This document shows positions 1 to 64,000 of a stretch of DNA of 64,000 nt, in pieces (within the stretch, counting starts at the first letter, position 1; every line of letters begins with the position of its first letter). The position numbers were made by a program, and so were the translations under genes. The notes under the pieces were generated by a model. The model searched no databases and was not told where the DNA came from. It saw nothing but the letters and a program-made list of their open reading frames with translations. Source of the stretch: an uncultured Paracoccaceae bacterium (GTDB lineage Bacteria; Pseudomonadota; Alphaproteobacteria; Rhodobacterales; Rhodobacteraceae); NCBI GenBank assembly GCA_913043905.1, contig CAJWNQ010000004.1:1-64000 (forward strand). The letters are read 5' to 3'.

Positions 1-892
1 GATCCGGCGTGTCCGACAACTCGTCATCCAGCGGATCATGAAATTCAGCGTGGTGGTGATGTACGTCAACTTCGCCCTTGGCCAGACGTTCCTTAAACGA
101 TGCCATTAAATCGGTGCTGTCAGTCAGGGTCGATAATCGCGCTTCTTCGATGCGTTCCAGAAACGTATCAATCACGTGATCTTGATCCTTGAGGTATCCA
201 GCCTTTAACAGGGTCACATCAGGATTGGCCTGCGCAACGCGATCAACATAAGCGTAGATGCGATCAATCAATTTTCCAGTAAACAGGAAATAGGGTGCTA
301 CAACGATTTTTTTGAACCCCAGCTTCATTGCCATCTCGAGGCCCCGACCCACCGACGGATATGTCACACCAGAATACACTGTTTCAGCCCACCCAAAGCC
401 CATGTTTTCGGTCACAATGCGGGTCAAGCGCGCAGCTTCAGCGTTGGCCATCGTGTCTGATGTACCACGCCCCACAACAACGAGCATCGTATCGTACAAA
501 TCGCCCGCATGAACGTGGTGTTTGCCCAAAGCCTGCAAAATCCGCGCCTCAAATGCGGCGATCATCTGCGGATGCAAGCCTAATTCGCGACCGTATTTGA
601 CGGTGACACCAGATGTCTTTTCCTGAAACGTCGTAAGAACAGACGGGATGTCGTTTTTTGCATGCGTTGCGGCAAACAACATGCCCGGCACAGCGATAAT
701 TTCAGTCACACCAGCGTCAACAAGTCTGTTCAGGCCCATGTGGATGTTGGGTGCAGAATACTCCAGAAATCCGTGTTCAACCGGCGTGTCAGGAAACCGC
801 GCGCGGATACCTTTAGCCAAAAGCCCAAATTCCTCTTCAGCCGATTTTGCCCGACTTCCGTGGCCACAAATCATTATACCAATTTTGCTCAT
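1..892 (-). CDS. cbiX: Sirohydrochlorin cobaltochelatase CbiX, 3' end off the window
   Basis: About 297 codons are visible; the stop lies beyond base 1. The N-terminus reads MSKIGIMICGHGSRAKSAEE, the chelatase GHGSR motif with the catalytic His at residue 10; a second His lies in AATHAKNDIP. The second half repeats the fold (VVVGRGTSDTMANAE, then APYFLFTGKLIDRIY), so this is the two-domain long form that inserts cobalt into a sirohydrochlorin-type ring in cobalamin synthesis. Near the visible end there is a His-rich tail (VHHHHAEFHD), as in metal-storing CbiX proteins. The start follows the stop of the small upstream gene by one base, so both are probably co-transcribed. Bases 1-120 and 601-720 are about 51% G+C by hand count, richer than most of the window. 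Confidence 0.9.
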   Translation of the reverse strand, partial: MSKIGIMICGHGSRAKSAEEEFGLLAKGIRARFPDTPVEHGFLEYSAPNIHMGLNRLVDAGVTEIIAVPGMLFAATHAKNDIPSVLTTFQEKTSGVTVKYGRELGLHPQMIAAFEARILQALGKHHVHAGDLYDTMLVVVGRGTSDTMANAEAARLTRIVTENMGFGWAETVYSGVTYPSVGRGLEMAMKLGFKKIVVAPYFLFTGKLIDRIYAYVDRVAQANPDVTLLKAGYLKDQDHVIDTFLERIEEARLSTLTDSTDLMASFKERLAKGEVDVHHHHAEFHDPLDDELSDTPD

Positions 893-893
893 C

Positions 894-1109
894 TCAAGCT
901 CCCTGCAATTCTTCTTCTATTTCTTCAGAAATTTCTTCTTCGATTTCTTTATCTTCTGAATTCCCTCGCAGCCCCCAAGCAGCAGCAGCAGCAGCAGCGG
1001 CAGCGGCCAATCCAATCCAATGGCTGTGCCCAACCAATTCAGGTAAATGCCCCCAATGGGCAAAAGCTGGCATTGGTACCAAAAGTAAAAAAATAGTAAT
1101 TACCCGCAT
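894..1109 (-). CDS. Small His-rich membrane protein next to cbiX (DUF6732-like)
   Basis: A 71-residue protein with a signal peptide ending around AFA, followed directly by a His-rich segment (HWGHLPELVGHSHW), one hydrophobic segment dominated by an Ala run encoded by a GCA/GCC repeat, and a Glu-rich tail (EIEEEISEEIEEE). It has an upstream GAGGAA ribosome site and ends one base before cbiX. It resembles a small family seen beside cobalamin genes in Rhodobacteraceae, which I know as DUF6732 (recalled, not searched). The His cluster exposed just after the signal peptide suggests divalent metal binding, perhaps cobalt or nickel handling for the chelatase; that role is inference. Confidence 0.65.
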   Translation of the reverse strand: MRVITIFLLLVPMPAFAHWGHLPELVGHSHWIGLAAAAAAAAAAWGLRGNSEDKEIEEEISEEIEEELQGA

Positions 1110-1397
1110 ATCATTTCCTCAATTACAGATGAACGAAAAGTTAGCAACTTGCTTGACGATGTTAGCTTTAGTCCCCATTTGGGTCGACTATCTGCAACAC
1201 ACCTCTCCGGCCCCTGGGGCTTCGTCTTAAAGTACATATAGATCAAGCTCTAAAATAGCGCAACAGATTCGCGGCGGAGCAACACCTAAAACCGACCTTA
1301 AAACTGTTTCTTAAAAGCATACAATATGTTGCAAGTTCTCATATTGCTGAAATTCAAAATTACTATTAAATATATTTAAAATTTTTAGGAGCTGATT

Positions 1398-2372
1398 ATG
1401 GGTTTATTAGTAAACGGAAAATGGATAGATCAGTGGTATGATACAAAATCCAATGATGGAAAGTTTGTGCGCCAACAATCTAGCTTTCGCAATTGGATTA
1501 CTCCTGATGGGTTAGCTGGACCCACTGGAATAAGTGGATTTAAAGCTGAAAGTGGCCGTTACCACTTATATGTGTCTTTAGCTTGCCCATGGGCACACAG
1601 AACATTAATTTTTAGGGAGCTAAAAGATTTACAGGATCACATAACAGTAGATATTGTACATCCCGACATGATGGATAAAGGCTGGACCTTCGAACAAAGA
1701 GGTGAAGCAAAGGGTGACAGTTTATTTGAATCAAAATTCGCACACGAGATCTATACTCGAGCAGATCCTGGCGCAACTACACGCGTAACTGTTCCTATTT
1801 TATGGGATAAAAAGACAGATTCAATTGTATCAAATGAATCTTCTGAAATTATCCGTATGTTTAACTCTGCTTTTAACAAAATTACAGGGAATGCTGTTGA
1901 TTACTGGCCCGTTGAGATGCGTGATAATATTGAAAAAATAAATGCGCGCATATACTCCGATATAAATAATGGTGTTTATAAATCTGGGTTTGCAACGACC
2001 CAACCCGCTTATGATATCGCTGTAGAGAGCTTATTTGATTCACTTGATTGGGTGGAAGAGATATTATCAAAAAACCGTTATTTATTAGGAGATCAATTAA
2101 CTGAAGCAGATTGGCGCCTATTTACTACTTTAGTTCGATTTGACAACGTCTACGTACTTCATTTTAAATGTAATCGAAAACGGATCATTGATTATCCTAA
2201 CATTTGGGGATATGCACGTGAATTATTTCAACATCATGGTATCTCTAAAACAACAAATTTTGATCATATAATTCGCCATTACCATTACAGCCATGAGACT
2301 ATAAGTCCAAATAGAATTATTCCAATTAACCCCATCATTAACTGGGCTGAACCCCATCATAGAGCATCTTAA
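1398..2372 (+). CDS. Glutathionyl-hydroquinone reductase, xi-class glutathione transferase (ECM4/YqjG family)
   Basis: A 324-residue protein with the N-terminal thioredoxin-like domain carrying SLACPWAHRTLIFRELK; the Cys of CPWA is the family's catalytic residue, which takes glutathione from glutathionyl-hydroquinones. The C-terminal all-helical domain follows from about residue 170, with the conserved region LTEADWRLFTTLVRFD. Length matches the family (about 320-330). The start has TTAGGAG eight bases upstream. It stands alone between cbiX (opposite strand) and the cobalamin operon and has no obvious role in cobalamin synthesis. Family confidence is high; the physiological quinone is unknown. 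Confidence 0.9.
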   Translation: MGLLVNGKWIDQWYDTKSNDGKFVRQQSSFRNWITPDGLAGPTGISGFKAESGRYHLYVSLACPWAHRTLIFRELKDLQDHITVDIVHPDMMDKGWTFEQRGEAKGDSLFESKFAHEIYTRADPGATTRVTVPILWDKKTDSIVSNESSEIIRMFNSAFNKITGNAVDYWPVEMRDNIEKINARIYSDINNGVYKSGFATTQPAYDIAVESLFDSLDWVEEILSKNRYLLGDQLTEADWRLFTTLVRFDNVYVLHFKCNRKRIIDYPNIWGYARELFQHHGISKTTNFDHIIRHYHYSHETISPNRIIPINPIINWAEPHHRAS

Positions 2373-2560
2373 AATGGTAACGAGAGAACGCAAAATAAAT
2401 ACCTGAATAACCTTTATTATAAAAATAAATAGACATAAAAAAACATACTTTTTATCTCACTATTATTTTATTAAAAGTAGTATTATTAGATTTAAGCAAT
2501 AATAATTGCGTTTTATCAAATTTTTATGCAATCACGTTCTCATGAAATAAGGAGAGTCGT

Positions 2561-2932
2561 ATGACGACAACGATTACTGTATGCGAAACTTGTAAATGCG
2601 CCGGCTGGGGTGCTGAAACAGCAAACAAAACAGATGGCGAAACTTTAGCTGATTTAATTCAAGAAATTGTTGCGAACTCTTCCGATATAACTTTTCGCCG
2701 CCATGCTTGCTTAATGGGGTGTGATTTTGCCTGCAACGTAGCAATTCAAGCAAGTGGAAAGCTAAACTATGTTTTGGGAAACTTTTCTCCCAACATTGAA
2801 AGCGCTCAAGGTATTGTTGATTACGCGAAACTTCATGCAGCCAGTGATAAAGGCCAGGTCCCTTTTCGAGAATGGCCACAGTCAATAAAAGGTCATTTCC
2901 GCGCGCGCTTACCAACACTGGATAACAGCTAA
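2561..2932 (+). CDS. DUF1636 metal-binding protein in cobalamin operon
   Basis: A 123-residue protein opening TTTITVCETCKCAGW, then HACLMGCDFACNVAIQASGK. The Cys pattern (CETCKC near the N-terminus, CLMGCDFAC in the middle) resembles thioredoxin-like 2Fe-2S ferredoxins and fits DUF1636, a family commonly found with cobalt-dependent or cobalamin genes in alphaproteobacteria. Its stop codon overlaps the start of cobC by one base (TAATG), so translation is probably coupled. The start follows GGAGAG. No enzymatic role is established; electron transfer or metal delivery during cobalamin assembly is a guess from context. Confidence 0.8.
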   Translation: MTTTITVCETCKCAGWGAETANKTDGETLADLIQEIVANSSDITFRRHACLMGCDFACNVAIQASGKLNYVLGNFSPNIESAQGIVDYAKLHAASDKGQVPFREWPQSIKGHFRARLPTLDNS

Positions 2933-3882
2933 TGCCAAATACTCGTGATCACGGAGGTGGCCTCGATGACGCAATTTTAAAGTATGGCGGTAATCGTACA
3001 AATTGGCTTGATTTATCTACTGGCATTAACCCCATACCTTATCCTATACCCAAAGTCCCAAATCACTTTTGGCATTCACTTCCAGACAGCCAGGCACAGT
3101 CAGCACTTTTAAGCGCTGCACGCAAATTTTGGAAAGTTCCTAATGGCGCAAATATCATTGCTTCATCAGGTGTCTCACAATTAATTGCTATGCTTCCCAG
3201 CCTACTACCGGTTAATTGCGTTGAAATAATAGGTCCTACTTACAACGAACACGCCGCAGCTTTCCAATCATCTGGATGGACAGTTGGTCAAACAGGTAGT
3301 GTCCGCGTTATTGTTCACCCAAATAACCCTGATGGAAATCAACATGTAATTTCAAAACAGGATGCAAAAAATACAGACCTTATGATAATTGATGAAAGCT
3401 TTTGTGACGTCACACCAGATGAGACACTTATCAATCTAACAGATCAAAATAATGTAATAGTCCTGAAGGGACTTGGTAAATTTTGGGGGCTAGCTGGATT
3501 ACGGCTTGGGTTTGCAGTGGCAGCACCTGAATTAATAAAAAAAATAACTGATCGAGTTGGTCCATGGGCAATTTCAGGACCAGCACAATTTATTGGACAG
3601 GCAGCGTTAACTGACAATAGTTGGATAATTAAAACCCGCTCTCGGTTAAGAGAAGATAGTTTAAGATTAGATAATCTTATGATAGAGTATGGAAACAAAC
3701 CTTTAGGTGGTACAGATTTATTTCGTCTTTATGAAGTCAAGAATGCTACTAAAATCCAAAACACCTTAGCAAAAAAGTTTATTTGGACACGTATTTTCCC
3801 ATATTCAAGAAATTGGTTAAGGCTTGGAATTCCAGGCACTGAAGCTCAATGGGCTCAACTAATAAATGCTTTAGAGGCATAA
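2932..3882 (+). CDS. cobC: Threonine-phosphate decarboxylase (PLP-dependent), cobalamin synthesis
   Basis: A 316-residue fold-type I aminotransferase-like enzyme that makes (R)-1-amino-2-propanol phosphate, the nucleotide-loop linker of cobalamin. Visible features are the N-terminal DHGGGLDDA, DLSTGINP, the HPNNPDG turn, DESFCD (PLP-binding Asp) and the PLP lysine in LKGLGKFWGLAGLRLGF. The name cobC follows the Pseudomonas/Rhodobacter scheme (CobD in Salmonella). Its stop is immediately followed by the ATG of cbiB, whose product uses the aminopropanol phosphate. Somewhat shorter than many homologues (about 330-360) but with no missing core motif. Confidence 0.88.
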   Translation: MPNTRDHGGGLDDAILKYGGNRTNWLDLSTGINPIPYPIPKVPNHFWHSLPDSQAQSALLSAARKFWKVPNGANIIASSGVSQLIAMLPSLLPVNCVEIIGPTYNEHAAAFQSSGWTVGQTGSVRVIVHPNNPDGNQHVISKQDAKNTDLMIIDESFCDVTPDETLINLTDQNNVIVLKGLGKFWGLAGLRLGFAVAAPELIKKITDRVGPWAISGPAQFIGQAALTDNSWIIKTRSRLREDSLRLDNLMIEYGNKPLGGTDLFRLYEVKNATKIQNTLAKKFIWTRIFPYSRNWLRLGIPGTEAQWAQLINALEA

Positions 3883-4809
3883 ATGGGAAATTTACAAATT
3901 TTACTTTTTGCTTTGGTTTTAGATTATGTAGTTGGGGATCCCCAAAAGCTTTGGAGAAAATTGCCCCACCCTGCTGTATTAATGGGAAAAATGGTTTCTT
4001 TGTTTGATGCACATTTAAACAACGGATCTGTGCTAAAGATCAAAGGGATAGCTTCTACTATTTTGCTATCTTTTTCAGCAATTTTTATTGGATGGTTTAT
4101 CAAGTGGCTTCCAGATTTTAATATATTAGAATTAATATCGGTAACTATTCTTCTAGCACATAACTCATTGATCAAACATGTAAAAGATGTGGGTGATAGC
4201 CTAAATCAAAGCCTTTCAGCAGGGCGCAAAGCAGTTGCTTGCATTGTTGGCCGAGAAACAAAAGATTTAGATGAATCCAATGTATCTCGAGCAGCAGTTG
4301 AAAGTGCAGCAGAGAACTTCTCCGATGCTGTTATTGCCCCCGCATTTTGGTATATAATTTTTGGATTACCAGGCTTAATATTATATAAAATGACTAATAC
4401 TGCAGATAGTATGGTTGGCTATCGAACCGAGAAATATTTGCAATATGGATTTGGTGCTGCCAAGCTTGACGATCTTTTAAATTTAATACCATCCCGAATA
4501 TGTGGCATATTAATGTGCATTGTTTACAGATCGCAACATAGCTTTGGCATAATGATAAGGGATGCAAAACTACACAGCTCTCCTAATGCGGGCTGGCCAG
4601 AGTCAGCAATGGCCGCGCTTCTCAATGTAGCATTGTCTGGGCCTCGTATTTATAATGGTAAATTAACAAACGACCCTTTTTTAAACTCAGCTGGCCGTCA
4701 TAATATGACATCAAATGATATTAAAAAGGCTATTATGGTACTAAATCGTTCATGGTTTGCCTTCACCTTTTTTATAGCAACTTTAGTTTTTTTTACATGG
4801 ATTTTTTAA
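3883..4809 (+). CDS. cbiB: Adenosylcobinamide-phosphate synthase CbiB/CobD
   Basis: A 308-residue polytopic membrane protein that amidates adenosylcobyric acid with aminopropanol phosphate. Family hallmarks are the N-terminal DYVVGDPQKLWRKLPHPAVLMG, VGRETKDLDESNVSRAAVES, ENFSDAVIAPAFWY, KMTNTADSMVGYRTEKY and the late SPNAGWPESAMAALL. It begins at the base after the cobC stop with no spacer, so it depends on cobC translation. Downstream comes a long AT-rich gap, so this is the likely end of the operon. Confidence 0.9.
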   Translation: MGNLQILLFALVLDYVVGDPQKLWRKLPHPAVLMGKMVSLFDAHLNNGSVLKIKGIASTILLSFSAIFIGWFIKWLPDFNILELISVTILLAHNSLIKHVKDVGDSLNQSLSAGRKAVACIVGRETKDLDESNVSRAAVESAAENFSDAVIAPAFWYIIFGLPGLILYKMTNTADSMVGYRTEKYLQYGFGAAKLDDLLNLIPSRICGILMCIVYRSQHSFGIMIRDAKLHSSPNAGWPESAMAALLNVALSGPRIYNGKLTNDPFLNSAGRHNMTSNDIKKAIMVLNRSWFAFTFFIATLVFFTWIF

Positions 4810-5235
4810 TATTAATAATTTAAATTATCTTCAGTTAAAGAATTCCAATTTGATAGCTTTTTATTATCTATAGAACTGGACAATTTTTAAGCCAAACTAC
4901 CTATGTCTATTTTATATTATTTTGATATAAAATAATTATTTTCTGTAACTAATAAAGTACTATTTTTTCATTCTTATATGTTACAAACATAAAATATTAC
5001 ATAAAATTTAAATTTAAAAAAAATCATCATGATAATTTACGCCTAATTTATATTCAAAATATGGGATAAATTAACAAAATACATACAAATTTCGGCTAAT
5101 TATTGCCAAAAGCCATAAAAATAAGGAATTAGTGCATTTTTTACTTGGACTATTTCCTTTTTACACACAATATGTAGTTATAATATTATTATAAAATATA
5201 ATATGTTATACAAATTTCAAATGAAGGAGCAGCAA
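4810..5235. other. AT-rich intergenic region before HU
   Basis: No open reading frame of coding character is visible. The stretch is extremely A+T rich. An AT-only inverted repeat (ATTTTATA at 4909-4916 and TATAAAAT at 4926-4933) could end the cbiB transcript but has no clear U-run. The last 80 bases before the HU gene contain several TATAAT-like boxes (for example around 5170-5205), so the HU promoter probably lies there, but no single promoter can be assigned. I see no riboswitch or RNA gene. Confidence 0.5.
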
Positions 5236-5526
5236 ATGACTCAGAAACCAATGACAAAAACCCAATTGGTTGCCAATCTTGCAGAAGCAACTGGTAGCGA
5301 CAAAGCGACAGCCAACCAAGCACTAGAAGCTTTAGCTGGAATAGTATCAAAAGAAGTTGCAGCAGGCGGAGCAGTTACTTTACCTGGCTTGGGTAAATTC
5401 CAATGCCGCGCACGTCCAGAGCGCATGGTTCGCAACCCAGCTACAGGCGAACAGTTTATGAAACCCGCTGACCGTGTTGCAAAAGTGACAATAGCAAAAG
5501 CACTAAAAGACGTTATTAATAATTAA
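5236..5526 (+). CDS. hup: Nucleoid-associated protein HU
   Basis: A 96-residue DNA-binding protein reading MTQKPMTKTQLVANLAEATG, with GGAVTLPGLGKFQCRARPER in the middle and the DNA-contacting arm RMVRNPATGEQFMKPADR, ending VTIAKALKDVINN. It binds and bends DNA as a dimer. The start at 5236 is preferred over an in-frame ATG 33 bases upstream because it has a strong AAGGAG site seven bases away and matches the usual HU N-terminus of Rhodobacterales. It is monocistronic, bounded by an AT-rich promoter region and the terminator at 5574-5600. Confidence 0.93.
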   Translation: MTQKPMTKTQLVANLAEATGSDKATANQALEALAGIVSKEVAAGGAVTLPGLGKFQCRARPERMVRNPATGEQFMKPADRVAKVTIAKALKDVINN

Positions 5527-5573
5527 TAGTTATTACAGAGAATTTTCTTCTCGGCGTATAAAGGAATATGTTT

Positions 5574-5600
5574 AAGGTCGCCTTTCTAAGGCGGCCTTTT
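5574..5600 (+). terminator. Rho-independent terminator after HU
   Basis: A nine-base stem (AAGGTCGCC at 5574-5582 with GGCGGCCTT at 5590-5598, one G-U pair) closes a seven-base loop and runs into TTTT. It lies 47 bases after the HU stop and just upstream of the transporter start at 5615. Confidence 0.85.
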
Positions 5601-5614
5601 CCATTGGAGCACTA

Positions 5615-6478
5615 ATGGACATTAAGTCAACATTAATGGGATTAACTTTTGCGCTTATATGGTCAAGCGCTTTCACTTCTGCCCATATAATAGTCCAAGT
5701 GGCCCCACCATTATCAATCTCAGCATTGAGATTTTTGCTCGCAGGTTTGGTTGCAATATTTATTGCATATGTATTGGGAGAACGTGCAAGTTTTACACGT
5801 AAACAATGGTATGGCATTATCATATTTGGTATTTGTCAAAATGCAATTTACTTAGGTTTATTTTTTATGGCTATGACACGAATAGAAGCGTCCCTTGCTT
5901 CTATTCTTGCATCTAGTATGCCCCTTCTGGTCGCATTTTCTTTAGTAACAGTATTTAGTGAAAAACTATCTAAAATCGGAATAATTGGTTTAATTATTGG
6001 CTTTTCAGGCGTAACATTAATAATGAGTTCACGCCTTACAAGTGGGGTCGACTTTGTTGGAGTTCTTCAGTGTACTATAGGGGTTATTGCTTTAACTATA
6101 GCAACTTTATCTGTAAAATCTGCGTCTACAGGTGGAAATTTGTTCATGGTTGTGGGAATGCAAATGTTAGTGGGAGCAGCAGCTTTAACTATTCCAGCTT
6201 TAACTTTTGAAACATGGAGTATGACGTGGACCCCCAAAGTTATATTAGCGTTCACTTATACACTTATAGTGCCAGGTATCATTGCCACATATATATGGTT
6301 TCTTTTAGTAGGCCGCATTGGCGCGACAAAAGCGGCTACGTTTCATTTTTTAAACCCGTTTTTTGGAGTAGCGATAGCTGCAGTATTATTAGGTGAAAGT
6401 TTAACTATACTTGATATAATAGGTGTTGCCATAATTATGGTCGGCATACTCACAGTCCAAAAATCTAAACATAAATAG
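5615..6478 (+). CDS. DMT-superfamily EamA transporter
   Basis: A 287-residue inner-membrane protein with about ten hydrophobic segments arranged as two EamA repeats (roughly residues 5-140 and 150-285). Typical sequences are LIWSSAFTSAHIIVQ in the first repeat and FLNPFFGVAIAAVLLGE in the second. This family exports or imports small metabolites such as amino acids or nucleosides; the substrate cannot be read from sequence. A TTGGAG site precedes the ATG. Convergent with aroC, with 45 bases between the stops. Confidence 0.85.
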   Translation: MDIKSTLMGLTFALIWSSAFTSAHIIVQVAPPLSISALRFLLAGLVAIFIAYVLGERASFTRKQWYGIIIFGICQNAIYLGLFFMAMTRIEASLASILASSMPLLVAFSLVTVFSEKLSKIGIIGLIIGFSGVTLIMSSRLTSGVDFVGVLQCTIGVIALTIATLSVKSASTGGNLFMVVGMQMLVGAAALTIPALTFETWSMTWTPKVILAFTYTLIVPGIIATYIWFLLVGRIGATKAATFHFLNPFFGVAIAAVLLGESLTILDIIGVAIIMVGILTVQKSKHK

Positions 6479-6523
6479 AATCTTATTTTAGGAAACTTTA
6501 ATGTGCCTACTTGAAATATTTAA

Positions 6524-7624
6524 TTAACCAATGCTTCCTTGATTTTCACCAACTTGTCCTCTGTGCAGCATTAAGTGATCTAAGATAACGCAAGCCATCA
6601 TAGCTTCACCAACTGGGACTGCGCGAATACCAACGCATGGATCATGGCGGCCCTTAGTAATTATAGATGTTTCTTCTCCAAATTTAGTTATTGTTGCACG
6701 CTCTTTTAATATTGAAGACGTTGGTTTCACTGCAAATCGACACACTATGTCCTGACCAGTTGAGATGCCACCCAATGCACCACCAGAATGATTTGAATTA
6801 TATGTAGGCGTGCCATCAACAAAACTTATCTCGTCTGCATTGTCTTCACCAGTCAGTTCAGCAGAACCAAAACCAGCTCCTATTTCAACTCCCTTTACAG
6901 CATTAATAGTCATCATTGCAGTTGCAATGTCAGTATCAATTTTACCGTAGATAGGTGCGCCTAGGCCAGCTGGTACCCCACTTGCAATAACCTCGATAAC
7001 TGCCCCTACTGAATTTCCCGATTTACGTAGATCATCTAAATAATCAGCCCATAATTTAGCTGCATCCTTATCAGGTGTCCAAAAAGGATTATTTTCTACT
7101 TCAGCCAAATCAATTTTAGTTCGGTCGATCTTATGTGGCCCCATCTGGACCATATAGCCAGTAATCTCAATTTCAGGTGCAAGAGATTTTAGTACTTCAC
7201 GCGCTACGCCTCCAGCCGCAACTCGCGCAGCAGTCTCACGTGCAGACGAACGTCCACCACCCCGATAATCACGAATTCCATATTTTTGCCAATAGGTAAT
7301 ATCTGCGTGGCCTGGCCTAAACTTTTCCATAATCTCAGAATAGTCTTTAGATCGTTGATCAGTATTCTCAATTATTAATTGAATTGGATGGCCAGTAGTT
7401 TTGCCTTCAAACATCCCTGATAAGATTTTTACTTCATCAGGTTCACGGCGTTGGGTAGTATATTTATTTTGACCTGGCTTTCGCTTATTGAGCCAATGTT
7501 GTAAATCATTAGCATTCAATTCAATGTTAGGTGGACATCCATCAATCGTTGCACCCAATGCAGGTCCATGACTTTCACCCCAAGTTGTAACCGTGAACAT
7601 ACGTCCAAATGAATTCGTTGCCAT
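6524..7624 (-). CDS. aroC: Chorismate synthase
   Basis: A 366-residue enzyme that removes phosphate from EPSP to give chorismate, using reduced FMN. Signature stretches are [20 protein letters not shown] at residues 10-29, [15 protein letters not shown], and the later [14 protein letters not shown] and [15 protein letters not shown]. Full family length. It is transcribed divergently from the TPP-controlled thiBPQ operon; about 100 bases separate its start from the riboswitch. Confidence 0.97.
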
Positions 7625-7721
7625 AAGCTCTACTCCAATACTTTGTAAACTAATAGCCTACGAATTACATAAAAGAAAACCCACCCTTGCTTATTTTTTA
7701 ATTCCTTCCTAAAGGTAACTG

Positions 7722-7803
7722 TACCTCGGGGGGCCATTATGGCTGAGATGCGCTTGCGCGAACCCGTCGAACCTGAACCGGATCATACCGGCGTAGGGAA
7801 GGT
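7722..7803 (+). promoter_or_regulatory. TPP riboswitch (thi element) upstream of thiBPQ
   Basis: The region carries the conserved thi-box core: GGCTGAGATG at 7741-7750, a variable hairpin, GCGAACCCGTCGAACCTGA, then CCGGATCATACCGG and GCGTAGGGAAGGT. These are the thiamine-pyrimidine and pyrophosphate sensing helices known from TPP riboswitches. It sits about 47 bases before the thiB ATG, so control is probably by masking the TTGGAG ribosome site when TPP is bound; the switch helix was not modelled. Confidence 0.95.
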
Positions 7804-7850
7804 TTCGTTTCAAACGGCCCCCTTACGCTTGTAGCAATTGGAGTATTGAA

Positions 7851-8855
7851 ATGAATAAACTTACCATCCTTGCTGCGGGCCTTACATTGGCACTTGCCAT
7901 ACCAGCTCATGCACAAGATTTACCAAAACTTACTGTTTACACCTATGATAGCTTTGTTTCTGATTGGGGACCTGGCCCTTCAATTGAAAAAGCATTTGAA
8001 GCAACTTGCGAATGCGATTTAGACTTAGTTGGCGCAGGCGATGGGGCGGCTCTGCTAACACGACTTCAATTAGAAGGCACTCGTACCGAAGCTGATATTG
8101 CATTAGGCTTAGATACTAATTTAATAGCTCGCGCTAATGCAACTGGCTTATTTACAAACTATGCAAACCGACCAGAGAGGTTGGACGTTCCCATAACCTG
8201 GACAGACGACACATTCTTGCCATACGATTGGGGCTATTTTGCTTTTGTGTATGATAATACTAAAATTTCTAACGTACCAAATAACTTTGAGGCATTAATT
8301 GCAATGCCAGATGACTTTAAAATTGTTATTCAAGATCCTCGTTCGTCCACACCAGGTCTTGGTCTATTATTGTGGGTAAAAGAAGCATATGGTGATCGTG
8401 CTCCAGAAATCTGGGCAGGATTAGCACCAAAAATCTTGACTGTAACTGCTGGCTGGTCTGAGGCCTACGGCATGTTCACAGACGGTGAAGCAGATATGGT
8501 TTTATCATATACAACATCACCTGCATACCACATTATTGCAGAAGGCGATGAAACAAAATCAGCAGCAAAATTTGATGAAGGTCACTACATGCAGATAGAA
8601 GTAGCCGCTAAGCTTGCATCTACTGACCAACCAAAGTTAGCAGATCAGTTTTTAGAGTTCATGACGTCAAATGAATTTCAATCCATTATTCCAACCACTA
8701 ATTGGATGTATCCTGCGGTAATTCCTACTAATGGTCTACCCAAAGGATTTGAAAAACTTATTACACCTTCAAAAAGTTTGATTATCTCAGCAGATAAAGC
8801 TCAAATGGTCCGCGATGAGGCGCTTGCAGAATGGCTCACAGCACTCAGCCAATAA
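7851..8855 (+). CDS. thiB: Thiamine/TPP ABC transporter, periplasmic binding protein
   Basis: A 334-residue secreted protein with a signal peptide (MNKLTILAAGLTLALAIPAHA). The mature part begins LPKLTVYTYDSFVSDWGPGP, the typical ThiB opening, and contains LPYDWGYFAFVYD and AGWSEAYGMFTDGEADMVLSYTTSPAYH, the ligand-cleft region. It delivers thiamine or its phosphates to ThiP. First gene of the operon behind the TPP riboswitch; its last 25 bases overlap thiP in another frame, so the two are translationally coupled. Confidence 0.94.
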   Translation: MNKLTILAAGLTLALAIPAHAQDLPKLTVYTYDSFVSDWGPGPSIEKAFEATCECDLDLVGAGDGAALLTRLQLEGTRTEADIALGLDTNLIARANATGLFTNYANRPERLDVPITWTDDTFLPYDWGYFAFVYDNTKISNVPNNFEALIAMPDDFKIVIQDPRSSTPGLGLLLWVKEAYGDRAPEIWAGLAPKILTVTAGWSEAYGMFTDGEADMVLSYTTSPAYHIIAEGDETKSAAKFDEGHYMQIEVAAKLASTDQPKLADQFLEFMTSNEFQSIIPTTNWMYPAVIPTNGLPKGFEKLITPSKSLIISADKAQMVRDEALAEWLTALSQ

Positions 8856-10417
8856 GACCAATACATTTTATCCTTGGTGGTAGCGCTTTTGCGCTGCTGC
8901 TATTACTTACGCTTGGTACAGTTATTGCCCTTTGGTGGCATGCCGAGACTAGCGTTGCGTTAACTCCCTCAGATTGGTCAATAATTCAGTTTACTATTGT
9001 TCAAGCTTTGGCTTCAGCATCTATTTCAATTATAATTGCAATTCCTACTGCAAGAGCACTTTCTCGGCGTAATTTCAGAGGTCGCCAAATCATTCTAACT
9101 ATAATGGGTGCTCCTTTTATCCTACCATCAATTGTTGCTATTTTAGGCATTTTAGCTGTTTGGGGAAGATCAGGGTATATATCAGACCTTATAGCTAATT
9201 TTGGTGTAGGCCCAATAAATATCTATGGCTTTGGGGGGGTAGTTTTAGCTCATGTATTTTTCAATATTCCTTTAGCTACACGCATATTCCTTCAAGGTTG
9301 GTCAGCAATACCTATCGAGCATTTTCGTTTATCAGCTCAATTAGGCATTAACACTGCAGGTATTACTCGCCACCTTGAACGGCCAATGCTACACGCAGCT
9401 GTTCCTGGTGCTTTTCTTTTGATATTCCTACTTTGTGTTTCAAGCTTTACCGTAGCACTTGCATTGGGGGGTGGGCCAAAAGCAACAACAATAGAACTAG
9501 CCATTTATCAGGCTTTGCGCTTTGATTTTAATCTTGCAAAAGCATCACAGTTAGCAATGATACAATTCGCTCTATGTGTTGTTTTGGGTGGGTTGACTAT
9601 ATTGCTATCAAAACCAATTCATTTTTCACAGGGTTTAGATAGAAAAGTTGAGAGGTGGGACGCTCACGAAATTCAGTATCGTATTTTTGATGTTTTTATT
9701 CTCACTATTGTTTGTCTATTTTTATTTCTCCCACTTTACTCCGTGCTCATACGTGGCATTATCCCACTATTTACTTTACCAGCTACAGTTTGGGTTGCTG
9801 CACTTAATTCTATTACTGTTGCATTGCTTTCGGCAATAATATCAGTTGCAATGGCCCTAACGATGTCAGCATTAATAATTCGCTTAGCACACAAATATCA
9901 GACTGCTTCACAAGCAATGGAGATAGTCAGTTTCTTAACTCTTGCAGCATCACCGTTTGTAATAGGAACTGGGCTCTTTGTTATAACATTTCCTTTTATT
10001 TCTCCGTTTACTATCGCTTTACCTGTAACAGCACTAGTAAATGCTGCCATGTCATTGCCTTTTTCCTTAAGAATGATTTTGCCAGCAATGATCCGCGCTG
10101 AGAGTCACAATGGGCGTCTAGCTGACAGCCTTGGGATGCAAACTTGGACAAGGTTTTATATAGCTATATGGCCTAGATTACGTCAGCCTGTAGGCTTCTC
10201 TGCAGGACTTGCAGCCGCCTTGTCTATGGGTGATCTTGGCGTTATAACTTTATTTGCCCCACCAGATGTAGCCACACTTCCATTGATAATGTATCGTATG
10301 ATGTCCAGCTATCAATTAGAAGCGGCCGCTGGCGTTGCCTTGCTATTAGTATCATTAAGCCTCTCGTTATTTTGGATTTTCGATAAGGGAGGTCGTCTTG
10401 AGCATAACCTTAGATAA
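8831..10417 (+). CDS. thiP: Thiamine/TPP ABC transporter, fused permease
   Basis: A 528-residue inner-membrane protein with about twelve hydrophobic segments forming two tandem permease domains. Each half ends in an EAA-like loop: residues around 165-200 (SAQLGINTAGITRHLERP) and 430-465 (RLADSLGMQTWTRFYIAIWP). Homologous to ThiP, the homodimer-like channel of the ThiBPQ importer. The start lies inside thiB, and thiQ starts inside its 3' end, a compact three-gene transport operon. Confidence 0.93.
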   Translation: MAHSTQPIRPIHFILGGSAFALLLLLTLGTVIALWWHAETSVALTPSDWSIIQFTIVQALASASISIIIAIPTARALSRRNFRGRQIILTIMGAPFILPSIVAILGILAVWGRSGYISDLIANFGVGPINIYGFGGVVLAHVFFNIPLATRIFLQGWSAIPIEHFRLSAQLGINTAGITRHLERPMLHAAVPGAFLLIFLLCVSSFTVALALGGGPKATTIELAIYQALRFDFNLAKASQLAMIQFALCVVLGGLTILLSKPIHFSQGLDRKVERWDAHEIQYRIFDVFILTIVCLFLFLPLYSVLIRGIIPLFTLPATVWVAALNSITVALLSAIISVAMALTMSALIIRLAHKYQTASQAMEIVSFLTLAASPFVIGTGLFVITFPFISPFTIALPVTALVNAAMSLPFSLRMILPAMIRAESHNGRLADSLGMQTWTRFYIAIWPRLRQPVGFSAGLAAALSMGDLGVITLFAPPDVATLPLIMYRMMSSYQLEAAAGVALLLVSLSLSLFWIFDKGGRLEHNLR

Positions 10418-11096
10418 AATCAAGCTAAGCCATGGGGAATTTACACTTACAGCAGACTTTAAGATTAAGGAAGGCCAAAAAGTTGCACTTCTTGGGCCAT
10501 CTGGTGGCGGAAAATCCACTTTACTATCAACAATTGCTGGATTTAAAATTCCTGATATTGGGCGAGTTTTATATAATGAAATCGATATTACCAATATGCC
10601 TCCAGCCAAACGGCCAATAGCTCTGTTATTTCAAGAACATAATCTATTTCCCCACCTTTCTGTTGAAAAAAATGTAGCTTTAGGCATCAATCCGACATTA
10701 CGATTGTCAGCACTGGATATTAAGGTTGTAAAAGACGCTTTATATCGCGTTGGATTAGATGGCCAAGGTCAAAAAATGCCTTTTGAACTGTCTGGCGGAC
10801 AACAACAGCGTGTAGCGTTAGCCCGATGTCTTCTCCGCAAACAGCCTATACTTTGCCTAGATGAGCCGTTTGCTGCACTTGGACCTGCATTAAAAAGAGA
10901 AATGTTAGATTTAGTTAAAGAAATTGTTGATAGTACCAAAGCAACCTTATTGATGGTTACACATCAACCTGAAGATGCTTCTTATATTACAGATCAAACA
11001 GTTTTAATAGCAGACGGTCAGGCTCACTCACCAATTGAAACAACTAAATTATTAGCAAATCCACCTATTGCATTAGCGCAATATTTGGGGACTTAG
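10398..11096 (+). CDS. thiQ: Thiamine/TPP ABC transporter, ATPase
   Basis: A 232-residue ABC ATPase with Walker A GPSGGGKS, Q-loop LLFQEHNLF, signature LSGGQQQR, Walker B ILCLDEPFAAL and switch His in TLLMVTHQPED. It energises ThiP. The start codon is TTG, ten bases after a GGGAGG ribosome site, and lies 20 bases inside thiP. No ATG is available nearby in frame, so TTG is probably genuine. The operon ends at the terminator near 11160. Confidence 0.94.
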   Translation: MSITLDKIKLSHGEFTLTADFKIKEGQKVALLGPSGGGKSTLLSTIAGFKIPDIGRVLYNEIDITNMPPAKRPIALLFQEHNLFPHLSVEKNVALGINPTLRLSALDIKVVKDALYRVGLDGQGQKMPFELSGGQQQRVALARCLLRKQPILCLDEPFAALGPALKREMLDLVKEIVDSTKATLLMVTHQPEDASYITDQTVLIADGQAHSPIETTKLLANPPIALAQYLGT

Positions 11097-11159
11097 TCAC
11101 AATATTTTAAATCATTTATTGAGTATAGTTTTTAATAAATTTTTTAACCAAACCTTATT

Positions 11160-11188
11160 AAAAAGGGTGCTAATATTATCAGCACCCT
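11160..11188. terminator. Bidirectional terminator between thiQ and petC
   Basis: An eight-base stem AGGGTGCT (11164-11171) / AGCACCCT (11181-11188) around a nine-base loop. On the minus strand it is followed by TTTTT, suiting petC; on the plus strand AAAGATTTTT follows, which could serve thiQ. The two genes converge here. Confidence 0.85.
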
Positions 11189-11208
11189 AAAGATTTTTAA
11201 TAATTTAG

Positions 11209-11988
11209 CTAAGATTTACGTTTTATATCACGCCATAATTTTTTATTTGATAGGTATAGCAAGACTCCAAGAAGCATTAGCATACCAACCGAAATTAGGC
11301 CTACACGCTGACGTGCCATCATTTTTGGTTCAGCTGTCCACATTAAAAAAGCAGCAACATCTTGAGCCAAATGGTGCGAGTCATTACTGTGCCCATCTGC
11401 AAATTCAACTAATTCATCAGACAATGGCGGTGACATTGCTATCCAACCACCAGGGAAGGCAGTATTTTCATAAAAAGTAGCGCCAGCCTGCTCTTTTTCT
11501 TTACCAGTATAACCTGTCAAGATTGAAGCAATGTACTCAGGTCCACCCATTCCTTTTACAATTTGATTAATACCCAAACCATTGGGTCCATGGAAGCCTG
11601 CACGTGCTTTTGCCATCAATGATAAGTCAGGTGCATTTTCAAGCCCTGACCTAGGAAATTTATCAGAAGGAATAGCAGGGCGATCTTCATCATACTCTGC
11701 ATCATATATATCAAAATTAGACGCAGCATAAGCTTTAACTGTTTCTGCATCTAGATGTGGTCCACCCTCATCACCTAATGTACGGAATGCAACATGACGT
11801 AAGCCATGACAGGCTGAACAAACTTCAGTGTATACCTGCAAGCCACGTTGTAATTGGTATTGATCAAACTTTCCAAACGGGCCCTCGAAAGAAAAATCAA
11901 AATCTTCAATATGTGTTTCACCAACCTCTGCGATGGCAGCTGTTGCCATCCCAAATGTAAGTACTGCTGAAAGAAGTATTTTTTTCAT
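11209..11988 (-). CDS. petC: Cytochrome c1 of the bc1 complex
   Basis: A 259-residue c-type cytochrome with a signal peptide ([20 protein letters not shown]), the haem site CSACH at about residues 57-61, the likely axial Met in [17 protein letters not shown], and a C-terminal anchor ([17 protein letters not shown]) followed by a basic end. It passes electrons from the Rieske protein to soluble or membrane cytochrome c. Third gene of petABC; 20 bases separate it from petB. Confidence 0.96.
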
Positions 11989-12008
11989 CGCCTAGTATCC
12001 TCTTTCAA

Positions 12009-13298
12009 TTATTTAGTTGCATTAGGTTTTGGCGGATAATGCGCATCAAAATCAGCTTCAATTGTTTCAGGAATTGGCAATGTTTTTTCTGTCCAACCTA
12101 ATATTGGGAGAATAACCAAAAAGTATGCAAACCAATAAACAGCACCAATCAATGAAACAAGAGGTACCAAACCTTCTGCTGGCTGAGCCCCACACCACAT
12201 GAGTAGCATAAAATCAAACCCTAAAATCCAAAATGCAATTTTAAATGTTGGCCTATAACGACCAGATCTAACTGGTGAAGTATCTGTCCAAGGCGCTAGC
12301 GCCATAACAGCAATTGAACCAAACATTGCCAGAACACCCAGAAATTTTGCATCTAAAAATAAAACGTCAAAGGTGATAGCTCGCAAGATTGCATAAAAAG
12401 GTAAATAATACCATTCAGGCACAATATGTGCAGGTGTTGATAGCGGATTTGCTGGAATATAATTATCAGGATGGCCCAAATAATTAGGCATAAAGCCCAC
12501 AATTGCCATGAACACGATTAAAATCATAACCAATGCAAACAAATCTTTCATCACATAATAAGGATAAAATGGCACTGTATCTTTTTTTGCTTCAGCTTTT
12601 GATTTGCGACGAACTTCAACACCTGTTGGATTATTATTACCAGTAGTGTGAAATGCCCAAATGTGTAAAGCAACTAGGCCCACAATTACGAAAGGTAAAA
12701 GATAATGAAGGGAGAAAAATCGATTTAAAGTTGCATTATCTACAGCGGGCCCACCAAGTAACCATTCCTGCAATATACTGCCAACACCAGGTATAGCTCC
12801 AAATAAGCCAGTTATAACTGTTGCTCCCCAAAATGACATTTGGCCCCAAGGTAAAACATAACCTAAGAAACCTGTAGCCATCATCATAAGATAGATTAGC
12901 ATACCCAGAATCCATGTGATTTCACGTGGCGCCTTGTATGAACCATAGTATAGGCCTCGAAAAATATGCGCATAAACAGCAATAAAAAATAAAGACGCTC
13001 CGTTTGCATGCAAATAACGGAAAGCCCAACCACCATTTACATCCCTCATGATGTGTTCAACAGAGTCAAAGGCAAGATCAACGTGCGGCGTGTAATGCAT
13101 AACTAGAATAATCCCAGTTATAATTTGCAGCCCCAAACAAAATGTTAAGATAATACCCCATATCCACATCCAATTTAAATTTTTTGGAGTAGGAAAAGTC
13201 ATCGTATCATAAATAAGAGAGGCAATAGGTAAACGCTCGTGGAACCATTTTTGCATGCCAGTTTTTGGCTTATAATGATCGTGTGGAATTCCAGCCAT
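12009..13298 (-). CDS. petB: Cytochrome b of the bc1 complex
   Basis: A 429-residue polytopic protein with two b-haems, the quinone-oxidising and -reducing core of complex III. Haem-ligating histidines appear in [20 protein letters not shown] and in [16 protein letters not shown]; the Qo-site motif [14 protein letters not shown] is present. Length and the C-terminal extension fit alphaproteobacterial PetB. Located 11 bases after petA and co-transcribed with petC. Confidence 0.97.
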
Positions 13299-13309
13299 GA
13301 TTTTTCTCC

Positions 13310-13876
13310 CTAACCCAATTTAATTGTATTTGCATCAATGAATGATGCTACTGGTACAGGTAAATTCTCTGGCGCTGGACCCTTACGAATACGACCAGCC
13401 GTATCATAGTGTGAACCATGGCATGGGCAGAACCAGCCACCAAAATCACCTGCATCGCCTAATGGAACACAGCCTAAATGTGTACATACACCCATCATAA
13501 CCAACCACTCACCAATTTCATCCAAGGTGCGGTTTGCATCATTTGCAAAAGCTTCTGTTTCACCTACACTCGGTGAAGCGTTTGCATTGCGAGCATCTAT
13601 GTCTGGCAAATCTTCCAAAAGCACGGCCCGTGCAGCTTCAATTTCTTCCATTGTTCGACGCCGAATGAATACTGGTTTGCCCAGCCACTTAATAGTAATT
13701 TGCGTACCAGGCTCCACGCCCGAAACATCAACTTCAATAGATGAAAGAGCTTGAACATCAGCACTTGGATTCATCTGATTAATCATTGGCCATATGGCAG
13801 CAGCACCAATAACTGCACCAGTACCCGCAGTAGCCACGTACAAAAAGTCGCGACGGTTCTCTTTGTCTTTGGACAC
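13310..13876 (-). CDS. petA: Rieske iron-sulfur subunit of the bc1 complex
   Basis: A 188-residue protein with the 2Fe-2S ligands in [10 protein letters not shown] and CPCHGSHYD, and an N-terminal twin-arginine-type sequence ([20 protein letters not shown]) that also forms the membrane anchor. The start codon is GTG with GGGAGAC upstream. First gene of petABC. A small hairpin (GCCCT at 13898-13902 with AGGGC at 13909-13913) lies just upstream in the leader. Divergent from trmL. Confidence 0.96.
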
Positions 13877-14025
13877 GATTAGTGTCTCCCTTGCCTTGCC
13901 CTACTTACAGGGCGTAATAAACATGAAAAATCATATGGTATTCAACTATATTCTTGCGGTCTACACACACATGTTACATTCGTCTAGCGGCCTTTTGGAC
14001 GCACCAGCAAAACAAAGGTAAAAAA

Positions 14026-14469
14026 ATGCGCTTAGCCACTTATCAACCAGATATTGCACCTAATTTGGGGTCAATGATTCGTCTTTGCGCATGCTTTGGT
14101 GTCTCATTAGACATAATCGAGCCCTGTGGTTTTCCACTGTCATTAAAAGCATTGCGCCGAACTGCTATGGACTATGCAGATATAACAGACATGGTACGAC
14201 ATGATTCATGGGAAGTATTTCAAAAGTGTCGCCCAATAGGAAGACTTATTCTATTAACAACAAAAGCAGAAGATACACTATGGGATTTTAAATTTAAAAC
14301 TACAGATATATTAATTATGGGTCGCGAAAGTGCAGGCGTTCCTAAAGAAGTGCATAATGCATGTGATGCCCATATAAAATTACCAATGTTCGGACAAGCG
14401 AGGTCACTTAATGTTGCTATGACAGCCGGTATGGCAATATCAGAAGCACTCAGACAAACACGTAGCTGA
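14026..14469 (+). CDS. trmL: tRNA (cytidine/uridine-34 2'-O)-methyltransferase TrmL
   Basis: A 147-residue SPOUT-class methyltransferase that modifies the wobble base of tRNA-Leu. Family motifs are MRLATYQPDIAPNLGSMIRL at the start, IIEPCGFPLS, the knot region LIMGRESAGVP, and LNVAMTAGMAISEALRQ at the end. An in-frame start 72 bases upstream exists, but 14026 follows AAAGG and matches the family N-terminus. The usual NTG of such N-termini is NLG here, a small deviation. Confidence 0.9.
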   Translation: MRLATYQPDIAPNLGSMIRLCACFGVSLDIIEPCGFPLSLKALRRTAMDYADITDMVRHDSWEVFQKCRPIGRLILLTTKAEDTLWDFKFKTTDILIMGRESAGVPKEVHNACDAHIKLPMFGQARSLNVAMTAGMAISEALRQTRS

Positions 14470-14533
14470 TAATCACAATATTTAGCTTTCACCAATAACA
14501 TAAATAGAATTTTTGAAAAATTACTTTATAAAT

Positions 14534-15148
14534 TTAAGGAAAAAAAGTGATAGGATCACCAAAAAACCATCTAGGATGTTTAATCATTATAGATTCAAAT
14601 CCATCCCATTCAATAAACTCTTTATACCAGGCTATTAAATTTGGCCGATTAGATTCTAAAAACCACTCAATATCAACATTAGCAAACTGTCGAATAAAAG
14701 GCGCAATTCCAATATCGGCAAAACCACGCGCACCGCCAAACAAAAATATATTTTTGTGAAGATGTGCCTCTAACAAATCTAAATATTTTCCAGCCTGCTC
14801 TAAAGTAATTTCACGGTTATAATTCTTATTTTTATTCGGATATTTATACTGGTCTAACCATGGTTTGAAATCTGTATCACACAAAAATACTAACTTACAC
14901 TCATTATGAGTTATTGTTTTAGCGCTCAGGGCCCAGTTCATAATATCAAAGCTTTCTTCTATTATTTTCCCATTTGGCAAGACTAAAACAGGTACAGTTC
15001 CCTTTGGGGATACTTCTAACATTTCAAGAGGTTTATCTCGTAATAAAACTTCTCGCAATTCAACTTGAATTCCTGCATGGGCAATAGCCAGACGCCCTCG
15101 CATTGCATATGGGCAACGTCGAAAAGAATATAGAATTGGCAGCTTCAT
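14534..15148 (-). CDS. Glutathione S-transferase family protein
   Basis: A 204-residue protein with an N-terminal thioredoxin-like GST domain (LPILYSFRRCPYAMRGRLAI, then SPKGTVPVLVLPNGKIIEES) and a helical C-terminal domain. The CPYA Cys is in the position of the catalytic residue in omega/beta-like GSTs. The start overlaps the mtaB stop by four bases (ATGA), so it is the last gene of dapF-mtaB-GST. Substrate unknown. Confidence 0.85.
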   Translation of the reverse strand: MKLPILYSFRRCPYAMRGRLAIAHAGIQVELREVLLRDKPLEMLEVSPKGTVPVLVLPNGKIIEESFDIMNWALSAKTITHNECKLVFLCDTDFKPWLDQYKYPNKNKNYNREITLEQAGKYLDLLEAHLHKNIFLFGGARGFADIGIAPFIRQFANVDIEWFLESNRPNLIAWYKEFIEWDGFESIMIKHPRWFFGDPITFFP

Positions 15149-16407
15149 TCCGCTATTAATTGAGTTTGTGTTTTTTCTGTAATTATGGCATCTACAATTG
15201 CACCTTTAAGTTTATCAGAACTAAATAACACTTCCGTAAAACCTTCAGTACGGCCCATACGATTATTTTCCATTAATATTTTATGCTTTATTCCAATCTG
15301 CATTTCTAAATGTTTTTGAACAGCTATATTGCCACATGCACGCAATCGTCCTGCACGCTCTTTAATAATAGATCTATCCATCTGAGGCATGCGTGCAGCA
15401 GGCGTGCCTTGTCGTGGCGAAAATGGGAAAATATGTAGCCATGTCAAATTGCAATCTTCAATCAATTTTAAACTATTTTCAAACATTTCTTCTGTTTCAG
15501 TTGGAAAGCCAGCAATAATATCTGCCCCATAAATAATATCAGGCCTAGCCATCCGCATTTTTGTGCAAAATTCAATTGCATCAGCACGCAGATGACGGCG
15601 TTTCATACGCTTTAAAATCATATCATCGCCAGCCTGCAGAGAAAGATGCAAATGAGGCATTAAACGCATCTCAGAAGCTATCGCATCAATTAAAGCTGAG
15701 TCAGCTTCAACACTATCAATTGAACTTATTCGTAGCCTTGGCAAATCTGGAACAAGTTTCAAAATACGTTGAACTAAATCGCCTAACTTAGGCAGCATTG
15801 GTAAATCAGCACCCCAACTTGTAATATCCACTCCAGTCAAAACAATTTCATTATAACCTTTACCGACTAACCGTTGAATTTGATCTACAACTACACCAGC
15901 GGGCACCGAACGTGAGTTTCCGCGCCCATATGGTATTATGCAAAATGTACAACGATGGTCACAACCATTTTGAACTTGAACATATGCGCGGCTGCGAGTC
16001 CCAAATCCATCAATTAAATGGCCTGCAGTATCTTGGACAGACATTATATCATCAACTAAGACTTTTTCAGTAACACCCACAAAATCTGGGCTTTTAGATA
16101 TATTTTTCCAAGTATTTGCCTTCATCTTTTCTGTGTTCCCGACGACTAGATCCACTTCTGTCATCTCTGAAAATGTTTTTGGCTCAATCTGAGCAGCACA
16201 TCCAGTAACAATCATCTGGGCTTTAGGATTGTCTCGGCGCAATTTACGTATTTCTTGTTTGGATTTTCTCACCGCTTCTGCAGTCACGGCACAAGTATTA
16301 ACTACCACAACATTATTCAGACCAGCAGCATGAGCTAGTTCTTTCATTGCTTCAGTTTCATATGCATTCAAGCGACATCCTTGGGTCATAAATTTTGGTG
16401 CACTCAT
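15145..16407 (-). CDS. mtaB: tRNA t6A37 methylthiotransferase MtaB
   Basis: A 420-residue radical-SAM methylthiotransferase making ms2t6A in tRNAs reading ANN codons. The N-terminal UPF0004 domain has TQGCRLNAYETEAM, VVNTCAVTAEAVRKS and VTGCAAQIEP, whose three Cys bind one 4Fe-4S cluster. The radical-SAM motif is CDHRCTFCIIPYGRG; a weak TRAM-like tail follows. The TQGCRLN start and length fit MtaB rather than MiaB or RimO. Overlaps dapF and the GST gene by four bases each. Confidence 0.93.
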   Translation of the reverse strand: MSAPKFMTQGCRLNAYETEAMKELAHAAGLNNVVVVNTCAVTAEAVRKSKQEIRKLRRDNPKAQMIVTGCAAQIEPKTFSEMTEVDLVVGNTEKMKANTWKNISKSPDFVGVTEKVLVDDIMSVQDTAGHLIDGFGTRSRAYVQVQNGCDHRCTFCIIPYGRGNSRSVPAGVVVDQIQRLVGKGYNEIVLTGVDITSWGADLPMLPKLGDLVQRILKLVPDLPRLRISSIDSVEADSALIDAIASEMRLMPHLHLSLQAGDDMILKRMKRRHLRADAIEFCTKMRMARPDIIYGADIIAGFPTETEEMFENSLKLIEDCNLTWLHIFPFSPRQGTPAARMPQMDRSIIKERAGRLRACGNIAVQKHLEMQIGIKHKILMENNRMGRTEGFTEVLFSSDKLKGAIVDAIITEKTQTQLIAE

Positions 16408-17246
16408 CTCACACTTTCCAAGAATTCCGGGCTTAAATTACCCTCAAAAACAATTGTCGTTGGGCCAGTCATCCAAACCCCATCATCACGCCAGTCAACT
16501 TGCAGTGAACCACCGTCCAACTGTATCTCGACCTTGCGGTCAGTCAAACCCTTACGATGAGCTACAACAGCCACCGCACATGCACCAGATCCACAAGCCA
16601 AAGTTACACCAGCCCCACGCTCAAAAGTACGTTGGCGAATGGTTTTTTTATTAATTATTTGAATAAACTCAACATTAGTACGTTCTGGAAATAATTCGTG
16701 ATTTTCAATTTTAGAACCCCATTCAATTAAATTAATCGAATCAACATTATCAACCACAAAAACACAATGTGGATTACCCATTCCCACGGCACCAGGATCA
16801 CCCTCAATAGGCAACGATATCAGGTCAACATTTTTTTTCAATGGTACCATATTCCATACTAATTGTGGCTGGCCCATATTGACACTTATCAGACCGTTAT
16901 CAGCCATTTTTGCTACCAATAATCCACTTCCAGTACGTATTATAATCTCACACTTATCAATTTCAGCCATGACTAGCCGTGCAATACATCGACTGGCGTT
17001 ACCACACGCATCTGATAAAGTTCCATCTGAATTCCAAAATATTAAATCAACATTAGCGCCATCAGATTTAGTCATAACAACTAACTGGTCATAACCCACA
17101 CCAAAGTGCCTTTCCCCAATTGCACAGGCCATTTTTGTAGTCACAGGTGATTCTGCGTGCCGTGCATCAATGATTACAAAATCATTACCAAGCCCATGCA
17201 TTTTCAAAAACGGCAGTCCGTTTGGGTATAAAAGTGTTTTTTTCAT
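16404..17246 (-). CDS. dapF: Diaminopimelate epimerase
   Basis: About 280 residues. It interconverts LL- and meso-diaminopimelate for lysine and peptidoglycan. The two catalytic cysteines are in DACGNASRCIARLV and TLACGSGACAVAVV; FLKMHGLGNDFVIIDARH marks the N-terminus. I chose ATG 17244-17246; a longer reading needs a TTG start nine codons upstream. Neither has a strong ribosome site. First gene of the dapF-mtaB-GST operon, divergent from tRNA-Lys. Confidence 0.94.
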   Translation of the reverse strand: MKKTLLYPNGLPFLKMHGLGNDFVIIDARHAESPVTTKMACAIGERHFGVGYDQLVVMTKSDGANVDLIFWNSDGTLSDACGNASRCIARLVMAEIDKCEIIIRTGSGLLVAKMADNGLISVNMGQPQLVWNMVPLKKNVDLISLPIEGDPGAVGMGNPHCVFVVDNVDSINLIEWGSKIENHELFPERTNVEFIQIINKKTIRQRTFERGAGVTLACGSGACAVAVVAHRKGLTDRKVEIQLDGGSLQVDWRDDGVWMTGPTTIVFEGNLSPEFLESVR

Positions 17247-17349
17247 TTGGATGATATAGCCCAACCGAAACAATCATTCCAGATAGGTTTGAAATTAAGA
17301 AGAATAAGACTTGACCCTTTCGAGCCAGCATCATAATACGCGCCACAGT

Positions 17350-17425
17350 GGGCCGGTAGCTCAGTTGGTAGAGCAACTGACTTTTAATCAGTAGGTCTCG
17401 GGTTCGGATCCCGACCGGCTCACCA
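17350..17425 (+). tRNA. tRNA-Lys (anticodon TTT)
   Basis: A 76-base cloverleaf: acceptor GGGCCGG / CCGGCTC, D-arm TAGCTCAGTTGGTAGAGCA, anticodon arm CTGACTTTTAATCAG with anticodon TTT at 17383-17385, T-arm TCGGGTTCGGATCCCGA, discriminator A and encoded CCA (17423-17425). Confidence 0.98.
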
Positions 17426-17457
17426 CTTTTCCAATCTAAAAACTTGGTAAAGTGGTG
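17421..17457 (+). terminator. Strong hairpin overlapping the tRNA-Lys 3' end
   Basis: CACCACTTTTCCAA (17421-17434) pairs with TTGGTAAAGTGGTG (17444-17457), 13 of 14 positions, around a nine-base loop. The left arm begins with the last acceptor base, the discriminator and the CCA, so the mature 3' end of the tRNA is part of the stem. It may stop transcription, but there is no clean U-run (ATTTACTTT follows). Confidence 0.6.
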
Positions 17458-17622
17458 ATTTACTTTAAATATCTCATATCTAAGGTTTCATAGATGTAAA
17501 TTCACACAATTATCTAGGTAAAAGCTTATTATTTAATTTTAAGTTTTTTAATTATCAAAATTTTCGCTGCATGGTTTTCGTTTCATGCTAGAATGTAGAA
17601 TATCTAATTTGTAAGGTATAGT

Positions 17623-18105
17623 ATGTTTTTGGACGCTAAGAAATTTCGTGAGGCTCTTTCTACTTTTGCCACAGGAGTTACAGTTGTAACTACCCGAGAT
17701 GGTGACGGGGAATCGGTTGGCATGACTGCATCTAGTTTTAATTCTGTTTCAATGTCCCCGCCCCTAATCTTATGGAGTGTAGGTAAAAATGCAAAATCAG
17801 CGTCTGCTTTTAAAGATGCAAAATACTTTTCAGTTCACGTACTTTCTTCAAATCAAATAGAAATATCTAATCGCTTTGCAACGTCAGGAGCCGATAAATT
17901 TAAAAATACAGATCACATAATAAATGAAAATAATGTTCCCCTGATCTCAGATTGCACCAGTCGGTTTGACTGTAAAAAATATGCTGTTCATGATGGTGGT
18001 GATCATTGGATCATATTGGGGGAAGTTTTGACTTTTGAAGATAGCAAACAGGAAGGTTTAGTTTTTTCAGGCGGATTATATGCAACTGCTACTTTAATAA
18101 AATAA
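17623..18105 (+). CDS. Flavin reductase-like FMN-binding protein
   Basis: A 160-residue flavin reductase domain protein: FREALSTFATGVTVVTTRDG, GMTASSFNSVSMSPPLILWS and GDHWIILGEVLTFE are family hallmarks of NAD(P)H:flavin oxidoreductases that supply reduced flavin to two-component monooxygenases. No monooxygenase is adjacent; betCBA begins about 90 bases downstream on the same strand, and whether they share a transcript is unclear. No ribosome site stronger than AAGG is seen. Confidence 0.85.
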   Translation: MFLDAKKFREALSTFATGVTVVTTRDGDGESVGMTASSFNSVSMSPPLILWSVGKNAKSASAFKDAKYFSVHVLSSNQIEISNRFATSGADKFKNTDHIINENNVPLISDCTSRFDCKKYAVHDGGDHWIILGEVLTFEDSKQEGLVFSGGLYATATLIK

Positions 18106-18193
18106 TTATGCATCACTTTTTAAAGCTAAGCTTTATATTTACCTGATAAATATTATGCCTACAGTTACAAAGTACTTAAACGGAAGCATTCCA

Positions 18194-19702
18194 ATGTCAA
18201 AACCTAATCTATTAATTTTTATGGTTGACCAATTAAATGGAACCCTTTTCCCTGACGGGCCTGCAGACTGGTTGCATGCGCCAAACTTAAAAAAGCTAGC
18301 AGCAAAATCAACACGCTTTCAAAACTGTTATACAGCATCACCGCTCTGTGCTCCAGGAAGAGCCTCATTTATGTCTGGGTTATTACCATCAAAATCGCGC
18401 GTATACGATAATGCTGCTGAATTTGCTTCAGACATTCCCACGTATGCTCATCATTTAAGGCGTGCTGGATATCAAACTTGCCTATCTGGAAAAATGCATT
18501 TTGTTGGTCCCGACCAAATGCATGGTTTTGAAGAGCGCTTAACAACAGACATATATCCTGCTGATTTTGGCTGGACACCAGATTATCGTAAACCCGGTGA
18601 GCGCATAGATTGGTGGTATCATAATATGGGATCAGTCACAGGAGCAGGTGTTGCTGAAATTTCTAATCAAATGGAGTATGATGACGAAGTGGCTTATACT
18701 GCCACTCGCAAAGTTTATGATCTTGCAAGGGGAAACGATAACCGCCCATGGTGCCTAACGGTAAGCTTTACTCATCCTCATGATCCCTACGTAGCCCGAA
18801 AAAAATATTGGGATTTATACGATAATTGCGAACACTTGATGCCAACAGTTCCTAAAATGGATTATAATAACCACGACAACCATTCAAAGCGTATTTTTGA
18901 TGCGAATAACTGGCGAGATTTTGATATTTCTGATGAAGACATCAAACGATCTAGGCGTGCATATTTTGCAAATATTAGTTATTTAGATGATAAAATTGGT
19001 GAAGTGATAAATGCATTAGAAGCTACTAATCAAGAAGCTACAATTTTATTCTTATCTGATCATGGAGATATGTTGGGTGAACGTGGTTTATGGTTTAAAA
19101 TGTCTTTCTTTGAAGGTTCTGCACGAGTTCCTTTGATGATTAGTTCAACTAACATGGCTTCTATTTTAGTAACCAGTCCAGTCTCAAATATTGACCTAAC
19201 ACCAACATTATGTGATTTAGCAGGTGTATCAATAGAAGAAATTGCCCCGTGGTGTGAAGGCGAGAGTTTAGTGCATTTAGGCCAAGGTGGTGAAAGAACA
19301 AGTCCTGTTGCAATGGAATACGCTGCTGAGGGATCATACGCACCAATGGTATCTTTGCGCTATGGGCCTTGGAAATATAATCGGTGCACATTAGATCCAG
19401 ATCAGCTTTTCAACCTTCATGACGACCCACACGAATTAATTAATTTAGCTAATGAACCAAAATACCAAGGAACCTTATGTCAACTCCAAGCAAAGTCTGA
19501 AGCTCGTTGGGATTTGGAAAAATTTGATGAAACCGTACGAGAAAGCCAAGCTCGGCGTTCGATTGTTTACGCAGCACTACGTAACGGTAATTATTTTCCT
19601 TGGGACTATCAACCGCTTCAAGATGCATCCGAACGCTATATGCGAAACCATATGAATTTAGATAATTTGGAAAATGACACCCGCTTCCCTCGTAATAAAT
19701 AA
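18194..19702 (+). CDS. betC: Choline-sulfatase
   Basis: About 502 residues. It hydrolyses choline-O-sulfate to choline and sulfate. The sulfatase signature, with the formylglycine Cys, is [14 protein letters not shown] (C-x-P-x-R); metal-binding elements are [17 protein letters not shown] and [18 protein letters not shown]. The last about 55 residues form the choline-sulfatase-type C-terminal extension ([20 protein letters not shown]). I prefer ATG 18194 because it gives [13 protein letters not shown], the usual start; an ATG 39 bases upstream is possible. First of betCBA; no signal peptide, so cytoplasmic. Confidence 0.92.
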
Positions 19703-19746
19703 ATCCACAAATAGATTTATATAATGCAAACTTTGGAGACATAAAC

Positions 19747-21204
19747 ATGCAATACAAATGCCAACCCATAGCCAGCCACTTTATTAACGGTGAGTATGTA
19801 GAAGACACCAATGGCAAAATAATTGAATGTATTTATCCAGCAACAGGTGAAACCGTAGCTAAAATCTATTCTGCAACTCCTGAAATAATTGAGATTGCGT
19901 TAAGTGCAGCTAAATCAGCACAAAAATCATGGGGGAAATTATCGGGAACTGAGCGTGGGCGCGTATTACGGAGGGCCTCTGATATTATTCGTAAACGCAA
20001 TCGTGAACTATCTATTCTTGAAACATACGACACAGGAAAGCCACTTCAGGAGACCTTATACGTAGATGCCACTTCAGGTGCAGACGCCTTAGAGTATTTT
20101 GGGGGATTAGCAGGTGCTGTTACAGGGGAGCACATTCCGTTAGGGGAAGACTGGGTGTATACTAAGAGAATTCCTTTAGGCGTTTGCATTGGTATTGGCG
20201 CATGGAATTATCCAACACAAATAGCTTGCTGGAAAAGTGCACCTGCATTGGCATGTGGTAATTCTATGATTTTCAAGCCATCCGAAATGACCCCATTATG
20301 CGCTTTAAAAGTAGCTGAAATTCTTATTGAGGCAGGCGCACCACCAGGTATTTTCAATGTTGTGCAGGGATATAGTGATGTAGGCGCTACACTTGTTGCT
20401 GACACTCGTGTAAACAAAGTATCATTAACCGGTTCCGCTGAGACAGGAAAAAAAGTTTATGCAGCGGCAGCGGCAGGGATGAAACATGTAACCATGGAGT
20501 TAGGTGGTAAATCTCCATTAATCATTTTTGATGATGCAGATATAGAAAACGCAGTTGGAGGTGCAATGTTGGCAAACATGTACTCAACAGGCCAAGTTTG
20601 CTCAAATGGAACCCGAGTATTTGTGCAAAAGGGCATTAAAGATGCATTTTTAAAACGCTTTTTAGAACGAGCTGCTAAAATTAAAATAGGCGACCCAATG
20701 GATGAGGAAACACAGTTTGGTCCTATGATTTCTGAACGGCAGCGCGATATTGTCATAGGTTTTATTGAACAAGGTAGAGCTGAAGGTGCTACTTTAATTT
20801 GTGGTGGCAACGCTATTGAAGGTAAAGGATGGTTCATTGAACCTACAGTATTTTCAGATGTTACTGATGACATGACTATAGCCAAAGAAGAAATTTTTGG
20901 CCCCGTAATGTCCGTTTTTGAGTTTGAAACTGAGGCCGAAGTAATAACTCGCGCCAACAATACTGACCTTGGATTAGCTGGTGGCGTTTTTACAAATAAC
21001 ATTCAACGTGCCCATCGTGTAGTTGACGAATTAGAAGCAGGTACTTGCTTTATTAATTCATATAACGATGCTCCTGTAGAAGCTCCCTTTGGCGGGGTAA
21101 AGGGGTCAGGTGTAGGCCGTGAAAATTCCAAAGCCGCCATTGAACACTTCAGTCAGTTAAAGACAGTTTATGTTCGTATGGGAAAAGTTGATTCACCCTA
21201 CTAA
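19747..21204 (+). CDS. betB: Betaine aldehyde dehydrogenase
   Basis: A 485-residue NAD(P)-dependent aldehyde dehydrogenase producing glycine betaine. Visible motifs are the cofactor loop [14 protein letters not shown], the general base in [18 protein letters not shown], the catalytic Cys in [14 protein letters not shown], and [14 protein letters not shown]. Start follows TTGGAGAC. It lies between betC and betA with short spacers, so substrate flows choline sulfate to choline to betaine aldehyde to glycine betaine. Confidence 0.94.
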
Positions 21205-21216
21205 GGATAACTTAAC

Positions 21217-22878
21217 ATGAAAGCCGATTTTGTAATAATAGGAGCTGGCTCAGCAGGGTGTGCCATGGCATATCGGCTCTCAGAAGATAGTAAAAATTCT
21301 GTACTAGTTATTGAGTATGGTGGCTCAGATATGGGTCCACTTATTCAAATGCCTGCAGCTTTGTCATATCCAATGAATATGAAAAATTATGACTGGGGCT
21401 TTCAATCAGAGCCCGAACCACACTTAAAAAATCGTAAGCTTGCTACGCCACGTGGCAAAGTTATAGGTGGATCATCCTCTATTAACGGCATGGTCTATGT
21501 GCGTGGACATTCTAAAGATTATGACTATTGGGAGCAATCTGGAGCTAACGGTTGGTCATACGCAGACGTATTACCTTATTTTAAGCGGATGGAAAATTGG
21601 CGTAGCGGTGGGCATGGTGGTGATCCAAGTTGGCGCGGTCGTAAAGGTCGATTACACATTTCACGAGGACCTCGTAAAAATCCTTTATTTAAAGCGTTTG
21701 TGGATGCTGGGCGTCAAGCTGGTTACGAAACAACCGACGATTATAACGGAGAAAAGCAAGAAGGCTTTGGCCCAATGGAGCAAACAGTTTATAAAGGTCG
21801 CCGTTGGTCAGCAGCTAACGCTTATTTACACTCCGCATTAAAACGGAAAAATTGCAATATAGTACGCGCTTTTGCTCGTAAAATCATAATAGAAAATGGT
21901 CAAGCCACCGGAGTTGAAATTGAGCGCAATGGAAATATTGAAATTATATCCGCAAATCGTGAAGTTATTATATCTGCATCTTCAATAAATTCACCAAAAT
22001 TACTTATGCTTTCAGGTATTGGGCCAGCCAAACAACTAAAAGAACATGGGATAGACATGATAGCTGACCGCCCAGGTGTTGGGCAAAACCTGCAAGATCA
22101 TTTAGAAATATATCTTCAAATAGCATCCTTAAAGCCAATCACATTGTATCGGCATTGGAATTTTATATCCAAAGCAATAATTGGAGCACAATGGCTTTTT
22201 ACAAAAACAGGTTTAGGGTCATCAAACCAGTTTGAAAGTGCCGCATTCATTCGATCCAAAGCAGGTGTAGAATACCCAGATATTCAATATCACTTTTTGC
22301 CGATTGCAGTGCGTTATGATGGCCAAGCCGCCGCTGAAGGTCATGGTTTTCAGGCCCATGTTGGCCCAATGCGGTCAGATTCACGCGGGTCTGTAACCTT
22401 AACATCTAGTGACCCTAAGGACCCTCCAAAGATATTATTTAATTATATGAGCACACCCAAAGATTGGGAAGATTTCAGGAATTGCATTCGATTAACTCGT
22501 GAAATCTTTGGGCAAGAGGCATTTAAAGAATATGTAGGTAAAGAAATTCAACCAGGCAAAACTATAGAAACCGACGCTGAATTAGATGCCTTTCTAAGCG
22601 AAAATGTTGAAAGCGCATACCACCCTTGTGGGACGTGTAAGATGGGTGCAATTAATGACCCAATGGCTGTTGTTGACCCAGAGTGTCGTGTAATTGGAGT
22701 AAATAGATTAAGATTAGCAGATAGTTCTATTTTTCCTCGTATTACAAATGGTAACTTAAATGGACCCTCCATTATGACAGGTGAAAAGGCCTCAGATCAT
22801 ATTTTAGGAAAACAAGTTTTACCTAAATCTAATGTAAAACCTTGGAACCACCCACATTGGAAGACACAACAACGTTAA
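21217..22878 (+). CDS. betA: Choline dehydrogenase
   Basis: A 553-residue GMC-family FAD oxidoreductase. The dinucleotide-binding start is [24 protein letters not shown] signatures are [19 protein letters not shown] and [19 protein letters not shown]; the C-terminal catalytic His/Asn region is [10 protein letters not shown] ... [19 protein letters not shown]. It oxidises choline, probably feeding the respiratory chain. Last gene of betCBA. No betI repressor or BetT transporter gene accompanies the operon in this window. Confidence 0.94.
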
Positions 22879-22904
22879 CAAGATCAAGAGAGTTTTTAAC
22901 TAAC

Positions 22905-22936
22905 CAAATAAAATAATTAATTAATTATTTTATTTG
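22905..22936. terminator. 32-base perfect palindrome between betA and puuD
   Basis: Bases 22905-22920 are exactly the reverse complement of 22921-22936, centred on TTAATTAA, and consist only of A/T except the outer C/G. It overlaps the last codons and stop of puuD (ending K-I-I-N-stop) and lies 26 bases after the betA stop. A bidirectional transcription end is likely, though an AT-only hairpin is weak. Confidence 0.5.
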
Positions 22937-24164
22937 ACGTTGCACCACGATACCATTGGACGATTTTTATTCGATCTTCTTTGGAAATATTAGTTATATT
23001 TGCAGGTGGCATAGCTTGCGATACACCTGATTGCAAATAAATTTCTTTTGCTGCACGTGCTATATCCTTTGGTGTTTCAAGCACAAAACCTTTAGGTGCC
23101 CACAGCATACCATCCCAAACTGGCTCACGCGCGTGGCACATAGAACACCTACCCATAACTATATCATGAACATCGCTAAAGCCACTAGCTGAAGTAAACT
23201 TTTCTTCAAATTTTGTTAGAGATTGCTTTTCTAAACTTTCATAATCACCATCCCATGACGACGCTGTTGAAAGCGCCGCAATAATCAAGAATAATACAAT
23301 TGTTGCCATCCATGTCCATGTTGGACCTTTTCCTGTGGCGTGCATTGTATTAAAATAGTGACGTATTGTTACACCTGTCAAAAATACCAGCGAAGCAATA
23401 ATCCAACTGTATTCAGTAGCAAACGCTAAAGGATAGTGATTGGATAACATTAAAAATAAGACCGGTAAGGTTAAATAATTATTGTGTGTACTTCGTAACT
23501 TTGCAATTTTACCATATTTTGGATCAGGTATTCTATTTTCTTGAAGATCTTTTACTACAATGCGTTGATTTGGCATGATAATAAAAAACACATTTGCTGT
23601 CATAATTGTTGCTGTAAATGCACCAAGATGCAGCATAGCAGCACGGCCTGTGAAAATTTGATTATAGCCCCACGACATTGCAATCAGTAATATAAATAAT
23701 AATAACATTAAACCTGTTGGATTATTGCCTAACTTTGACTTACATAGAAAGTCATATAAAATCCAACCAACAGCTAAAGAGCCCGCTGAAATTCCAATTG
23801 CCTGCCAAACAGATAAATCGGCTTTGGCTGGATCAATTAAATACAACTCTGCACCAAGCCAATAAACTATCATAAGCATGGCTGCTCCAGATAGCCACGT
23901 AGCATAGCTCTCCCACTTAAACCAAACTAAATGGTCGGGCATATTTTTAGGAGCGATCAAGTATTTCTGGATATGATAAAAGCCACCACCATGAACTTGC
24001 CATTCTTCTCCGTGGGCTCCTACAGGTAAATGCGGTACTTTTTTTAAGCCTAAATCTAAAGCTATGAAATAAAAAGATGAGCCAATCCAAGCAATTGCTG
24101 TAATAACGTGAAGCCAACGGACAGCAAAAGCAATCCATTCCCACATAATTGCTAAATCATTCAT
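22917..24164 (-). CDS. puuD: Membrane urate hydroxylase PuuD with C-terminal cytochrome c domain
   Basis: A 415-residue protein with about eight membrane segments (roughly residues 10-300; WLHVITAIAWIGSSFYFIAL, MIVYWLGAELYLID) of the DUF989/PuuD type, then a periplasmic cytochrome c domain with CSMCHAREPVW and an axial Met candidate in SGVSQAMPPANIT. It oxidises urate to 5-hydroxyisourate and passes electrons to the respiratory chain instead of making peroxide. Divergent from a LysR regulator with 94 bases between starts. Confidence 0.92.
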   Translation of the reverse strand: MNDLAIMWEWIAFAVRWLHVITAIAWIGSSFYFIALDLGLKKVPHLPVGAHGEEWQVHGGGFYHIQKYLIAPKNMPDHLVWFKWESYATWLSGAAMLMIVYWLGAELYLIDPAKADLSVWQAIGISAGSLAVGWILYDFLCKSKLGNNPTGLMLLLFILLIAMSWGYNQIFTGRAAMLHLGAFTATIMTANVFFIIMPNQRIVVKDLQENRIPDPKYGKIAKLRSTHNNYLTLPVLFLMLSNHYPLAFATEYSWIIASLVFLTGVTIRHYFNTMHATGKGPTWTWMATIVLFLIIAALSTASSWDGDYESLEKQSLTKFEEKFTSASGFSDVHDIVMGRCSMCHAREPVWDGMLWAPKGFVLETPKDIARAAKEIYLQSGVSQAMPPANITNISKEDRIKIVQWYRGATSNKIIN

Positions 24165-24258
24165 CGGTTTATCCTTACAATTTTTTACATTCTTATATGG
24201 GCTATCATTATCTTGCTAGGTTTGTTATTAATAAGAGAGTATCAAAAAAAAGACAACA

Positions 24259-25179
24259 ATGTCCTATTTCGAAAATATACGTACGTTTACGCGCATCTAT
24301 GAATTAGGCAGCATGTCAGCAGCTGCTAGAGACCAGCGGATATCGCCAGCTGTTGCCTCTGCACGAATTTCTCAACTTGAATCCCATTTAGGCGTTAGAT
24401 TATTTCAACGCACAACACGTAGTTTAGCGCCAACAGAACAAGGTCGAATTTTTTACCGTGGCGCTTGCGTAATCCTAGAATCAGTTGAAAGTGCTGAAGC
24501 CGATATTGGTGATGTTACCGACAATCCTCGTGGTGTATTACATGTTGCTGCACCCTTAGGTGTTGGGCGAAGTTTAATTGCTCCAAACTCTCCAGCATTT
24601 ACAGAACAGTATCCATTAGTTGATATTCGATTGCGATTAAGTGATCGCAAAGTAGATTTAACAGCTGAAGGTTTAGATATCGCATTTTTTTTAGGACATC
24701 CCACTGACTCAAACCTAAGAATTCGTAAAATTGCAGATTGCCCACGTGTTTTATGCGCTAGTCCAGAGTACATTTCTGAAAACGGCCATCCACATGATGG
24801 CTTCGAATTGCAACGTGGCAAACATAACTGTTTGATGTTACGATTCCCTGGAGCTACTGAATTTCAATGGGAATTAAATACATCGGATGGTCCTCGAAAA
24901 TTTGACGTAAAAGGACGCCTAGAAAGTGATGATGGAGATGTATTAACTGACTGGGCATTATCAGGTGCAGGTATTGCAATGAAACCCGTTTTTGAGGTTT
25001 ATGAATACCTTCAAAGTGGAAAATTAATAATAGTGGCAGAAAAGACAAAGCCTTCATATGTTCAAATGGCATGCCTTTACACCCATAGACGCCATCAAGA
25101 TCCCAAGGCACGTTTGTTTATGGAATTCATGATTGAACGTATTAATCATGCAATTTCTGGAACTTATCCAAAACGTTAA
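24259..25179 (+). CDS. LysR-family transcriptional regulator in the purine-degradation cluster
   Basis: A 306-residue LysR protein: N-terminal winged helix (FENIRTFTRIYELGSMSAAA ... ISPAVASARISQLESHLGVR, residues 4-65) and a substrate-binding effector domain from about residue 90. It lies divergent from puuD and convergent with uraH, so it probably controls these purine genes, although the effector cannot be read from sequence. The stop directly abuts the uraH stop on the other strand (no base between), so the two transcripts must overlap at their ends. Confidence 0.88.
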   Translation: MSYFENIRTFTRIYELGSMSAAARDQRISPAVASARISQLESHLGVRLFQRTTRSLAPTEQGRIFYRGACVILESVESAEADIGDVTDNPRGVLHVAAPLGVGRSLIAPNSPAFTEQYPLVDIRLRLSDRKVDLTAEGLDIAFFLGHPTDSNLRIRKIADCPRVLCASPEYISENGHPHDGFELQRGKHNCLMLRFPGATEFQWELNTSDGPRKFDVKGRLESDDGDVLTDWALSGAGIAMKPVFEVYEYLQSGKLIIVAEKTKPSYVQMACLYTHRRHQDPKARLFMEFMIERINHAISGTYPKR

Positions 25180-25533
25180 TTAGCTTCCACGATATGTAGA
25201 ATACCCAAATGGAGATAGCAGTAAAGGTACGTGATAATGGACATCTTCAGACATACCAAACCTTAGTGGAACAATATTTAAAAACTGTATCCCATCTGAA
25301 ACTTTATTGTATTGTGAAATATATTCACCACAATGAAATACTAATTCATATTCACCTATTTGAAACTCTGAAGCACTTAGTATCTGTTCGTTTGTCCTAC
25401 CATCTGCATTTGTTACAACTTTTCGTAAAAGTTCTGGTTTATCATTTACGATTCGGAAGAGTTCAATCTCTAAACCTTCTGCAGGGCATCCGCGTGCAGT
25501 ATCCAAAACGTGTGTAGTTAAATATCCAGCCAT
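25180..25533 (-). CDS. uraH: 5-hydroxyisourate hydrolase (transthyretin-like)
   Basis: A 117-residue protein with the N-terminal LTTHVLDTARGCPAEGLEIE and the family-defining C-terminal tetrapeptide YRGS. The conserved His of THVLD, the Arg of PLRFG and the His of HYHVPLLLSPFGYSTYRGS form the hydrolase site. It converts the PuuD product to OHCU, which the fused decarboxylase encoded divergently then uses. GGAGAT ribosome site. Shares a 144-base divergent promoter region with puuE. Confidence 0.95.
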   Translation of the reverse strand: MAGYLTTHVLDTARGCPAEGLEIELFRIVNDKPELLRKVVTNADGRTNEQILSASEFQIGEYELVFHCGEYISQYNKVSDGIQFLNIVPLRFGMSEDVHYHVPLLLSPFGYSTYRGS

Positions 25534-25608
25534 AAGATTTATCTCCGTTTAAAATCTATTTTTAATGTGGTTTTTACAATATAGAAGAGTTAATTAAACA
25601 ATACTCCT

Positions 25609-25623
25609 TCAAATATTATTTGA
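25609..25623. promoter_or_regulatory. Possible operator between uraH and puuE
   Basis: TCAAATATTATTTGA is a perfect seven-base dyad around a central T, 55 bases before the puuE start and 76 bases upstream of the uraH start. LysR regulators often bind such interrupted dyads, and a LysR gene is next door. In an AT-rich genome this could be chance. Confidence 0.35.
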
Positions 25624-25677
25624 TACAGATTTTTATTAAATAGTTTATTATAATTCTTAAATAGGAGATCTTTAAGT

Positions 25678-27087
25678 ATGAAACGCTACCCACGAGATAT
25701 GCATGGCCATGGAAGTACTCCGCCCATTGCTAAGTGGCCAAATAATGCCAAAATTGCATTACAAATTGTAGTAAATTACGAAGAGGGCGGGGAAAATAAC
25801 ATCCTCCATGGAGATTCTGCATCAGAAGCATTTTTATCAGAAATTGTAGGTGCCGAAGCATGGCCAAATCAGCGCCATGCAAACATGGAATCTATTTATG
25901 AATATGGTGCGCGTGCTGGTTTCTGGCGCTTACACGAATTATTAAAAAATGTACCAGTAACGGTTTATGGTGTTGCTTCTGCTTTAGCTCGCTCTCCAAA
26001 TCAAGTCCATGCAATGATGGCAGCCGGCTGGGAAATCGCAAGTCATGGCTTAAAATGGATAGATTATAAAAATATTAAACCAGCAGTAGAGGCTGCAGAT
26101 ATGGTAGAAGCAATTCGACTACACACCGAAGTAACAGGTACTGCACCACGTGGCTGGTATACTGGACGCTCTTCTGAAAATACTATTCGCCTTGCTTCTG
26201 AGACTGGTGCCTTTTCATATGTTTCTGATACATATGCTGATGATCTACCTTATTGGATAGAAGTTGAAGGTAATGATCAATTAATGATTCCGTATACATT
26301 AGATGTAAACGATATGCGTTTTGCAACTCCACAAGGCTTTAATTCTGGAACACAGTTTTTAGATTATCTCAAAGATAGTTTTACAGCTTTATATAACGAA
26401 GGTTTAAACGGTGTACCTAAAATGATGTCAATTGGATTACATTGCCGCCTCGTTGGGCGGCCAGGGCGCATTGAATCCATTCGTAAATTTTTAGAGTTTG
26501 TAAAAGAACATGAAGGTGTTTGGTTAGCTACGCGAGAACAAATTGCTGATCATTGGGCTAAGACACACCCTCATGAACGTTATGAGCGGCCTAGTGAAAT
26601 GGATCGCGCTATGTTTATTAAAAAATATGGTGGTATTTTTGAACATTCAGAATGGATTGCTGATGCAGCATTTGATTTAGAATTAGGCTATTCACATGAT
26701 ACGGCCACTGGTTTACATAATGCTCTATCTCGCGTTTTTCGTTCAGCATCACAAAAGCAGCGCTTAGGCGTTCTAACTGCACACCCTGATTTGGCTGGTA
26801 AATTAGCACTAGCAAAACGTTTGACAACAGAAAGCACTTCAGAACAAGCTTCAGCGGGGATGGACAACTTGACCGACAACGAACGTACAACATTTACTAT
26901 CATGAACACTGAATATGTTAAAAAACACAGCTTTCCATTTATTATTGCTGTAAGGGATCACACCAAAGCAAGTATTCTTGATGCATTCACGCGGCGCACA
27001 AATAATGACTGCGACACTGAATTCTTAGAAGCATGCCGCCAAGTCGAGCGAATCGCTAAACTTCGCTTAATGGACTTATTACCATGA
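25678..27087 (+). CDS. puuE: Fused allantoinase (PuuE) and OHCU decarboxylase (UraD)
   Basis: A 469-residue two-domain protein. Residues 1 to about 300 are the polysaccharide-deacetylase-like allantoinase PuuE (YPRDMHGHGSTPPIAKWPNN, VVNYEEGGENN, EIASHGLKWIDY), opening allantoin to allantoate. From about 310 comes the OHCU decarboxylase (FIKKYGGIFEHSEWIAD, LTAHPDLAGKLALA, the E-S-T-S-E-Q-A-S-A-G-M-D stretch, FPFIIAVRDHTKASIL), which makes S-allantoin. The fusion thus joins consecutive steps. Its stop overlaps the allA start by four bases. Confidence 0.93.
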   Translation: MKRYPRDMHGHGSTPPIAKWPNNAKIALQIVVNYEEGGENNILHGDSASEAFLSEIVGAEAWPNQRHANMESIYEYGARAGFWRLHELLKNVPVTVYGVASALARSPNQVHAMMAAGWEIASHGLKWIDYKNIKPAVEAADMVEAIRLHTEVTGTAPRGWYTGRSSENTIRLASETGAFSYVSDTYADDLPYWIEVEGNDQLMIPYTLDVNDMRFATPQGFNSGTQFLDYLKDSFTALYNEGLNGVPKMMSIGLHCRLVGRPGRIESIRKFLEFVKEHEGVWLATREQIADHWAKTHPHERYERPSEMDRAMFIKKYGGIFEHSEWIADAAFDLELGYSHDTATGLHNALSRVFRSASQKQRLGVLTAHPDLAGKLALAKRLTTESTSEQASAGMDNLTDNERTTFTIMNTEYVKKHSFPFIIAVRDHTKASILDAFTRRTNNDCDTEFLEACRQVERIAKLRLMDLLP

Positions 27088-27566
27088 CACGCACAATCGC
27101 TACGCGCCCACTAATACAAAACGAATTTGCAATTTTTGGCGATGTATTAGAAATAACTGGCAAGCCAGATAACATAATTAACCAAGGCATGTGTGATCGG
27201 CATCATGATCTAGCAAATATGGACTTCAGCACTGGGCAAGCAGGTATCAGCCTGTTTAATTCTAAAGCCCGTAGCTTACCCTTTATGTTGGAAATGATGG
27301 AACGTCACCCATGTGGTAGCCAAGCTTTTATTCCAATGCACCAAAATCCATTTCTTATAATTGTTGCTAAGGATAAAGAAGGTAAGCCGGGTACCCCAAT
27401 TGCATTTTTGAGTGGGGCTGGGCAAGCTATCAATTTTCACCGTAATATTTGGCACGGCGTATTATGCCCACTTCATGCGCCAGGTTTATTTGCCGCCATT
27501 GATAGAATTGGAGATGGTACAAACTTAGAAGAACATTGGTTCGAAAAAGCTTGGACCATCATCTAA
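27084..27566 (+). CDS. allA: Ureidoglycolate lyase
   Basis: A 160-residue cupin-like enzyme that splits ureidoglycolate into glyoxylate and urea. Typical features are TRTIATRPLIQNEFAIFGDV, MERHPCGSQAFIPM and the metal/active-site region INFHRNIWHGVLCPL. It begins inside the puuE stop (ATGA). Downstream a short palindrome (27564-27577) overlaps its stop codon and precedes the convergent maeB gene. Confidence 0.92.
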   Translation: MTRTIATRPLIQNEFAIFGDVLEITGKPDNIINQGMCDRHHDLANMDFSTGQAGISLFNSKARSLPFMLEMMERHPCGSQAFIPMHQNPFLIIVAKDKEGKPGTPIAFLSGAGQAINFHRNIWHGVLCPLHAPGLFAAIDRIGDGTNLEEHWFEKAWTII

Positions 27567-27579
27567 AAAGCTTTTTAAA

Positions 27580-29856
27580 CTAGCCATAACTTGATACTGG
27601 CGAGCTAGCCAATGCGGCAATATTTAATAAGCCGCGGACTGTAACCCCTGGTGTTACTATATGCGCACGATTTCCCATTCCCATTAAAATCGGTCCAACC
27701 TCTAGGCCACCAGCAACTGATTTTAAAATGTTACGAGTTGCACCAGCAGCATCTGAATTTGCATAAACCAAGATGTTAGCCTTACCGGTTAAGCGATTAC
27801 CCGGCATCATAGTTTCACGCAAACTTTCGTCTAAAGCAGCATCTGTGTGCATTTCACCTTCATATTCAAAGTCTACTTCTTGAGCGTCCAGTATAGACAA
27901 CGCTTCGCGTGTAACACGCCCAGAATGAGAATCTGCATTTCCAAACTGAGAGCTGGAACATAATGCAAGTTTAGGCTCAATCCCAAAACGACGCGTATGG
28001 CGCGCAGCGGCAATCATAGTATCTGCTATCTGCTGCGCTGTTGGCTCAATATTCACATGGGTATCTGCAATAAATAATGGGCCTTGATCCAAGATCACTA
28101 AGGAGAGTGCACCAACTGGATTAAGATCTTTATTGGCTAAAACTTGTTTAATATAATTTAAATGCCATTGGTACTGACCAAAGGTTCCACAGATCATGCT
28201 GTCTGCTTCACCCCTATGAACCATAACTGCAGCAATAGCGGTCGTATTAGTTCGTAAAATAGCCTTAGCCAAATCAGGTGTAACACTCTTACGTGCCATT
28301 ATTTCATGATATGACTGCCAATAATCGCGATACCGCACATCACTTTCTGGATTAACCAGTTCGAAATCTACGCCTGCTTTTATGGACAGACCTTCACGCT
28401 CAATCCGAGCTTCAATAACTTTTGGGCGACCAATTAATATTGCTGAACCTGATAATTCCTCTGACATTGCCTGAACAGTTCGAAGAACCTTTATTTCTTC
28501 TCCTTCTGGAAAAACAACACGACGGTTATCAGTTTTAGCTGCTTCAAAAATAGGACGCATTGTAATGGCAGAACGGTAAACCTGTGTTTGTAATTGAGTA
28601 TGGTAAGCGTCTAGGTCTAACTTATTTTTTGCCACCCCACTCTTAATTGCAGCCCTAGCGACCGCTACCGCAATTGTTGGTAATAACCGAGGATCAAACG
28701 GTTTTGGAATTAGATACTCTGGGCCAAATGTTAAACGTTCTCCTTGATATGCTGCACCCAATTCAGCACTCGCTGGTTCGCGAGCTAGGCCAGCGATCGC
28801 TTCTACACATGCTACTTTCATTTCGTCATTAATTGTTGTTGCACCTGCATCCAATGCCCCTCGAAATATAAATGGGAAACATAACACATTGTTCACTTGA
28901 TTTGGATAATCAGAGCGGCCAGTGGCAATCAAAGCATCTGGAGATGCTTCACGAGCATCTTCTGGCATTATCTCTGGTATAGGGTTTGCTAATGCAAAAA
29001 TAATAGGATGTGAGGCCATTTTTTTAACCATTTCTTGCGTCAATAAACCAGGACCCGATACGCCTAAGAACAAGTCAGCTCCTTCCATTGCCTCCATGGT
29101 GGTACGCATTGTGGTATTTTTAGCAAACTCAGATTTTTCAGTATTTAAATCATTACGCTGAGTATGAACAACACCCTTACTATCTATCATTGTGATGTTT
29201 TCTTTTTTAGCACCCATCACCATCATCATCTTCAAACAAGCGATACCTGCAGCACCTGCCCCTAAAGCAACAATTTTAATGTCTACAAAAGATTTTTTAG
29301 CAACAAGCAATGCGTTTGATGCAGCTGCTGCAGCAACAATAGCTGTTCCATGTTGATCATCGTGAAATACTGGAATGCCCATACGTTCGCGGCAAATACG
29401 TTCTACAATAAAACAATCTGGTGCCTTAATATCTTCTAGATTTACTGCACCAAATGTTGGCTCCAAACTACATACGATCTCTGCTAATTTCTCTGGATCT
29501 GTTTCATTGACTTCGATATCAAAGCAGTCAATACCAGCGAACTTTTTAAATAAAACTGCCTTTCCCTCCATTACAGGCTTTGAGGCTAAGGCACCAATAT
29601 TCCCCAAACCCAATACGGCTGTTCCATTTGATATAACAGCTACCAGATTACCACGAGCAGTATAACGTTTTGCATCTTCTGGGTTTTTTTCAATCTCTAA
29701 ACAAGCGTCAGCCACACCAGGTGAATATGCACGGCTCAAATCGCGGCCTGTTGCCATTGGCTTTGTTGCTCGGATTTCTAATTTACCAGGGCGCGGGAAC
29801 TCATGATAATCCAAGGCAGCTTGTTTTTCGATCGATTTTTTTGTGTCTTTAGTCAA
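27580..29856 (-). CDS. maeB: NADP-dependent malic enzyme with phosphotransacetylase-like domain
   Basis: A 758-residue MaeB. Residues 1 to about 430 are the malic enzyme ([29 protein letters not shown]-type region as [18 protein letters not shown](P) fold [25 protein letters not shown]); about 430-758 form the catalytically degenerate phosphotransacetylase domain ([29 protein letters not shown]) that binds acetyl-CoA as a regulator. Converts malate to pyruvate, a plausible outlet for C4 acids formed from glyoxylate. Confidence 0.95.
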
Positions 29857-30003
29857 TTTATTCTCCTTGGGTCAGATACAGGTAAAATAACCCATAAATT
29901 ATTTAAATAGTTTATTTATATCGCTAAATTTTTAATTGATAAAAGTATTCAATTACATTTATGATAAGTATAAATACTGTGAGTTATACTCCAAATATTA
30001 AAA

Positions 30004-30164
30004 TTAAACTTGGTTTGCAACACCACGCTCAATTGCTAACTCAACAAAGCTCGAAGCAACTGCAAGATCTTGCAAGCCAACACCAGCTCCATAGAACATG
30101 CTTGGCGAATTTTTTCTGGTATATTCGTTGGGCCGGGAATAAAGACTGGATTTTGAAAGCTCAT
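30004..30164 (-). pseudogene. Deletion scar: bhcA 5' end joined to bhcD 3' end
   Basis: Reading from ATG 30164 with an AGGGGA ribosome site, the first 25 codons give SFQNPVFIPGPTNIPEKIRQ, the N-terminus of class V aspartate(serine)-glyoxylate aminotransferases such as BhcA. The match then stops and the frame ends at 30036. In a second frame from 30099 the sequence reads FYGAGVGLQDLAVASSFVEL and on to a stop at 30004, the C-terminus of the ornithine-cyclodeaminase family that includes iminosuccinate reductase BhcD. Join near 30088-30100. The middle (rest of bhcA, bhcB, bhcC, most of bhcD) is gone. An IclR gene of bhcR type flanks it. Confidence 0.8.
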
Positions 30165-30331
30165 TAGTTTTCCCCTAGAATTCTCATTACCATTATAAAA
30201 TATTGTTGTTTGCAGAACAATTTTTTTGAAAATTAATATTTTTTATTATTTTTGTAAAAAAATACTGTATTGTCAGTAAGTTACTTTTTTCATAAGGTGA
30301 AAGAGATTTTCATTTATTATTGGAAAACCTT

Positions 30332-31165
30332 ATGAATTTAAAAGATGATACTAATAAACTGAATAAAAGAGCGCGTGGGCGGCCTCGCGCCTTCAACGAA
30401 AAAACTGAACAAAACACAATAAAATCATTAGACCGTGCACTCACTGTTTTAACTAAGCTTTCAAAAAATCAAAACATAACCCTAACAGATTTATCACAAA
30501 AACTTGGAGAGTCCCCATCAACTATTTACCGAGTACTTACAACAATGGCTCAACACCAAATTGTTGAATGTGATGATAATTCCCAAACCTGGCATATTGG
30601 ATCAGGTGCATTTCAAATTGGATCATCATTTCTTCACCGTACAAGTTTGATAGAAACAAGTCGCCCATTTTTACGCAGTTTAATGGAAGAAACTGGAGAA
30701 ACTGCAAACCTTGGAATTGAAAAAGACGGTAATGTTTTATTTTTAAGTCAAGTGGAAACCTACGCACCAATCCGTGCATTTTTTGCTCCTGGAACGCTTT
30801 CCCCACTACATGCATCCGGCATAGGAAAAGCCCTATTGGCGCAATATAGTGATACAAAATTAGAGCAATTTATAAAAACAGATCTAGAGTCTTTTACACC
30901 CCAAACCAAAGCAACATTAAAGCTTTTAAAAAGTGATATACAAATCACTTTAGCTCGAGGCTATGCCGTAGATGATCAAGAACGTAATTTGGGAATGCGA
31001 TGTATTGCTGCTCCAATAAAAAATGCATTTGGTGAAGTTATTGCTGGTATTTCTGTATCCGGCCCAACCAGTCGGGTAGCTAGCAACAAAGTCCAGACAT
31101 TTGCAAAATCTGTAATTAATGCTGCGTTTAACATATCAGCAGCTATGGGTGCTAATATTGAATAG
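30332..31165 (+). CDS. bhcR: IclR-family regulator, probable BhcR orphaned from its operon
   Basis: About 277 residues: a basic N-terminus (NKRARGRPRAFNEK), an IclR winged helix (IKSLDRALTVLTKLSKNQNI ... SPSTIYRVLTTMAQHQIVE, residues 30-90) and the effector domain (LHASGIGKALLAQYS, GYAVDDQERNLGMRCIAAPI). It is divergent from the bhcA start preserved in the scar, the arrangement known for bhcR, whose product senses glyoxylate. I take ATG 30332; a TTG four codons upstream is possible. It may now regulate other glyoxylate or purine genes such as allE. Confidence 0.8.
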   Translation: MNLKDDTNKLNKRARGRPRAFNEKTEQNTIKSLDRALTVLTKLSKNQNITLTDLSQKLGESPSTIYRVLTTMAQHQIVECDDNSQTWHIGSGAFQIGSSFLHRTSLIETSRPFLRSLMEETGETANLGIEKDGNVLFLSQVETYAPIRAFFAPGTLSPLHASGIGKALLAQYSDTKLEQFIKTDLESFTPQTKATLKLLKSDIQITLARGYAVDDQERNLGMRCIAAPIKNAFGEVIAGISVSGPTSRVASNKVQTFAKSVINAAFNISAAMGANIE

Positions 31166-31167
31166 CT

Positions 31168-32001
31168 CTATAGCCCTGATAATCTTAGTTTCATGTGCCG
31201 GTTAACATCTTTGTATAATAGATAACGGAATGCATTTGATCCGCCAGCGTAACAAGCTTGTGGGCAAAAAGCGCGTAGCCACATATAATCTCCACCCTCA
31301 ACCTCTACCCAGTCTTGATTTAAGCGATAAACTGCTTTTCCCTCAAGCACGTAAAGTCCGTGCTCCATAACATGCGTTTCACAAAACGGAATTACCGCAC
31401 CAGGCTGTAATGTAACTATAGTAACATGCATATCATGACGTAAATCTGATGGCTCCACAAACCGTGTTGTGGTCCATTTGCCCTCAGTATTAGGCATCAC
31501 AGTTGGCTCAACATTATTCTCATTGGCAATAATAGGATCTGGCGCATTTAAACCATCAACTGCTTCATAAGCTTTTCGTATCCAGTGAAATTTAGCTAAA
31601 TTATTTGAAACGTTATGAATGCTCCACTTTAAGCCAGCGGGTAAATAGGCATACCCACCCTCTTTAAGGATATGCGTATTACCGCCAAAACTTATACTTA
31701 CAGATCCCTCAACAATAAATAGAACACCTTGAGCCTGAGGGTCTAGCTCAGGTCTATCACTCCCACCACCTGGCTGAACCTCCATAATATATTGCGAAAA
31801 AGTTTCTGCAAACCCACTAAGGGGGCGGGCAATAACCCATAGCCGTGTTTTCTCCCAAAATGGTAAAAAGCTCGTCACAATATCACGCATTGTACCTTTT
31901 GGAATGACGGCATAAGCATCAGTAAAAACTGCACGGTCAGTCAACAATGTATTTTGATCTGGGTGGCCACCTAGTTCGGAGAAATACTTATTTTTAGCCA
32001 T
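31168..32001 (-). CDS. allE: (S)-ureidoglycine aminohydrolase
   Basis: A 277-residue bicupin. Two cupin domains are visible (LFIVEGSVSISFGGNTHILKEGG in the first; PFCETHVMEHGLYVLEGKAVY in the second, whose E-T-H and E-H residues bind Mn). It converts ureidoglycine, the allantoate amidohydrolase product, to ureidoglycolate for AllA. It ends two bases from the convergent IclR stop. No allantoate hydrolase gene is in this window, so that step must be elsewhere. Confidence 0.92.
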   Translation of the reverse strand: MAKNKYFSELGGHPDQNTLLTDRAVFTDAYAVIPKGTMRDIVTSFLPFWEKTRLWVIARPLSGFAETFSQYIMEVQPGGGSDRPELDPQAQGVLFIVEGSVSISFGGNTHILKEGGYAYLPAGLKWSIHNVSNNLAKFHWIRKAYEAVDGLNAPDPIIANENNVEPTVMPNTEGKWTTTRFVEPSDLRHDMHVTIVTLQPGAVIPFCETHVMEHGLYVLEGKAVYRLNQDWVEVEGGDYMWLRAFCPQACYAGGSNAFRYLLYKDVNRHMKLRLSGL

Positions 32002-32066
32002 AAATTAATCCAGTTCATTTTTTGTTAATATCATATACTTTGACATCTAAGCCAAGACATACATTA

Positions 32067-32104
32067 GAAAATAGAATATTCGTAAAAATTTGAAAATAGA
32101 ATAT
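32067..32104. repeat. Tandem 13-base direct repeats upstream of allE
   Basis: GAAAATAGAATAT occurs at 32067-32079 and 32092-32104, a 25-base period, inside a wider inverted pair TTTGACA (32039-32045) / TGTCAAA (32113-32119). This lies 66-103 bases upstream of allE and about 200 before tal. It could be a regulator site; the surrounding 32002-32300 contains nothing else recognisable. Confidence 0.35.
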
Positions 32105-32300
32105 CATTTATTTGTCAAAAGGAATTATAAAAATCTAAAATTTTATAGTAATTGGTTTTATATGTGTAAAAATTAAAAGTGTTTTTTAATAAATTATTTT
32201 AGTGCTTTTTGTCTGCTTAGTGACCTGTATAAGTGTTTTAAACAGCTGCAAAGTAACGACTGCGTGCGCTAAGGCATTAACAAAAGCAAGGATGTTAAAT

Positions 32301-33248
32301 ATGAAAACTGTATTAGACCAACTTAGAGAAATGACTGTAGTCGTAGCAGATACTGGCGAAGTGGCCGCTGTTAAAGAATATAAACCAGTTGACTGTACTA
32401 CTAATCCTTCTTTGGTATTAAAAGCATTAAAAGATCCCGCATCCGAAGAGTTGGTTGCGTTAGAAATAGAAGCTGGTCGCAAAACAGGCCGAACTCCAGA
32501 ACAGGTAACTGAAATTCTAACAGTAGCAATGGGAGCTGAATTGGCGCCGCTTGTACCAGGTCGCGTATCTACAGAAGTTGATGCATGTTTATCTTTTGAT
32601 ACAGAAAAATCTGTAACAAGAGGTCGTGCAATTATTGATGAATATTCAAAGCGAGGTATAGAAAAAAAACAGATTCTCATTAAACTCGCATCAACTTGGG
32701 AAGGAATCCGCGCTGCAGAAATTCTTCAGGATGACGGGATTGATTGTAATTTAACACTTTTATTTTCTATGGCACAGGCTGTTGCATGTGCAGATGCTAA
32801 TTCATTTTTAATCTCACCATTTGTTGGGCGGATCACAGATTGGTATAAAAAGGCAGAAGGCCGTGTAACTTATGCGCCTCATGAAGACCCTGGGGTAATG
32901 TCAGTTCGCAAAATCTATGATTATTATAAATCAAATGGAATCAACACTATTGTAATGGGTGCATCCTTTCGTAGTAGTGATCAAATTAAAGCGCTTGCCG
33001 GATGTGATAACCTGACAATAGCACCAAGCTTATTAGATGAAATGGGTAATGATAACTCACCACTAACCCGCGCTTTATCTCCAGAAAAAATAAGTGGGGT
33101 TGCTCCAATTTTAATGGATGAAGCAAGCTTTCGGTGGGAAATGAATGCCGATGCTATGGCTTCTGAGAAATTAGCAGAAGGCATTCGAAACTTTGATGCA
33201 GATCATAAAAAACTAATTAACTTAATAGCTACTCGCATGAGTGCGTAG
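32301..33248 (+). CDS. tal: Transaldolase
   Basis: A 315-residue enzyme of the pentose phosphate pathway, TalB type. Motifs are VADTGEVAAVKEYKPVDCTT, NPSLVLKAL, VSTEVDACLSFDTE, the Schiff-base Lys in KKQILIKLASTWEGIRAAE, and NLTLLFSMAQAVACADAN. The reading frame extends upstream, but ATG 32301 has AAGGA nine bases before it and gives the normal N-terminus. No pentose phosphate neighbours; the next gene is an erythronate dehydrogenase-like protein. Confidence 0.95.
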   Translation: MKTVLDQLREMTVVVADTGEVAAVKEYKPVDCTTNPSLVLKALKDPASEELVALEIEAGRKTGRTPEQVTEILTVAMGAELAPLVPGRVSTEVDACLSFDTEKSVTRGRAIIDEYSKRGIEKKQILIKLASTWEGIRAAEILQDDGIDCNLTLLFSMAQAVACADANSFLISPFVGRITDWYKKAEGRVTYAPHEDPGVMSVRKIYDYYKSNGINTIVMGASFRSSDQIKALAGCDNLTIAPSLLDEMGNDNSPLTRALSPEKISGVAPILMDEASFRWEMNADAMASEKLAEGIRNFDADHKKLINLIATRMSA

Positions 33249-33385
33249 TCTAATTTTCTATACTAACAATATAATAAACGCCCATAGTGGTTTTATTTGA
33301 TAATATTATTTAACGATTATAATATAATCTTATTGTATTATATTCATCCTTTTTTTATTCAAAGAGATGGAAAAAAAGGGCTATT

Positions 33386-34378
33386 ATGAAAATTTTGATT
33401 ATTGGTGCCGCTGGAATGATTGGAAACCGTTTGGCTAAATCCATATTAAGAAATGGATTTAGCCAAACGGCACATGATATAATATTGTTTGATGTTATTA
33501 CGCCTACCTTGGGTAGTGACATTAACTTAATCACTATCAAAACAGGCAATATTGCTGACCCTATGGTAGCCAAAAAATTGATCGCCAATAAGCCTGATAT
33601 TATCTTTCACCTCGCTGCAATTGTGTCAGGTGACGCAGAAGCAGAATTTGAAAAAGGGTGGAATATAAACGCACAGGGTACGTGGCATCTCTTAGAAGAA
33701 ATTCGTAAATTTCATATCGCTTCGGATGGTTTTTATACACCAAAATTTATTTACACTTCTTCTATTGCCATCTTTAGTGGTCCTTACCCTAATGCAGTTG
33801 ATGACGACTTTGCCCCTAATCCAGAGACGTCATACGGCGCACAAAAGTTAGTAGGTGAAGTTTTAATTAACGACTACACTCGCAAAGGATTTGTGAATGG
33901 TGTTGCTTTACGTTTTCCAACAATTGTTGTTCGCCCTGGAATACCCAACAAAGCTGCGTCTTCGTTTTATTCTAGTATTATTAGGGAACCTTTGAACGGT
34001 AATGAAGCCATTTTACCTGTTAGTGATACTTTGCGCCATTGGTTTGCAAGCCCCCGAAGTGCCATTGGTTTTCTACGCCACGCAGCAATCCTAGACCTAA
34101 CTAAACTTGGAAAACGTCGGGCATTAAATTTGCCTGGAGTTTCATGTTCGATTGCAGATCAAATCATGTCATTAGAAGCACTTGCAGGAACAAAAATAAG
34201 CAAGTTGATAAAACGTCAAGCTGATCCAGTAATTGAAAGTATAGTTACCCGCTGGCCTCAAAGTTTTATACCTGAGCGAGCTACATCATTAGGATTTATT
34301 GCTGATGATAGTTTCACCCAAATAATTCAAAACTACATAGACGAAGAAATTGAACCAGGTTTACTTAACTCACAATAG
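33386..34378 (+). CDS. denD: D-erythronate dehydrogenase-like NAD-dependent epimerase/dehydratase
   Basis: A 330-residue extended SDR: MKILIIGAAGMIGNRLAKSI nucleotide-binding start, IIFHLAAIVSGDAEAEFEKG, KFIYTSSIAIFSGP, and the catalytic Y-x-x-x-K in TSYGAQKLVGEVLINDY. This pattern, with HLAAIVSG and ...AEFEKGW, is typical of DenD, which oxidises D-erythronate in a C4 sugar acid pathway. The partners otnC/otnI and denD-type operon genes are absent here, so substrate is uncertain. Contains a perfect inverted repeat near its 5' end. Confidence 0.8.
   Translation: MKILIIGAAGMIGNRLAKSILRNGFSQTAHDIILFDVITPTLGSDINLITIKTGNIADPMVAKKLIANKPDIIFHLAAIVSGDAEAEFEKGWNINAQGTWHLLEEIRKFHIASDGFYTPKFIYTSSIAIFSGPYPNAVDDDFAPNPETSYGAQKLVGEVLINDYTRKGFVNGVALRFPTIVVRPGIPNKAASSFYSSIIREPLNGNEAILPVSDTLRHWFASPRSAIGFLRHAAILDLTKLGKRRALNLPGVSCSIADQIMSLEALAGTKISKLIKRQADPVIESIVTRWPQSFIPERATSLGFIADDSFTQIIQNYIDEEIEPGLLNSQ
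33427..33470. repeat. 18-base perfect inverted repeat inside denD
   Basis: CCGTTTGGCTAAATCCAT (33427-33444) and ATGGATTTAGCCAAACGG (33453-33470) are exact reverse complements around an eight-base loop. The repeat encodes about residues 15-28 of the DenD-like protein and keeps the frame and normal family length, so it is not an obvious insertion or assembly fold-back. Confidence 0.9.
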
Positions 34379-34412
34379 TTCACCTACACCGACTCATTAG
34401 TTGGTTTAATAC

Positions 34413-35231
34413 TTACTCAGCTAACGGCTCTCCTGGTGTTGGCGGAGCAAAGCTATAACCGCCCCAAACGGACTGATCAAAATGGATCACGGAGCCCGTC
34501 ATCATGCCACTATCTTCAGAAGCTAAAAAAGCTACCGAGCGTGCCACCTCCTTAGGATCAATTAATCGGCCAAACGGTTGTTCAGATGCAGCAGTTTCTA
34601 ACCAGTTTTCGTCAGCTCCATGGTATTCTCGTTGAATACGATCCTCTCCTTCAGAAGCCATCCAACCTATGTTAAGTTGATTCACTCTAATTCTGTTGCG
34701 CATTAGGGCATACCCAGAGTTTCTAGTGAGTGTGGCCAATGCACCTTTCGATGCGCAATAAGGCGCAATAAAAGGTTGTCCAGTATGCGCTGAAGCTGAA
34801 CCAATATTGACCATTGCCCCCGCTATGCCATCACGTATCATAATCTTGGCACTATCTTGCATTAAAAAAAATGGTGCCCTGACATTAACAGCAAACATAT
34901 TATCAAATAATTCTTCTGAAGTATTTAACAGGTTTCCCCTATCAGTTAACCCAGCTGCATTAACTAAAATATCCACTCGCCCAAATCGCCTATCAGCTGA
35001 TGCTATAACATTTCGACAATCATCAACCTTTGCTAAATCTGCAGTTTCAAAATGAACCTGCACACCTGTATCTTTTATAATAGTTTCAGCCACAGCCTGG
35101 CCTTTATCTGTGTTTCGCCCACATATTATGATACCCTTCACGCCTACTTGAGAAAATTGCCGTGCGATTGCAGCACCTAATCCCTGTGTACCACCAGTTA
35201 TTACTGCGATTTTTTCATCCAATCGATTCAT
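34413..35231 (-). CDS. Classical short-chain dehydrogenase/reductase (SDR)
   Basis: A 272-residue oxidoreductase with the cofactor loop VITGGTQGLGAAIARQFS, the NAG-like VNAAGLTDRG, catalytic Ser in NIGSASAHTGQPFIAPYCASKG with Y-x-x-x-K (Y in APYCASKGAL), and a glycine-rich end. The frequent GxxxGxG glycines are intact. It faces the denD-like gene (34 bases between stops) and may act on related polyols or sugar acids, but the substrate is unknown. Confidence 0.88.
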   Translation of the reverse strand: MNRLDEKIAVITGGTQGLGAAIARQFSQVGVKGIIICGRNTDKGQAVAETIIKDTGVQVHFETADLAKVDDCRNVIASADRRFGRVDILVNAAGLTDRGNLLNTSEELFDNMFAVNVRAPFFLMQDSAKIMIRDGIAGAMVNIGSASAHTGQPFIAPYCASKGALATLTRNSGYALMRNRIRVNQLNIGWMASEGEDRIQREYHGADENWLETAASEQPFGRLIDPKEVARSVAFLASEDSGMMTGSVIHFDQSVWGGYSFAPPTPGEPLAE

Positions 35232-35325
35232 TTATAGCCTCATTTATTTAGAAAATTTTTTAAATATTAGCATATCATATATTACGTTCAAATTTTTTAA
35301 TCTGTCAATTTAGCAATTTTTATTT

Positions 35326-36099
35326 TTAAAAAATACCTACTATAATTAATCTAACAGATACTAAAATAAGTATTGCATACATTATTGGATAAAATAAATC
35401 TGCTTCCATTCTTCGCACTATGAACGCACCTAATAGAGTTGCGCCGACTGCTACAGGAATAAAAATAACTGAGGACATAGCCATCTCAGTGTTTAGCCGC
35501 CCAAGGACTAAATATGGTCCAATTTTAATGAAGTTAAGTACAGAAAAGATTAAGACACTTGAGCCTGCAAATATCTTAGGATCTAAACGTAAAGGCATTG
35601 CATATATTTGAAAAGGCGGACCACCTGCATGTGCTATAAAACTGGAAAATCCTGAAACCAGGCCCCAAAATCGCCCTGACCAAATGTTAGTCCTACTAAA
35701 GGCTTTAGAATTTGATTTAACTTTTAGTATTAAACTCTGAAATACAAATAAAAGGGCTGTGCTACCAATAATTAATCCAACTATTTCATCAGATACAATA
35801 GACGCAGTCATCCATCCAATACCGATTCCTACCATTGCCATTGGCAAAATAGCCCAAATAAGCGGTTTGCTCCAATGCCCACGCCAAGCCCATAAGCTCA
35901 CAGCATCCATAAATAAATAAATAGGCAATAAAAGTGCTGCTGCCTCTAAAGGCGGCATAATAAAGGCAAGGATTGGCACACCCAACAATCCAAATGCTCC
36001 ACCGAACCCTCCCTTTGATAATCCGACAAGAAACACCGCTAATGTAATCACTGTTGCGCTAGTTAGATCTAAAAAAATAAAATCATGCATTAATTTCAT
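35326..36099 (-). CDS. TauE/SafE-family membrane exporter
   Basis: A 257-residue inner-membrane protein with about eight hydrophobic segments. The TauE/SafE hallmarks are VFLVGLSKGGFGGAFGLLGVPILAF near the N-terminus and the repeated SGFSSFIAHAGGPPFQIY in the middle. Members export sulfite, sulfoacetate or other organic anions. No sulfonate gene is adjacent, so the substrate is unassigned. Confidence 0.87.
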   Translation of the reverse strand: MKLMHDFIFLDLTSATVITLAVFLVGLSKGGFGGAFGLLGVPILAFIMPPLEAAALLLPIYLFMDAVSLWAWRGHWSKPLIWAILPMAMVGIGIGWMTASIVSDEIVGLIIGSTALLFVFQSLILKVKSNSKAFSRTNIWSGRFWGLVSGFSSFIAHAGGPPFQIYAMPLRLDPKIFAGSSVLIFSVLNFIKIGPYLVLGRLNTEMAMSSVIFIPVAVGATLLGAFIVRRMEADLFYPIMYAILILVSVRLIIVGIF

Positions 36100-36679
36100 C
36101 CATACGTGTAAAAACTTTCTTTAGGTATAAGGTCATATTTAAATTAGCAAACCCATTAACATTAGGTTTGCTACAACCTGCATATAATTACGGCTATAAT
36201 ATTATTACCGTGTAAGAGTTCAGACAGCACGGATTCACTGATGCTATAGCGCAAGCTCAGTTCGTCTTAGGTAATAGGTCTGTTTATATTACTTACGGTC
36301 TTGATTACTTTATTCAACTATAGCAACTTAAGTTTCTAATATTGAACCTGCTGAATAAAACTTTGATATCGACTAGGCTATTAGTCATTTAAGAGCAGCA
36401 CTGGATTTAAACATTATTAGCCGTGATCTAGTTTGTATAATTTCCACAAAGATAACCCTAAAAATATTACAGCCCTAACAACACCTATTATTATGTTTGA
36501 AATAATTTCAATAATTAAAAAAAATAAAGTGAAAATTCTATCTCATGATTAATAATAGATTAAGCTTCAAGGCAAATTTAATTTATAGCATATGGCATAG
36601 TTATCTTATGGCTTGAGCCATGCTTTAATTAATCGAAAACATTCACGAAAATGCATTTCACGTGCAAATTGGTCAGATA
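36100..36679. other. Gene-poor region after the TauE gene
   Basis: No convincing gene. The longest stop-free run I could see is about 35 codons (about 36218-36325, plus strand), flanked by stops and not recognised. A short palindrome, ATGGCTTGAGCCAT, lies near 36608-36621. Given the two deletion scars elsewhere, this may be decayed coding DNA, but no family can be named. Confidence 0.4.
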
Positions 36680-36907
36680 TTAAATGGCCTCTCTTAAAGC
36701 GTCAGACAACATTTTTCCTTTTTCAAGATCATTTGTTAATGTATGTAAAGCCATCTGTACTTCAGAAGTATTTACATCTTTCTCACGACAATTATCGACT
36801 GCCCATTGCAATAATAGGAGTGCTTGAGCCAGCTCATATTGTGTAAGTAGTTCTTCGGACCAATTACCTCCAAAGGCAACATTTGATATTTTCTTTTTAA
36901 ATTCCAT
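36680..36907 (-). CDS. Small hypothetical protein, about 75 residues
   Basis: From ATG 36907 the protein reads MEFKKKISNVAFGGNWSEEL, then a largely helical, Leu- and Glu-rich body ending KGKMLSDALREAI. The composition looks coding (balanced charges, amphipathic helices, no rare-residue runs), whereas the 19 residues upstream in the same frame do not. No strong ribosome site precedes the start. I do not recognise the family with certainty and no function can be suggested. Confidence 0.4.
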   Translation of the reverse strand: MEFKKKISNVAFGGNWSEELLTQYELAQALLLLQWAVDNCREKDVNTSEVQMALHTLTNDLEKGKMLSDALREAI

Positions 36908-37207
36908 GATAAAACATATAGTGAACATTGAAACAGATTTGCAAAACAGAACCAACGCGAACACCTATCAAAAACTATTGATACGATTAATCGTAGGTTT
37001 GGCTCCAGCACAGTAACCTACGGGATTAATAAAGCACATGATGGCTTCTTTGAGAGGGGGTAATAATTATTTATTTTTCCTCTATAAAGTCAATTATGAA
37101 AAACGCAAAAAGGTGGCGTGTATTTGGTTTTCATATAGCTTCAAATTACTACATTTACGTCGGTTTCAAGATAGATAACAAAAGTAATATAATTAATTAA
37201 TTGCAGC
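36908..37207. other. Intergenic region before the DMT transporter
   Basis: No gene supported. A frame on the minus strand crosses this region but its composition is not protein-like. The 100 bases before 37208 are AT-rich and should hold the transporter promoter; no ribosome site better than TTGCAGC is visible before the ATG. Confidence 0.4.
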
Positions 37208-38122
37208 ATGGATAAAAACTTTGCAGTAAATAATCGCGGAGCTGCAATTTGCATGATTGCAGCCATGTTTATTCTTGGGTTTACAGATAACTTCATTGTT
37301 TTTATTTCTGAAGTAATAAGCCTATGGCAATTTCAAATGCTTCGAGCTGCAATTGCTTTACCCTTGATTGCTTTAATTGCTTGGGTTTGGAGCATCTCAC
37401 TACGGCCTAAACGCTTCTGGGCTGTAGGATTACGAAGTATTTTCTTATCAGTCTCAATGGTTTTTTACTTTTGGTCACTTGCCTTTATACCATTAGCTCA
37501 AGCTTTAGCTGGATTGTTTACTTCACCAATTTTTATTTTATTAATCTCTGGTTTAATCCTCCGTCAAAAAATTGGTTTATTCAGGATTGTAGCTGTTTCC
37601 ATTGGCTTTATTGGAATTATTTTAGTTGTTGATACTAAGTTAATTGACCTTACTTTTTTTAGCTTTTTACCAGTGTTGGGGGGTCTTTTTTATGCAATGG
37701 CTGCAATTGCAACACGTCAATTATGTGAAGGTGAAACTACTTTATCTTTACTAGCAATGTTAATGATTGTTCAAAGTGTTGTTGGCGCTTTTGCATTAAC
37801 TCTTATAGCTTTATTAGACCCCGAAATTCCTGTTGGGACTTCTGGATTTGTTTTGCGTGGCTGGGTGTGGCCAATTGGTTCTGTACTCCCCTGGATTATA
37901 ATACAAGCCTTGGGGGCAATTTTAGGAATTGGTTTAATTTTTAAGGCATATCAAATTGGTCAAGCATCACAGGTAGCAGTCTTTGAATATTCTGCTCTCA
38001 TTTTTGGCCCATTTTTTGCATGGTTATTAATAGGGCAGCAAGTGAGTATAATTCAATTTTTAGGCATTGCGCTCATTGCAAGTGCAGGCACTATAATTGC
38101 AATACGATCACTAAAAGAATAG
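37208..38122 (+). CDS. DMT-superfamily EamA transporter
   Basis: A 304-residue protein with about ten membrane segments in two EamA repeats (GAAICMIAAMFILGFTDNFI at the start; LGAILGIGLIFKAYQIGQAS and FEYSALIFGPFFAWLLIGQQ in the second repeat). Roseobacter-type carboxylate/amino-acid-related exporter family; substrate unknown. Its stop abuts the remnant of a LacI gene on the other strand, suggesting the deletion that truncated that gene ended here. Confidence 0.86.
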   Translation: MDKNFAVNNRGAAICMIAAMFILGFTDNFIVFISEVISLWQFQMLRAAIALPLIALIAWVWSISLRPKRFWAVGLRSIFLSVSMVFYFWSLAFIPLAQALAGLFTSPIFILLISGLILRQKIGLFRIVAVSIGFIGIILVVDTKLIDLTFFSFLPVLGGLFYAMAAIATRQLCEGETTLSLLAMLMIVQSVVGAFALTLIALLDPEIPVGTSGFVLRGWVWPIGSVLPWIIIQALGAILGIGLIFKAYQIGQASQVAVFEYSALIFGPFFAWLLIGQQVSIIQFLGIALIASAGTIIAIRSLKE

Positions 38123-38394
38123 TTAAAAATATATTGCACAGCACTAGGCACCTCATTAGAAAAGCGCTTGGGTGCTTCAATTACAATATCTACAAAAATT
38201 CGCTGACTGCGTACCGCCAACTGGTCCTCTTGTTCCACTAACTCTTCTAAAGCTAATTTAACACGTTGAATTGTCCGAGTACTTACATTTGCACGCCCAT
38301 GCAGCGCCCGGTCTACCGCAGCTAGGCTGAAGCCAGCTTGCTGTGCAATTTTTTTATGAAGGAACTTATTTACCATTGAGGTGTTTTCATACAT
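38123..38394 (-). pseudogene. Truncated LacI-family regulator
   Basis: The first about 85 residues from ATG 38394 are clearly LacI: HTH and hinge HKKIAQQAGFSLAAVDRALH, GRANVSTRTIQRVKLALEEL, then the first strand of the ligand domain (RIFVDIVIEAPKRFSNEVPS). Homology stops at about residue 87 (38134), and the frame continues meaninglessly into the 3' end of the DMT gene. The roughly 250-residue sugar-binding domain is missing. It may still encode a short DNA-binding fragment. Confidence 0.8.
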
Positions 38395-38455
38395 CTTACA
38401 AGTAAAAATAGTGATTATCTATAATTCAAAACTTCAAATAAATCAGGATTATTAA

Positions 38456-39598
38456 ATGCAAGCCTATTTATCACCAGACGATTGCAGTTTAAAAAAGTTC
38501 ACTAAAAGCCTAGAGCGCAATTTGCAGCAAAGCGATGTGCCGCGAGCTCATGATATTCAGAAAAATATACCAATTTATGATATAAATAAAATTAACTTAA
38601 CAGAAAGTACTGATGCATTGCGCTCTGAATGGGCTAATGTCTTGCTAAATACTTCTGGTGTATTAATACTAAAAAATGCTTACTTTGATACTTCTTGTAT
38701 CGACGCTGCAACAAAGATCTATAATAAAATTATCGTAGATGAAAAGACTTCAAGCGAAGGCAAGGAAGATCATTTTGCAGCCTCTGGTGCAAATGATCGA
38801 ATTTGGAATTCTGCGCAAAAGCTTTGCGAATTTGATCCACTTGTGTTTGCTCAATACTTTGGAAATCTTGCTATTAATACTGCCTGCCAAGCCTGGCTAG
38901 GGCCAAGCTACCAAATGACATCACAAATTAACCTAGTTCGCCCGGGTGGCGCCGCACAAAGCCCACATCGCGACTATCATTTGGGATTTCAATCTAATGA
39001 AATAGCTGCAAGCTATCCAGCACACGTACATGACTTATCACCAGTTCTAACGCTACAAGGTGCTGTAGCTCATGTAGACATGCCACTTGAGAGCGGACCA
39101 ACCAAACTGTTACCTTTCAGCCAAATTTACAGATATGGTTATTTAGCATTCAGCAAGCCAGAATTCCGTGAATTTTTTGAAAATAATCATGTTCAATTAC
39201 CATTAAAAAAAGGCGATATAATATTCTTCAATCCAGCACTTTATCACGCTGGTGGAGCTAATATTAGTAATAAAGTTCAACGCATGGCCAATCTTTTACA
39301 AGTTTCATCAGCTTTCGGAAGAGCCATGGAAAATGTAGATCGTATAAAAATGACACGTAAACTTTACCCAATCTTAGCAAAAGGCCACCATAGCCTTAAT
39401 AAAGCAGAAATTGATGTAGCAATTACAGCTTGCTCAGAAGGGTATTCATTCCCTACAAATCTAGATACTGCGCCGCCTCAAGGTGGATTAGCACCAGAGA
39501 CACAAGCAGATCTTTTTAGGCGTGCATTAAGCATTGGAATGAGCTCAACAGACTTCGAAATTGAATTATCAAAACATAGCAGACGAAACAATGCCTAG
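38456..39598 (+). CDS. Phytanoyl-CoA dioxygenase (PhyH) family protein
   Basis: A 380-residue Fe(II)/2-oxoglutarate-dependent dioxygenase. The metal pair H-x-D is in AQSPHRDYHLGFQ (about residues 170-182) and the distal His in IIFFNPALYHAGGANIS, followed by an Arg (KVQRMANLLQVS) for 2-oxoglutarate. It is longer than many PhyH enzymes, with extra N- and C-terminal parts. The next gene, 106 bases on, encodes an HD-domain protein; PhyH plus HD is the PhnY/PhnZ arrangement for phosphonate breakdown. The actual substrate is unknown. Confidence 0.83.
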   Translation: MQAYLSPDDCSLKKFTKSLERNLQQSDVPRAHDIQKNIPIYDINKINLTESTDALRSEWANVLLNTSGVLILKNAYFDTSCIDAATKIYNKIIVDEKTSSEGKEDHFAASGANDRIWNSAQKLCEFDPLVFAQYFGNLAINTACQAWLGPSYQMTSQINLVRPGGAAQSPHRDYHLGFQSNEIAASYPAHVHDLSPVLTLQGAVAHVDMPLESGPTKLLPFSQIYRYGYLAFSKPEFREFFENNHVQLPLKKGDIIFFNPALYHAGGANISNKVQRMANLLQVSSAFGRAMENVDRIKMTRKLYPILAKGHHSLNKAEIDVAITACSEGYSFPTNLDTAPPQGGLAPETQADLFRRALSIGMSSTDFEIELSKHSRRNNA

Positions 39599-39704
39599 AG
39601 CAGAAGGCCGCCAAAGTGAATCTAATAGCAGACAATGAGGGGATTTTAGTTATAGCTTAAGGGGAATGCTATTGGCGTAACTACTCTAAAAGGATTTATC
39701 TATA

Positions 39705-40316
39705 ATGGAACAAGTCAAATTCACCCAAATGAAAGATGGCGACAAGGAAGATTATGAATTCTTAGCGCATCACGAAATTGAATTCACAAAAGGTACAGCC
39801 GATAGGTTGCTAAAAGCTCTAGTCGAATTAGATGAAGGTCTGTCAGGGTATAAGGTCACGCGCCTTGGGCACTCACTGCAGTCGGCCACGAGAGCATGGC
39901 ATGATGGCGCGGACATTGATTGGGTAGTGTCTGCATTATTGCACGATATTGGTGATATTTACGCTCCATATAATCATGACGAATATGCCGCTAGTATATT
40001 GCGCCCATTTGTGCGGGAACAATGTTCATGGGTTGTTGAGAAGCATGGTGATTTTCAAATGATTTATTATGGAAAGCATGTTGGTGCAGACCCACATAAG
40101 CGCGATAAACATAATGGAAACGTATACTTTCAGGATTGTTCTGATTTTTGTGACCGGTGGGATCAAAAAAGTTTTGATCCACAATACGATACAAAACCAA
40201 TTGAATTTTTTATTCCAAAAGTGAGGGAAGTATTTGCGCGCACACCATATGATCCAAAAGTTATTCGTCAAAACACACGAGAGCCTTTAGTCAATAATAT
40301 GAAAAATAAATCATAA
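39705..40316 (+). CDS. HD-domain protein, PhnZ/TmpB-like candidate oxygenase
   Basis: A 203-residue HD-fold protein. Ligand candidates in order: His in RLGHSLQSATRA, the H-D pair in SALLHDIGDIYAPYNHDEYA (plus its later His), His in WVVEKHGDFQ, His in YYGKHVGAD, and Asp in FCDRWDQKSFDP. This pattern resembles the di-iron HD oxygenases PhnZ, TmpB and MIOX rather than HD phosphohydrolases of the GGDEF/HD-GYP kind. The Tyr before the first His (GYKVTRLGH) could be the iron-capping Tyr; the partner Glu of PhnZ is not obvious. Function unproven. Confidence 0.75.
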   Translation: MEQVKFTQMKDGDKEDYEFLAHHEIEFTKGTADRLLKALVELDEGLSGYKVTRLGHSLQSATRAWHDGADIDWVVSALLHDIGDIYAPYNHDEYAASILRPFVREQCSWVVEKHGDFQMIYYGKHVGADPHKRDKHNGNVYFQDCSDFCDRWDQKSFDPQYDTKPIEFFIPKVREVFARTPYDPKVIRQNTREPLVNNMKNKS

Positions 40317-40427
40317 ATGCTCTAGAAACAAATTCTTGAAAAGCCCAACTTTGTATTACCTAGTGGAATAAAAGTAAATAAATACTAAATCTATAAATAA
40401 TATTGGTCCACCACAACGGATTATTAA

Positions 40428-40973
40428 ATGCATAATAAAAAAATACTAAAAACAATATTAACAGCAAATATTGCATTAGCTTTATCATCTGGAATTGCTA
40501 TTTCTGAAAACTTTGTTAAATCTGGCGAATGGTCATATTTGGCTGATACAGTTATGGGTGGCGTATCTGAAGGGCAAGCCCAGTACAAAAATACTTCTTC
40601 TGGCACAGAAATACGGCTAAGTGGCCAAGTATCCACAGCTAATAATGGTGGCTTCATTCAAATAAGATTACCAATAGCTAAAGGCCTTACTACAGACAAA
40701 ATAGGCATAAAAATAAAAATAAAAGGAAATGGTGAGCGCTATTATATTCATATTAGAAATACTAGCACTAGACTTCCTTGGCATTATTACCAACAAAGTT
40801 TTGATACAGAAAATACATGGCAGGAACTCAAATTACCATTTGAGCTATTCAAGAAGTCATCTTCAATAATGCGTGGGAAGATGAATATCCATACAATTAA
40901 AACTATAGGCGTAGTCGCATATGGCAAAGATCACACTGCTGATATTTCAGTTAAAAGTTTAGAGTTTTATTAA
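40428..40973 (+). CDS. CIA30-family protein with signal peptide
   Basis: A 181-residue protein with a signal peptide (to about residue 26, IAISEN) and a CIA30 domain: DTVMGGVSEGQAQ, NNGGFIQIRLPIAKGL, GIKIKIKGNGERYYIHIRN, then a jelly-roll end VAYGKDHTADISVKSLEFY. Named for complex I assembly factor 30 in mitochondria, but bacterial secreted members are of unknown role. It is isolated between the HD gene and tRNA-Ser. Confidence 0.82.
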   Translation: MHNKKILKTILTANIALALSSGIAISENFVKSGEWSYLADTVMGGVSEGQAQYKNTSSGTEIRLSGQVSTANNGGFIQIRLPIAKGLTTDKIGIKIKIKGNGERYYIHIRNTSTRLPWHYYQQSFDTENTWQELKLPFELFKKSSSIMRGKMNIHTIKTIGVVAYGKDHTADISVKSLEFY

Positions 40974-41105
40974 TAAATAATAAATTAAAATAACTAGAAT
41001 GAAGAACTTTATCACTTAAAAGAAGGAAAGTGGAATAAGTACTAAAGCGTAGGGATTTAGTGTTCAGAGTGCTCTAATTATTATTAACTATTAAGTACTT
41101 ACAAT

Positions 41106-41122
41106 GCCACAAAGGTAGTGGC
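41106..41122 (-). other. Short hairpin overlapping the tRNA-Ser 3' end
   Basis: On the minus strand, GCCAC (discriminator G, CCA and the next base; 41122-41118) can pair with GTGGC (41110-41106) around a seven-base loop. No U-run follows. The geometry repeats that of the larger hairpin at tRNA-Lys. Confidence 0.4.
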
Positions 41123-41208
41123 GGAGACGAAGGGATTCGAACCCTCGAACGAGTCACCCCGTTACTCCCTTAGCAGGGGAGCGCCTTCGACCACTCGGCC
41201 ACGTCTCC
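41119..41208 (-). tRNA. tRNA-Ser (anticodon GCT)
   Basis: A 90-base class II tRNA on the minus strand: acceptor GGAGACG / CGTCTCC, D-arm TGGCCGAGTGGTCGAAGGC, anticodon arm CTCCCCTGCTAAGGGAG with anticodon GCT at 41172-41174, a long variable arm (TAACGGGGTGACTCG), T-arm CGAGGGTTCGAATCCCTTCG, discriminator G and encoded CCA. Confidence 0.97.
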
Positions 41209-41309
41209 GCTGGCGGGTCTATCTTATTTCCTTGGATAGTGACAAGTGAATTCTTTAAAATATTCTGCATAGCTATAGCTTTTTTAAATGGAGTAGAAAT
41301 TATATAAAT

Positions 41310-42191
41310 TTAGGAATAAAATTCAGCTTCATTGTAGCCTTGCAAAAAAAGTAAACCTGTAAGATCTGCAAAATTTAAGCGCGCATTACATTGCGCAGAA
41401 ACTATAGGTTTTGCATGCAATGCAACCCCACAACCCGCTTTAGTCAACATACCCAGATCATTAGCTCCATCACCAACTGCAATTACATCATCAACACTTA
41501 GTTTCAGCATCTCAGCAATACTCCAAAGCGCCTCAACCTTAGCCTGTTTGCCAAGTATAGGCATTTCTACGATGCCAGTTAGTTTTTTATTATAATGCAA
41601 CAGTGTATTTGCACGATGTTCATCAAATCCAAGGGCGTCAGCTATAGCGGTAGTAAAATCGGTAAAGCCTCCCGATACTAAAGCACAATAAGAACCATTT
41701 TGTTTCATTGTTTTAACTAATGTTTTTGCACCTGGCATAAGTGTAATACGAGTTGCTAGAACATGTTCTATAATTTCACTAGGCAATCCTTTTAATAAGG
41801 CAACACGTTCAATAAGTGCCTCTTCAAAAGCTAGTTCACCATTCATTGCTAATGCAGTAATTTCTGCAACACGATTGCCAAAGCCACCCTCATCGGCCAA
41901 TTCATCAATACATTCTTGTTGTATCATAGTACTGTCCATATCAGCTAATAGGATCTTTTTTTTTCTACCTTTTATAGGCTGGGTAACTAGATCAATTTTT
42001 TGCTTCTGAAGACCTTCCCAAACTAATTCAAAATCAACAGGCATCTCTTTAAAGAAAATATCTGCAGCTACACCTTTAGCCAAACAAGAGCATTCATATC
42101 CCTCTAGCTCATCAAAAACTTTCTTAATAATTGATACTGATAAATTTTGTTTTTTTCTGCCCGCTATTAAAGTAGCAACATACATTTTCAA
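41310..42191 (-). CDS. serB: Phosphoserine phosphatase
   Basis: A 293-residue HAD hydrolase, last step of serine synthesis. The catalytic motif is LLADMDSTMIQQECIDELAD; motif II is ALVSGGFTDFTTAIADALGF, and motif III/IV is VIAVGDGANDLGMLTKAGCG. The N-terminal about 80 residues are a small regulatory-type domain. Divergent from serC, so the three serine genes cluster. Confidence 0.95.
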   Translation of the reverse strand: MKMYVATLIAGRKKQNLSVSIIKKVFDELEGYECSCLAKGVAADIFFKEMPVDFELVWEGLQKQKIDLVTQPIKGRKKKILLADMDSTMIQQECIDELADEGGFGNRVAEITALAMNGELAFEEALIERVALLKGLPSEIIEHVLATRITLMPGAKTLVKTMKQNGSYCALVSGGFTDFTTAIADALGFDEHRANTLLHYNKKLTGIVEMPILGKQAKVEALWSIAEMLKLSVDDVIAVGDGANDLGMLTKAGCGVALHAKPIVSAQCNARLNFADLTGLLFLQGYNEAEFYS

Positions 42192-42305
42192 ATTTCCAAT
42201 CGTAAAAACTACATAATGTTTATTTTGTTATGCGGCATTTTCCTAAAATACCAGAATTAACACTTGCAAAACAGACCTTTTCTACATATTTTAGTCATTG
42301 GGACA

Positions 42306-42323
42306 CCCTTCCCCAACGAAGGG
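42306..42323 (+). promoter_or_regulatory. Hairpin in the serC leader, possible serC RNA motif
   Basis: A perfect six-base stem (CCCTTC 42306-42311 with GAAGGG 42318-42323) and a CCCAAC loop lie 24 bases before the serC ATG, just upstream of its AAGGA site. A conserved alphaproteobacterial serC leader motif is known; this position fits, but I cannot confirm the covariance model from memory. Confidence 0.5.
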
Positions 42324-42347
42324 CAATTATCTGTAAGGATAGATATT

Positions 42348-43508
42348 ATGAGCATAAAAAAACCGGACATTCGTCCGAACAATCCACAATTTTCTTCTGG
42401 CCCCTGCACCAAACCGTCTACATGGACTTTGGATGTTTTGTCTGATGCTTCCCTTGGGCGCTCTCATCGAGCAAGCGTTGGCAAAAAAAAACTTTTGGCA
42501 GCAATCGAAAATACACGTACCGTTTTAAACATCCCCACTAGCTATAAAATTGGCATACTACCTGCATCAGACACTGGCGCTATAGAGGCAGCCATGTGGT
42601 CTATGTTAGGTGAACGTCCCATCGATATATGTTCATGGGAAAGCTTTGGCGCTGGATGGGTAACTGATGTTGTAAAACAATTAAAATTGGAAAATGTAAC
42701 ACACCACGAAGCGGCTTATGGCCAACTACCAGATTTGACCGCTCTAAATTTTAATAACGATGTAATTTTTACATGGAACGGAACAACCTCAGGTGTAAAA
42801 GTACCAAATGGAGATTTTATTCCCAGAAATCGTACAGGCCTTACAATATGCGATGCAACGTCTGCAGCCTTCGCTCAAGACTTAGATTGGGATAAGTTAG
42901 ACGTTACAACGTTTAGCTGGCAAAAAGCTTTAGGTGGGGAGGCAGCACACGGAATGTTAGTTTTATCACCAAAGGCTGTAGAGCGTTTAGAAAGCTACAC
43001 ACCGCCATGGCCTTTACCCAAAATCTTTCGCTTAACAAAAGGCGGCAAATTAATTGATGGAATTTTCAAAGGTGCCACAATAAATACTCCGTCAATGTTA
43101 GCAGTTGAAGATTATCTTTTTGCACTAGATTGGGCTGCTGCCCAAGGCGGCGCATCCGGCTTAATATCAAAAGCAAATTCAAATTTAAAAGTGCTGGCTA
43201 ATTTTGTTGCTAAAGTTAACTGGCTTGATTTTCTTGCGATTGATCCCAACACACGATCAAATACTTCTGTTTGCTTGAAAATAGTAGATCCTCGCGTAAC
43301 TGATTTAGACGCAGTGGCCCAAATAGAATTTGCCAAAAGTTTAGCAAAACTATTGGACGACGAGGCTGTTGCCTATGACATTGGGTCCTATCGCGACGCA
43401 CCTGCTGGTTTGCGTATTTGGACTGGATGTACAGTTGAAAAAGCTGATTTGGTTGCACTTATACCCTGGTTAAGCTGGGCGTTTGAGACACAAATCAAAA
43501 AAATATAG
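42348..43508 (+). CDS. serC: Phosphoserine aminotransferase
   Basis: A 386-residue PLP enzyme of the alphaproteobacterial SerC subgroup: [36 protein letters not shown], the PLP lysine in [20 protein letters not shown]. It makes 3-phosphoserine. The frame extends 28 codons upstream, but ATG 42348 has AAGGAT nine bases before it and gives the usual N-terminus. Followed by serA after 51 bases. Confidence 0.94.
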
Positions 43509-43559
43509 TACGGGAAGCCAAAGGCTAACCATTTTTCATATAAATCAAAGGAGGCTTAA

Positions 43560-45149
43560 ATGCCTAAAGTACTTGTATCTGACAGCTTATCTGAAACTGC
43601 TGTTCAAATTTTTCGTGATAACAACATTGACGTAGATTTTCTTCCTGCATTAGGCAAAGATAAAGATGCTCTTCTAGCTAAAATTAGCGAATATGATGGC
43701 TTGGCCATTAGATCAGCAACTAAAGTAACAGAGAAGTTATTAGCCGCCGCAGATAACTTAAAGGTTATTGGCCGTGCAGGAATTGGTGTGGATAACGTTG
43801 ACCTTAAAGCAGCATCAAAAAAGGGTGTAATCGTTATGAACACTCCTTATGGAAATATGATTACAACCGCTGAACATGCGATTGCAATGATGTTTGCTGT
43901 CGCGCGTCAAATCCCAGAAGCTTCTGCCTCAACACATGCAGGAAAGTGGGAAAAGTCTAAATTTATGGGTGTTGAATTAACTAGCAAAATTCTTGGTTTA
44001 GTTGGAGCTGGAAATATTGGTTCTATTGTTGCCTCTCGTGCCCTTGGACTAAAAATGAAGATTTTAGCATATGACCCATTCCTGTCAGAAGATCGAGCAA
44101 AAGAACTTGGTGTTACTAAAGTTGAGTTAGATGAATTATTTAGAAAGTCTGATTTCATAACGCTACACGTCCCAAAAACAGATGCAACGGTCAATATGAT
44201 TTCTGCTGAGGCTATCAAAACAATGAAACGTGGTGTCCGTATAATTAATTGTGCCCGTGGCGGTTTAGTTGATGAAGGCGCATTAGCTTCCGCACTAAAG
44301 TCTGGTCACGTAGCCGGAGCAGCTTTTGATGTATTTTCAGAAGAACCCGCAACAAATAGCCCATTATTTAATTTACCAAATGTAGTGGTCACTCCTCACC
44401 TAGGTGCAGCAACAACAGAAGCACAAGAAAATGTAGCTTTACAAGTTGCAGAGCAAATAAGTGACTATTTAAATAATGGTGCAGTATCTAATGCCATAAA
44501 TATGCCATCAATCACTGCTGAAGAGGCTCCAATTCTTGGACCATTCGTAAAGTTAGCACAACATCTTGGAGCTTTTGCTGGCCAACTGACAGATGAGCCC
44601 ATTACAGAAATTAATATTAAATATGATGGTAAAGTTGCTAAAATGAATACAAAAGCCTTAGCTTCGGCAGCTATTGCCGGTGTAATGCAAGCTCAGAACC
44701 CTGATGTAAATATGGTATCTGCTCCTGTTATTGCAATGGATCGCGGGATAAAAGTATCCAATACAACCCAAGAAAAATCAGGTGTATTTGATAGCTATAT
44801 CAAACTAACCGTTAAGACAAAAAAGCGCGAACGTTCTATAGCTGGTACAGTGTTTAGTGATGGAAAACCAAGATTTATTCAGATCAAAGGTATTAACATC
44901 GATGCTGAAGTTGGGCCATACATGTTATATACTACGAACGAAGATGTGCCAGGAATTATTGGTACATTAGGTCAAACAATGGGCGAACATGGCGTTAATA
45001 TTGCAAACTTTACACTAGGCAGAAAAGCTACTGGTGGTGATGCCATCGCCTTGTTGTATTTAGACGATACACCAAACGTTAACGCCATGGAAAGTTTGCG
45101 CAAAACAGGAATGTTTCAAACTGTCAGTGCACTGCGTTTTGAAGTTTAA
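43560..45149 (+). CDS. serA: D-3-phosphoglycerate dehydrogenase
   Basis: A 529-residue long-type SerA. Substrate/cofactor domains occupy residues 1-310 ([60 protein letters not shown], the His in [14 protein letters not shown]), then an intervening domain and a C-terminal ACT domain ([20 protein letters not shown]) that senses serine. Strong AAAGGAGG ribosome site. With serC it forms an operon closed by a terminator. Confidence 0.96.
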
Positions 45150-45164
45150 AAACAATACCAGTTC

Positions 45165-45190
45165 ATAGGTGATCCAACTGGGTCACCTAT
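45165..45190. terminator. Bidirectional terminator between serA and the HAD gene
   Basis: An 11-base stem (ATAGGTGATCC 45165-45175 with GGGTCACCTAT 45180-45190, one T-G pair) with an AACT loop, followed by TTATCTTTT. It sits between convergent serA and the HAD hydrolase. Confidence 0.88.
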
Positions 45191-45203
45191 TTATCTTTTA
45201 AAT

Positions 45204-45863
45204 TTATTCTAAATTTAATCCCATCATATCAAAAGCAATTTCAGCAAGTTCTTCTGGATGCCCCGCTAGCATATCAGCTTCTGATGTTCGCAACTCATCA
45301 GCTTCCCCATATCCCCAAAGAATTCCAATATTATTAATATCGTTATTTTTTGCTCCAAAAATATCTACCTGCCGGTCACCTACCATTATGCATTTACTTG
45401 GATCAAACCCTGTTTCATCCAAAGCGTATTGTAATAATGAAGTTGTATCTGAATTTGTGCCATCTAATTCAGCACCAAAAACATGCGTAATAGCTTCAGT
45501 AAGACCAAAATGTTCTACAATTTGATTGGCGTATACGTGTGGTTTTGTTGTGGCAATAAACAAGCCAACTTCAGACGTCATTAGCGTATCGAACATCTGA
45601 AATACTCCATCATAAACCTCCGCATCAAACATAGCCTCTTCCTGATAGAAATCACGGTAAGAGTTTATAGCCTTAGAAACTTCGCCGTATGGACCAAGGA
45701 AATTTGACAAAATATGTGGTAGGCCTGAGCCGATCATGCCACGCAATTCTTCACTGCTAGGCTCAATATCACTGGTCTCAGTTAATGCATGTTGCAATGA
45801 TTGTATGATACCTGATTGGCTATCTAATAAAGTGCCGTCAAGGTCGAAGAAAATGTTAAGCAT
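45204..45863 (-). CDS. HAD-family hydrolase, phosphoglycolate phosphatase-like
   Basis: A 219-residue HAD phosphatase: FFDLDGTLLDSQSGIIQSLQ with nucleophile Asp, cap domain, FIATTKPHVYANQIVEHFGL (motif II Thr/Lys) and CIMVGDRQVDIFGAKNNDIN (motif IV). Closest in style to Gph/PGP enzymes that hydrolyse 2-phosphoglycolate, but substrate assignment in this family is loose. Confidence 0.85.
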   Translation of the reverse strand: MLNIFFDLDGTLLDSQSGIIQSLQHALTETSDIEPSSEELRGMIGSGLPHILSNFLGPYGEVSKAINSYRDFYQEEAMFDAEVYDGVFQMFDTLMTSEVGLFIATTKPHVYANQIVEHFGLTEAITHVFGAELDGTNSDTTSLLQYALDETGFDPSKCIMVGDRQVDIFGAKNNDINNIGILWGYGEADELRTSEADMLAGHPEELAEIAFDMMGLNLE

Positions 45864-45938
45864 TAACGATATTTCCTATTTTAGTATTACATCTAGATAG
45901 CTTTGCAAAAACACTAATTTTAAATACACATAAAAAAT

Positions 45939-46301
45939 TTAGTGGTGAGTGCTAGTGGGTTGATTTTTCTTTTCTTCAAAAAATGGAGTAAGTTGGTATA
46001 CAACCACAGAATTCTCATCCAAGGCCTGCTGCATTAATGCTCTTTCTTCATCGTTGATATCATGACCTTGATCAAGTCGTTCTTCTAGTGTCCCATATCC
46101 CGTCACATCCAATGGTGCTAAATCAGCCTGTTTTAAAATAGCCACAGTCTCTCGAACAGCTTCAGGCTCATCTACTCCAGAAGCAAAACACATAAGTGCT
46201 CCACCTGTTGCACCCTTAGGGAGGCCGTCATTTGGATTACGCCCTACTTCAACCAGAAGAGTAAATACTAACTGGGGCCGCTTTTGTTTTTCATCTGCCA
46301 T
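45939..46301 (-). CDS. Conserved hypothetical protein next to dapD
   Basis: A 120-residue soluble protein reading KRPQLVFTLLVEVGRNPNDG, GATGGALMCFASGVDEPEAV, then DVTGYGTLEERLDQGHDIND and a hydrophilic end PTSTHH. It looks like a small alpha/beta protein conserved beside dapD in Rhodobacteraceae (recollection, not searched). No domain or function is known to me. It follows dapD with a terminator between them, so it probably has its own promoter. Confidence 0.75.
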   Translation of the reverse strand: MADEKQKRPQLVFTLLVEVGRNPNDGLPKGATGGALMCFASGVDEPEAVRETVAILKQADLAPLDVTGYGTLEERLDQGHDINDEERALMQQALDENSVVVYQLTPFFEEKKNQPTSTHH

Positions 46302-46415
46302 GCGCGCGGGTATAGATGACCTGCACCCATGAGGGAAGTCTTAAGATATTAGAAATTTATAAGAATTAAAAACAATATGACCATATCAAAAGTAATTGTT
46401 ATTTGTCACAAAAAA

Positions 46416-46437
46416 GGCGTGTAGTTATTTACACGCC
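46416..46437 (-). terminator. Terminator after dapD
   Basis: GGCGTGTA (46416-46423) and TACACGCC (46430-46437) form an eight-base stem with a six-base loop; on the minus strand the stem is followed by TTTTT. It lies 27 bases after the dapD stop. Confidence 0.88.
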
Positions 46438-46463
46438 CTTTTATTTAAAAACGTCCTAACTTT

Positions 46464-47288
46464 TTAGTCACGTAATAGTTCATTTATGGATGTTTTTGAT
46501 CGTGTTTGTGCATCTACTTTTTTAACAATTACAGCACAATATAAATTCACACCCTTAGATGGAAGTGACCCTGCAACAACAACTGAACCAGAAGGAACTT
46601 CACCATAAGTAATTTCTCCTGATTCACGATCAAATATTTTAGTAGATTGCCCTATAAAGACTCCCATTCCCAAAACTGCACCTTCACGCACAATACAGCC
46701 TTCAACCACTTCAGATCGAGCACCTATAAAACAATTATCTTCTATGATAGTTGGGCCAGCCTGCATTGGCTCCAAAACACCACCGATGCCTACACCACCT
46801 GACAAGTGAACGTTTGAACCTATTTGTGCACAAGAACCAACTGTTGCCCATGTATCAACCATGGTACCTTCTCCAACATGCGCACCAAGGTTCACAAATG
46901 ATGGCATCAATACCGCACCCGGAGCAATGTAAGCTGATTTGCGCACTATACAGTTTGGAACAGCCCTAAAACCAGCGGCTTGAAAATCATCTGCACCCCA
47001 ACCTTTGAACTTGCTATCAACCTTATCCCACCAAGTACCACCTTGTGGGCCACCTTCTTGAATTTCCATATCTTGAATTCGGAAACCCAGTAAAACGGCT
47101 TTTTTAGCCCACTGATTTACATGCCACTGTCCATTTTCACGTGGTTCTGCAACTCGCAGTTTACCACTATCTAGCGCAGCCAGGGTAGCTTCAATAGCAT
47201 CACGAGCTTCACCCTTTGTTTCTGATGTAATTTCATCACGGGCTTCCCATGCAGATTCAATTGATATTTCTAATTGAGCGTTTGACAT
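46464..47288 (-). CDS. dapD: Tetrahydrodipicolinate N-succinyltransferase
   Basis: A 274-residue left-handed beta-helix acyltransferase of lysine/DAP synthesis. The hexapeptide section runs [80 protein letters not shown]. Full length. The succinylase branch matches presence of dapF in this window. Confidence 0.96.
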
Positions 47289-47427
47289 AATTAGTTCTCC
47301 AAAACTTAATATAATTAACTAATTAGCTCCTATAGAGAAAACAGTGAATACCTGCAATGTAACATGCTGTAAGTAAATATATGAGAACGCTGTTAAAAAA
47401 CCACGTATAAAATCAAATAAGTACCAA

Positions 47428-48318
47428 TTATTTACTATTTAAAACACCAGTACATTGTTGAGGTAATTCAGCCATTGTAAAGTGGCGTGGGTGCTTACGT
47501 GCCTTTAATTTAAGTGTATCTGGATCTACCTTTTTTGGCTTTAATGCAGCCGTAATCCACCAAATTAACGTTTTGTCACAGCCATTGCCACCGCTCGATA
47601 AAGAATTAACAGTTGGCTTTTGTATTTTACATACCTTTGATCCGACTGGACACTTCAGCCGTACATGGAAATGAAAATTATGACCCCAGAAAGGCCTAAT
47701 TTTTTGCAACCATTTTTTATCTCCACTTGCATTTTCGCACATATAAATTTTTGCAGGAGCACTCACAAATATGCGATCAACATTTTGATCAGAAGCAGCT
47801 ATTTTCATTACCTTCATATGATCATTAGTCCAATTAGAGCTGGTTAATTTTTTATTATCTGAGCGTATGTTTATTGAAGATAATTTTTCCCGTTTTAATC
47901 GACTAAGGTTTAATTTTTTTGCAGGAAGCATCCAAATATCAGCATCTAAACCAAGTTGATGTGAAGCATGTCCAGAAATCATCGGTCCACCTCGGGGTTG
48001 TGAAATATCTCCAATATATAAACCATTCCAATTTGTTTCTTTGGCTACTTTTTTGCTTATCCGTTTAAGGTAAGCAATCATATTGGGATGTCCCCAATTA
48101 CGACCCCGCGACAAACGCATTACTTGCCATGTTGGGCCATTAATTTCTAATTCCTCTCCACCAGCTAAACAACCTCTTGCATAAGAACCATATGCTTTTG
48201 GAGTTTGCTTTGAAGCTTCAGATTTATAGCCTAAAAGATATCTTGCCTCAATTTGAGCTGTTGTAGTTTGAGCGTATCCGCCAAACACCAATATAAGTAT
48301 TATTAATTTAAGTTTCAT
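47428..48318 (-). CDS. mepA: Penicillin-insensitive murein endopeptidase MepA
   Basis: A 296-residue periplasmic LAS-type zinc metallopeptidase that cleaves peptidoglycan cross-links. Signal peptide MKLKLIILILVFGGYAQTTT; zinc ligands are expected in PMISGHASHQLGLDADIWML and HNFHFHVRLKCPVGS. Length is normal (about 275-300). The start overlaps the end of the upstream MFS gene by 11 bases, so they are co-transcribed. Confidence 0.93.
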   Translation of the reverse strand: MKLKLIILILVFGGYAQTTTAQIEARYLLGYKSEASKQTPKAYGSYARGCLAGGEELEINGPTWQVMRLSRGRNWGHPNMIAYLKRISKKVAKETNWNGLYIGDISQPRGGPMISGHASHQLGLDADIWMLPAKKLNLSRLKREKLSSINIRSDNKKLTSSNWTNDHMKVMKIAASDQNVDRIFVSAPAKIYMCENASGDKKWLQKIRPFWGHNFHFHVRLKCPVGSKVCKIQKPTVNSLSSGGNGCDKTLIWWITAALKPKKVDPDTLKLKARKHPRHFTMAELPQQCTGVLNSK

Positions 48319-49627
48319 GTGTCTTTACCCAAATCAAAGGAAATAGGCCAATAAGGAATAATATAATGACTGGTAAAATTCCCATACGCTGATTCTGCGT
48401 AAAGAAAGTAACTGAAGCAATTAAACTAGGCGCCATCCAAGACGTTGCACGCCCTGACAATGCATATAGTCCAAATGCCTCTGTCATACGATTGTCGTCA
48501 GCTTGTAAAACTAACATAGTGCGAGACGCTGACTGCAAAGCACCACCCGCACCGCCAATACAAACACCACAAATTAAAAATAAATTATCTGGGAGCGTAC
48601 TTCCTTCCGTTAAGACAGCATTAAAAAATTGATGCCGTGATGTCCCAACAATCAATGTGCAGACTATAATTAGAATTAACACACACAAAATTATAACCAG
48701 TTTTGGGCCATATTTTTTATCAGCAAAACCACCTAAATATGTAAAAATAGCAGCTGCAAATCCACTGATAATCCCAAAAATTCCAATCTGGATTATAGAC
48801 CAGCCCAGCACACCACTAGCGTAGATGCCACCAAAAGTATAAATTCCAAGTAATGCATCACGGTAAAACATTGAAGACACCAAATAAGATGCAAAACTAA
48901 TATTTTTGGGCAATCGTTTAATTGTTGCACCCAATTCTTTCATAGCCTTACATATTACACCAGTTTGTATTTTTATTTTTCCATCAGGAACCCATAAAAA
49001 AAACGGAACCATAAAAATTATGTACCAAATTGCCGTTAGAGGGCCAACAGAGCGAGTACCTTCTCGGGATTCTACGTCTAAATTAAATAGTGGGGGATTA
49101 CCAAGCATCGTTTCACCAGCTTTGTTTTCAGCTAAAAACAACAGCACCACAAATAATGATAATAACCCACCGACATAGCCCAGCGCCCACCCGTTTCCAG
49201 AAATACGTCCCAGATTATAATTTGTAGATATCTGAGGTAGCATGGAGTTAACAAAAACCTGTGACAACTCCATTCCAAGCATACCAATGCCAAATAAAAT
49301 CATAATCCACGTCACAGAATACATTCCCGGGATAGCCCACCAGATACCAAATGCACCTACAACATAAAGAATTGAAAAAATTATTAGCCAAGGTTTGTGG
49401 CGCCCTGTAGTATCAGCAATAGCACCAAAAATTGGGCCTAACACCGCCAAAGTTACTCCAACAATTGCTGTCATCATTCCCCATAAGGATTGCCCCATTA
49501 CTTGGTCTCCCACTACAGTAGAAGTAAAGTAAGGCGCAAAAATAAAGGTAATCAATAAAGTATTATATGGCTGCGCTGCCCAATCATAGGACATCCACCC
49601 CCAGATTTCTTTGTTATACTTTTCCAT
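48308..49627 (-). CDS. MFS transporter, UMF1/Atg22-like family
   Basis: About 439 residues with around twelve membrane segments. The opening KEIWGWMSYDWAAQPYNTLL is the marker of the UMF1 (vacuole effluxer Atg22-like) family; GPIFGAIADTTGRHKPWL is the MFS loop motif. I chose ATG 49627 (GGAAG seven bases upstream) over a start 12 codons further up. Amino-acid efflux is likely for the family but not shown. Precedes mepA. Confidence 0.88.
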   Translation of the reverse strand: MEKYNKEIWGWMSYDWAAQPYNTLLITFIFAPYFTSTVVGDQVMGQSLWGMMTAIVGVTLAVLGPIFGAIADTTGRHKPWLIIFSILYVVGAFGIWWAIPGMYSVTWIMILFGIGMLGMELSQVFVNSMLPQISTNYNLGRISGNGWALGYVGGLLSLFVVLLFLAENKAGETMLGNPPLFNLDVESREGTRSVGPLTAIWYIIFMVPFFLWVPDGKIKIQTGVICKAMKELGATIKRLPKNISFASYLVSSMFYRDALLGIYTFGGIYASGVLGWSIIQIGIFGIISGFAAAIFTYLGGFADKKYGPKLVIILCVLILIIVCTLIVGTSRHQFFNAVLTEGSTLPDNLFLICGVCIGGAGGALQSASRTMLVLQADDNRMTEAFGLYALSGRATSWMAPSLIASVTFFTQNQRMGILPVIILFLIGLFPLIWVKTHET

Positions 49628-49743
49628 AATAGCTTCCAAGATGCCTAGGTTAATGAACCACAAAAAGCAGTATTTAATAATAATACTTCATCTTGCATAA
49701 CAACACTAACACAGTTAGCAACATCCCAAAAAAGGAAAATAGC

Positions 49744-50034
49744 ATGACAACAAATGGCACAGGTATCAGTGAAATTCTGATAATGGCGTTAGATCTAGCT
49801 TGGTGGGTTGTTATTATTCAATTTATTATGAGCTGGCTTATTCAATTTGATGTCTTAAATTTACGCCAACCTATTGTTGCCCAAGCTTGGTCAGGTATTA
49901 ATCGCATAACGTCGCCTATCTATGACAAATTACGCCAGATTGTTCCGTCTATAGGCGGTATTGACTTCACACCGATCATCGTAATTTTTGGAATCCGTGC
50001 GTTACAAGTATTATTATACAAAAATCCATTCTAA
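49744..50034 (+). CDS. YggT family membrane protein
   Basis: A 96-residue protein with two hydrophobic segments (LAWWVVIIQFIMSWLIQF and FTPIIVIFGIRALQVLL) and the conserved ITSPIYDKLRQIVPSIGGID. YggT proteins are linked to cell-division positioning or osmotic stress in some bacteria. ATG 49744 with AAAGGAAA is preferred over the upstream in-frame ATG. Followed by a strong terminator. Confidence 0.88.
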   Translation: MTTNGTGISEILIMALDLAWWVVIIQFIMSWLIQFDVLNLRQPIVAQAWSGINRITSPIYDKLRQIVPSIGGIDFTPIIVIFGIRALQVLLYKNPF

Positions 50035-50040
50035 ATATTA

Positions 50041-50067
50041 AAAGCCCACATATTAAATGTGGGCTTT
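50041..50067. terminator. Bidirectional terminator between yggT and argG
   Basis: AAAGCCCACAT (50041-50051) and ATGTGGGCTTT (50057-50067) form an 11-base perfect stem with a five-base loop and T/A tails on both sides. Confidence 0.92.
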
Positions 50068-50140
50068 TCTATTGTTACGCTGAATTGAAAAAGCCAAAAT
50101 TAGTCTACATAATATTAATTTATGCTCAATTAAAATATAA

Positions 50141-51361
50141 TTAACCACGGCTTTTACGGGCAGCCAAAAGTTTCAATCTTAATGCATTAATTTTAATAAA
50201 CCCTGCAGCATCCGCTTGATTATATGCACCAGCATCGTCTTCAAATGTAACATGAGCTTCTGAGTACAAACTATCATCCGACCAGCGGCCAACTGTTTGA
50301 ACAGACCCTTTATAAAGTTTTAATCTAACAGTACCATTTACATGTTCTTGACTTGCATCAATTAGGGCTTGCAACATTTCACGTTCAGGACTGTACCAGA
50401 AACCATTATAAATCAATTCTGCATATTTTGGCATTAATTCATCTTTTAAGTGCGCTGCACCACGATCCAAGGTAATTGATTCAATTCCACGATGCGCCTC
50501 AAGCATAATTGTTCCACCAGGCGTTTCATAAATTCCACGCGATTTCATTCCAACAAATCGACCCTCAACTAAGTCCAGCCGTCCAATTCCATGTTTACCT
50601 CCTAGCTCATTTAATGCTGTAAGCATTTCAGCCGGCGTTAATGACTTACTATTCAGCGAAATGGGATCTCCCTTAAAATACCCAATTTCAATATGTTCTG
50701 CTAAATCTGGTGCATCTTCAGGATGAACTGTTCGCTGGTAAACATATTCAGGTGCTTCAACAGCAGGGTCTTCCAATACTTTACCTTCAGAGGATGTGTG
50801 CAATAAATTTGCATCCACAGAAAACGGTGCTTCACCACGCTTATCCTTAGCAATGGGAATTTGATGTTCTTCTGCAAATTCTAATAATTTTGTGCGACTG
50901 GATAAATCCCATTCTCGCCAAGGTGCTATTACTTTAATATCTGGATTTAATGCATATGCAGATAACTCAAAGCGAACTTGATCATTTCCTTTACCTGTTG
51001 CGCCATGTGCAACAGCATCAGCTCCCACCTCAGCAGCAATTTCAACTAACCGCTTTGAGATTAATGGGCGCGCAATTGATGTGCCCAGCAAATAGAGACC
51101 TTCATAAACAGCATTTGCTCGAAACATTGGAAAGACAAAATCCCGAACAAACTCTTCACGTACATCTTCAATAAAAATATTTCCTGGCTTTACACCCAGC
51201 AATTCAGCTTTCTTACGTGCAGGGTCTAGTTCTTCACCTTGGCCTAAATCAGCAGTAAATGTTACAATTTCACAGCCATATTCAATTTCCAACCACTTCA
51301 GAATAATTGAGGTATCGAGACCTCCTGAATAGGCTAAAACAACCTTCTTTGGCGCTATCAT
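50141..51361 (-). CDS. argG: Argininosuccinate synthase
   Basis: A 406-residue enzyme joining citrulline and aspartate with ATP. The P-loop is [35 protein letters not shown] and [20 protein letters not shown]-type stretches are family hallmarks. The start at 51361 is preferred since a GGAG site sits eight bases upstream, overlapping another in-frame ATG at 51376. A structured region lies upstream. Confidence 0.96.
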
Positions 51362-51408
51362 TTTTTTACTCCACATTTACTATTAATATTGATCATCGTT
51401 TATGTGGT

Positions 51409-51477
51409 TTGCCCATTGCGGGCAAGTCCTGGATGAAGATCTAGAGCTAAACAGCCAGCGTATGAAACTCAATACGC
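51409..51477. other. Two hairpins in the argG-ilvA divergent region
   Basis: TTGCCC/GGGCAA (51409-51414 with 51420-51425) and GCGTAT/ATACGC (51458-51463 with 51472-51477) are perfect six-base stems. The roughly 70 bases are richer in G+C than their surroundings (51480-51632 is AT-rich), as expected for a small RNA or an argG leader, but no known family is recognised. Confidence 0.4.
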
Positions 51478-51632
51478 CATACAAATATCTTAATTCCAAT
51501 TAAATGCATTTGAACCATTAACAATTTTTACAAATAAGCTTTATATATATTTTAAATCATCAATCTATTTTGATGCCCATTGCACCTTAAAATAAAGCTA
51601 TTTAAACTGATAAATTAATACGAGGTTTTATA

Positions 51633-52868
51633 ATGACATCTTTTCAAGAATTAGCCCAATCAACATGTTTCAAAATACGGAATTTATTTCCTGAAACACC
51701 TTTACAAAAAAATGAATATCTTTCTAATATTTATGGGGCAGAGATATATTTAAAAAGAGAAGATTTATCACCCGTTAGATCATATAAAATTCGCGGTGCG
51801 TTCAATGCAATGAGCAAGGCACTCAAAGCCGGGAGTTCTGCTAAATTTGTTTGCGCATCAGCAGGTAACCACGCCCAAGGTTTTGCATTTGCTTGCCAAC
51901 ACTTTGGTGTCAAAGGTAGAATCTATATGCCCGTAACAACACCGCAGCAAAAGATAATAAAAACTGCGAGTTTTGGTGGAAAAGCAATCAAAATTATTAT
52001 GCAGGGTGACTATTTTGATGAAACTCTGCAAGCTGCTTTAAAATACGCAGATGAAACAGGTGCATCAATGTTACCACCTTACGATCATCCAGACGTTATT
52101 GAAGGTCAAGCAACTGTAGGTGTCGAAATCCTAAATCAATTGGGGCAAGCTCCCGATATGATAATTACACCGGTTGGTGGTGGAGGTCTATCCTCTGGAT
52201 TAGTAAAGTACTTTGAAAATCATACAATTGATTTTAAATTTTGTGAACCACTGGGTGGACGTAGCCTTTATGAGGCTTTGCTAGCTAATAAATTAGTAAC
52301 ACTTAATCACGTAGATAATTTTGTTGATGGCGCAGCTGTGGCGAGAATAGGCGATAACAATTTTGCAATCTTAAAACATCAAAAGGTTAATGATGTTTTA
52401 GGCATACCTGAGGGACGTATTTGCACAACAATCATAGATATGTTGAATATAGAAGGTATTGTTTTAGAGCCTGCAGGCGCATTAGCAATTGATGCTCTAA
52501 AAGATCTAAAAGATCAAATTAGAGGAAAAAAAGTTGTGTGTATAGCTTCTGGCGGTAATTTTGATTTTGAAAGATTACCTGATATCAAAGAACGTGCATT
52601 ACGGTTTGAAGGACTAAAAAAATATTTTATTCTTCGGATGCCTCAGCGACCAGGCGCTTTAAAAGATTTCTTAAACTTGCTGGGACCCAATGACGATATT
52701 GCACGCTTTGAATACCTTAAAAAATCTGCCCGTAATTTTGGCTCAGTGCTACTTGGTATAGAAAGTGGTTCAGCTGAAGGATTTAAAGATCTATGTAAGC
52801 GAATGACAGACAACGGTTTCACATTTGAAGACATCACAAACGATGAACTTTTAGCACAGTTTTTTTAG
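51633..52868 (+). CDS. ilvA: Threonine dehydratase (biosynthetic)
   Basis: A 411-residue PLP enzyme turning threonine into 2-oxobutanoate. The PLP lysine is in SPVRSYKIRGAFNAMSKA; SAGNHAQGFAFACQHFGVKG and PVGGGGLSSGLVKYF bind substrate and cofactor. A single C-terminal regulatory ACT-like domain (YFILRMPQRPGALKDFLN) makes it the short IlvA form. Start follows ACGAGG. Confidence 0.92.
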   Translation: MTSFQELAQSTCFKIRNLFPETPLQKNEYLSNIYGAEIYLKREDLSPVRSYKIRGAFNAMSKALKAGSSAKFVCASAGNHAQGFAFACQHFGVKGRIYMPVTTPQQKIIKTASFGGKAIKIIMQGDYFDETLQAALKYADETGASMLPPYDHPDVIEGQATVGVEILNQLGQAPDMIITPVGGGGLSSGLVKYFENHTIDFKFCEPLGGRSLYEALLANKLVTLNHVDNFVDGAAVARIGDNNFAILKHQKVNDVLGIPEGRICTTIIDMLNIEGIVLEPAGALAIDALKDLKDQIRGKKVVCIASGGNFDFERLPDIKERALRFEGLKKYFILRMPQRPGALKDFLNLLGPNDDIARFEYLKKSARNFGSVLLGIESGSAEGFKDLCKRMTDNGFTFEDITNDELLAQFF

Positions 52869-52892
52869 TATAACTTTACCTTAAGAGTACCC

Positions 52893-53660
52893 ATGTTAAA
52901 TATTCAATCTTTAGGTGATCAATCAAATATTCCTGATTTATTAATTGTTCATGGATTATTTGGGTCAGCACGGAACTGGCGTGCAATCGCTCGAAATTTA
53001 TCAACAGATCGTCAAGTCCATGTCGTAGATATGCGAAATCATGGGGATAGTTTTTGGGATGCTGATAACTCCTACGAAGCTATGGCAAACGACCTTGCAA
53101 AAGTTATTCAATCTCTAGGGGTTACTTTAGATATTTTAGGACATTCGATGGGTGGCAAAGCTGGAATGGTTCTAGCTTTAACCTATCCTGAATTAGTTAA
53201 TCGACTATTAGTGGCAGATATTGCGCCAGCAAAGTATGCCCATGATCAAAGCTTCAATGTAGCCGCCATGCAATTGCTACCACTTAATAGTTTTACTCGG
53301 CGATCTGAAGCAGATGTTATTCTTGCTGAAACTTTACCTGACAAAAATATACGTGCTTTTTTTTTACAAAGTCTTAAAATTTCTGAAACTGGGAATTCAT
53401 GGCAATTGAATCTAAATGCATTAAGCACAAACATGGATAAAATAATTGGCTTTCCTATTATTAATAGCGAATTTAGCGGTGAAACTTTATTTGTACGAGG
53501 TGGCAGATCACAATATATTTTAAACAGCCACTTAGCAGACATAAAAACCCTATTTCCTAACTATAATTTGACAACAATTGAAAGTGCTGGCCATTGGCTG
53601 CATGTGGACGCAACTAGAGCTTTTTTATTAGCTGTTAAGGATTTCTTTGTTAGAAAATAA
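52893..53660 (+). CDS. Alpha/beta hydrolase, YbfF-like esterase
   Basis: A 255-residue hydrolase: LIVHGLFGSARNWRAIARNL, VDMRNHGDSFW, nucleophile Ser in DILGHSMGGKAGMVLAL, and the catalytic His late in ESAGHWLHVDATRAF. This matches the YbfF/ABHD11-like acyl esterases. It follows ilvA by 24 bases and may share its transcript. Native substrate unknown. Confidence 0.88.
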   Translation: MLNIQSLGDQSNIPDLLIVHGLFGSARNWRAIARNLSTDRQVHVVDMRNHGDSFWDADNSYEAMANDLAKVIQSLGVTLDILGHSMGGKAGMVLALTYPELVNRLLVADIAPAKYAHDQSFNVAAMQLLPLNSFTRRSEADVILAETLPDKNIRAFFLQSLKISETGNSWQLNLNALSTNMDKIIGFPIINSEFSGETLFVRGGRSQYILNSHLADIKTLFPNYNLTTIESAGHWLHVDATRAFLLAVKDFFVRK

Positions 53661-53678
53661 TGAAAGTTGTAACTAATA

Positions 53679-54110
53679 TTACAAATATGCTTTCAAATAT
53701 GCTGCATCACCTTCTGATGCTAAATGACCGACCGCTAAATCTGGCTTGGTCCAATGGGCTGTATGATTAATCTCAGTGGGCTCAGCTAGCTTACGGACTG
53801 CTCGTGCTAAATATATGTGGCATACTTTACGAGCGAATAGGTTGTACTCTGGCATATAGGTATATCTCTGGTATGCACCCAACCGGCGCGTGATACAAAT
53901 CCGCCAGCCAGTTTCCTCCAGTACTTCTCGATGAAGTGCTATAATTGGGCTTTCTCCTAAATCAATTCCACCACCAGGTAACTGCAACTCTACGTAAGGC
54001 TTTGATTGGAGTGTCAATAATATTTCCTGATTAGATAGGATGATCCCATACGCACCCGGGCGGTCCAGGTATGTTTGTTTAGAATCTTTTGGTTCGCCAT
54101 ATCGTCTCAT
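53679..54110 (-). CDS. Nudix hydrolase
   Basis: A 143-residue protein with an intact Nudix box G-x5-E-x7-R-E-V-x-E-E-T-G in GGIDLGESPIIALHREVLEE. No extra domain. Substrate (nucleoside diphosphate derivative) not predictable. Convergent with the esterase. Confidence 0.88.
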   Translation of the reverse strand: MRRYGEPKDSKQTYLDRPGAYGIILSNQEILLTLQSKPYVELQLPGGGIDLGESPIIALHREVLEETGWRICITRRLGAYQRYTYMPEYNLFARKVCHIYLARAVRKLAEPTEINHTAHWTKPDLAVGHLASEGDAAYLKAYL

Positions 54111-54209
54111 TATCTGTCCATATCAAATAATTGTTTAAAGGACAGCATTGAATTGCGCTTTTATAAAAACGGGCTTATTGGAAACTAAGTTTAAAAACGG
54201 ATTGACACA

Positions 54210-55205
54210 ATGACATCTGACACTCTTATCAAAAAATGGGATGAACAGGTCCTTCCATTTCAATTAGACGCATCAAACATTCGTGGGCGTATTGCTCGTT
54301 TAGACACTCTTTTAGACGATGTCTTGATGCAACATAATTATCCTACGCAAGTATCAGCGCTTGTGGCTGAAGCAGTAATGTTGACAGCACTTATTGGCCA
54401 AACTGTTGAATTGCGTTGGAAATTAAGTTTACAAATCCGTGGCGATGGACCTATTCGTATAATAGCAACTGACTATTATGGGCCAGGTAAAAATGGTGAA
54501 CCTGCAAAGATCCGTGCTTACGCTAGTTATGATAAAAAGCGTTTGGCAGAATCAAATGAAACCGGATTTAAAAATATCGGCAAAGGTATGTTTGCTGTTC
54601 TAATGGATCAAGGTGAACATATGAAGCCTTACCAAGGGATTACGCCACTATCACAAGGTTCGCTGTCACGTTGTGCTGAGACTTACTTTGCACAATCTGA
54701 ACAATTACCAACCAGGTTTGAAGTAGTTGTCGGTGAATCTTCTTTGCCTGGGGAAACAAAATCGTGGCGAGCAGGGGGAGTTATGTTGCAACATTTGCCA
54801 AAAGCATCGCCTCTTATGGCTAAGGACCTACCAAGTTCTCCCGATGGTTTACTTACAGCAGATGATTTACTTTCGGGTGACGAAAGTGCCGAAGATTGGA
54901 ATAGAGTAAATATTCTTCTAGATACTGTTGAAGAAATCGAATTAATTGGTCCAAATATTTCATCACCAGAATTATTAAATCGCCTTTTTCACGAAGAAAC
55001 TCCACGCTTATTTGATCCTCAGACCGTAAGATTTGGCTGCTCTTGTGGAGAAGAAAAAGTTCGCAATACAATGTCTATTTATTCACAAAAAGACATTTCA
55101 CATATGATCAATGAAACCGGAATGGTTACTGCTGACTGTCAGTTTTGTGGTTCACATTATGAATTAGATCCAAAATCTTTAGGATTTGAAAGTGTCAAAA
55201 ACTAG
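54210..55205 (+). CDS. hslO: Redox-regulated chaperone Hsp33
   Basis: A 331-residue cytosolic holdase that activates when its zinc is released by oxidation. The zinc Cys pairs are FGCSCGEEKV and ADCQFCGSHYELD near the C-terminus; the N-terminal domain has LTALIGQTVELRWKLSLQIR. A Nudix gene follows after 42 bases. Confidence 0.94.
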   Translation: MTSDTLIKKWDEQVLPFQLDASNIRGRIARLDTLLDDVLMQHNYPTQVSALVAEAVMLTALIGQTVELRWKLSLQIRGDGPIRIIATDYYGPGKNGEPAKIRAYASYDKKRLAESNETGFKNIGKGMFAVLMDQGEHMKPYQGITPLSQGSLSRCAETYFAQSEQLPTRFEVVVGESSLPGETKSWRAGGVMLQHLPKASPLMAKDLPSSPDGLLTADDLLSGDESAEDWNRVNILLDTVEEIELIGPNISSPELLNRLFHEETPRLFDPQTVRFGCSCGEEKVRNTMSIYSQKDISHMINETGMVTADCQFCGSHYELDPKSLGFESVKN

Positions 55206-55247
55206 CCTACCCTTGCGCTACTTCGCTTGCTACGCCATGATTTATTC

Positions 55248-55874
55248 ATGAGTAAAACAGACATCAGTATAGATCAAATAAAAAGTGCCTTAGGGCAATA
55301 TTGCGGAAATCAAAAAACTTCAGACTTTGACTTAAATGAAGCCTCACGGCCCAGTTCACATCAGTTACGCAGAGCAGCAGTTTTATTACCATTAATTTTA
55401 CGCCCATCAGGTATAAATATTATTTTAACCAAACGATCTAATCACTTGAAAAATCATCCTGGACAGATAGCCCTACCTGGTGGAAAGTTTGATGGAGATG
55501 ACAAAAACTTTATAGATACAGCGTTGCGTGAGGCTGAAGAAGAGATCGGTTTGTCTCAGAGCATTGTTAATATTCTAGGCACCTTACCAGACCATGAGAC
55601 TGTTACTTCATTTTGCGTAACACCAGTTGTTGGGCTAGTTAATACTACCTTTAAGCCAAAACTTGATCGCAATGAAGTAGATGAAGTCTTTGAGGTTCCT
55701 TTAAGTATATTCACCGATTCAAAAAATTTTAACATTCATGATCGTATGTGGAATGGAATTGAACGCCAATATTTTGTTGTGCCTTATGGACCTTATTATA
55801 TTTGGGGTGCTACAGCACGTATTTTAAGAATGTTTTGTGATGTAATTGGAGGCCATAATGAAATTAACCTCTGA
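55248..55874 (+). CDS. Nudix CoA pyrophosphatase-like hydrolase
   Basis: A 208-residue Nudix protein: box GGKFDGDDKNFIDTALREAE (E-E-I-G follows) preceded by LTKRSNHLKNHPGQIALPGG, the UPF0035 motif of CoA diphosphatases (YeaB/NudL). Start ATG 55248 is preferred over a TTG seven codons earlier; neither has a good ribosome site, suggesting coupling to hslO. Overlaps cca by 17 bases. Confidence 0.88.
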   Translation: MSKTDISIDQIKSALGQYCGNQKTSDFDLNEASRPSSHQLRRAAVLLPLILRPSGINIILTKRSNHLKNHPGQIALPGGKFDGDDKNFIDTALREAEEEIGLSQSIVNILGTLPDHETVTSFCVTPVVGLVNTTFKPKLDRNEVDEVFEVPLSIFTDSKNFNIHDRMWNGIERQYFVVPYGPYYIWGATARILRMFCDVIGGHNEINL

Positions 55875-56994
55875 CTGGTTGCAAAATCCTGACACAATTG
55901 CAGTAATGAAAGCATTACAAGCAAAAAATAATCAAGTATTTTTTGTTGGCGGTTGTGTTCGAAATGGGTTGTTGGGTGTTTCAACAGCAGACATAGATAT
56001 TTCAACAGATGCTAGGCCAGAACAAATAATTGCATTGGCAAAAATAGCTGGGCTAAAGTTTATACCTACAGGTATTGATCATGGCACAGTCACTGTAGTG
56101 GTCAATAGCAACTCTTTTGAAGTTACTTGTTTTCGAAAAGATATTGAGACAGATGGACGTCATGCTGTAGTGGCTTTCGCCGATGACATTTATGATGATG
56201 CAAAGCGCCGAGACTTCACTATGAATGCAATTTATGCATTAGCTGATGGGACCATAGTAGACCCTCTGAACGGATTGATCGATCTAAAAAAAAGACACGT
56301 TCGTTTTATTGAAAATGCTACAAACCGTATTACAGAAGATTATCTACGTATTTTGAGATTTTTCAGATTTACAGCACAGTATGGTGATCCAGCACTCGGC
56401 ATCGATGCAGATGGTCTAGCTGCCTGTGCCGCTGGAGTTGATGGTATTAGTTTACTTCCAAAGGAGCGCATTGGTAATGAAATGCGCAAAATTTTAGGCT
56501 CAAAAAATCCTTCACTAGTTTTAGCCGCCATGGATATATCTGGTATATTGGCAAAAATTCTAACTGGAGCAAGCGCAAAATATATGGCAATTCTTGTACA
56601 TCTAGAGCAGGCTGATCAAATTAATTGGCTTACTCGGCTAGTTGTTTTGGGAGGCTCAAACCAGACAGCCGCATTACGTTTAACAAATGCCGAAGCGCGT
56701 GAACTAAGGCATACTTTAAAAGCAATTGAATTAGGGTATAAGCCAACCGCTATTGCTTTTGAGTTTGGCAAAAATATTGCAATTTCAACTTCTTTAGCAT
56801 TAGCTGCATTAACAGAAACCAAACCACCAATTAATTTAGAAGCACAAATTACCCAAGGCACTTCAGCTATATTTCCCATTACTGCAAAAGATTTAGGTGG
56901 CCTTCACGGCAAGCAATTGGGTGAAACCCTGAAAAAGTTACAAAAACTTTGGGTAGCATCAGATTTTACGCTAAAAAAACAGGATTTATTATAA
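55858..56994 (+). CDS. CCA tRNA nucleotidyltransferase/poly(A) polymerase family
   Basis: A 378-residue class II nucleotidyltransferase: VFFVGGCVRNGLLGVSTADI, DIDISTDARPEQ catalytic Asp pair, RRDFTMNAIYALADGT, and a helical rest. ATG 55858 is preferred because GGAGG precedes it by six bases. Its stop overlaps the lysE start (TAATG). Both visible tRNAs encode CCA already, so its main role may be repair. Confidence 0.9.
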   Translation: MKLTSDWLQNPDTIAVMKALQAKNNQVFFVGGCVRNGLLGVSTADIDISTDARPEQIIALAKIAGLKFIPTGIDHGTVTVVVNSNSFEVTCFRKDIETDGRHAVVAFADDIYDDAKRRDFTMNAIYALADGTIVDPLNGLIDLKKRHVRFIENATNRITEDYLRILRFFRFTAQYGDPALGIDADGLAACAAGVDGISLLPKERIGNEMRKILGSKNPSLVLAAMDISGILAKILTGASAKYMAILVHLEQADQINWLTRLVVLGGSNQTAALRLTNAEARELRHTLKAIELGYKPTAIAFEFGKNIAISTSLALAALTETKPPINLEAQITQGTSAIFPITAKDLGGLHGKQLGETLKKLQKLWVASDFTLKKQDLL

Positions 56995-57602
56995 TGACAC
57001 CAACAACCCTTTTATCCTTATTGGGCATTGCATTAGTGGCCGGTTGGACCCCTGGTCCAAACAATGCATTAGTTGCGACTAGCGGGGCACAATTTGGATT
57101 TTGGCGGACACTTCCACACGTAGCTGGAATTGGTATTGGGTTTCCATTTATGGCATTTTGTATTTCATTAGGTTTAGGTGCTGTTTTCCAACAAAGTATG
57201 CTAATACGAGAGAGTTTACGCATAATTGGCATAATAGTACTACTGTGGTTTGCATGGAAAGTTGCTACATCAGGGAAGCCAAATTCTCAAAGTGGTAAAA
57301 GTCGCCCATTTACATTTTTTGAAAGCGCGGCATTCCAATGGATTAACCCTAAGGGATGGATAATGGCAATGAGCATATCAAGTCAATTTGCAGACCCATC
57401 AAAACCTATGATTTCATCGGCTATAATAGCAGGTGTATTTTTCTTTGTTGGATTTACATCTGCAAGTGGGTGGACTTTGTTTGGCAAAGGAATGCAACGT
57501 TGGCTTACTACTGATCGTAGAGCAAACACGTTTAACTGGACAATGGCAGCTTTATTATTGCTCTCAGTTCTTATGATAGCATCCAGTAGGTTAAACACGT
57601 AA
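56994..57602 (+). CDS. LysE/RhtB-family amino-acid exporter
   Basis: A 202-residue membrane protein with about six segments; LVAGWTPGPNNALVATSGAQ is the LysE signature and the region AFQWINPKGWIMAMS is typical. It probably exports an amino acid or derivative. Starts in the TAATG overlap with cca. Confidence 0.87.
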   Translation: MTPTTLLSLLGIALVAGWTPGPNNALVATSGAQFGFWRTLPHVAGIGIGFPFMAFCISLGLGAVFQQSMLIRESLRIIGIIVLLWFAWKVATSGKPNSQSGKSRPFTFFESAAFQWINPKGWIMAMSISSQFADPSKPMISSAIIAGVFFFVGFTSASGWTLFGKGMQRWLTTDRRANTFNWTMAALLLLSVLMIASSRLNT

Positions 57603-57777
57603 TTTTTTACACATATACAAATCAATTTGATAAAGGGCTATTTATTTTTATTCGCTTTTTCTGGACAAGTTCCAGCCATCTGTTATCTGACGTATTAAGT
57701 TCACTTTTAACATATAAAAATTTTCCAAAGTGATGATTATTTTTAATCCTACCCGTAATGATATTGGTATTTAAATC

Positions 57778-59007
57778 ATGACTGAATATACTGTTGATAG
57801 ATTAGGCCAACTTGGTGATGGCATAATTGATAGCCCAGGTGGGGAAATTTTTGCACCCTTCACACTGCCTGGTGAACGAATTGAAGGTATCGTTGAAAAA
57901 GGAAGAATATTTGTATCTAAAATTATTAAACCAGTTGCAAATCGAATAAAACCTGCATGCAAGCATTTTAAAATTTGTGGAGGCTGTTCAATGCAGCATG
58001 CTTCAGATGAATTGCTTGCAGATTGGAAGATTTCAAAAACCAAAGAAGCTTTGTCACAAGTTGGTCTCACTCCAGAATTTCGTCCAATAATTAATTCTGG
58101 TACTGGATCACGTCGTCGTGCAACATTTGCTGCAAAGCGTACAAAAAAAGGTTCAATGGTAGGCTTTCGTGGGCGAGCCTCAGATATAATTGTCGAAATT
58201 AGCGAATGTCCCGTATCTGACCCTGCTTTATTAAATGGTATGCCAGCCTTTGCTAAATTTGCCACTTTGGGAACTTCCCGCAAAGCAATATTACGTATTA
58301 ATGCAACTGTTTCTGGCAGTGGCTTAGATGTCAAAATTGATAATGGAAAAAAACTATCACCAACTGAAATTTCACAATTTGCACAGATTTGTTCACAATA
58401 TAAGATATTAAGACTTATGTGGAATGACGATGTAATTTCACAATCACATCCACCCAGCCAACCCATGGGAGCGGCAAATGTAGTGCCACCAAGTGGTGCA
58501 TTTTTGCAAGCAACACACACAGGTGAGGCCGCTTTGGTGGAAACTGTTTTGGAAATAGTTAGCTCGGCGAAGCGTGTTGTAGATTTGTTTGCTGGATGTG
58601 GGACCTTTGCGCTACCTATTGCAAGCAGATCCGCTGTTCATGCTGTTGAGGGCGAAGCAAATATGATTTTAGCATTAGATGCTGGTTGGCGTACCACAGG
58701 AGGCCTTCACGATGTACGCGCAGAAACTCGTGATCTCTTTCGGCGCCCATTAATGCCGGATGAATTTAAAAAAGTTGACGCAATTGTTATTGATCCACCT
58801 CGCGCAGGCGCCGCGTCACAGGTGGCAGAGATAGCAAAAACTAATGTTGCGCGTATTGCTTTTGTATCATGCAACCCATCCACCTTTGCCAGAGATGCCT
58901 CTATTTTATGTAATAGTGGTTACAGTTTAGACTGGGTACAAGTTATCGATCAATTCCTATGGAATCCACATGTCGAACTTGTAGCAAAATTCACTAAATC
59001 TAACTAA
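57778..59007 (+). CDS. 23S rRNA (uracil-5-)-methyltransferase, RlmD/RumA family
   Basis: A 409-residue SAM-dependent RNA m5U methyltransferase. N-terminal part resembles TRAM; the 4Fe-4S cluster Cys are in CKHFKICGGCSMQHAS; SAM binding at VVDLFAGCGTFALPIASR; PPRAGAASQVAEIA and the catalytic Cys in AFVSCNPSTFARDA. Site specificity (U1939, U747 or another) is not predictable in alphaproteobacteria. Confidence 0.9.
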   Translation: MTEYTVDRLGQLGDGIIDSPGGEIFAPFTLPGERIEGIVEKGRIFVSKIIKPVANRIKPACKHFKICGGCSMQHASDELLADWKISKTKEALSQVGLTPEFRPIINSGTGSRRRATFAAKRTKKGSMVGFRGRASDIIVEISECPVSDPALLNGMPAFAKFATLGTSRKAILRINATVSGSGLDVKIDNGKKLSPTEISQFAQICSQYKILRLMWNDDVISQSHPPSQPMGAANVVPPSGAFLQATHTGEAALVETVLEIVSSAKRVVDLFAGCGTFALPIASRSAVHAVEGEANMILALDAGWRTTGGLHDVRAETRDLFRRPLMPDEFKKVDAIVIDPPRAGAASQVAEIAKTNVARIAFVSCNPSTFARDASILCNSGYSLDWVQVIDQFLWNPHVELVAKFTKSN

Positions 59008-59033
59008 ACTATTTAAAATACAGACAGATACAC

Positions 59034-59819
59034 ATGATAATATCATCTTTTAGAAAAAACTTGTTTGACTGGCTAAACACCCCAACAATTCGATATAGTA
59101 TTCTAGCTATAATTCTTGTGAACGCAATTTTATTGGGCCTAGAAACATCGCCTACTATAATGCTTCGCTATGGTTTTTTATTACACACATTAGACAGTAT
59201 TTGCTTAACTATTTTCGTAATTGAATTGGCATTAAAACTATTTTCTAGAGGCTTTCTTTTCTTTCAGGATCCATGGAATTTATTTGATTTTTTTATAATA
59301 GGAATATCTTTAGCACCCATATCTGAAGGTTTTTCAGTATTACGCGCTCTAAGAATATTACGAGTTCTACGTGCACTATCATTTGCACCTCGCTTACGTC
59401 GAACAATTGAAGGATTTGTTTCTTCGTTGCCTGGAATGTCATCAGTCTTTATTTTGATGGCTATCATTTTTTACATAGGGTCCGTAATTTCAACAAAGCT
59501 ATTTGCTTCAGAATTTCCAATGTGGTTTGGTTCCCTTGGAAAGTCTGCCTATACATTATTCCAGATTATGACATTGGAAAGCTGGTCTATGGGTATCGTT
59601 CGCCCAGTTATGGAGATTTACAGTCATGCTTGGATGTTCTTTGTTCCATTTATCCTGATAACAAGCTTTGCCGTAGTAAATGTATTAGTTGGTTTGATCG
59701 TAAATTCTATGCACAACGCACATTCCGAAGAAGCCACCGAAGCAACAGATGCATATCGTGATGATGTTTTGAAACAGCTAAAAGAAATATCTAATCGGTT
59801 AAATAAATTAGAACGCTAA
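59034..59819 (+). CDS. Bacterial voltage-gated sodium channel (NaChBac-type)
   Basis: A 261-residue six-segment channel subunit (functions as a homotetramer). The S4 voltage sensor carries regularly spaced Arg ([20 protein letters not shown], about residues 100-119). The selectivity filter TLESWSMG has the high-field Glu of the NaChBac/NavRosD class; S6 reads [12 protein letters not shown]. The C-terminus ([17 protein letters not shown]) has the heptad pattern of a tetrameric coiled coil. Its stop overlaps the dxs stop on the other strand. Confidence 0.94.
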
Positions 59820-61744
59820 ACTCGTTTTTTTATTGTGGCTACACCTAAAGCTTCAAAAACTTTTGCTTCGATTTCAGGCGCATTCATAGCTGCTGTTTCA
59901 TACATTTTTGTTGGTGAATCTTGGTCTAAAAACGTATCGGGGAAAACCATGGCGCGGAATCTGAGCCCAAGATCAAATACGCCTTCATCAGATAATAATT
60001 GCAAAACATGGCTACCAAAGCCACCTACAGCGCCTTCTTCAATTGTAATTAGCACATCATGGCTTGAAGCCAATTCAAGTATCATCTCACGATCTAACGG
60101 TTTAGCAAAGCGTGCATCTGCAATTGTTGGCGTAATACCTTTTAATGATAAGGAGTCAGATGCTTTTAATACTTCCTGTAATCGAGCGCCAAATGACAAA
60201 ATTGCGACTTTCGATCCTTTTTGGATAATCCGGCCTTTGCCAATTTCTAAAACACTTCCTTTTTCTGGAAGATCAATACCAATACCTTCACCGCGTGGAA
60301 AGCGGAACGCACTAGGTCGATCATCAATAGAACGTGCAGTAGCAACCATATGCATTAATTCAGCTTCATCAGCAGCAGCCATTACAACAAAATCTGGCAA
60401 ATTAGCTAAAAAACCAATATCAAAACTTCCGGCATGTGTAGCACCATCTGCACCAACCAATCCCGCACGATCAATTGCAAACCGCACAGGTAAGCGTTGC
60501 AAAGCTACGTCATGAACTACTTGGTCATACCCTCGTTGTAAAAATGTAGAGTAAAGTGCACAAAATGGCTTCATTCCGCCAGCAGCCATGCCTGCGCAAA
60601 ATGTAACAGCATGCTGCTCAGCAATACCAACATCAAATGTTCGATTGGGGTAATGCTCTGCAAATAAGTCTAGACCTGTTCCATCAGGCATTGCAGCTGT
60701 AACAGCTACAATTTTATCATCTTCACTGGCTTCAGCAATTAAAGCATTTGCAAATACTTTAGTGTAACTAGGAGCATTAGATGGTGTTTTATGTTGTTTA
60801 CCTGAAGTAACATTAAACTTGGCTACACCATGATATTTATCAGATGATGCCTCAGCAGGTGCATATCCTTTACCTTTTTGGGTAATCGCATGAATTAAAA
60901 TCGGTCCAGTTGCTCGATCTTTTACAGTACGCAGAACGTTCAATAATTGCTCCATATTATGCCCATCAATCGGACCAACATAAGAAAAACCTAACTGCTC
61001 AAACAATGTCCCACCGATAGTCATATGTTTTAACATATCACGCGCACGTTTTGCGCCATCCTGAAGTGTTGAAGGCAATAATGAAACAGCGCCTCTTGCT
61101 GCAGCCTTTAATTCTTGAAACGGTTCACCTGCATATAAACGTGACAAATATGTCGACATAGCACCAACGGGAGGAGCTATGGACATTTTGTTATCATTTA
61201 AAATGACGATCAAACGTTTTCCTAAATGCCCAGCGTTGTTCATAGCTTCGTAAGCCATGCCTGCAGACATTGCGCCATCACCAATCACTGCAATTGCGTC
61301 ACCTAATCCATGTTCAGGAGCACCACCCAAGTCACGTGCAACAGCAAACCCAAGAGCAGCAGAAATAGACGTAGAGCTGTGTGCAGCGCCAAAAGGATCA
61401 AAGGGACTTTCTGTACGTTTGGTAAAGCCAGACAGACCACCACCCTTACGGATCGTACGCATAAGTTCACGCCTGCCAGTTAGAATTTTATGTGGATAGC
61501 ATTGATGGCTAACATCCCAAATCAAACGGTCTTTAGGCGTATCAAAAACAGCATGAATAGCAGTTGTTAATTCAATTACACCTAGCCCTGCACCCAGATG
61601 ACCACCGGTTTCAGAAACTACAGAAATAGTTTCCGCGCGCAATTCTTCAGCCAACTGAAATAATTGCGGGTCAGATAATTTTTTCATATCTTCCGGCGTA
61701 TTTACACGATCTAAGATTGGTGTATGTGGGCGCTTTTCACTCAT
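59816..61744 (-). CDS. dxs: 1-deoxy-D-xylulose-5-phosphate synthase
   Basis: A 642-residue thiamine-diphosphate enzyme, first step of the MEP isoprenoid pathway. TPP motif [19 protein letters not shown]-terminal [17 protein letters not shown]; central [18 protein letters not shown] and [16 protein letters not shown]-terminal transketolase domain. Full length. Downstream of ispA in a minus-strand set including xseB. Its TAG overlaps the channel TAA by three bases on the opposite strand. Confidence 0.97.
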
Positions 61745-61780
61745 AATACTTGCTTTAATACCCTTAGTTAATTTTTACTA

Positions 61781-62671
61781 TCATAAATTTCGGTGAATAA
61801 TAAACTGTGCAACCTGCCTCATAGGGTCTGCCTTATTACCATAAACTTCTAATGCTTCGATTGACTGCTCTACCAACTCTTTTGCACGCAGCTTTGCTTT
61901 ATCCATACCTAAAATTGATACGAAAGTAACTTTGCCGGCATTAGCATCTTTTTGTAAGCGTTTACCTGCAACTTTAGCATCTCCTTCTATGTCTAAAATA
62001 TCATCCTGGATCTGAAAAGCTAGCCCAATAGATTTTGAGTAGTCCATCAAAGGCTTTTGGTCCCGGCCGGCCAAAATAGCACCTGCAGTAGCCGCCCACT
62101 CAATTAGAGCACCAGTTTTATTCTGTTGTAAAATAGTAATATCTTCTAGATTTAATAATTTTTTTGATGTTTCTGCATCGATATCTTGAGCTTGGCCGAG
62201 AACCATCCCTTGCATTCCAGAAGCTTGCGCTAAAGAATAAGAAAGTTTTACAATTTTAGCAGCTTCAGTATTTGGTAATTTAGCTAAAATCTCAAAAGCC
62301 AAAGCTTGTAGTGCATCACCGGTCAATGTCGCAGTTGCTTCGTTCCACTTAACATGAATAGTCGGCTTGCCCCGACGCAAATCGTCATCATCCATACAAG
62401 GTAGATCATCATGAACTAGCGAATAAGCGTGTAAACATTCAATGGCCATACTTGCTTGCAAAGCAGCATCTTTTGGGACATCAAAAATATTACTAGAGTA
62501 AATAGTCAAAAATGCTCGTAATCGCTTTCCACCATTTAAAACTGCATGGCGCATTGGATCTGCCATTAAACCATTGCCTTGAGTATCAAGCATGTCTTTT
62601 AATGCAGTTTCAACTGTAACCACCGTTTCAGCTAAAATTGATTTGAAATCAGCAGACATCAAATCAACCAT
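61781..62671 (-). CDS. ispA: Farnesyl/geranyl diphosphate synthase
   Basis: A 296-residue trans-isoprenyl diphosphate synthase with first Asp-rich motif DDLPCMDDDDLRRG, second motif AFQIQDDILDIEGD and LNGGKRLRAFLTI near the N-terminus. The start is uncertain: ATG 62671 lies within xseB; a TTG one codon upstream and an ATG four codons downstream are possible. The overlap suggests coupling. Supplies isoprenoid precursors made through dxs. Confidence 0.93.
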   Translation of the reverse strand: MVDLMSADFKSILAETVVTVETALKDMLDTQGNGLMADPMRHAVLNGGKRLRAFLTIYSSNIFDVPKDAALQASMAIECLHAYSLVHDDLPCMDDDDLRRGKPTIHVKWNEATATLTGDALQALAFEILAKLPNTEAAKIVKLSYSLAQASGMQGMVLGQAQDIDAETSKKLLNLEDITILQQNKTGALIEWAATAGAILAGRDQKPLMDYSKSIGLAFQIQDDILDIEGDAKVAGKRLQKDANAGKVTFVSILGMDKAKLRAKELVEQSIEALEVYGNKADPMRQVAQFIIHRNL

Positions 62672-62903
62672 CAAAAGGTTTTAAGACATCAGGCTGACCG
62701 TCTGATCCAAAAGTAATTTTGGCAACCTTTTCTTCTGCAGATTTTAATTTAGCTTCACAATGCGCTTTTAATTTAGCTCCACGCTCATACATGGATATAC
62801 TATCATCTAAAGCAACTTGACTACCTTCTAGACTAGTTACTACTGTTTCAAGCTCTGCCATAGCTTGCTCAAAGCTCATCTCTGTAATTGGTATTTCGCT
62901 CAT
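62664..62903 (-). CDS. xseB: Exodeoxyribonuclease VII small subunit
   Basis: A 79-residue acidic helical protein: MSFEQAMAELETVVTSLEGS, then SMYERGAKLKAHCEAKLKSA and EEKVAKI. It associates with XseA (not in the window) to degrade single-stranded DNA. Overlaps the deacetylase gene upstream by four bases and ispA downstream. Confidence 0.92.
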   Translation of the reverse strand: MSEIPITEMSFEQAMAELETVVTSLEGSQVALDDSISMYERGAKLKAHCEAKLKSAEEKVAKITFGSDGQPDVLKPFDG

Positions 62904-63835
62904 TTTGCATGCTCCATTAATACGTTCACGTGAGCGGCAACACTATCCGCTAATGAAGGTAAATCATATCCCCCTTCCAGTGTCGAGACAACGCGTCCAT
63001 GACAATGATTATCAGCAAATTCACACAACATTTTTGTAATATCTTTAAAATCTTCAGTGCTAAAATTTAGATTAGCAAGGGGATCATTAATGTGCGCATC
63101 AAATCCTGCAGAAATTAGTAATATTTCAGGTTTATAAACTGCAAGTTTGGGGAAAATAGAATGTTGATAAGCCGCCATCAGTTCAGCACCTGAAGAGTAT
63201 GGCTTTAATGGTAAGTTAATAACATTATTATGTGCGCCTATTTCAGAAACTTCACCAGTGCCGGGCCATAACGGTATCTGTTGTGATGTCACAAACATAA
63301 TATTGGGGTCATTCCAAACTAAATCTTGGGTACCATTTCCGTGGTGAACGTCAAAGTCTATGATAGCAATACGAGATAATCCATATTTTCTAATTGCATA
63401 TTTTGCACCAATAGAAACTGTTCCAAACAGACAGAACCCCATAGATTTATTTGTTTCTGCATGATGTCCTGGTGGGCGGGTAGCACAAAAAGCATTGTAA
63501 GCCTCTCCCCCCATGACCAAGTCGATAGCGGAACAAACGCCACCAACAGCCCGCATAGCGGCGTCAAAACTACCCACACTTACATGGGTATCACCATCTA
63601 AATTCACATACCCATGACTTGGGCAGGCGTTTTTTATTTTTAATACATATTCTTGTGGGTGGCACAATTCAACTTGGTCCATAGTTCCAACTGGAGCAGA
63701 AATACGTAATAAAGTGTCAAAATTTGGTTTTGCCAAGGCGTCTTCAATCACCCTTAATCGATCAACTTGTTCTGGATGTCCCGTAGGCGTTAAATGCTTA
63801 TAGAAATCAGAGTGAGTAATATATGCTGTCGGCAT
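62900..63835 (-). CDS. Histone deacetylase superfamily protein
   Basis: A 311-residue class II-like deacetylase: RPPGHHAETNKSMGFCLFGT, IIDFDVHHGNGTQDLV (metal-binding D-x-H), and LISAGFDAHINDPLANLNFS. All catalytic His and metal Asp motifs are intact, so it is probably an active small-molecule or protein deacetylase (acetylpolyamine or acetoin-like substrates are known for the superfamily). First gene of the deacetylase-xseB-ispA(-dxs) set. Confidence 0.9.
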   Translation of the reverse strand: MPTAYITHSDFYKHLTPTGHPEQVDRLRVIEDALAKPNFDTLLRISAPVGTMDQVELCHPQEYVLKIKNACPSHGYVNLDGDTHVSVGSFDAAMRAVGGVCSAIDLVMGGEAYNAFCATRPPGHHAETNKSMGFCLFGTVSIGAKYAIRKYGLSRIAIIDFDVHHGNGTQDLVWNDPNIMFVTSQQIPLWPGTGEVSEIGAHNNVINLPLKPYSSGAELMAAYQHSIFPKLAVYKPEILLISAGFDAHINDPLANLNFSTEDFKDITKMLCEFADNHCHGRVVSTLEGGYDLPSLADSVAAHVNVLMEHAK

Positions 63836-63837
63836 AA

Positions 63838-64000
63838 TTAATCTGGAGCCAACATATAGCCCGCGCCCCGAGCTGTTTGCAAATAACGAGGCACTTTTGG
63901 ATCAACCTCTAATTTTCGGCGTAATCGTGTAATTTGAACATCCACTGACCGCTCTTGGCTTTGAACGCCATCACGTGCCAAATCTTCCACAAGCTTTGGC
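63838..64000 (-). CDS. OmpR/PhoB-family response regulator, C-terminal end only
   Basis: The visible 53 codons give PKLVEDLARDGVQSQERSVD, VQITRLRRKLEVDPKVPRYL and QTARGAGYMLAPD, then a stop. This is the recognition helix and beta-hairpin of a winged-helix output domain. The receiver domain lies beyond the window. It resembles PetR-type regulators of Rhodobacteraceae, but the exact ortholog cannot be fixed from the fragment. Confidence 0.85.
   Translation of the reverse strand, partial: PKLVEDLARDGVQSQERSVDVQITRLRRKLEVDPKVPRYLQTARGAGYMLAPD

Follow-up and report, generated by a model that had tools for sequence, protein, structure and literature searches.

What is the short stretch at 30004-30164, lying between a malic enzyme gene and a divergent gene for an IclR-type regulator, and what is left there for that regulator to control? 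Throughout, 'the window' denotes the whole stretch of DNA analysed, 64,000 nucleotides from an uncultured Paracoccaceae bacterium. The answer argued for here, with a probability of about 0.94, is that 30004-30164 is a scar left when the beta-hydroxyaspartate cycle was lost completely, one deletion of 4198 bp having removed the bhcABCD operon. The cycle was reportedly described in a 2019 paper. Passages of PMC11323563 present it as a carbon-neutral assimilation of glycolate-derived glyoxylate in ubiquitous Alpha- and Gammaproteobacteria.

Bacterial genomes were scanned with the BhcR protein, and the best 80 of 232 matching loci were retained (L031-L110). Among these, the closest is L031, from the uncultured Amylibacter FRAM18_bin019, whose sequence is the same as that of genome G002 and which is called the sister hereafter. 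Translation of the minus strand of the window from 30164 to 30004 gives MSFQNPVFIPGPTNIPEKIRQACSM in one frame and ...FYGAGVGLQDLAVASSFVELAIERGVANQV in another, and comparison with the sister defines the following features.

30090-30164, minus strand: bhcA remnant, start codon and first 25 codons of the L-aspartate--glyoxylate aminotransferase gene
30004-30098, minus strand: bhcD remnant, last ~31 codons of the iminosuccinate reductase gene, with a new stop two codons ahead of the old one
30090-30098: deletion joint of 9 bp, where the bhcA and bhcD sides of L031 agree at 8/9 positions
30036-30164, stop included, minus strand: 42-codon open reading frame ascribed to the deletion, 25 bhcA codons plus 17 out of frame

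The first remnant shows 92% amino acid identity to residues 1-25 of L031 bhcA (6 of 75 bases differ), its ATG is preceded by a ribosome-site-like AGGGG (read by eye), and the NCBI BhcA model NF045640 detects the scar at 30081-30164 (34.2 bits, E 1.7e-8, model positions 1-28). The second is 84% identical in amino acids to the C-terminus of L031 bhcD over 32 residues, with differences at 8 of the 99 bases compared and a change of GAG to TAA at its end. The initial annotation had recognized just these two fragments, 25 N-terminal codons of BhcA with a ribosome site and ~31 C-terminal codons of BhcD in another frame; both ends were recovered in separate frames, and, as to its concern that unrelated families might match better, the pieces map to the start of bhcA and the end of bhcD in L031. 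Each piece was also used as a separate tblastn query against 109 loci, the window's own locus being left out. The N-terminal piece matches 84 of them (E 8e-13 to 2e-6), at most 400 bases from the BhcR match in 83 of the 84, and the C-terminal piece matches 54 of the 109 (E 6e-12 to 0.26), many loci stopping short of bhcD, with its best match (84%) within the bhcD of L031.

Fragments of 25 and ~31 codons are short and their parent families have paralogues, so that chance resemblance or membership of other families has to be weighed; yet the two match bhcA and bhcD in the right order and on the right strand beside bhcR, and their DNA is collinear with the ends of the sister's operon to the base. 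A chance or paralogous match was rejected on this collinearity, on the loci found by tblastn and on the NF045640 match, and is given practically no weight.

The sister provides the intact counterpart of the scar. Window and L031 are collinear on both sides of it, their identity being 94.5% in one flank (6.9 kb) and 93.4% in the other (3.6 kb), and the gap that separates the two collinear blocks in L031 holds bhcA, bhcB, bhcC and bhcD, all four scoring over their equivalog cut-offs. The synteny predicted for relatives is thus found in L031/G002, which carries bhcABCD in exactly the window's gap, beside bhcR. The scar pieces map to the two ends of L031 bhcA-bhcD, and the intervening 4198 bp, as calculated from the coordinate offset, are not in the window; since 4198 is not a multiple of three, the frame changes at the scar. 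A single deletion of about 3-4 kb had been anticipated, and the comparison upholds the single event while enlarging it to 4198 bp.

At the joint, the blocks that match L031 overlap by 9 bp (30090-30098). A match this good across the joint occurs in 1457 of 1,071,600 bhcA-bhcD joints tested in L031 (0.14%), and the joint fits a putative recombination at a short repeat. A second scar of this type is present at 36941-36948, where L031 has 1092 extra bases and the joint falls in an 8-bp near-repeat (7/8). These extra bases represent most of a gene for a polymerase of the impB/mucB/samB family (PF00817, 124.9 bits), of which the window retains only the last 41 codons, 93% identical, at 36938-37060. 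It seems that short-repeat deletions at sites 7 kb from each other have cost the lineage of the window two genes or operons; for 36941-36948, loss as the direction of change is suggested solely by the remnant.

The following course of events is proposed. The ancestor would have had bhcABCD divergent from bhcR, and two 9-bp near-repeats, one around codons 23-25 of bhcA and the other near the end of bhcD, would have recombined. Comparison with the sister shows that the 4198 bp lost comprised the entire bhcB and bhcC genes and almost all of bhcA and bhcD. Still in place are the promoter region, the two presumed BhcR sites and bhcR, so that the regulator now faces a 42-codon nonsense reading frame. 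Probably the operon could be lost because a small genome was selected for, or because the glyoxylate bypass made it redundant.

A collapsed assembly could give the same picture, if the operon were present and the assembler had joined its two ends, and the genome of the window (G000) is indeed a draft in 83 contigs. A near-repeat of 9 bp is far below the k-mers used by assemblers. Against such an artefact, those 9 bp, with one mismatch, are all that the two ends share, no other contig has a match to the operon DNA longer than 31 bases, and both flanks are equally diverged from the sister, without sign of a chimaera. Collapse is considered improbable, and true loss of the operon is retained.

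The rest of the assembly was searched as well; it is a draft of 2.02 Mb, 92.65% complete, and the sole genome of its species in the comparison. Profile searches of it gave no candidate for BhcC, none for BhcB over the cut-off of 550 (best 234 bits, with similar paralogues in relatives) and none for BhcA over the cut-off of 650, with only a 268-bit paralogue and the scar itself being detected. BhcD was searched as DNA within the whole-operon query, a sequence of 4191 bases that finds one 31-base match in G000 (E 6e-4) and matches in full in G002. In this draft assembly the four enzymes of a beta-hydroxyaspartate cycle operon, BhcA to BhcD, were thus not found; bhcA and bhcD are there as end fragments. 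The BhcA-like aminotransferase paralogue is open in G000 (268 bits, G000:C1:93315-94478), and that of the sister (G002:C3:547504-548661) has two in-frame stops.

Around the scar, the regulator, its presumed sites and the neighbouring genes are arranged as follows.

25180-27566, both strands: purine/ureide genes and glyoxylate source, encoding hydroxyisourate hydrolase (minus), a PuuE-UraD fusion (plus) and ureidoglycolate lyase (plus)
27580-29856, minus strand: malic enzyme, flanking the scar; L031 and HTCC2255 have it at the corresponding position
30217-30234: first conserved box (box 1) between bhcA and bhcR (CAATTTTTTTGAAAA), presumed to be the BhcR site on the bhcA side
30287-30312: conserved box 2 (TTTTCATA...TGAA......TTTCA) at the bhcR promoter, presumed autoregulatory operator
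30332-31165, plus strand: bhcR, intact IclR-type regulator of the lost operon, divergent from the scar
31168-32001, minus strand: (S)-ureidoglycine aminohydrolase, flank on the bhcR side

The bhcR product reaches 381.9 bits against the NCBI BhcR equivalog NF045644 (cut-off 350) over positions 4-267 of 267, which bears out the claim of an intact BhcR-type gene divergent from the scar, and it is 95% identical to the BhcR of L031. With positions located by alignment to E. coli IclR 2o99 and counted by hand, eight of the nine ligand-site residues of Paracoccus denitrificans BhcR (T143, A146, S154, M220, G160, I161, D212, S239 and S241) are the same in the window; the exception is position 143 (IclR numbering), where the window has Pro instead of Thr, as does L031. 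Glyoxylate-producing purine genes had likewise been expected beside the scar, and ureide genes were identified on both sides, the ureidoglycolate lyase (27084-27566) scoring 249.3 bits, slightly below its cut-off of 260. Of the 49 loci that have the full operon and at least 7 kb to either side of bhcR (from the best 80 of 232), 29 also carry one or more ureide genes, and the cycle may regularly draw glyoxylate from purine breakdown.

The two boxes recur upstream of bhcR. In 81 such regions, those of the window and HTCC2255 included, TTTTTYGA is found in 55, TTTTCATA in 42 and both in 33 (shuffled means 2.2, 1.3 and 0.07, respectively), and 28 of the 33 regions with both have them 65 or 66 bp apart. 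In HTCC2255 the distance from box 1 to box 2 equals that of the window (70 bp between the start points used). Searched without mismatch, the 26-base box 2 has one site in each of G000, G002, G030 (HTCC2255) and G004, always at bhcR, with no second perfect operator in any of these four genomes; in G019, the fifth genome searched, both bhcR sites have two mismatches to it. Sites with two mismatches away from bhcR number 2 in G000, 1 in G002, 7 in G030, 3 in G019 and 1 in G004, compared with 1, 4, 2, 1 and 0 for a reversed-pattern control. The two weak sites of G000 fall inside genes on the other strand, those for glyceraldehyde-3-phosphate dehydrogenase and a di-haem cytochrome c peroxidase, and the excess in HTCC2255 would leave room for other BhcR targets there. 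According to the text of PMC11323563, the BhcR of P. denitrificans is an activator of the operon that binds its promoter region, less so in vitro in the presence of glyoxylate, and is also proposed to control its own gene. Because of this proposal, and because there is no second perfect operator, the orphan BhcR may now control only its own gene.

Does the window stand alone? Rhodobacterales bacterium HTCC2255 (genome G030, identical to locus L032 over a 5-kb stretch) shares with the window the order of malic enzyme, BhcR and ureide genes; none of BhcA, BhcB and BhcC reaches its cut-off there, and a search with the operon DNA gives no match. The gap between its malic enzyme gene and bhcR, of which 354 bases were tested, shows no bhcA or bhcD remnant: the best 30-base match to the bhc ends (19/30), tried as a candidate, was rejected as lying within the range of 20 shuffles (17-20). 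Between bhcR and the ureidoglycine gene of HTCC2255 (L032 8833-14343) stand a convergent gene for a GlcD-like FAD oxidase (275.6 bits, under the GlcD cut-off), a gene for a LysR-type regulator and TctC/TctA transporter genes. The window groups with G002, and HTCC2255 lies outside, in each of three quick trees: BhcR (19 rows, SH-aLRT 87), ureidoglycine aminohydrolase (14 rows, 98) and malic enzyme (8 rows, 95). Since the sister kept the operon and HTCC2255 branches outside the pair, the window and HTCC2255 look like two separate losses, unless the sister regained the operon. The loss that the initial annotation had seen in this genome stands, although it is not unique, HTCC2255 also being without the operon beside BhcR.

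In the genus, BhcR is over cut-off in 13 of 33 genomes; BhcC is over cut-off in 10 of these 13, split over two contigs in one (G023) and missing in two (G000 and G030). Among the best 80 of 232 loci, 54 extend for at least 7 kb to either side of bhcR, and in 49 of these the operon adjoins it. The five long-flank loci without the operon there are HTCC2255; L059 and L086, which have BhcC elsewhere in the genome; and L104 and L108, which have no BhcC over cut-off and whose BhcR-like proteins are the two oddest of 92; L110, a locus with a short flank, also gave no BhcC over cut-off. In L104 (Luteovulum azotoformans), whose genome is without BhcC, the BhcR-like gene lies beside ureide genes and its product has the most changes at conserved columns among the 92 sequences (10), so that it is possibly a purine regulator of its own.

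With HTCC2255 lacking the operon and branching outside the pair, it might be argued that the sister gained the operon at this locus and that the window lost nothing. The window, however, has both operon ends, broken in frame, an operon beside BhcR is the rule in the genus and in the 49 of 54 long-flank loci, and a gain would need insertion at exactly the same coordinates. Such a gain is considered very improbable, and deletion from the window's lineage remains the preferred reading.

Whether what is left is decaying was examined through substitutions. In the remnants, an excess of amino acid changes is expected if they are dead; 6 non-synonymous and 7 synonymous codon changes were counted, one of the six at the joint itself, versus 138 and 362 in ten flanking genes, an excess that is not significant (p = 0.21). 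In BhcR, 8 amino acid changes fall on the window branch versus 1 on the sister branch (4 unresolved), while nine other polarised genes together have 34 versus 39 (Fisher p = 0.03 against BhcR, uncorrected); from this set the SDR gene was left out, HTCC2255 being unmatched in the stretch used, and the LysR gene was compared at 162 of 306 codons only. Relaxed selection special to BhcR was rejected, because ureidoglycolate lyase shows a like skew (7 window-branch changes versus 1). None of the private changes of the window BhcR is at a column at least 95% conserved among the 92 sequences, and its dN/dS, 0.155 to the sister and 0.126 to HTCC2255, falls inside the spread of its neighbours (0.044-0.195 and 0.028-0.234, respectively). 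The evidence on decay of the orphan BhcR is mixed.

The glyoxylate metabolism that is left gives a context for the loss. The window genome encodes malate synthase G (1057.6 bits) and isocitrate lyase (1041.9 bits, NF005074), both over cut-off, and a glcDEF cluster in which GlcF is over cut-off (455.7 bits); GlcD and GlcE are under theirs with glycolate oxidase subunits as best match, GlcD being under cut-off in 37 of 37 relatives too. No glyoxylate carboligase over cut-off was found in the genome. Judged by this gene content, the species presumably still makes glyoxylate, with glycolate, ureidoglycolate and isocitrate as sources, and most likely turns it into malate through malate synthase G. 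With the glyoxylate bypass at hand, the cycle may plausibly have become dispensable, yet the sister, equipped with the same isocitrate lyase and malate synthase, keeps it. In passages of a 2025 survey (PMC12661815), the TCR cluster, which includes HTCC2255 and is Amylibacter in GTDB, is stated to encode the glyoxylate pathway, which among the other Roseobacter genera is confined to a few Paracoccus species; signs of genome streamlining are reported for five of the seven species in the cluster. With 2.02 Mb, and 39% G+C in the window, the window genome resembles this cluster. A tentative and rather doubtful extension would be that the cycle was lost at least twice in small-genome ocean bacteria and the orphan BhcR kept for a second, undescribed job, such as glyoxylate sensing for purine or glycolate genes.

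Gene loss is an ordinary event of a known kind, and this is an unusually clean record of one. Supplements aside, no account of a loss of the cycle in this group was found in the parts of the open literature on the cycle, BhcR, HTCC2255 and Amylibacter that were available; the main text of a comparison of HTCC2255 with a close species (PMC10203303), as far as accessible, contains neither glyoxylate nor glycolate. What is new is that HTCC2255 also keeps BhcR and both boxes without bhcABCD, apparently through an independent second loss. The enzymes lost are the route from glyoxylate, for example from algal glycolate, to cell carbon. The sister species form a before/after pair, a natural comparison for asking what the cycle is worth in the sea and what becomes of a dedicated regulator once its operon vanishes. 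The locus also cautions against taking BhcR by itself as a sign that the pathway is present.

Compared with known systems, the locus shares with bhcABCD/BhcR of P. denitrificans, as presented in the text of PMC11323563, the regulator family, the divergent layout and the first and last genes, and differs in having no enzymes, with the operon ends, the promoter region and the regulator left. HTCC2255 resembles the window in its orphan bhcR, with both boxes at the same spacing, malic-enzyme and ureide neighbours and no bhcA, bhcB or bhcC, but has no detectable trace of bhcA or bhcD by bhcR and 5.5 kb of other genes before the ureidoglycine gene. The FRAM18_bin019 operon (L031/G002) is the nearest counterpart, having the same locus and flanking genes at ~94% DNA identity, and differs by the 4198 bp that are absent from the window.
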